Origin: a virus
Reading direction: 5' to 3' (one strand)
DNA length: 23,763 nt
IMG/VR virus record: IMGVR_UViG_3300025137_000292
Coordinates: 1-23,763 of that record
This document shows, in pieces, positions 1-23,763 of the stretch (the first letter of the stretch is position 1; every line of letters begins with the position of its first letter). The notes beneath the pieces are model-generated. The model did not search any database. It had not been told where the DNA came from and saw nothing but the letters and a program-made list of their open reading frames with translations. The position numbers and the translations under genes were made by a program.

Positions 1-121
1 TGATTTTGTATCTAATGGGTTTAAATTGAGAAGAAGTGGTGATGTATATAATGGTTCTGGACATGACTACATCTACATGGCATTTGCTGAGATGCCTTTT
101 AAATACGCGAATGCAAGATAG
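1..121 (+). CDS. Phage tail fibre protein, C-terminal end (5' partial)
   Basis: Only the last 39 codons are in the window, read from base 2 to the TAG at 119-121; the start lies to the left. The end reads HDYIYMAFAEMPFKYANAR. This closing motif (YIYMAFAE.PFKY.NAR) is one I know from the C-terminus of marine phage fibre and adhesin proteins with a lectin-like or DUF7483-type domain that shows content to a receptor. The next gene starts 10 bases later, so it belongs to the same late structural operon. The family call rests on the closing motif alone. Confidence 0.7.
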   Translation, partial: DFVSNGFKLRRSGDVYNGSGHDYIYMAFAEMPFKYANAR

Positions 122-131
122 GAGATAAACA

Positions 132-617
132 ATGCCTTGGAAATTAGGTACAAAAACAATTAATCCGGGAAGAAGTTGGACTGATGCTAATGGCAATCAA
201 TATCCTACGAACTGGTTAGCTCTTACCACAGATGCAGAAAAGAAGGCTGTAGGTCTTACATGGGAAGCTGATCCTACACCTTATAATAGCACGTTCTATT
301 CGTCAGCTAGTACTCCTAGAGATTTAGCCGAGTTAAAAACAGAGTGGACAGCTAACACAAAGAATACAGCGGGGTTATTATTATTGCCTACAGATTGGTA
401 TGTAGTACGCAAGGCAGAGGATAGCACAACCGCTATCCCAACAAATGTAGCAACTTATCGTGCGGCTGTTAGAACAGCTTCAGGTACGATAGAAACAGCA
501 ATTACCAATGCGGCTGACCACGCTGCTTTTATGGCACTATGGAATGTTCCTGTAGATAGTGATGGCAATCCTACTGGTAACGCACCAATACATAACTGGC
601 CTGATCCATTGGATTAA
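132..617 (+). CDS. Tail fibre assembly chaperone-like protein
   Basis: 161 residues, with Shine-Dalgarno AGGAGA eight bases before the ATG. The N-terminus (MPWKLGTKTINPGRSWTD) has no motif I can name. Residues about 80-120 carry LLLLPTDWYVVRKAED followed by a YRAAVR helix. This resembles the 'LL..SDWTQLPD......W..YRQALR' pattern of phage tail fibre assembly proteins, which help fibres fold and trimerise. Its place directly between a fibre end and the next fibre-like gene fits that role. The match is to a short pattern only, so it could instead be a structural adaptor. No signal peptide or membrane segment is visible. Confidence 0.5.
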   Translation: MPWKLGTKTINPGRSWTDANGNQYPTNWLALTTDAEKKAVGLTWEADPTPYNSTFYSSASTPRDLAELKTEWTANTKNTAGLLLLPTDWYVVRKAEDSTTAIPTNVATYRAAVRTASGTIETAITNAADHAAFMALWNVPVDSDGNPTGNAPIHNWPDPLD

Positions 618-621
618 TTAG

Positions 622-1785
622 ATGTTTTCAACCCTAGCCTTTTCTGAAGGCCCTTTTTGTGATACAGGGTTTGAGAGTCAAGACACTGCTTTTAGTGTCT
701 CAAAAGTCACGGGTACATCTGCTCTTGGCACTAATACAGATGTAATAGGTACATCTGTATTAACTTTGTCTACTGTTTCTGGAACAGGAGCAGTTGGTTC
801 ACCTACTTTTGAATGTAGTGCTAATGTCTCTGTTACAAGTCAAGGCATAACTTCTACTCTAGGAAGTGTTGAAGTTGTTGGAGACGCTGTATCAGGTGTA
901 AGCGGTCAAGCCACAACAACTGGTTTAGGAGAAGAATCTGTTGTTGGTACAGCAAATTTATCTGTATCAGGTGTAAGTGCCACAACTTCAGTAGGCTCCG
1001 TAATTATAGAATCAGGATATTCTGTATCAGGTGTAAGTGCTACAGGAAGTATTAATGACGCCAGTGTAATAGGAAATGCAGTTTTTGCAGTTAGTGGTAT
1101 TAGTGGCACAGGAACATTAGGATCCAACACTGTTGTCTCTGGTTCATCCGCTGTTTCTGTTTCTGGTAACACTACAACAGGTAGCATTGGTAACACTACT
1201 GAAACAGGGTTCGCCTTTTTTGCCGTTACAGGAGTAAACGGCACATCTGAAATAGGTGCAGTTACAGCACTTGCGGATGCAACCGTATCACCCTCTGGTG
1301 TAGCTGGAACCACGGCTCTTGGAGATGTGTCTGTTTTACTTTCTATAACAATTAATCCTGCTGGAGTTTCTGCTGCCTCTGCTTTAAATGATGTAACTTT
1401 AATAGGATCCTCTTTGTTCTCACCAACAGGGGTTGAAGCAACTTCCTCTTTAGGGTCAGTTACTATCGATTTAAGACAAATTGTAGCTGTTACAGGCGTA
1501 GAGGCTTCTTCTGGTGTTGGCAATGTTGTAATAGGTTCTGCCGCCATAGCTGCTGTTACAGGATTGTCAATTCAAGCAAATGTTGGTATTGTAGCAATAT
1601 GGGGAGACATTATTCCCGACCAGACCCCAAATTGGTTAGAAATAAATGTTTCTCAGTCTCCGTCTTGGAGTGCTGTATCTGCTTCTCAGTCTCCAAGTTG
1701 GTCAAATACAACTGTAAGTCAAAGTCCTTCTTGGAGTGAAGAAGAGCCGTCACAGAACCCTAACTGGACAGAGGAAGCCGCATAA
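622..1785 (+). CDS. Repeat-built tail fibre/adhesin protein
   Basis: 387 residues. After a 23-residue head (MFSTLAFSEGPFCD...), residues 24-331 are about fourteen copies of a ~22-23-residue beta-rich unit of the form VSGVSATTS.GSVxVxGxA. They are poor in charged residues and rich in Ser, Thr, Gly and Val, as in extended fibre shafts. Residues 332-387 are different: five tryptophan repeats about 10-13 residues apart (TPNW, QSPSW, QSPSW, QSPSW, QNPNW), ending in an acidic tail. The start has no clear Shine-Dalgarno sequence and lies four bases after the previous stop, so translation is probably coupled. The stop overlaps the next start (TAATG). Role as a fibre is inferred from composition and neighbours; the exact function is unknown. 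Confidence 0.65.
   Translation: MFSTLAFSEGPFCDTGFESQDTAFSVSKVTGTSALGTNTDVIGTSVLTLSTVSGTGAVGSPTFECSANVSVTSQGITSTLGSVEVVGDAVSGVSGQATTTGLGEESVVGTANLSVSGVSATTSVGSVIIESGYSVSGVSATGSINDASVIGNAVFAVSGISGTGTLGSNTVVSGSSAVSVSGNTTTGSIGNTTETGFAFFAVTGVNGTSEIGAVTALADATVSPSGVAGTTALGDVSVLLSITINPAGVSAASALNDVTLIGSSLFSPTGVEATSSLGSVTIDLRQIVAVTGVEASSGVGNVVIGSAAIAAVTGLSIQANVGIVAIWGDIIPDQTPNWLEINVSQSPSWSAVSASQSPSWSNTTVSQSPSWSEEEPSQNPNWTEEAA
691..1614 (+). repeat. About fourteen ~23-residue protein repeats (VSGVSATTS.G type)
   Basis: These are coding tandem repeats of about 66-69 bases inside the 387-residue fibre protein. Each unit begins with a (S/A)V(S/T)GV motif, then a Thr/Ser-rich stretch, a Gly at about position 11 and a short hydrophobic strand. 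Units have diverged at the DNA level, but bases such as tctgtatcaggtgtaagtg recur nearly unchanged (at 961 and 1021), so some duplications look recent. The same unit type recurs in the next-but-one gene at about 3115-3300 and at 3352-3430. Confidence 0.75.
1624..1776 (+). repeat. Five W-repeats (QSPSW) at the fibre C-terminus
   Basis: The protein carries TPNW, SQSPSW, SQSPSW, SQSPSW and SQNPNW at 10-13-residue spacing, separated by Ser/Val/Glu linkers. At the DNA level the tctcagtctcc core recurs. Regular Trp-Pro repeats at a fibre end suggest a binding or attachment segment, which is inference. Confidence 0.7.
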
Positions 1786-2816
1786 TGGCAAGTACATATA
1801 CAACAAATAGCGGCATAGAAAAGCCAGCCACAGGTGAACAAGCGGGTACTTGGGGTGCTACCACAAACACAAACTTTGATATTATAGACCGTTCTTTAAA
1901 TGGCGTTGGTACCATAAGCTTATCAGGAACAACACATACTTTGTCTACGACTGACGGCACTTTGTCTGACGGTATGTTTAGAGTTTTAAACATACTTGGT
2001 AGCCCTAGCGGGACTAATACAATAACAATATCCCCAAATACCGCAGATAAACTATATTTTGTATATAATGGTTCTGGTCAAACTGTTATTTTTTCACAAG
2101 GGGTGGGCTCTAATGTAAGCGTCCCTAATGGTGCCTCTAAGATAATTTATGCAGATGGAGCAGGGGCTGGTGCAGCCGTTGTTGATTTTACAAACCTATT
2201 ATCAATAGGTTTATCTGGAACAGCCGTAACTTCTACTGCCGCAGAGTTAAATATACTAGATGGTGTTACTTCGTCTACAGCAGAGTTAAACATATTAGAT
2301 GGTGTAACATCCACAGCAGCCGAACTTAATTATGTTGATACCACCGCAGGAACGGTTGCCGCCTCTAAAGCAGTTGTTGTAGATAGCAATAAAGATACTA
2401 GCGGTATACGCAACTTAACAATTACAGGAACCCTTAATAGTCAAACGCCTGCTCTATTAGCAACAGCGCAAGAGTTTACTAAAACGCAGAATTTTAATGA
2501 AACCACTTTAACAGATGCAAGCACAATATCTTGGGACGTTAGTTCTAATCAAGTTGCAAAAGTTACATTAGCTAATAACAGAACACTGGGACAAGCTACT
2601 AATCAAGTGGCAGGGGCTGTTTATGTTTTAACTATTATACAAGATGGAACGGGTGGTCGTACTTTAAATTACGATAGTGTGTACAAATTTAATGGCAGTA
2701 TACCCACAGTAAATGCTACGGCTAACAATAGAAGTATATTAGTATTTTTAAGCGATGGCACAAATATGTATGAAATTGGTCGTTCTTTAAATCCTAGCAC
2801 CGCAGGAACACAGTAA
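1785..2816 (+). CDS. Tail fibre protein (TAAELNILDGV repeat type)
   Basis: 343 residues. The start (MASTYTTNSGIEKPATGEQAG, then TWGATTNTNFDIID) is the usual opening of marine phage fibres. A region at about residues 148-186 has three copies of the TAAELNILDGVTS motif, a repeat common in phage fibres where it forms a triple-helical shaft. The C-terminal third (LANNRTLGQATNQVAGAVYVLTI to the end) resembles the beta-structured region in phage fibres that carries the 'G....L.I.QDGTGGRTL' pattern. The start overlaps the previous stop (TAATG), with GAGGAAG upstream. Receptor-binding or shaft role is inferred from family knowledge and position. Confidence 0.8.
   Translation: MASTYTTNSGIEKPATGEQAGTWGATTNTNFDIIDRSLNGVGTISLSGTTHTLSTTDGTLSDGMFRVLNILGSPSGTNTITISPNTADKLYFVYNGSGQTVIFSQGVGSNVSVPNGASKIIYADGAGAGAAVVDFTNLLSIGLSGTAVTSTAAELNILDGVTSSTAELNILDGVTSTAAELNYVDTTAGTVAASKAVVVDSNKDTSGIRNLTITGTLNSQTPALLATAQEFTKTQNFNETTLTDASTISWDVSSNQVAKVTLANNRTLGQATNQVAGAVYVLTIIQDGTGGRTLNYDSVYKFNGSIPTVNATANNRSILVFLSDGTNMYEIGRSLNPSTAGTQ
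2228..2340 (+). repeat. Three TAAELNILDGVTS repeats
   Basis: Three in-frame copies of a ~36-base unit encode STAAELNILDGVT, STAELNILDGVT and STAAELNYVDT. This repeat is well known in phage fibres and T4-like proteins. Its DNA copies differ mainly at third codon positions. Confidence 0.85.
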
Positions 2817-2818
2817 AT

Positions 2819-3349
2819 ATGCCTTTAACTAAACTACAGTTTAGACCTGGAATAAATAAAGAGATAACTTCTTATTCTAACGAAGGGGGTTGGGTTGATG
2901 GCGACAAAATTAGGTTTAGGTTTGGTTTTCCAGAGAAAATAGGGGGTTGGGATAAATACACTACCAGCACTTATCTTGGAACCCCAAGATCGTTACACGC
3001 TTGGGTCACTCTAGCTGGAGACAGGTATCTAGCCGTTGGCACAAGCCAAAAATATTATATTGAGTCGGGGGGATCTTTTAACGATATAACACCTGTTAGA
3101 CTCACGGTCCGACAGCCGTTTGGTGTTACTGGAGTAGCTTCAACTACTGGAATAGGAACAGCAACAATATTTCTTCCAGTGAGCGTAACTACCGAAACAA
3201 CAGGTGTTTCAGCGACTACTTCTCTAGGACTCGTTTCAGTTTCATTTGGAACAGGAGCCCCATTATTTGGCACTGGTTTTGTTGGAGATGTTAGTTTTGG
3301 AGGGGACGTCATCACACAAGAAAATCCAGTTGTTCCAGTAGGAGATTAA
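2819..3349 (+). CDS. Tail accessory (P22 gp10-like stabilisation) protein, N-terminal part
   Basis: 176 residues. Residues 1-95 (MPLTKLQFRPGINKEITSYSNE, then GGWVDGDKIRFRFGFPEKIGGW) are the conserved N-terminus of a large marine podophage protein that resembles the P22 gp10 tail accessory factor, which plugs the portal. In relatives, as I recall them, this continues without a break into the domain encoded by the next gene. Here, after 'NDITPVRLT', the sequence changes to about three VTGVASTT-type repeats like those of the 387-residue fibre, and ends with TAA. The next gene continues two bases later in another frame. It is therefore one half of a split gene, not a random fragment, because the second half has its own Shine-Dalgarno sequence. 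Confidence is high for the family and moderate for function. Confidence 0.7.
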   Translation: MPLTKLQFRPGINKEITSYSNEGGWVDGDKIRFRFGFPEKIGGWDKYTTSTYLGTPRSLHAWVTLAGDRYLAVGTSQKYYIESGGSFNDITPVRLTVRQPFGVTGVASTTGIGTATIFLPVSVTTETTGVSATTSLGLVSVSFGTGAPLFGTGFVGDVSFGGDVITQENPVVPVGD

Positions 3350-3351
3350 AT

Positions 3352-4986
3352 ATGGCTGACATATCTTTTTCCGTAACAGGATCCTCTGGTACAAGTGGTT
3401 TAGGGACTGTTGTAGCGTCGCAAACTTCTGTAACAGGTTTAATATCTTTTGCTACCACCTCTACTAGCACTACTGTAACAGTATCTCATGCATCACACGG
3501 AGCCGTTACAGGAAGTAGTGTTATCTTTTCAAACGTAACCTTTGGGTCAAGCTCCTCATATGATTCTTTAGTAACTCTTTTAACAGGAGAGTTTGTTATA
3601 ACAGTTCTTGGAATAAATGATTACACAGTTACACTTTCTTCCAATGCGGGGTTTGATTTGGTGGCTTCTGGAACAAGCGATGCAGACTATCTACTTAACA
3701 AGGGTAGTGTCTCTCAATTACTTGGAACAGGTTGGGGTGCGGATACTTGGGGCGCAGGAGGTTGGGGTCTAGCCGCTAGTGATGCCATTACGCTTGATGA
3801 GGGTCTAAGAATTTGGAAACAGGATAACTTTGGAGAAGATTTAATCTTACTTCCTAAAAATGGGCAATTGTATTACTGGGATAAAACTACTGGTTTAACC
3901 GACAGAGCTTTTCCTTTTTTAAGTAGAACGCCTGATGCGCCCACTGCAAACAGAAATGTCTTAGTATCAGATAGAGATAGACACGTTATAGTATTTGGCA
4001 CAACGCCTATTGGTAGCACTACTTTAGACCCACTTTTAATTCGTTTTAGTAGTCAGGAAGACCCCTTCGATTGGTTCCCTACATCAACAAATACCGCAGG
4101 AGATTTAAGAGTTGGATCTGGTTCCGAAATTGTAGCAGCTATTGAAACAAGGCGAGAAATTATAGTTATAACAGATACCAGTGTGCATTCTTTGCAGTTT
4201 ATTGGCGCACCTTTTACCTTTGGTATTTCTCAGGTTTCTGGAAACATTACAATAAGAAACACTAATGCTGCCATAGCAAACAATGATACAGTTTTTTGGA
4301 TGGGCGTGGATCGTTTTTACTTATACGATGGGCGCGTTCAACCCATACCTTGCACAGTGAAAGACTATGTGTTTGAGGATTTTGATAGCACCAACAGTGA
4401 AAAGGTTGTTGCTGGTCTAAATACTTCTTATGGAGAGGTTATTTGGTTTTACCCGTCTGCTTCAGGAAATACTGGAGAAAACGACAGATATGTAATTTAT
4501 AACTACGAGGAAAAAGTTTGGTATTATGGCAACTTAGCTAGGTCTGCTTGGTTAGACAGAGGTATATATGAATATCCTTTTGCCGCTACAAATGAATCTG
4601 ACTCTGTTTCAGCCTCCACCTTATATAGGCATGAGGTTGGTAATAACGCAGACGACTTAGCTTTGACCGCATTCATTGATTCTAGCCCTATAGACATAGC
4701 AGATGGAGAACAGTTTGCTTTAATCCGTAGATTTATTCCTGATATTGATTTTTCAAGCTCTACTACGGGTGCAACAAAAGAAGCTACTTATACGTTAAAA
4801 GGACAAAGATATCCCGGAACAGGGTTTACAACAAATGATGCTTTTACCGTTAGTAGCACCACTGAACAAAAAAACTCTCGTGTTAGAGGTCGCTCTTTTG
4901 GTATTAAAGTTCAAAGTAGTGGTTCTGGCGTTGCTTGGAGACTAGGCTCGAATCGTGTAGATGTTAAAACAGATGGCAGAAGATGA
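3352..4986 (+). CDS. Tail accessory (P22 gp10-like) protein, C-terminal part
   Basis: 544 residues. Residues 1-25 are one repeat unit (FSVTGSSGTSGLGTVVAS). Residues about 30-125 look like an inserted beta domain (TTVTVSHASHGAVTG). From residue 127 (TGWGADTWGAGGWG) onward is the main body of the marine podophage tail accessory protein: RIWKQDNFGEDLILLPKNG, DRHVIVFG, RREIIVITDTSVHSLQFIG, then VFWMGVDRFYLYDGRVQ. This body is predicted to be a beta-propeller-like fold. TAGGAGAT lies 7 bases before the ATG, so this half is translated in its own right. The stop overlaps the next start (ATGA). Together with the preceding gene it probably makes one functional tail factor from two chains; that is inference. 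Confidence 0.75.
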   Translation: MADISFSVTGSSGTSGLGTVVASQTSVTGLISFATTSTSTTVTVSHASHGAVTGSSVIFSNVTFGSSSSYDSLVTLLTGEFVITVLGINDYTVTLSSNAGFDLVASGTSDADYLLNKGSVSQLLGTGWGADTWGAGGWGLAASDAITLDEGLRIWKQDNFGEDLILLPKNGQLYYWDKTTGLTDRAFPFLSRTPDAPTANRNVLVSDRDRHVIVFGTTPIGSTTLDPLLIRFSSQEDPFDWFPTSTNTAGDLRVGSGSEIVAAIETRREIIVITDTSVHSLQFIGAPFTFGISQVSGNITIRNTNAAIANNDTVFWMGVDRFYLYDGRVQPIPCTVKDYVFEDFDSTNSEKVVAGLNTSYGEVIWFYPSASGNTGENDRYVIYNYEEKVWYYGNLARSAWLDRGIYEYPFAATNESDSVSASTLYRHEVGNNADDLALTAFIDSSPIDIADGEQFALIRRFIPDIDFSSSTTGATKEATYTLKGQRYPGTGFTTNDAFTVSSTTEQKNSRVRGRSFGIKVQSSGSGVAWRLGSNRVDVKTDGRR

Positions 4987-5210
4987 GTAGAGAATTAGTA
5001 CCACCACAGTTTTCTGTACCGCCCGAAGAGTATGATAGAACGTATTTTGATGATATGGTTCGCAGTTTGTCTCAACTTGTGATACAACTAAATAACCCAG
5101 GTGAGTTAAGGGGTACTAAAATAACTCTCACTGACTTACCTATATCTCCTTCTGGACTTGAAACAGGAGCATTGTATAATGATAACGGAACTATTAAGGT
5201 AGTGACATGA
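4983..5210 (+). CDS. Small conserved virion-associated protein
   Basis: 75 residues, starting inside the previous stop (ATGA) and ending in the next start (ATGA). The pattern PPEEYDRTYFDDMVRSL, then LNNPGELRGTKITLTDLP, then GLETGALYNDNGTIKVV is one I associate with a short protein between tail and ejection genes in marine podophages. No membrane segment or enzymatic motif is present. A structural or assembly role is suggested only by tight coupling on both sides. Confidence 0.6.
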   Translation: MSRELVPPQFSVPPEEYDRTYFDDMVRSLSQLVIQLNNPGELRGTKITLTDLPISPSGLETGALYNDNGTIKVVT

Positions 5211-5965
5211 ATTTAGGTGATTTAGTAAAAACAATAGCTCCAGTTGTTGCGGGAGCGTATCTAGGCCCTGTAGGTGGTGCTGTTGCTTCTGGTTTAGGAG
5301 CAGTTGCTACTGGCGGAAAACCAAAAGATGCTCTAAGATATGCATTGCTTTCTGGTCTTGGTGGAGTAGGGGCGCAAAAGTTTTTTCCTGCATCAGATCC
5401 TGCAACGCAAGCCGTAACAACCGCAGGGTCTTTGATGCGTCAAGGAGCAGACCCCACAATGGCAAATGTTGCCGCTAAAATGGCAAATCAAACAGCAAGA
5501 CAAGCTGTAGCGGCTCCAGAAGCAAAAACAATTTCAGGAGAACTTCTTTCTTCATTGGGTTTTGCTGGTACAGAAGATGATCCTAATTTATTATTTAAAG
5601 TTTTAAACACAGACTTAGGGCAAGGAATTGGTGCTGGATTATTGGCTCAATTGCTATCTGGTTTAGGGGAAGAAGAAGACACAAGGTCAGAATTTGAAAA
5701 AAGACCTTTTGGTGCTGGTGGACCAGGTGGACAACTTGGCGGTATAAATTATATGGAAGATGGTGGAGATACATACTTTCCCAGACGCAATGGCGGTATA
5801 AGCCCTAGCGAGGGCTCTGGTACGAAAGATGATGTACCAGCTATGCTGATGGCTGGTGAGTTTGTTATGACCCGTGATGCTGTTGAGGGCGCAGGAGATG
5901 GGGATATTAATCAAGGCATCAATCGCATGTATAATATGATGGATAAATTTGAGAGGATGGCATAA
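5207..5965 (+). CDS. Internal virion protein with glycine-rich membrane-active N-terminus
   Basis: 252 residues. Residues 10-35 (VAGAYLGPVGGAVASGLGAV) are a glycine-zipper hydrophobic segment of the kind found in proteins that insert into membranes. The middle is Ala/Gln-rich. The C-terminus carries GTKDDVPAMLMAGEFVMTRD, a motif shared by internal or tape-measure-like proteins of many marine phages, then a Met-rich helix. The start overlaps the previous stop (ATGA), with AAGGT upstream. Position just before three larger proteins fits a DNA-ejection set. The C-terminal motif is recognised; the ejection role is inferred. Confidence 0.65.
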   Translation: MNLGDLVKTIAPVVAGAYLGPVGGAVASGLGAVATGGKPKDALRYALLSGLGGVGAQKFFPASDPATQAVTTAGSLMRQGADPTMANVAAKMANQTARQAVAAPEAKTISGELLSSLGFAGTEDDPNLLFKVLNTDLGQGIGAGLLAQLLSGLGEEEDTRSEFEKRPFGAGGPGGQLGGINYMEDGGDTYFPRRNGGISPSEGSGTKDDVPAMLMAGEFVMTRDAVEGAGDGDINQGINRMYNMMDKFERMA

Positions 5966-6852
5966 TGGCAATCACTACCGAAGCCCAGAGACTCGCGCCT
6001 TTCTTAGAAGGTCTTGAAAAAAGAATACTGCAAACTGCTTTTGGTACGTTTGATGGTTCTACGCAAACAGATCCTGGTTTATTAGACCAGCCACTTCAGC
6101 TTCCTGAGTATCAAATAGCAGGGCTTGACCCGTTACAAAATGCTGCTATGCAGCAAGCGCAAGCGCAGTTTGGTGCTTTTCAACCATACTTACAAGCTGG
6201 CGCTGAAGGAACACAATTAGGAATTGGCGCGGCACTTTCGGGATTAGGATTTTTAAGACCCGATGCTGCCCAGCAATTTATGAACCCTTATCAATCCAAT
6301 GTTATTGACGAAATAAATAGACAAGCGGCAATTGGACAGCAAGGAATAGCTCAGAAGGCTATTACTTCTGGCGCATTTGGGGGAAGCAGGGAAGGTATTC
6401 AAAGAGCAGAGGCAGAAGGACGTAGACTTGCTACTGTTGGAGAAGCTCAAAGAAAAGGTTATCAAGACGCTGTAGCCGCCGCACAGAGAGCCGCACAGTT
6501 ATCTGGTGGTTTAGGTCAGGCAATAGGCCAGCAAGCTTCTACATTAGGCGATATAGGCAGATTACAATCTGAATTAGGTAGAGCAGACATACAGTCTCTT
6601 ACTTCTTTAGGAAGCGCAAGACAGGCTCAGTCACAAGCAGAACTCGATGCACAGAGACAAAACTTAATGCAACAGTATCAAGATCCGTTTACAAGGCTAC
6701 AGCTTGGAAGTCAGTTGTTAAAAGGAACGCCTAGCGGAAGTCTTTCTTCAACATTCCAATCGGTGACTCAACCTCAAGCGAATCCATTCTTGCAAGGTCT
6801 TGGATTTGCTACTTATGGTCAGTCACAATTTGGTGGCCCTACAGCAGCATAA
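5965..6852 (+). CDS. Internal virion/ejection protein, glutamine-rich helical
   Basis: 295 residues, almost free of Cys, rich in Gln, Ala and Gly. The N-terminal half has PEYQIAGLDPLQNAAMQQAQ and FMNPYQSNVIDEINRQA; the centre (SGAFGGSREGIQRAEAEGRR) is a recurrent block in marine podophage internal proteins. Residues 150-235 are heptad-like and probably coiled coil. The start overlaps the previous stop (TAATG), with GAGGATG upstream. By analogy with P22 gp7/gp20 or T7 gp14/gp15 it probably enters the host envelope during DNA delivery; the analogy rests on position and composition. Confidence 0.6.
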   Translation: MAITTEAQRLAPFLEGLEKRILQTAFGTFDGSTQTDPGLLDQPLQLPEYQIAGLDPLQNAAMQQAQAQFGAFQPYLQAGAEGTQLGIGAALSGLGFLRPDAAQQFMNPYQSNVIDEINRQAAIGQQGIAQKAITSGAFGGSREGIQRAEAEGRRLATVGEAQRKGYQDAVAAAQRAAQLSGGLGQAIGQQASTLGDIGRLQSELGRADIQSLTSLGSARQAQSQAELDAQRQNLMQQYQDPFTRLQLGSQLLKGTPSGSLSSTFQSVTQPQANPFLQGLGFATYGQSQFGGPTAA

Positions 6853-6861
6853 GGATAAGTC

Positions 6862-8631
6862 ATGGCAGATATACTTGATATTTTAAAATCTGGAATAGGT
6901 GCTGTACCAAAAGCGTTATCATTAGACTTGTCAGACAAATCAGCTATAGCGGATTTATATGCAGCTCAACCAGATGATAGTAGATTTTACAGAGGATTTA
7001 AACAAGGTGCTGAATCTTTGTTGGGAATGCCTTCAACAATTCTAGATTTAAATGATTTAGCTGCTCAAGGAATAAGGCAAGGAACAAGGCAAGCTACCGA
7101 TTTTTTATTTGGAGAAACTCCTTACACAGAGGAATCTGGAACAGGGTTGGGAAGTTTTATTACTCCAGACGGTGAAACTCGTTTAACTGATGTGGATAGA
7201 AATCCTTTAAGAGGTATTAATTTTGGTGACATGGGCATAGGTTTTGAAGATGTGCCTGATAATGTTACTGAACAATTAAATCAATTATCAGATGGTTTAA
7301 AAGAACAATCAGAGTCTACTACAACGCAAACAGGTGCATCAAAAAAACAAGACCAAGGAATTGCACCTGATGTAGCTCTTGATAATGTTAGCAGAGGTGA
7401 TGTGCCTGATGCTCCTCAAGAAGAGCAATTAAGCCCTTTAGAAAAAGCTTTTGAAGATGCAATGTCTGAATATGAAAATATTAATGCAGGAGAAGAAACT
7501 CCAAGAAAAACTCTTGCAGAATATAAAAAAGATTTTGCAGATGCTACGGGTGTAGATGTTTCTGGAAAAGTTGATAAGAGTGCAGCATTGCAAGCATTCG
7601 GTCTTGCGTTGATGCAGAATCAAGCTGGTAAAGGTTTTAATGTCAGTAAGTTACTAACAAGTCTTGGTGAAGCTGGTGAGAAAGCCTCTCCAAAACTTGA
7701 AAAAGCCAGAGAAAGAGCAAGAACAGCACAATTGGCTGCTGGTAAATATGGTCTTGAGCAAGTTGCCGCAGATGATGCTACTGAAACTGCAACTAGAGTA
7801 GCTCAGAAAAAAGCTCTTAATGATCTTAATGTTACTAATCTTGATAATAAGTCAAAAGCCATTATAAAACAGGCTGAATTAGACAATAATATGGCGATAG
7901 CTAGATTAGACAACAGAACAAAATTAAGAGAAGCTTCAATAGCGGCAAACGAAGCCCCAGATATATATACAGATAAAACTGAACAACAAGCTTTATTTCC
8001 AGATGCGCCAGATGCTTTTCAAGTTAGCGCCTATATCGCAGATGGAAATCAATTAGCTAAAGCTAGAGCATCAGGTGGTGAGGTTCCCGTTCAATTAACT
8101 CCAGCAAGCTATAAAGCTGTTATTCAAAATTTAAAACAGGAAGAATCAGCTATTAATAAAAGGGCTGAAGAATTTAAAAAATTTGAACAAGATGTTAGTA
8201 AGGGAATTACAGTTCAAGATCAAATATCAGCTAGTTTAAAAAGTTTTGGTCGTAATTTTGGTATTGGTCTTGGAGACAAGACTGCCCCAGTTGAGCAAGC
8301 AAAATTCTTTTTAGACAGAATCCAGACACAATTTGCACCTCAAATATTGCAAGAGGCTGGAAAAACAATATCAGATGCAGATAGAGAAAGAGTTAAGCGT
8401 GTAGCTGGTCAGATTGATTTATTAATAGCAGATGAATCTCAAGTTTTAGCAAAAGTGAGAGAAATTTATAAGCTAGTAGTTGATGCTGAAAGAACTAATT
8501 TAGATACAGCATACGGGACTCTTGACGAGATGGGTTATCCCTCTGGTCGTCCAACACAAGATATTGATGAAGAACTGGATGAAGATGCTGAAGCAGAACT
8601 AGCTCAATTACGAATTGATCAAGGGGGCTAA
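6862..8631 (+). CDS. Large internal virion protein
   Basis: 589 residues, with AAGGA five to six bases before the ATG. Residues 1-95 include SRFYRGFKQGAESLLGMPST and RQGTRQATDFLFGETPY. A Ser/Thr/Gln/Asp-rich linker spans about 140-195. Residues about 243-290 (ALQAFGLALMQNQAGKGFNV, then LLTSLGEAGEKASPKLEKAR) match a block I know from internal proteins of marine podophages, and are followed by long charged helices (about 295-360). No catalytic motif is visible. Operon position between two other internal proteins supports an ejection-complex role. The exact biochemical role is unknown. Confidence 0.6.
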   Translation: MADILDILKSGIGAVPKALSLDLSDKSAIADLYAAQPDDSRFYRGFKQGAESLLGMPSTILDLNDLAAQGIRQGTRQATDFLFGETPYTEESGTGLGSFITPDGETRLTDVDRNPLRGINFGDMGIGFEDVPDNVTEQLNQLSDGLKEQSESTTTQTGASKKQDQGIAPDVALDNVSRGDVPDAPQEEQLSPLEKAFEDAMSEYENINAGEETPRKTLAEYKKDFADATGVDVSGKVDKSAALQAFGLALMQNQAGKGFNVSKLLTSLGEAGEKASPKLEKARERARTAQLAAGKYGLEQVAADDATETATRVAQKKALNDLNVTNLDNKSKAIIKQAELDNNMAIARLDNRTKLREASIAANEAPDIYTDKTEQQALFPDAPDAFQVSAYIADGNQLAKARASGGEVPVQLTPASYKAVIQNLKQEESAINKRAEEFKKFEQDVSKGITVQDQISASLKSFGRNFGIGLGDKTAPVEQAKFFLDRIQTQFAPQILQEAGKTISDADRERVKRVAGQIDLLIADESQVLAKVREIYKLVVDAERTNLDTAYGTLDEMGYPSGRPTQDIDEELDEDAEAELAQLRIDQGG

Positions 8632-8632
8632 T

Positions 8633-11527
8633 ATGAACGCTCGTGAAGAGTTAACAATAAGAAGAGCTATAAAATCTGGTTCTCTTAGCCCTAAACAAGA
8701 GCTTTCTGCTAGAAGAGCTATAAAAAACAACCCTGATGATGTATCTGATATTATAAGTCAGTTACAGCCAAGAACCGCTGGGAGAGTTGAGCTTGGTGAA
8801 TTACAACTTGGGTCTTCTGAACAAAAAGGATTTGATACCCGAACAGGTGTTCGTGATGCTAGTTTAAGAGCATCTTTATCGGCTGCAGAAACAAATCCAG
8901 AGCAAGAAGCAATCTTACAAAAGTTCGGGTTACAGTCTGAAGATTACCTGAGAGATAACAGAGGTAGACTAGCAGTTACTCCTGAAGGTGGTAAAAAGCT
9001 TGGACTAGAGTTATCTGAGAATACCTTAATAGATGAAGAAGGTTTCTCCCGTTATGATTTGGCGGATATAGCTGGTATTGCTCCTGAAGTAATAGGCGGT
9101 GTTGGCGGTGCTATTGCTGGTCAGATACTTATTCCTATTCCTGTTTTAGGAGCCGCTATCGGGGCTGGTGTAGGTGCTGGAGGCGGTTCTGCTGTAGAAG
9201 AGGGCATCGAGGCATTGGCGGGTGTTTCTAAGCAAACTGCTGGTGAAATAGCAAAAGATGTAGCAACAGAAGCAACAATAGGTTTCTTGGCTGATGCAAC
9301 TTTAGGAACTTTCGGTTTAGGTTATCGGGCTCTTAGAGGTGGACAAGCAGGAAAGTCATTAACTCCAGAAGAGTTAGAAGCGGCTGGTAAGTCAATTGAG
9401 ATGGGTATTAAGCCTACACTTACCGCAATTAGGGCGCCTTCTATTGTTGGTCGTCAGCAAGCAATTGTTGAAAAAATATTTGGCACATCTTCCCGACTTA
9501 AAAAGAACAATGAAATTATGCAATCTAAGATTGCTCAATTCAGAGATGCGGCAGGAGCCGCTACTGACGAAGAAGCTGGTACAGTTCTTTTGCAATCTTT
9601 AGGAAAAGAAAGCACTAGGCTAAATAAGTTAAATAGAGAAGCGCAGACTGCATTAGTAAAACAATTAGATGATTTAGCGCAGGACTTAGGCGCGGCAGCT
9701 AAAAAGAATGCTAACCTAGAGCCTGAATTATTAGATTACTTTGGTAATGCAATAAAATCTTTTGATGATAGAATGAGTGCGGTATTTTCACCCATTGATG
9801 ATGCTTTGGAAAGTACCGTTGGTTCTGCTCAAATAATACCAACTGCCAGTATCAGATCAATAGCTATTAAAGCATCTGACACTTATAGACCAAATTTAGC
9901 TGGTAGAACTCCAAGCACTAGAGCGTTACAGAGTGCAATAGATATTTCTAAAACAATAAGACCAGAAACATCATTTAAGTCTCTCTATCAAACCAGAAAA
10001 GCTTTAAATGACACTCTTGCTACAGCTACAGGAAGAGGTGAGAGAGATGTAATAAGGCAGATGATTGATGAGTCAGATAAGTTATTAAGAAGCGGAAACA
10101 TTGAAAGTTATGCTTTAGCATCTGGAAATCAAATATCAGAAGAAGGGCTAAATACTTTAAGGCAAGCATCTAAGTCATTGGACAATGCAAGAGGCGATTA
10201 CAAATCTGGAGCAGACGCATTTGATAGAATTGAAGATGCTGGTATAATAAAAGATCTTAGAAGAAAAGTCGAAACTGGAGACAGAATAGGCTCTCAAGAT
10301 ATTAAACTAGATAGAATAGTAAAAAATGATAATCCAAGCACTTTAAAAAGTGCGATAGAAGCTGTTTCAGAAGGTGGCGGAACTGCTCGTGATGACTTCA
10401 GAGAATTAATTGCAGGACAATGGCTAAGAGATGCTTTGGATAAATCTGGGATAAGTGAGATAAATAACTATAAGCCAGATACATTTAGAGGTGCTGCTTT
10501 TGCAAAGTCTATAAAAGATTTAGGCAGAACAGCAGATGTTTTATTTGGAGATTCTGCCCCACAAATAAAAGCTTTAGCTAATTCCATCGAAAAAGCTTCT
10601 TTATCTAACATGAGCAAAGAAACAGTTGATAATATTATTAACGCTGGTTTAAGGCCCGTAGATACATTAAAGCAAATAGAAACCACTCAAAATCAATTAC
10701 AAAACTTTACAAAAAGCAAAGTTCTACGAGACTTAGCTAGAGGGGATATGAATCCTGTTGAAGCATCTGAACTTATATCTAATAAAAGAACAAGCGCTTC
10801 GGACATAAAAAAAATTATGAATGCGTTTGATAGTGCAGGGGATGAGGCCGCTAAACAAACGGTTAGAGGCAACTTCATGCAAAATCTTATCGCTGACTTT
10901 GGTGATAGCTTAACAACAGACGCGAAAGCTTTAAAAGGATTTGCAAATAGACTTATAGAAGCTGATGAAGGCGGCAAACTAAAAGCTTTGTTCGGGGAAG
11001 AAATGGGCAAAGATATGGCAGAGTTTGCTAAAATACTTTCTTTCAACTCAAGAACAGCGGCTGGTGGTGATTTGGTTGCAGCTAATATAGCTGCTAGTCC
11101 TTTGCAAAACTTAGGAGCTTTGGTGAAATATAGCTTACTAGGTAGGTTCTTGGCTTCTGCTCCTTATTATGAAACAGTATTAAAACAGTACAAGAAACAA
11201 GCTGCTGGAGAAAGCGCACAAGAAAAGGCGAACATTTTAGGAAGAATATTAGCAAGTTCTTTCTCTCAAGTTCCAGCGCAACTCGCTCAATCTGGATTTC
11301 AAGAAGGTGAAAGACAAATAAGATACGCAATAGAAAATTCTCAAATTGGACAAGAGTTATCAAATCTATCGCAGCAGATACAACCCCCGAACATAAGTTC
11401 GGGTTTGGCCCAGGTTTCCCCCGTACCAGCAGCAGCACCCGCTGGAGGATTGCGGGAAAGAGCTAAAACAGACCCTGGAGTAGCACAAGCATTAGGTATC
11501 CAAGGATCAACAGCGGGATTATTGTAA
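8633..11527 (+). CDS. Largest internal virion/DNA-ejection protein
   Basis: 964 residues from the ATG at 8633, chosen because AAGGGGG lies five bases upstream; an upstream TTG at 8615 has no such site. The N-terminus has a short duplicated helix (residues 5-14 and 22-31, both ending RRAIK). A long glycine-zipper hydrophobic stretch lies at about 153-187 (VIGGVGGAIAGQ..., GAAIGAGVGAGGG), followed by a second Ala/Gly-rich stretch at about 205-235. The remainder is long helices. The C-terminal part (ASPLQNLGALVKYSLLGRF) may contact membrane. Size and place resemble T7 gp16 and P22 gp16/gp20, the proteins that form a channel across the cell envelope. I see no transglycosylase active-site motif, so any wall-degrading activity is not supported. 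The stop overlaps the lysozyme start (TAATG). Confidence 0.65.
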   Translation: MNAREELTIRRAIKSGSLSPKQELSARRAIKNNPDDVSDIISQLQPRTAGRVELGELQLGSSEQKGFDTRTGVRDASLRASLSAAETNPEQEAILQKFGLQSEDYLRDNRGRLAVTPEGGKKLGLELSENTLIDEEGFSRYDLADIAGIAPEVIGGVGGAIAGQILIPIPVLGAAIGAGVGAGGGSAVEEGIEALAGVSKQTAGEIAKDVATEATIGFLADATLGTFGLGYRALRGGQAGKSLTPEELEAAGKSIEMGIKPTLTAIRAPSIVGRQQAIVEKIFGTSSRLKKNNEIMQSKIAQFRDAAGAATDEEAGTVLLQSLGKESTRLNKLNREAQTALVKQLDDLAQDLGAAAKKNANLEPELLDYFGNAIKSFDDRMSAVFSPIDDALESTVGSAQIIPTASIRSIAIKASDTYRPNLAGRTPSTRALQSAIDISKTIRPETSFKSLYQTRKALNDTLATATGRGERDVIRQMIDESDKLLRSGNIESYALASGNQISEEGLNTLRQASKSLDNARGDYKSGADAFDRIEDAGIIKDLRRKVETGDRIGSQDIKLDRIVKNDNPSTLKSAIEAVSEGGGTARDDFRELIAGQWLRDALDKSGISEINNYKPDTFRGAAFAKSIKDLGRTADVLFGDSAPQIKALANSIEKASLSNMSKETVDNIINAGLRPVDTLKQIETTQNQLQNFTKSKVLRDLARGDMNPVEASELISNKRTSASDIKKIMNAFDSAGDEAAKQTVRGNFMQNLIADFGDSLTTDAKALKGFANRLIEADEGGKLKALFGEEMGKDMAEFAKILSFNSRTAAGGDLVAANIAASPLQNLGALVKYSLLGRFLASAPYYETVLKQYKKQAAGESAQEKANILGRILASSFSQVPAQLAQSGFQEGERQIRYAIENSQIGQELSNLSQQIQPPNISSGLAQVSPVPAAAPAGGLRERAKTDPGVAQALGIQGSTAGLL
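11386..11403 (+). other. Short hairpin CCCGAAC-ATAA-GTTCGGG in coding sequence
   Basis: A perfect 7-bp inverted repeat with a four-base loop lies 125 bases before the end of the large internal protein gene. It has no T-run after it, so it is not an obvious terminator. It contains the TTCGGG motif enriched in the right half of the window. It may slow translation or transcription before the lysozyme gene, or be chance. Confidence 0.4.
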
Positions 11528-11976
11528 TGAACATAGACAAGTTAAGAGAAGAATTAGCTTCTGATGAAGGCTGTAAGTACGAAGTGTATCTTGACCACTT
11601 AGGATTACCCACGTTTGGAATAGGGCATTTAATTACTAAAGATGACCCAGAGTACGGTAAGGATGTTGGCTCAGTAATAGAGCAGAGCCGTGTTCAGTCT
11701 GCATTTAACTTAGATATCACAGTTACGCTTGAGGATTGTCAGAGGCTCTACAAAGACTTTAATGACCTACCTGAAGAAGTGCAGTTAATTATAGCAAACA
11801 TGATGTTTAACCTTGGATACCCAAGGCTATCGAAGTTCAAGGGTATGAAGGCTAACGTAGATGCAAGAGATTGGTCAGGTGCAGCCGATGAAATGGTGGA
11901 CTCAAAGTGGTACACACAAGTAACAAATAGAGCCCGTAGATTAGTAGATCGAATGCGTTCTTGCGATAATGAATAA
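11527..11976 (+). CDS. T4-type lysozyme (GH24 muramidase, endolysin)
   Basis: 149 residues. Cleaves the MurNAc-GlcNAc bond of peptidoglycan. The N-terminus LASDEGCKYEVYLDHLGLPTFGIGH matches the T4 lysozyme active-site block (DEG...YKD..G..TIGIGH): Glu14, Asp23 and Thr29 line up with the catalytic Glu-Asp-Thr triad. The C-terminal half keeps LIIANMMFNLGYPRLSKFKG and the final W......RARRLV helix. Length is near the family norm (about 150-165). No signal peptide is seen, so release would need a holin or other membrane lesion. The gene follows the ejection proteins directly and its stop overlaps the next start by eight bases. Confidence 0.93.
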   Translation: MNIDKLREELASDEGCKYEVYLDHLGLPTFGIGHLITKDDPEYGKDVGSVIEQSRVQSAFNLDITVTLEDCQRLYKDFNDLPEEVQLIIANMMFNLGYPRLSKFKGMKANVDARDWSGAADEMVDSKWYTQVTNRARRLVDRMRSCDNE

Positions 11977-12388
11977 AATAAACAAGTCCATGTTTACATC
12001 TGAAACAGATGTATGGTCTACACCACAAGACTTCTATAATAAAATAAACCTAGAATTTGATTTTGAATTAGATGTATGCGCTTTGCCAAATAACGCAAAG
12101 TGTCCTAATTACTTTACTCCAGAACAAGACGGTCTTACACAAGAATGGACGGGAACCTGTTGGTGCAATCCACCTTACGGTAGAGAAATAGGTAAATGGA
12201 TTAAGAAAGCATCTGAATCAAAAGCTATCGTTGTTTGTTTAGTTCCAGCTAGAACGGACACTGCTTGGTGGCACGACTACGCTATGAAAGCAGATGACAT
12301 CCGATTTATTAGAGGTAGATTAAAGTTTGGAAACAGCAAAAACAGTGCGCCTTTTCCATCTGCTTTGCTTGTTTTTAGAAAAAATTAA
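11969..12388 (+). CDS. Phage DNA N6-adenine methyltransferase (Dam-like)
   Basis: 139 residues. Transfers a methyl group from S-adenosylmethionine to adenine N6. The order D.WSTPQDFYNKIN.EF.F.LDVCA (residues 14-38), then the NPPYG catalytic motif at 68-72, then SKAIVVCLVPARTDTAWWHDY is that of the small phage Dam family (PF05869). The C-terminal RFIRGRLKFG...SAPFPSALLVF is also typical. Length fits the family. Likely role is protection from host restriction or marking of DNA; the target site cannot be read from sequence. It lies at the end of the late operon, convergent with the regulator on the other strand. Confidence 0.9.
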   Translation: MNKINKSMFTSETDVWSTPQDFYNKINLEFDFELDVCALPNNAKCPNYFTPEQDGLTQEWTGTCWCNPPYGREIGKWIKKASESKAIVVCLVPARTDTAWWHDYAMKADDIRFIRGRLKFGNSKNSAPFPSALLVFRKN

Positions 12389-12555
12389 GATACTAAACCA
12401 AGGCCACCTTTGCTCTTTTTGTCACCATACTTTTCAATGTGATATTCATCAATAAGCTTTGCTAATTGCTGCCGAATGTTTCGATGTTCGTCTTCTGAAA
12501 TTTGCTTTATCTTATGATAAGTGTTTATATCTATACCCACAGATTTAAATTGCAT
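12385..12555 (-). CDS. Ribbon-helix-helix (Arc/CopG-like) DNA-binding protein
   Basis: 56 residues on the minus strand, from the ATG at 12555-12553, chosen because GAGGT stands five bases before it. A longer reading from 12633 has an N-terminal part with no family likeness. The sequence MQFKSVGIDINTYHKIKQIS, then EDEHRNIRQQLAKLIDEYH fits a ribbon-helix-helix fold: a beta strand (about 2-8), helix A (11-20) and helix B (22-40) with the usual R.I...L..LI.EY. Such proteins bind operator DNA as dimers. It is divergent from the DUF1064 gene with only 29 bases between starts, and a 16-base direct repeat flanks this junction, so it may repress both genes. It is the only gene on the minus strand that I accept. 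Confidence 0.75.
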   Translation of the reverse strand: MQFKSVGIDINTYHKIKQISEDEHRNIRQQLAKLIDEYHIEKYGDKKSKGGLGLVS

Positions 12556-12610
12556 AACATACCTCATGGTTAAAAGGACATATAATGCCATATAATAACA
12601 TACCTTATGG
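12554..12610. promoter_or_regulatory. Paired direct repeats at the divergent junction (candidate operator)
   Basis: ATAACATACCTCATGG at 12554-12569 and ATAACATACCTTATGG at 12595-12610 differ at one base and are 41 bp apart. They cover the start codon of the minus-strand regulator and the first codons of the plus-strand nuclease gene. Paired repeats next to a ribbon-helix-helix gene are what autoregulation would look like. No protein-DNA evidence is available, so the operator role is inferred. Confidence 0.45.
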
Positions 12611-12944
12611 AAGACGCAACAAATTCCGCGCAAAGAAGACAGAGTTTATGGGCATGATGTTTGACTCAAAATGGGAAGCGGAGAGATATGCACAGCTATA
12701 TAAGCTTTCTCAAGCTGGAGAAATACAAGAATTAGAACGACAAATAAGATTTAATATTGTCGTTAATGATCAAAAGATATGTGCGTATGTAGCAGACTTC
12801 ACATATTATGAGCGCGATGAAAATGGCGAAAAAAAGTTCGTAGTTGAAGACGCAAAAGGCGTAGAAACCCCAGAGTTTAAGCTAAAAAAGAAACTAATGT
12901 TAGCAGCAAATAACATAGATATACGAATTTCTAAAAAAAAGTAG
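12585..12944 (+). CDS. DUF1064-type nuclease-like protein
   Basis: 119 residues, with AAGGA before the ATG. The layout KFRAKKTEFMGMMFDSKWEAERY (13-35), LERQIRFNIVVN (50-61), YVADFTY (68-74), VVEDAKG (85-91) and LKKKLM is that of the phage DUF1064 family (PF06356). The family is thought to have a PD-(D/E)XK restriction-endonuclease or resolvase-like fold. Candidate catalytic residues are Glu31, Asp71 and the E-D-x-K motif near 87-90. In phages it often sits among replication and recombination genes. A role in processing branched DNA is likely but unproven. Length fits the family. Confidence 0.8.
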   Translation: MPYNNIPYGRRNKFRAKKTEFMGMMFDSKWEAERYAQLYKLSQAGEIQELERQIRFNIVVNDQKICAYVADFTYYERDENGEKKFVVEDAKGVETPEFKLKKKLMLAANNIDIRISKKK

Positions 12945-12973
12945 TTGACAGTGTGAAATACATTTCCTATTCT
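12945..12973 (+). promoter_or_regulatory. Sigma70-type promoter for the recombination operon
   Basis: A perfect -35 box TTGACA at 12945-12950 is followed after 17 bases by TATTCT (12968-12973; four of six to consensus). It lies just after the DUF1064 stop and about 30 bases before the start of the next gene, which also has the strong Shine-Dalgarno TAGGAGGT. This is the best promoter in the window and probably drives early expression of the genes from 13004 on. Confidence 0.7.
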
Positions 12974-12992
12974 GGTGAAACCAATTACCAAT
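12973..12992. promoter_or_regulatory. Candidate operator: TGGTgaaACCA plus ACCAAT direct repeats
   Basis: An inverted repeat TGGT-GAA-ACCA (12973-12983) overlaps the end of the -10 box and the likely transcription start. ACCAAT occurs twice, at 12980-12985 and 12987-12992. The placement suits repressor binding, but the repeats are short and could be chance. Confidence 0.3.
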
Positions 12993-13003
12993 AGGAGGTT
13001 CAA

Positions 13004-13450
13004 ATGAACTTAGTGCAAACTGAGTCTCTTTTGTCTTCTGCAACAACAGCCGAACTACAAATGCTTCTTATTGAAGCCAAGGATGAATTGCAGAAAACTC
13101 AAGAGAGAATAAAAGCAATAAATAACCAAATCACAACCAGATACCAAGATGCTGCTCAAAAGAAGCTTCATCAACAAGGTAAAGATTTTGGTTCCACAAC
13201 TTTATATGAGGGCAATCTTAAAATCCAATTTGACTTTAGAAAAAAAGTTGAATGGGATCAGGATAAACTTGTCACCATATTAAACAAATTAGATACAGAA
13301 ACAGCCAAGCATTACGCGACTGCTAAATACACAATACCAGAGGCGAAATATACTAATGCTCCACCAGAGATAAAAGGTGTGCTTAGTGAGGCTCGTACTG
13401 TTCACTTGCAAGGTGTATCAGCAAGTATTGAGGAGAATAGTAATGCTTAA
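13004..13450 (+). CDS. Conserved hypothetical protein of the recombination operon
   Basis: 148 residues, first gene after the strong promoter, with Shine-Dalgarno TAGGAGGT. Residues 15-50 (TAELQMLLIEAKDELQKTQE...) are a likely coiled coil. The C-terminal half has FRKKVEWDQDKL and ATAKYTIPEAKYTNAPPEI, which I have met beside Sak4-like ATPases in marine phages, but I know no biochemical function. The last eight bases overlap the next gene (ATGCTTAA). The operon suggests it assists recombination or ssDNA handling; this is inference. No metal-binding or catalytic motif is visible. Confidence 0.65.
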   Translation: MNLVQTESLLSSATTAELQMLLIEAKDELQKTQERIKAINNQITTRYQDAAQKKLHQQGKDFGSTTLYEGNLKIQFDFRKKVEWDQDKLVTILNKLDTETAKHYATAKYTIPEAKYTNAPPEIKGVLSEARTVHLQGVSASIEENSNA

Positions 13451-14312
13451 AATTATTAGTGCTGAAGACCGTTTAAAAGAAAAGCGCGGTCATAAAATTG
13501 TTGTGTGTGGCAAATCTGGCGTGGGTAAAACTACCCTCGTCAGAACGCTAGATACACAGAAAACTCTGTTCATGGACTTGGAGGCGGGAGATGCCGCGAT
13601 TGAGGGTGTAGCGGTAGATGTAATTCGCCCAAGAACATGGACAGAGTGTCGTGATTTCGCATGTCTATTAGGTGGTCCTAATCCATCTTTGTCTGATGAT
13701 ATGTGTTACTCACAGGCACACTATGATTTAGTTTGCCAAACATACGGAGATCCTTCTACATTTCTTTCAAAATACGATACTATATTTGTTGATAGCATAA
13801 CAGTAGCTGGTCGATTATGTTGGCTATATTGTCAAAATTCATCTGACAATAAGTCAGACAGAACAGGCAAAATAGATATTCGTAATGCTTATGGTATGCA
13901 AGGAAGAGAGATGATGGGTTGGTTAACTCACTTGCAACACATTCGAGATAAGAATGTAATCTTTGTTGGTATACTTGATACTAAAGTTGATGACTACGGT
14001 AGAGAGACATTTGAGTTACAAATAGAAGGCTCTAAAACTGGCAGAGAACTCCCAGGAATTGTTGATGAAGTTATTACGATGGCAGTTATGAACACTGATG
14101 AAGGTGCGCCATATCGAGCATTTGTATGTCAAACACTTAACCCTTGGAACTATCCTGCCAAAGATAGGAGTGGTTTACTTGAACTGGTTGAAGAACCTAA
14201 TCTTGGTAAACTTCTTGAAAAAATGAGTGGTGTTGTGCAAGATAAACCACTCGAATTCGTTAATCCAAATCAAATGACACAAACACAAGCAGAAGGAGTT
14301 ACAAATGCTTAA
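13443..14312 (+). CDS. P-loop ATPase, Sak4-like recombinase (AAA_24)
   Basis: 289 residues from the ATG at 13443 with GAGGAG upstream. An upstream start at 13377 would add residues unlike the family and overlap the previous gene by 74 bases. Walker A is CGKSGVGKTT (22-31), Walker B is DTIFVDS (112-118), and LMDLEAGD-like FMDLEAGD (43-50) fits the AAA_24/RecA-core phage family. Members such as Sak4 bind ssDNA and promote strand annealing or invasion with a partner ssDNA-binding protein, which here is the next gene. The C-terminus (about 250-289) is Gln/Asn-rich and probably flexible. Both ends overlap neighbours by eight bases, so the three genes are likely translated together. Confidence 0.85.
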   Translation: MLKIISAEDRLKEKRGHKIVVCGKSGVGKTTLVRTLDTQKTLFMDLEAGDAAIEGVAVDVIRPRTWTECRDFACLLGGPNPSLSDDMCYSQAHYDLVCQTYGDPSTFLSKYDTIFVDSITVAGRLCWLYCQNSSDNKSDRTGKIDIRNAYGMQGREMMGWLTHLQHIRDKNVIFVGILDTKVDDYGRETFELQIEGSKTGRELPGIVDEVITMAVMNTDEGAPYRAFVCQTLNPWNYPAKDRSGLLELVEEPNLGKLLEKMSGVVQDKPLEFVNPNQMTQTQAEGVTNA

Positions 14313-14967
14313 TTTAAATGAAGTCGTTTTAGAAGAGTCAAACACGTCCAATGATTTACAACCTATTCCAGATGGTACGGTTGTAAGGGCTATTATTAAC
14401 TTTACTGGTGGCGATGAAGTCATCCAAGAGTTTAGCCAGTTGTCTATGTTTAAAAAATCACAAACAACTAGCGCAATTTATTGCCCTATAGAATTTACAG
14501 TCATGGGCGGTGAGTTTGATAAAAGGCGAGTGTGGCACAACTTGTTCGTTCATGGTGATAAGATGGGCAACAATGGCATTCCAGTCGCTCGTGAAATCGG
14601 CATGAGAACGCTTAGAAACATGGTTGATAGTGCGTATAACCTTAACCCTAATGATCAGTCAGCAGAGGCGGTAGGTAAGCGTAATATCATGGCTATCGAA
14701 GCATTGCAGGGGCAAGAGATTTGTTTTGTTGTTGCAGTCGAAAAAGGAACTAATGGTTATAAAGATAGGAACAAAGTAAAAATTGTTCTGACTCCAAAAG
14801 ATAATAACTTTATTGGCTCTAACAATGGAACGGTGCCTGTTACTGGTGCTTCAGTTAATGGCACTGTCAATATGAGTGCATTACCACAAAATGTGGCAAA
14901 TGCAATGCAAGCACAAATGCCAGCCCAACCACAAAACTCTGGTGTTACACCGCAATGGGCTAAGTAA
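14305..14967 (+). CDS. DUF669-like single-stranded DNA-binding protein
   Basis: 220 residues, with AAGGAG seven bases before the ATG. Residues 18-80 (LQPIPDGTVVRAII, then CPIEFTVMGGEFDKRRVWHNLF) follow the DUF669 (PF05037) layout of 'G.Y...I......K.....Y....F.I..G...GR.VW..L'. Residues 140-170 have GQEICFVVAVEKGTNGYKDRNKV, which suits an OB-fold. The C-terminal 45 residues are low-complexity (Asn, Gln, Pro, Ala), as in ssDNA-binding protein tails. It follows the Sak4-like ATPase with an eight-base overlap, the usual pairing of recombinase and ssDNA-binding partner. The name is by pattern and context, not a search. Confidence 0.75.
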   Translation: MLNLNEVVLEESNTSNDLQPIPDGTVVRAIINFTGGDEVIQEFSQLSMFKKSQTTSAIYCPIEFTVMGGEFDKRRVWHNLFVHGDKMGNNGIPVAREIGMRTLRNMVDSAYNLNPNDQSAEAVGKRNIMAIEALQGQEICFVVAVEKGTNGYKDRNKVKIVLTPKDNNFIGSNNGTVPVTGASVNGTVNMSALPQNVANAMQAQMPAQPQNSGVTPQWAK

Positions 14968-14976
14968 CTGAAAACA

Positions 14977-15018
14977 AAAAACATTTTATCGGCATGGGTT
15001 AAGAAAAAAAATGTTTTT
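14977..15018. other. AT-rich inverted repeat after the recombination operon
   Basis: AAAAACATTTT (14977-14987) and AAAATGTTTTT (15008-15018) are perfectly complementary, 11 bp, with a 20-base loop. There is no GC-rich core and no separate T-run, so as a terminator it would be weak. It may attenuate readthrough or protect the 3' end of the upstream transcript. Confidence 0.4.
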
Positions 15019-15071
15019 AAAAAATGTTAATATGGATTCTATTTCTAGCGGTGCCTATTGGTATTGGTAGA

Positions 15072-15109
15072 ACTCGCTTGGGGAGTGCGAGTGCCGCAAA
15101 ACTCCCCAA
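15072..15109 (+). promoter_or_regulatory. Candidate 5' leader RNA pseudoknot/switch
   Basis: ACTCGC (15072-15077) pairs with GCGAGT (15087-15092), enclosing TTGGGGAGT (15078-15086), and that whole nine-base loop is complementary to ACTCCCCAA (15101-15109). The two helices are therefore either mutually exclusive or form an H-type pseudoknot. The last arm ends eight bases before the Shine-Dalgarno sequence AAGGGAG of the next gene, well placed to control its translation. I do not recognise a known riboswitch class. It is a prediction from base pairing by eye. Confidence 0.5.
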
Positions 15110-15129
15110 CACACACAAGGGAGAAAAAA

Positions 15130-15339
15130 ATGAGCAATGGAAATTTTGATGATTATTATAAACAGCTTGAAGGTTTTAAGATTCATAAATATTTAGGCAC
15201 GGATGATAATGACACAGGTGGAGATGGGTTCGCTCAATTTCATTTAAAAAAACCAAACTATAAAGACATTATGATTGAAGTATCACGCGACCCAGAGGGT
15301 AATGGCGGTGGCTTTTTGTTTATATCGGACGTAAAATAA
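15130..15339 (+). CDS. Small conserved hypothetical protein
   Basis: 69 residues from the ATG at 15130, chosen because AAGGGAG lies six bases before it. A reading from 15058 would run through the leader hairpins. The C-terminus (DIMIEVSRDPEGNGGGFLFI) carries a 'EVS.D.EGNGGGFLFI' motif that I associate with short marine phage proteins of unknown function. It is acidic and has no membrane segment. It precedes the cytosine methyltransferase with no gap (TAAATG), so the leader structure upstream could control both genes. Confidence 0.65.
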   Translation: MSNGNFDDYYKQLEGFKIHKYLGTDDNDTGGDGFAQFHLKKPNYKDIMIEVSRDPEGNGGGFLFISDVK

Positions 15340-16359
15340 ATGTTAAGGCATGTTGATTTATGTTCTGGCATTGGTGGATTTAGCCTTGGCTTTGAATGGG
15401 CAGGATTATCCAAGCCAGTTTTATTTTGCGATATAGAACCTTGGTCGCGTAAGATTTTAAATAAGCACTGGCCTGATGTGCCAATTGCAGAAGACGTAAA
15501 GGAGTTAGCCAATGACCCAGCAAGACTTGTTCCAGAATGTGACATATTATCCTGTGGATATCCCTGTCAGCCATTCTCAGTCGCAGGATCTCAAAAAGGA
15601 GAAGCGGACCCTAGACACATCTGGCCTTACATCTTTAAAATTATTGCACAAAGACGACCCACTTGGGTCGTTTGCGAAAATGTTTATGGTCACATCAGAT
15701 TGGGGCTCGACAAAGTGCTTACTGACTTGGAAACCGAAGGCTACACCACAAGGACGTTTATTGTTCCAGCTTGCAGCATCAACGCGCCCCATAAAAGAGA
15801 TAGAGTCTGGATTTTGGGCTACACCAAACACAATGGATCATCTCCCACAGAGGTCAAAGGAGTCTCTGATAAGACAGGCGAACACGACTCGCAAGGGCAG
15901 AACCAAACCAGCGAATTTAAGGGAACAAGTAGACCCAGAAGTAGTGAAGATGTGGCCTACACCCAGAGCAAGCGACATAGAGGGGGGAATCCCACAGGGG
16001 ATAGAACTCAAGAACGGATCCTTCAGTCGGAAGAATCAGAAGGGCGAGAGATGGGGAGTGAAGCTGAAGGACGCAGTGAGTCATTCAGAGAAGATGTGGC
16101 CTACTCCGACAACCAGAGATCACAAAGGCGGATATCAGGGTGGGAGAGTGCGGAATGGGAAGATCAGCAACGATACACTGGACGTAGCAGTCCAATACAC
16201 GGACAATCAATCAAAGACTGGTGGTCAGTTGAGCCCAATTTTTGTCGAGTGGCTCATGGGGTACCCAATAGGGTGGACCGAATTAAAGGATTAGGCAACG
16301 CAATCGTGCCGCAAATCGCAATGCAAATTGGATTAACAATAAAGAAAATGGGAGTTTAA
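15340..16359 (+). CDS. dcm: DNA (cytosine-5) methyltransferase
   Basis: 339 residues. Methylates cytosine C5 using S-adenosylmethionine. Motif I is DLCSGIGGFSLG (6-17), motif IV is GYPCQPFS with catalytic Cys76, motif VI is ENV (113-115), motif VIII is APHKRDRVWI (149-158), and motifs IX/X are RVDRIKGLGNAIVPQ (311-325). The region between VIII and IX, where target recognition normally lies, is about 140 residues of polar low-complexity sequence (Ser, Glu, Arg, Gly) with a repeated DVAY(T/S) motif. That stretch is also the coding region of a second gene in another frame, which explains its odd composition. The phage also encodes an adenine methyltransferase, so anti-restriction is the likely purpose. 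The target sequence cannot be told. Confidence 0.93.
   Translation: MLRHVDLCSGIGGFSLGFEWAGLSKPVLFCDIEPWSRKILNKHWPDVPIAEDVKELANDPARLVPECDILSCGYPCQPFSVAGSQKGEADPRHIWPYIFKIIAQRRPTWVVCENVYGHIRLGLDKVLTDLETEGYTTRTFIVPACSINAPHKRDRVWILGYTKHNGSSPTEVKGVSDKTGEHDSQGQNQTSEFKGTSRPRSSEDVAYTQSKRHRGGNPTGDRTQERILQSEESEGREMGSEAEGRSESFREDVAYSDNQRSQRRISGWESAEWEDQQRYTGRSSPIHGQSIKDWWSVEPNFCRVAHGVPNRVDRIKGLGNAIVPQIAMQIGLTIKKMGV
15512..16294 (+). CDS. Gene nested in the cytosine methyltransferase (WPTP/EWLMGYPIGW protein)
   Basis: 260 codons, entirely inside the methyltransferase gene in the +1 frame. It has its own Shine-Dalgarno AAAGGAG at 15498-15504, seven bases before the ATG. Residues 50-90 read DPLGSFAKMFMVTSDW, then STKCLLTWKPKATP, then GRLLFQLAAS. 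Then come three modules with the core (W)(A/P)TP...D: FWATPNTMD (101-109), MWPTPRASD (147-155) and MWPTPTTRD (195-203). The end is SPIFVEWLMGYPIGWTEL. I recognise this layout from phage and mobile-element proteins encoded beside or within cytosine methyltransferase genes, often annotated only as methyltransferase-associated. No function is known to me; a target-recognition or anti-restriction partner role is speculation. Well-ordered, Trp-rich sequence and the ribosome site argue that this is a real gene. Confidence 0.75.
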   Translation: MTQQDLFQNVTYYPVDIPVSHSQSQDLKKEKRTLDTSGLTSLKLLHKDDPLGSFAKMFMVTSDWGSTKCLLTWKPKATPQGRLLFQLAASTRPIKEIESGFWATPNTMDHLPQRSKESLIRQANTTRKGRTKPANLREQVDPEVVKMWPTPRASDIEGGIPQGIELKNGSFSRKNQKGERWGVKLKDAVSHSEKMWPTPTTRDHKGGYQGGRVRNGKISNDTLDVAVQYTDNQSKTGGQLSPIFVEWLMGYPIGWTELKD

Positions 16360-16360
16360 T

Positions 16361-16447
16361 ATGGATTCTTTAAATACCGTTAATCTAGTTGGTATAGGTT
16401 ATTTAGTTTTTTTATTTTTATTTATTTTATATGTATGGAGAAGGTAA
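16361..16447 (+). CDS. 28-residue single-span membrane microprotein
   Basis: Short reading frame starting one base after the methyltransferase stop, with GGGAG (16350-16354) six bases before its ATG. It encodes a polar head (MDSLNTVN), one hydrophobic segment of about 18 residues (LVGIGYLVFLFLFILYVW) and a terminal RR, the positive-inside pattern of a membrane peptide. Its stop overlaps the next start (TAATG). Such peptides can be holin helpers or spanin-like lysis factors, or regulators, but I cannot tell which. It is short enough to be chance, although the two flanking couplings support it. Confidence 0.45.
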   Translation: MDSLNTVNLVGIGYLVFLFLFILYVWRR

Positions 16448-16638
16448 TGACAATTTATAATCGCTATAGAGATTGGGGAGATCCAGAAAACAAAGCCAGA
16501 ATAAAAAATGCTAATGATGCTTTGCACGACTTAGCTGATGATGATTCATTCGTTGACGTTAAAATAAAAGAAGACAACACAACTGGAACGATTAGAAGAG
16601 AAAATCACTCAAGCAGTGTTTTGTCCAATAATCTATAG
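16447..16638 (+). CDS. Small hypothetical protein
   Basis: 63 residues from the ATG at 16447, with GGAGAAGG just before it; a start at 16435 would put the ribosome site inside the reading frame. The sequence is charged and soluble (DWGDPENKARIKNANDALHD) with a Ser-rich end. No family recognised. It begins inside the stop of the membrane microprotein and belongs to the accessory cluster between the methyltransferase and the nuclease. Confidence 0.5.
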   Translation: MTIYNRYRDWGDPENKARIKNANDALHDLADDDSFVDVKIKEDNTTGTIRRENHSSSVLSNNL

Positions 16639-16663
16639 TTGATAAAAATAGGTTTTGATTAAA

Positions 16664-16972
16664 ATGGGCAGTTGTGAAGTTAAAGTAAAATTAGAATTTA
16701 CAGACGAAACAGAAGAAATACTTGGAGGGCAAGTTTTTATAAAAAACCCATTTGATACTGATGATGTGTTTGATGAAATTATGAAACTTATTGATCATTT
16801 TAAAAGACTTCATTTAGACATTTGGGAATTTGATAAAGACTTTGAGTCCATATCTGCTCACATCACAATTGGCGAAGATCAAACAATGGTAATGGAATTG
16901 TATAAAAGAAATGGCTTTGAAGAGGAAGATTTATGCAGAGTGATAATGCCAGACAATCAGACAATGCATTAA
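16664..16972 (+). CDS. Small hypothetical protein
   Basis: 102 residues from the ATG at 16664. An in-frame TTG at 16655 is possible but sits too close to the AGG upstream. The protein is acidic and looks alpha/beta (CEVKVKLEFTDETEEILGGQ; DVFDEIMKLIDHFKRLHLDI). It might be a small beta-alpha-beta domain, but I recognise no family. It overlaps the next gene by 40 bases, which lowers the certainty of its C-terminus only slightly. Confidence 0.55.
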   Translation: MGSCEVKVKLEFTDETEEILGGQVFIKNPFDTDDVFDEIMKLIDHFKRLHLDIWEFDKDFESISAHITIGEDQTMVMELYKRNGFEEEDLCRVIMPDNQTMH

Positions 16973-17178
16973 AAGAAGTGGCAAAAATTTTTGAAACAAT
17001 AGGTTGGGAAAAAAGACTGTGCGATTTAAGCAAAGAACAGGTTCTTGGAACAATAGCTAAAATACAGTCAATGAAGGGCTTAGAAGATGAGTATACAGAA
17101 CAAGGAGTATTGGAGTTACAACAAGAAGTCGAAGACAAGCTTCGTGACTTCTCCGATGACGACTACATACCATTTTGA
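16933..17178 (+). CDS. Small hypothetical protein (DUF6511-like pattern)
   Basis: 81 residues, with GAGGAAG eight bases before the ATG inside the end of the preceding gene. Residues 18-50 (AKIFETIGWEKRLCDLSKEQVLGTI) recall the DUF6511 pattern of short phage proteins ('LGW.KPL.DLT.DEV..LI'), but the likeness is weak. It is helical and acidic, ending DDDYIPF. The next gene starts 23 bases before its stop and has no ribosome site of its own, so this gene probably carries the downstream nuclease by translational coupling. Confidence 0.55.
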   Translation: MQSDNARQSDNALKEVAKIFETIGWEKRLCDLSKEQVLGTIAKIQSMKGLEDEYTEQGVLELQQEVEDKLRDFSDDDYIPF

Positions 17179-17875
17179 TCTGATTAAACAAATAGCCGAA
17201 CATATTGATCAGGGAATTGTTCAGGAAAATAACAAGAGAACTCCCAGAACATATATAGGAGGCTCCTCTCTTGGAAATGATTGCGCTCGTCAAGTCCAAT
17301 ACCGCTATATGCAAACTAAAAAAGATGAGGACTTTCAAGCTAGAACTCTTAGGATATTTGAATTCGGGCATCATATCGAGGATATGATTGCTGGTTATTT
17401 AAAGAACGCTGGCTTTGATTTAAGGACACATAGCACCAAAGGCGAACAATTTGGTTTCTCGGTGGCTGATGATCAGATTAAAGGTCATATAGACGGTGTT
17501 ATATGTGGAGGCCCTGTCAAGATGGACTATCCGTTCTTATGGGAATGCAAATCAGCTAACAGCAAGAAGTTTGGGGAATTTGTTCGTAAAGGCGTTACAC
17601 AAGCTAACCCAACTTATGCAGCACAATTAGCGCTTTATCAAACATACATGGATTTAATGGACTACCCAGCGCTATTTACCGTTATGAATAAAGATACTTC
17701 AGAACTTTATTATGAGTTTGTTCCGTTTAATGCAGAACTAGCGCAAAAAATAAGTGACAGGGGAGTAGAAATAATAAAAGCCACAAGAGCAAATGAAATG
17801 CTACCTCGCATTGCAAATGAGTCAGATTATTTTACTTGCAAATTTTGTGACTATCGTAATACTTGTTGGACATAG
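17156..17875 (+). CDS. PD-(D/E)XK exonuclease with Cas4/AddB-type iron-sulfur cysteines
   Basis: 239 residues. Probable DNA exonuclease or nickase of the RecB/Cas4 class. Catalytic core: Asp113 in KGHIDGVI, Glu130 and Lys132 in WECKSAN, and Gln157 in AAQLALYQ. Four cysteines (Cys43 in GNDCAR, and Cys228, Cys231 and Cys237 in CKFCDYRNTC) match the split [4Fe-4S] arrangement of Cas4, AddB and Dna2. The start at 17156 has no Shine-Dalgarno and is coupled to the previous gene. An earlier ATG at 17087 has GAAGGG upstream but would overlap by 92 bases and add an unlike N-terminus. With the Sak4-like ATPase and ssDNA-binding protein it forms a recombination set. It ends at a terminator. Confidence 0.85.
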   Translation: MTTTYHFDLIKQIAEHIDQGIVQENNKRTPRTYIGGSSLGNDCARQVQYRYMQTKKDEDFQARTLRIFEFGHHIEDMIAGYLKNAGFDLRTHSTKGEQFGFSVADDQIKGHIDGVICGGPVKMDYPFLWECKSANSKKFGEFVRKGVTQANPTYAAQLALYQTYMDLMDYPALFTVMNKDTSELYYEFVPFNAELAQKISDRGVEIIKATRANEMLPRIANESDYFTCKFCDYRNTCWT

Positions 17876-17909
17876 AAAAAAGACGGCACAGGAGAGAGCC
17901 GCCTTTTTT
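17876..17909 (+). terminator. Rho-independent terminator after the nuclease gene
   Basis: AAAAAAG-a-CGGC / GCCG-c-CTTTTTT with loop ACAGGAGAGA: a 7-bp A/T-rich and a 4-bp G/C stem separated by one A/C mismatch, starting right after the TAG. The T-run follows a GC core, and the A-run means it could also work in the other direction. It closes the 13004-17875 operon. Confidence 0.8.
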
Positions 17910-17942
17910 ACACACACAACGCATTTAGAAAGGAAAAGATAA

Positions 17943-17987
17943 ATGCATATAAGGACAAATGAAGAAAACCTTACAGGTACAATATAA
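17943..17987 (+). CDS. 14-residue leader peptide coupled to the primase-helicase
   Basis: A 14-codon frame (MHIRTNEENLTGTI) with its own Shine-Dalgarno (AAAGGAAAAG, 17930-17939). Its TAA at 17985-17987 overlaps the ATG of the primase-helicase (TAATG). The large gene has only a weak AGGT ribosome site of its own, inside this leader. Ribosomes finishing the leader would therefore restart on the large gene, a simple way to set its level. The peptide itself may have no function. Confidence 0.5.
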   Translation: MHIRTNEENLTGTI

Positions 17988-20155
17988 TGCGTATTGCACC
18001 CTTTGACAACACTAAATCTAGTGATCCGCGTTATTTAGTGGAACATATTAGCGACAGTGTTCCATCTCATGTTCAGGTACAAACGCTAAAAGATACTTTT
18101 CCAAATGGAATCATTCGGGGCAATGTTTTTTACATTGGCTCAATGTATGGTGAACGTGGCGAATCTATGAAAATAGATATTAATCCTAGTAGCCAAAACT
18201 TCATGCGCGGTCAGGACTTCAACGGAGGTACTGGTGTCGGGGGTATTGTAAAGATACTCATGGAGGCACGGGGCATGAAGCTGCATGAAATAAAAGATAT
18301 GTTCGGGTCTTACCTGGAAACAGCGCCAGTAAGAACGCGAACAAATTCATCCAGCACTACGCCTCCTTGGTTACAAAACCCAGTAAACCAGCAGGCACAA
18401 GAAAATGTTCGGGTTAAAACTACCATTGATATTAATACTGCTTATACGCAGGAATGGAATTATATTAGCAAAGATGGTGAAATAATATGTTCAGTTAGGC
18501 GTTATGATATTGAGGGTAAGAAAGAATTTAGACCATTCCTACCAAACAATACCTATTCCAAAGCACCTGAAGTTAGGCCACTATACAATATACCGAACAT
18601 ATTAGGTGCCAAGCAAGTAATATGGGTAGAAGGTGAGAAGTGTGCTGAAGCTTTAATAAAATCGGGATATGTAGCAACTTGCACGTTGGGAGGCGCTGGT
18701 GCATTAACTAGAAACAACTCCCATAAGTATGATTTCACGCCACTCAGGGGAAAAGAAGTTATTTTATGGCCTGATAATGATGAAGCTGGTAAGCGCTTGG
18801 CTGAAATTGTTCGGGATATGTGTGTAGATGTTCAAGCTTCTTCAGTAACAATGCTCAAGCCACCATTTGATAAGCCAGAAAAATGGGACTCAGCAGATGC
18901 AATAGCCGAACAATTTGATATAAAGGCGTTCATTGATAAAAATTCCCAGTTTAAAACCAGAAGTATTAATCTTCTTGATGATAGCTTACTTATTGACCGT
19001 TTCAGTGGGAAAGCACCTGTTCAAGATTTCTTAATAGATAGTACGTTCCCATTGGGCATACCGATTATATTTTCTGCGGCTGGAGATGCTGGTAAAGGCA
19101 TGATGACTCTGGATCTTGGTATGAAAGTATCTTCTGGTTTTCCTATGCAAAATGCATTTGGCGGTATCGTTAAAGAGCATGGTGACGTTGTTATATTTAC
19201 CGCAGAGGATGATGAGTCAGAAGTTCACAGACGTATCGAGAGAATGGATCCGTTTGAAAATAGAAGAACATTCAAGCATAAGCTTCATATTGTGCCATTG
19301 CCTAATGTAGGCGGTACATTTCCTATACTTAGCGAAATAAATGGCGAGTATATTGTCTCAGACGAATTTAATCGTATCCATGACCAGATGTTACAGATGG
19401 AAAACTTAAAATTAGTTGTGTTTGACCCACTTGCGTCTTTTGTTCACGCTGATGTGAATTCTGACCCTGCGGCAGGGGCTGCCTTTACTGGTCTTATGGC
19501 TAGGGTCGCAACAGAAACAGGGGCAAGTATTATAGTATGTCACCATATGACTAAATCGGGCGATAAGCCTGTGTCATCACCAGAGCAAGCCCGTAATCTT
19601 ATTCGGGGTACTTCTGCATTGGTTGATGGTGTGCGCTCGGCATTTGCCCTATGGCAAGTCGAGGAAGGAGAGGCTAAAAAAAGATGTTCTGCTCTCGGCA
19701 TAGGTTACGTCAGAAACATATGTTTTGATGGTGCTATAGTGAAGTCCAACGGACCAGCAGAAAGAAAAATACGAAAATTTGTTCGGGATTTAGACAGCGG
19801 TTTGCTGGTAGATAATACACAAGCACTAGAGGCGGTAGAAACATCTAATGAGCGAGATGTTAAGCTAAACGCTTTGTATAACTGGATTGAGCTATGTGAG
19901 CGTAATGGTCGGGCTTTATGTCAAAAGACAGGGGCTGATTCAATCATAGAGCGATTGGACGATGCGAATGCACCAACTACATTACAAAACATCTCTCAGG
20001 CAACAATAGATAGATATGTTCGGGAATTAATACAGACAAGGCGTATTGCGAAGTATTCATTCACGGCAACAGGAGGCAGTAAATGGCTTGGAACCACACA
20101 AGGCGTAATGTCTAATGGCGAATATCAAGCGGTTACTGCAAGAGACAACGCATAA
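17987..20155 (+). CDS. TOPRIM primase fused to RepA-like helicase
   Basis: 722 residues. The N-terminal third has FNGGTGVGGIVKILMEARGM (79-98), seen in primase-helicases of this kind. A TOPRIM domain follows: VEGEKCAEAL (214-223) with Glu216, and DNDEAG (263-268) with the metal-binding Asp-x-Asp. The C-terminal half is a RecA-fold hexameric helicase (AAA_25/RepA type): Walker A region FSAAGDAGKGM (362-372), Walker B LVVFDPLAS (476-484), and VCHHMTKSG (518-526) as the usual sensor region. The Walker A motif lacks the normal first Gly and the Ser/Thr after GK. No zinc-binding cysteine cluster is seen at the N-terminus. It probably unwinds and primes phage DNA. Eleven TCGGG motifs lie in this gene in several reading phases. 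Confidence 0.88.
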   Translation: MRIAPFDNTKSSDPRYLVEHISDSVPSHVQVQTLKDTFPNGIIRGNVFYIGSMYGERGESMKIDINPSSQNFMRGQDFNGGTGVGGIVKILMEARGMKLHEIKDMFGSYLETAPVRTRTNSSSTTPPWLQNPVNQQAQENVRVKTTIDINTAYTQEWNYISKDGEIICSVRRYDIEGKKEFRPFLPNNTYSKAPEVRPLYNIPNILGAKQVIWVEGEKCAEALIKSGYVATCTLGGAGALTRNNSHKYDFTPLRGKEVILWPDNDEAGKRLAEIVRDMCVDVQASSVTMLKPPFDKPEKWDSADAIAEQFDIKAFIDKNSQFKTRSINLLDDSLLIDRFSGKAPVQDFLIDSTFPLGIPIIFSAAGDAGKGMMTLDLGMKVSSGFPMQNAFGGIVKEHGDVVIFTAEDDESEVHRRIERMDPFENRRTFKHKLHIVPLPNVGGTFPILSEINGEYIVSDEFNRIHDQMLQMENLKLVVFDPLASFVHADVNSDPAAGAAFTGLMARVATETGASIIVCHHMTKSGDKPVSSPEQARNLIRGTSALVDGVRSAFALWQVEEGEAKKRCSALGIGYVRNICFDGAIVKSNGPAERKIRKFVRDLDSGLLVDNTQALEAVETSNERDVKLNALYNWIELCERNGRALCQKTGADSIIERLDDANAPTTLQNISQATIDRYVRELIQTRRIAKYSFTATGGSKWLGTTQGVMSNGEYQAVTARDNA

Positions 20156-20166
20156 AGGAGAAAAAA

Positions 20167-20832
20167 ATGGATAAATTTAAAACAACAATGGGCGTAAAAT
20201 GGAAGAATGAAATTGTTCCTGAATTTGATAGTGACGGCAGACCAGATTTATTGGGATGGGACGAGGCTATGCATAATGACGTACCTGAGTTTGAGAAGTG
20301 GGCTACATTTTATGATGAAGAAGCGGCTGATGCTTGCAGACCAGTATTAAAAGAAATGCAAGAACAAAAAGCTAAAGATTATGATCCTAGCGATCCTGAT
20401 TATGATCACGACTACCCACCAGAATTTGAAGAAAGATTAACAGTAAAAAATAAAAAAGATAATCCAGATTGGAAATGGTTTTATGAGGAGTTTCTTCAGG
20501 TGGATGGATTTTCTCCAGAAGAATATGGATGGGTAAATATGTTAGATGCTTATGATAAGCCATACCCAGAAATTGTAACGGATGGAATAACACATCTTGA
20601 TTGGGACTATGTTTTATCTACTGCACCATCCATTGAGAATTTTAAAATAATGGTAAAGGGTCACATACAGCTAATGACAGAATTGACTTTCACGAACTGT
20701 GAGCCTTTGATGTTACAGGATTTTTTTGAAGAAGTAGAACAGGTTTATGAATTGTATAGAGATACATACGATGAAACGTGGGCAATGTATCATAATGAAG
20801 ATGATCACGGCAGAGGCAAAGGCAGGAATTAA
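20167..20832 (+). CDS. Acidic hypothetical protein
   Basis: 221 residues, with AAGGAG before the ATG, 11 bases after the primase-helicase stop. It is very rich in Asp and Glu, with blocks such as YDPSDPDYDHDYPPEFEER (about 79-97) and many Trp, Tyr and Phe residues. It has no signal peptide or membrane segment, and I recognise no family. Such composition is seen in some phage DNA-mimic or inhibitor proteins, but this is only a possibility. Co-transcription with the helicase suggests an early role. Confidence 0.6.
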   Translation: MDKFKTTMGVKWKNEIVPEFDSDGRPDLLGWDEAMHNDVPEFEKWATFYDEEAADACRPVLKEMQEQKAKDYDPSDPDYDHDYPPEFEERLTVKNKKDNPDWKWFYEEFLQVDGFSPEEYGWVNMLDAYDKPYPEIVTDGITHLDWDYVLSTAPSIENFKIMVKGHIQLMTELTFTNCEPLMLQDFFEEVEQVYELYRDTYDETWAMYHNEDDHGRGKGRN

Positions 20833-20887
20833 TACATATTTTTTTATCCTAATGCGTCAACTTTTTATAAAGCTAGGTTATAGTTAT

Positions 20888-20906
20888 TTATACCTTGAGG
20901 TATAAT
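20888..20906. promoter_or_regulatory. 18-bp palindrome overlapping a TATAAT -10 box
   Basis: TTATACCTTGAGGTATAA (20888-20905) is a perfect 8+2+8 inverted repeat. Its right arm overlaps a perfect TATAAT at 20901-20906, 34 bases before the next start codon. No good -35 box stands at the expected distance (TTATAG at 20878-20883 is poor), so the promoter may need an activator, or the palindrome may be a repressor site. It shares the core ATACCT with the paired repeats at 12554-12610. Confidence 0.6.
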
Positions 20907-20939
20907 ACAATTGAAACATAACATTGAAAGGGCAAAGAA

Positions 20940-21386
20940 ATGTTAAAAGTATTAGTAAGAGAAACAGAATATCAATTTGATGATGACTCAACAGGAGATT
21001 CGCCTGATGATAATAGTATCATATCAAATTTTACGAGAAGAAAAATAACTCAAAACATTAGCCGTTGGAGACTTGTTCCTGAACGAAATCCAGAAGATAA
21101 ATATTGGGTTTCTTACAGAAAAGTTATTAAAGATAACATATTTCATAAAAATGATTTAATGGTGTTGGCTCAATTTCTTCAAGAAATGTATTTAAAAGCT
21201 TTAGCAAATCGTGATGAGGCCATAAAAGAAATACGATCTTGGTCACATTATGATGATGATTGTGAAGGTATGTTTATTCATCCTAAAAAAAGCGAAAAAC
21301 TTTTATTAGAAGTAAACAAAGAACAGCATAATGATATGATGCACGACTTAGAAGCTCTAGGTATGGCTTATGCTACAATTAGGTAA
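20940..21386 (+). CDS. Hypothetical protein
   Basis: 148 residues, first gene after the palindromic promoter, with AAAGGG upstream. Its sequence is charged (TEYQFDDDSTGDSPDDNS; RWRLVPERNPEDKYWVSYRK; HNDMMHDLEALGMAYATIR), with likely helices in the C-terminal two thirds. No family recognised. The stop overlaps the next start (TAATG). Confidence 0.6.
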   Translation: MLKVLVRETEYQFDDDSTGDSPDDNSIISNFTRRKITQNISRWRLVPERNPEDKYWVSYRKVIKDNIFHKNDLMVLAQFLQEMYLKALANRDEAIKEIRSWSHYDDDCEGMFIHPKKSEKLLLEVNKEQHNDMMHDLEALGMAYATIR

Positions 21387-21814
21387 TGATGCTTAACATT
21401 ATCGCTAAATACGCTCACGAAAGCGATGATACACCACATGGCTATACAAGAAGACTATTGTATGGTCATCATGGTGCTAAAGGATATGTAGTCGATTATA
21501 AGGAGGTCGTAATGGACGAAAAAGACTATGAGGGCAAGCCTAGATATTATTTTCTAGATAAAGCAGAGGAATATATCGGAGGGCCTAGAAATAAACAATA
21601 TGGTGATGCTAGAGAAAACTTCTATAGAATATCTCAGATCCTAAACGCTATATTAGAAGACAAATTAAAGTCACGGTTAACAGAAGAAGATGTTGCTCAG
21701 ATATCCATCGGGATTAAGTTAGCGCGGTTAAGACACACACCAGACCATGAAGACTCATGGATTGATATAGCTGGTTATGCGGCTCTTGGAGGAGAAGTCT
21801 CTTGCGAAGAATAA
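21386..21814 (+). CDS. DUF6378-type phage protein
   Basis: 142 residues. The core is residues 55-137: FLDKAEEYIGGPRNKQYGDARENF, then LTEEDVAQISIGIKLARLRH, then DHEDSWIDIAGYAALGG. It is the layout of the DUF6378 family found in many phages ('YG....NF..I', 'L...DVA....KLAR', 'DSW.DIAGYAAL'). The fold is likely all-helical and related to nucleotide pyrophosphohydrolases, though function is unproven. The start overlaps the previous stop. A second, stronger ribosome site (AAGGAGGT, 21500-21507) precedes the internal Met43 at 21512, from which a 100-residue form with the whole core could be made. Confidence 0.8.
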   Translation: MMLNIIAKYAHESDDTPHGYTRRLLYGHHGAKGYVVDYKEVVMDEKDYEGKPRYYFLDKAEEYIGGPRNKQYGDARENFYRISQILNAILEDKLKSRLTEEDVAQISIGIKLARLRHTPDHEDSWIDIAGYAALGGEVSCEE

Positions 21815-21990
21815 AGCACGGGACAGAAGATTTAAGAGAATTTAAAACCGAACAATTTAGTATGTTTCAAAAGCCGCAGGAAAATCAGCTGCACAAAGAG
21901 AAGAAATGTTCGGATTGTAACAGTAAAGAGGCTTGGTTCTCTATGGATTCAGGAAAAACATGGCAATGTAAAGGGCATAAAAAATGGTAA
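21802..21990 (+). CDS. Small zinc-ribbon-like protein
   Basis: 62 residues starting at a TTG (21802) with a strong Shine-Dalgarno GGAGGAG seven bases before it, overlapping the previous gene by 13 bases. The C-terminal half has C-x2-C (CSDC) and C-x2-H (CKGH) about 17 residues apart, with an aromatic AWFSMD and TWQ between them, as in a small zinc ribbon. The function may be protein or nucleic-acid binding; no family assigned. The stop overlaps the next start region. Confidence 0.55.
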   Translation: MRRIKHGTEDLREFKTEQFSMFQKPQENQLHKEKKCSDCNSKEAWFSMDSGKTWQCKGHKKW

Positions 21991-22358
21991 CTAAAGAAAC
22001 AGAAAAAATAGATGCAGTTGAATTATATTTATTAGAAAGAAGAAAAATAAAATTAAATAAGAAAAATTTGAAAAATAAACGAGATTATGAAAAAAAAAGA
22101 CAAAGAGCAGAAAGACGCAATCATCACTTGAATTTATATAAGATAGCAAAGGGATGTCATAATTGCGGGTATAAAGAACATCCAATAGCTCTTTATTTCT
22201 TCCATACATATAATGACAGAAATGTTGGAATATCGTCTGCTTTGTTTAATTGTACGATAAAAAAACTATTCAAAGAAATACGCAAGACAAAGCTTACTTG
22301 CGCTAATTGCACATCTATCTTTACAGCACAAAGACGTAAGGAGTATTTCAATGTTTGA
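21984..22358 (+). CDS. Degenerate HNH endonuclease-like protein
   Basis: 124 residues, with AAAGGG eight bases before the ATG. The first 50 residues are very basic (RRKIKLNKKNLKNKRDYEKK). From residue 57 it reads CHNCGYKEHPIALYFFHTYN, then KLFKEIRKTKLTCANCTSIF. This is the layout of phage HNH proteins ('C..CGY.E.P.AL.FDH', 'L..EI.K..VLCANCH'), with the two zinc cysteine pairs kept. The usual catalytic DH is FH here and the final His of CANCH is Thr. It may thus be catalytically weak or only DNA-binding. High AT content and basic head suggest it entered separately. Confidence 0.65.
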   Translation: MVTKETEKIDAVELYLLERRKIKLNKKNLKNKRDYEKKRQRAERRNHHLNLYKIAKGCHNCGYKEHPIALYFFHTYNDRNVGISSALFNCTIKKLFKEIRKTKLTCANCTSIFTAQRRKEYFNV

Positions 22359-22773
22359 AGCAGCAATTACATGCCTTGCCCTCAATGTGTACTTTGAGGC
22401 CCGTAACCAACCCATGGTAGGGCAAATAGCAGTAGCACAAGTGGTTATGCACAGGGTGTACGATGAACGCTACCCTAATGACGTTTGTGAGGTTGTTACA
22501 CAAGGACAAAGATACTCCTGGGATAAAAGTAAACTTGTTCGGAATAAATGCCAGTTCTCATGGTTCTGTGACGGGAAATCAGATAAACCTACGGATATGT
22601 TCGCATGGGAAAAAGCCATGATGGTGGCGGCTGGGGTATATCAGGGTGCGCTATATGATATGGTAGATCAGTCTACTCATTATCATTCAGTGGACGTATT
22701 ACCAAGCTGGTCAGAGAGCAAACAGTATATAGTTCGGATCAATGATCATGTGTTCTATAGATGGGAAAAATAG
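22351..22773 (+). CDS. SleB-like cell wall hydrolase
   Basis: 140 residues. Hydrolase_2 (PF07486) family: CLALNVYFEARNQP (9-22) with the catalytic Glu17, GQIAVAQVVMHRV, CQFSWFCDG (67-75), and THYHSVDVLPSW followed by HVFYRW. Members cleave peptidoglycan, as in spore-cortex SleB and phage lysins. The N-terminus is only weakly hydrophobic, so export is not clear. It is the second wall-degrading enzyme in the window and lies just left of the terminase. The start overlaps the previous gene by eight bases, with AAGGAG seven bases upstream. Confidence 0.9.
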   Translation: MFEAAITCLALNVYFEARNQPMVGQIAVAQVVMHRVYDERYPNDVCEVVTQGQRYSWDKSKLVRNKCQFSWFCDGKSDKPTDMFAWEKAMMVAAGVYQGALYDMVDQSTHYHSVDVLPSWSESKQYIVRINDHVFYRWEK

Positions 22774-22925
22774 GTATCAGTGTCAATGAGGGTGTGATAC
22801 CAGTGTCAGTGATACCTCAATAAAATCAATAGGTTAAGGTAAAAGGAATCAGTTAAAGTAAAATGAATGACACCAACGCTAAGTCATTGAAAACAAACAA
22901 GGTATCATTGGTGTCACTGGTGTCA
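22773..22925. repeat. GGTRTCA heptamer array, direct and inverted
   Basis: Between the hydrolase and the small terminase. GGT(A/G)TCA occurs at 22773, 22901, 22910 and 22919 on the plus strand; its complement TGA(C/T)ACC at 22795, 22810, 22868 and 22949. AGTGTCA follows two of them (22779, 22802). The last three plus-strand copies are exactly nine bases apart. A second repeat lies inside: GTTAAGGTAAAAGGAAT (22833-22849) and GTTAAAGTAAAATGAAT (22852-22868), 15 of 17 identical, 19-base period. The stretch has no gene. Repeats of this kind mark replication origins, packaging sites or operators. Confidence 0.75.
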
Positions 22926-22932
22926 TATATAT

Positions 22933-22967
22933 ATATATGTGGGGGTAGTGATACCCCACACATATAT
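22933..22967. other. 35-nt hairpin before the small terminase
   Basis: ATATATGTGGGGGTA (22933-22947), loop GTGA, then TACCCC-a-CACATATAT (22952-22967). This gives 15 base pairs with a single bulged A. The loop side contains one TGATACC heptamer. There is no T-run, so it is not a terminator. It stands 26 bases before the terS start codon and its ribosome site GAGGAG, so it could bind terminase, control terS translation, or extrude as a cruciform. Confidence 0.65.
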
Positions 22968-22992
22968 TAAGTAAAAAGAGGAGCAAAATAAA

Positions 22993-23529
22993 ATGCCAAA
23001 AGCAGGGCAAAGTCTAACTAAGGAGCAGAGTCTTGCACATATGAAAAGACTCACTCCACAACATCAAAAGTTTCTAGATAACTATATGTATCGGGATATG
23101 ACACAAACCGCATCAGCAAGAGAAGCGGGTTATGCTAATCCGTCTGTCGCTGCTGTTAGGCTTCTGCGGAACGCTGTCGTACAAGAGCGATTGGAAGAAA
23201 TGAGGCTGGAGGCTAAAGCTAAGTTCGGGGTAACAGTTGATAAGTCTGTTCGGGACTTACTGAAGCTTCGGGATGAAGCTTGGCAGTTAGGTAAGTTCGG
23301 GGAAGCAATACGCGCTGAAGAGCTACGTTTGAAGGCCACAGGGCTACTTATAAATAAAAGCCACATAACACACGAGGATGTAACGGGGTTAACTAAGGAG
23401 CAAATGCTTGAAAAGCTTGATGAATTCAGGCGTTTGGCAGATAGCAGAATGAAAAACATCACGCCCGTTGAAGGAGAGGCACAAGAGATAGTGCCTGATA
23501 CAGAAATACCCACTATATCTAGTGATTAA
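22993..23529 (+). CDS. terS: Terminase small subunit
   Basis: 178 residues, with GAGGAG about ten bases before the ATG. It recognises phage DNA at the packaging site and loads the large subunit. Residues 20-65 (LTPQHQKFLDNYMYRDMTQT, then ASAREAGYANPSVAAVRLLR) are the helix-turn-helix of the Terminase_2 family (PF03592): '..F...Y..........A...AGY......A..LL.'. The middle (DLLKLRDEAWQLGKFGEAIR) is a helical oligomerisation region and the C-terminus is acidic. Length is normal. Five TCGGG motifs lie in the gene. Portal and capsid genes are not in the window and probably lie to the right. Confidence 0.9.
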   Translation: MPKAGQSLTKEQSLAHMKRLTPQHQKFLDNYMYRDMTQTASAREAGYANPSVAAVRLLRNAVVQERLEEMRLEAKAKFGVTVDKSVRDLLKLRDEAWQLGKFGEAIRAEELRLKATGLLINKSHITHEDVTGLTKEQMLEKLDEFRRLADSRMKNITPVEGEAQEIVPDTEIPTISSD

Positions 23530-23539
23530 CCTTGTTCTC

Positions 23540-23580
23540 CCAGAGAGACGCTCTGGATATGTTCGGGGGTCGCCCCAGAG
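23540..23580 (+). other. Two competing hairpins after terS
   Basis: CTCTGG (23551-23556) can pair with CCAGAG before it (23540-23545, loop AGACG) or with CCAGAG after it (23575-23580, enclosing GGGGGTCGCC). The two structures exclude each other. The site begins 10 bases after the terS stop. A control of readthrough into the next gene is possible; no T-run follows. Confidence 0.4.
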
Positions 23581-23634
23581 CCACATCGGGGCATAGATCG
23601 GGATATGTTCGGGTTATGGTCATCGGGGTTCGGG
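23563..23634. repeat. Cluster of six TCGGG motifs
   Basis: TCGGG starts at 23563, 23586, 23598, 23609, 23623 and 23630, all on the plus strand, in a GC-rich island of about 75 bases with no convincing gene. Five more lie in the terS gene just before it. Position right after the small terminase gene suits a packaging signal. Confidence 0.65.
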
Positions 23635-23679
23635 GTCGTCCTGCTGGCCTTTCTTATTTGGGATGCTTGGCGAGACTGA
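23605..23679 (+). CDS. Possible 24-residue membrane microprotein
   Basis: From the ATG at 23605 to TGA at 23677-23679. It encodes MFGLWSSGF followed by one hydrophobic stretch (GVVLLAFLIW) and the polar end DAWRD, a plausible single membrane span. There is no good ribosome site (only CGGGAT). The rest of 23530-23760 has no gene I can defend. It could be a lysis helper, or chance in a GC-rich island. Confidence 0.25.
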   Translation: MFGLWSSGFGVVLLAFLIWDAWRD

Positions 23680-23721
23680 TAAAACTTTTTAGGGACAAAA
23701 TCATTAAACTTTAAAATCTCG

Positions 23722-23730
23722 TGGTAAGAT
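23722..23730 (+). promoter_or_regulatory. Possible extended -10 promoter for the next gene
   Basis: TGG-TAAGAT at 23722-23730 has the TGn extension and a four-of-six -10 box, about 30 bases before the start codon at 23761. No clear -35 box is present, as is usual for extended -10 sites. Short and therefore uncertain. Confidence 0.3.
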
Positions 23731-23760
23731 CTGTTATCAATTACAAAACGGGAAACAAAA

Positions 23761-23763
23761 ATG
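23761..23763 (+). CDS. Start codon of the next gene, probably terminase large subunit (3' partial)
   Basis: The window ends on ATG preceded by GGGAAACAAAA, an AT-rich spacer with a weak ribosome site. The large terminase gene usually follows the small one, so this is the likely product. Only three bases are present, so the call depends on position. Confidence 0.35.

Follow-up and report, generated by a model that had tools for sequence, protein, structure and literature searches.

The closest described systems are C5-cytosine DNA methyltransferases divided between two polypeptides. M.EcoHK31I and M.EaeI are heterodimeric C5 methyltransferases for YGGCCR and belong to restriction-modification systems. 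The original work on M.EcoHK31I is reportedly that of Lee, Kam and Shaw (1995). Its β subunit is read from an alternative frame inside the α gene, and M.EaeI is alike. The α and β genes of M.AquI overlap only slightly. Single-chain C5 enzymes have a folded domain for target recognition between motifs VIII and IX/X, which split members lack. The Bacillus phages SPR, phi3T and rho11s have multispecific C5 methyltransferases, in which several short recognition units, one per target, follow one another. To our knowledge, phages and bacteria seldom have dual-coding genes that are long, fully nested and deeply conserved.

According to one study (PMC3404938), the large subunit of M.EcoHK31I contains motifs I-VIII and X, motif IX alone is in the small subunit, and the enzyme is cited as needing the two proteins. 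The same study places the predicted recognition domain in the larger subunit. It describes M.AquI with motifs I-VIII in one chain and the distal variable region with motifs IX and X in the other (PMC3404938). Classical C5 recognition domains are marked by the TL motif, P(STCA)PT(ILV), upstream of motif IX (PMC2413257). Finally, the ShiLan domain is an out-of-frame HNH insertion in actinophage methylases (PMC11855218). Open-licence papers on overlapping genes in methyltransferases yielded no description of the nested arrangement in a phage.

The window analysed here is a stretch of 23,763 nucleotides from an uncultured marine phage (IMG/VR record IMGVR_UViG_3300025137_000292). The α and β features described below are on its + strand. 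The outer gene, α, is a C5-cytosine methyltransferase ORF of 339 aa (15340-16359), in which a disordered spacer separates motifs I-VIII from motif X. It matches PF00145 (Pfam DNA_methylase, E=8.5e-39, residues 3-336), phrog_363 (E=9.3e-72) and NCBIfam dcm. Motif I, PCQ, ENV, motif VIII and motif X follow in order, and PCQ, ENV and LGN are invariant in the α alignment. The catalytic part, supported by the Pfam match and AF2, consists of residues 1-165 (15340-15834), with PCQPF at 15562-15576 and ENV at 15676-15684. The spacer comprises residues 166-295 (15835-16224). Motif X, GLGNAIVPQ, is located at 16288-16314, and its L318, G319, N320 and P324 are invariant in the same alignment. AF2 gives residues 1-165 a mostly confident fold (pLDDT block means 61-97). 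The pLDDT of residues 166-295 is below 50 throughout, so there is no evident recognition domain in α.

The nested ORF, β, occupies 15512-16294 in the +1 frame relative to α. It starts with ATG, encodes 260 aa, opens at α codon 58 and ends 22 codons ahead of the α stop. The original prediction, made from the sequence of the window, had placed this 260-codon frame wholly within the 339-codon methyltransferase gene, with a ribosome site AAAGGAG seven bases before the nested ATG. Both statements are correct, and the ribosome site is at 15498-15504. The profile search recommended there matched β to phrog_1008 (E=1.1e-31) over most of its length, residues 3-258 on profile positions 31-281 of 329.

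Proteins of the β type present a conserved core (residues 30-106), then 1-8 cassettes, then the motif GxLNPxFVEWLMGYPxGWT. In the window, the N-terminal core lies at 15599-15829; it is conserved in the alignments, and both frames are constrained there. Cassette 1, WATPNTMDHLPQRSKESLIRQANTTRKGRTKPANLREQVDPEVVKM (15815-15952), belongs to the largest cassette cluster, with 66 proteins. Cassette 2, WPTPRASDIEGGIPQGIELKNGSFSRKNQKGERWGVKLKDAVSHSEKM (15953-16096), is of a type that resembles cluster 7, present in 15 proteins. The type of cassette 3, WPTPTTRDHKGGYQGGRVRNGKISNDTLDVAVQYTDNQSK (16097-16216), also occurs in the nested frames of N15 and Kosakonia phage Kc259. The C-terminal motif, TGGQLSPIFVEWLMGYPIGWTEL (16217-16285), is the proposed motif IX and has the strongest nested-frame constraint. 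The three (W)(A/P)TP modules, the EWLMGYPIGWTEL ending and the correspondence between MWPTP in β and DVAY(T/S) in α, all pointed out beforehand, are seen in the sequence.

By PHROG match, the neighbouring genes encode a Sak4-like single-strand annealing protein (13377-14312), a Cas4-domain exonuclease (17087-17875) and a primase/helicase (17987-20155). It means that the α/β pair is part of a replication and recombination block. Directly past the methyltransferase gene there is a 28-codon ORF, MDSLNTVNLVGIGYLVFLFLFILYVWRR (16361-16447), which reads as a single-pass membrane peptide.

We propose, with a probability of about 0.82 and on sequence evidence, that the window encodes a C5-cytosine DNA methyltransferase of two subunits, and that the nested ORF is the genuine gene of one of them, β, with the cassettes and motif IX. 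The α subunit would supply S-adenosylmethionine binding and catalysis (motifs I-VIII), as well as motif X. The β subunit would be translated from its own ribosome site, and its N-terminal core is perhaps the part that binds α. Likewise, β would supply motif IX and exchangeable target-recognition cassettes of ~40 residues, three of them here. The two chains may assemble into one enzyme. It would mark the DNA of the phage and probably have more than one target sequence; the purpose could be escape from host restriction. Between its motifs VIII and X, α would have no recognition domain, only a passenger sequence dictated by the β code.

In a test against chance, the methyltransferase was recoded synonymously 5000 times, and its synonymous codons were permuted 5000 times. 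The longest +1 frame had 240 codons in the recodings and 258 in the permutations; the observed 261 was never reached in the 10,000 trials. The +2 frame was as expected (35 codons observed, against means of 32-44 in recodings and permutations). The +1 frame of the permuted methyltransferase is stop-poor, with 136 open codons on average and a maximum of 258. The permutation margin is narrow (258 versus 261), so chance is not dismissable from the single sequence, and the comparative evidence is stronger.

Both frames are open in all 158 viral loci examined. Eighty of 80 were found with the nested protein and show the same +1 offset in the methyltransferase ORF. The other 78 of 78 were newly fetched with the methyltransferase, among its best 80 matches, so the statement covers this clade and not all C5 methyltransferases. 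This second search used the methyltransferase alignment alone, to avoid selecting for the nested frame. In these 78 loci, the nested frame is open for 167-497 codons, and the +2 frame contains 11-42 stops. Stops in the nested frame beside an intact methyltransferase were proposed earlier as a check, and no member of this clade presents them (80/80 and 78/78 open). Most bacterial and MAG loci, from many phyla, have both frames open too. Relatives at 30-40% identity retain the nested frame. The arrangement is also present in phage N15 gene 58, Paenibacillus larvae phages, Lactobacillus phages and MAGs of many phyla. The classical enzymes of phi3T, RB43, Javan346, CHPC148 and Chantilly show many stops in the +1 frame. 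A ribosome site of at least 5 nt before the nested ATG was found in 70% of the 158 unique nested proteins, compared with 7% for other ATGs in the same genes. On this comparative evidence, the nested ORF is a real gene.

The nested protein had been described earlier as a type found next to phage methyltransferases. The association stands, but "next to" is too weak, as the protein is nested as a rule. Candidates for a stand-alone, non-overlapping gene (Lacticaseibacillus R9.1 and Lc-Nu, Kosakonia Kc259, Komagataeibacter phiKX1 and Paenibacillus Paisley) were all nested on three-frame reading. The public annotation of Kosakonia phage Kc259 gives the nested CDS only (1926-2417, "hypothetical protein"); the α ORF around it (1439-2527) is unannotated.

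The actinophage relatives present the same parts in other arrangements. In mycobacteriophage Moonbeam, the single chain of gp69 runs from motifs I-VIII through PTP cassettes and LHPAFPEWMMGWPAGWV (EWMMGWPAGWV) to motif X. Phontbonne gp79/gp78 and Murai gp6/gp5 consist of two ORFs, and the second contains the cassettes, the same C-motif and motif X. The C-terminal half of the single chain is thus homologous to β: phrog_1008 matches Moonbeam residues 203-366 (4e-49), Phontbonne gp78 (4e-79) and Paenibacillus phage Rani gp51 (1.6e-74). PHROG 1008, which was built by others, unites the nested, split and single-chain forms under the annotation "DNA methyltransferase". For Rani gp51, the depositors labelled the nested frame "g50 Internal gene". 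The open-licence literature yielded no function, dual-coding evidence or subunit role for PHROG 1008 or the Rani gp51 type. In the tree, the classical enzymes are separated (97/93) from a single group that contains the nested, split and single-chain forms. The actinophage forms adjoin the nested ones of Spikelee and SBP4phi2, and the tree does not settle the order of events.

The C-motif of β is proposed as motif IX from its place in the single-chain relatives. We initially discounted the likeness of EWLMGYP to motif IX of M.HhaI (MGYP), because GGGG/CCC runs give G and P in both frames. The working identification was accepted only once the single-chain and split actinophage forms had shown the C-motif before motif X. 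The motif IX match of Moonbeam to M.HhaI scores -3.9 and is not significant alone. Since the same cassettes and C-motif are present in the actinophage chains, the nested protein is most likely the part with the recognition cassettes and motif IX, supplied in trans. It also means that a function can now be proposed where the original prediction knew none. That prediction had placed the nested region where target recognition is expected, and this agrees with the actinophage relatives, where one reading frame joins this segment to the catalytic domain or to motif X.

Some loci differ in their details. In Gordonia phage Gmala1, only the catalytic half is annotated (1471-2010). An unannotated β ORF follows after 2010 in the +1 frame, with PTP cassettes, an EWIMG motif and motif X. 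In Moonbeam (1486-2589), the catalytic frame contains all cassettes but the first (LPTPRGSAERTS...), which has stayed in the +1 frame; it looks as though an indel fused both genes part-way. A Clostridia MAG and an Oscillospiraceae MAG present the catalytic part, the C-motif and motif X in an unusual frame order. Judging from the sequences, indels may have reshuffled which ORF carries which motif; decay or sequencing error are also possible. A Flavobacteriales MAG (2567-4223) has two adjoining copies: the first consists of α parts and the nested core, without the C-motif, and the second ORF has a nested-type core and the C-motif. In the Lokiarchaeota MAG CP070831 and a Caldithrix MAG, the C-motif and the α end, in short ORFs, are all that was detected, and the gene pair seems to survive there as remnants only.

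The cassettes have a median of 40 residues, and most begin with W(P/A)TP. We grouped 500 cassettes into 131 clusters. One type appears twice within a protein in just 1 of 149 proteins. Cassette types are common to enzymes with catalytic parts merely 25-45% identical, and the carriers of cassette 1 have α catalytic parts down to 29% identical. Rarely repeated within a protein and yet common to distant enzymes, the types are exchanged between enzymes and behave as recognition cassettes, not as tandem repeats. The last cassette starts a median of 39 residues ahead of the C-motif. We also considered the cassettes as a classical target-recognition domain by the TL motif. This was rejected, because the strict form P(STCA)PT(ILV) occurs in only 1.6% of the 500 cassettes; the shorter P(STCA)P occurs in 62%. 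An AF2 model of β from 59 homologues was of low confidence (mean pLDDT 50, pTM 0.25). The β profile had no match among PDB chains up to E=10, and no Pfam family matched β.

These last results would suit a nested protein that is real and conserved but has another role, such as anti-restriction or regulating or chaperoning the methyltransferase, and has only its DNA in common with it. No fold, Pfam or PDB match links β to recognition domains, and the cassettes depart from the classical TL motif. We find this explanation unlikely, since a single-chain methyltransferase has the same cassettes and C-motif in its own frame, after motif VIII and before motif X, and in the split forms they are in one ORF with motif X. 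Moreover, every locus fetched with the methyltransferase has the nested frame (78/78, among the best 80 matches), and the AF2 model of α has no folded region left for recognition.

Next is the selection on each frame. We estimated the divergence by codon position in 23 disjoint pairs. At positions 1, 2 and 3, it was.042,.032 and.166 in the methyltransferase-only codons, and.135,.036 and.058 in the overlap codons. The overlap pattern is the signature of a frame shifted by one, where the third position of the nested frame varies. We also estimated the ratio of nonsynonymous to synonymous changes in 53 disjoint pairs, counting for each frame the changes silent in the other frame only. The nested frame had ratios of 0.39 in the N-terminal core, 0.29 [0.20-0.42] in the cassettes and 0.18 in the C-motif. 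The purifying selection on the nested frame, whose absence would have spoken against the original prediction, is therefore present (0.18-0.39). As a control, the virtual +1 frame in the non-overlapping 5' part gave 1.14 [0.93-1.43]. The methyltransferase frame had 0.27 in the core, 0.78 [0.62-1.04] in the cassettes and 0.33 in the C-motif region. It means that both proteins are constrained over the catalytic part and the end, but in the cassettes the methyltransferase frame is near neutrality. The view that the shared region is shaped by the nested protein is borne out by these cassette values. The near-invariant Trp of the nested C-motif shows the same dependence in single codons. It is TGG because α uses GTG there, in 120 of 158 cases, compared with 27% of the Val codons elsewhere. 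Where α switches to ATG or CTG, the nested TGG is retained.

These ratios bear on the possibility that the α spacer is the target-recognition domain and β contributes motif IX only. So it is worded for M.EcoHK31I, whose predicted recognition domain is placed in the larger subunit (PMC3404938). For the window, we consider this quite improbable. In the cassette region, α is near neutral (0.78) and β is constrained (0.29). A folded domain between motifs VIII and IX/X is absent from the α chain by AF2 (pLDDT <50 for residues 166-295) and by this near-neutrality. In the single chain of Moonbeam, it is the β-frame reading of the cassettes that joins the catalytic domain.

Motifs VIII, IX and X are in frames 0, +1 and 0, and two shifts would give the canonical order. 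One chimeric enzyme could then arise by ribosomal frameshifting, from α to the nested frame and back. This is very improbable: it requires two shifts, a conserved ribosome site and an ATG stand ahead of the nested ORF, and the nested N-terminal core is itself selected (0.39). Hardly credible, finally, is an untranslated by-product of low-complexity α sequence, which the stop-poor +1 frame (permuted mean 136 open codons, maximum 258) would favour, against the nested-frame selection (0.18-0.39 versus 1.14 outside the overlap), the conserved ribosome site, the Trp kept as TGG through GTG, ATG or CTG in α, and the nested frame retained at 30-40% identity.

Compared with the known systems, the proposed two-subunit enzyme resembles M.EcoHK31I in its architecture. 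Motifs I-VIII and X are in the larger subunit, and motif IX would be in a second polypeptide. In the window, β is encoded within the α gene in another frame, a trait shared with M.EcoHK31I. Unlike the literature on M.EcoHK31I, we would put recognition in β, as an array of exchangeable cassettes, given the selection ratios, the AF2 model and the single-chain relatives. M.AquI (CYCGRG), with motif X in β, has the arrangement of Phontbonne gp79/gp78 and Murai gp6/gp5 and not that of the window. Motif X of the window is in α, so the locus is not of the M.AquI type; motif X is in β only for the actinophage loci L214, L215 and L217. The SPR, phi3T and rho11s enzymes are like the window in their serial recognition units. 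However, they are single chains in one frame, and phi3T has a +1 frame full of stops and falls in the classical clade of the tree. The ShiLan insertion is likewise a second protein out of frame within a phage methylase gene. Nevertheless, it is a mobile homing-endonuclease insertion, and β looks essential and is found throughout the enzyme clade. For cloned Paracoccus prophage m5C enzymes of relaxed specificity, membership in this type was considered and dropped, because the related enzymes have ~700 aa (PMC3925955, PMC5537653). A two-subunit split with a separate motif IX was already known from M.EcoHK31I. The breadth among phages, and the specificity in a nested and shuffled array of cassettes, look new.

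Hosts of the phages with the nested pair include enterobacteria, Paenibacillus, Lactobacillus, mycobacteria and marine bacteria, among others. These pairs are mostly unannotated, or one frame is annotated in place of the other. We lean towards a wider statement, less firmly than for the window itself: a large class of phage C5 methyltransferases may be obligate heterodimers written twice in one DNA. The +1-frame array of swappable 40-residue cassettes would be the recognition subunit, and the would-be recognition domain of the catalytic subunit would be a neutral passenger. If this is true, the set of protected sequences of each phage could be read from its list of cassettes. Codon optimisation or synthetic recoding of α would silently destroy β. 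If β carries the specificity, many phage methyltransferases are annotated with half of the enzyme missing, and predictions of specificity based on α would mislead. In that case, a swappable cassette code for DNA recognition would become testable in simple E. coli assays.
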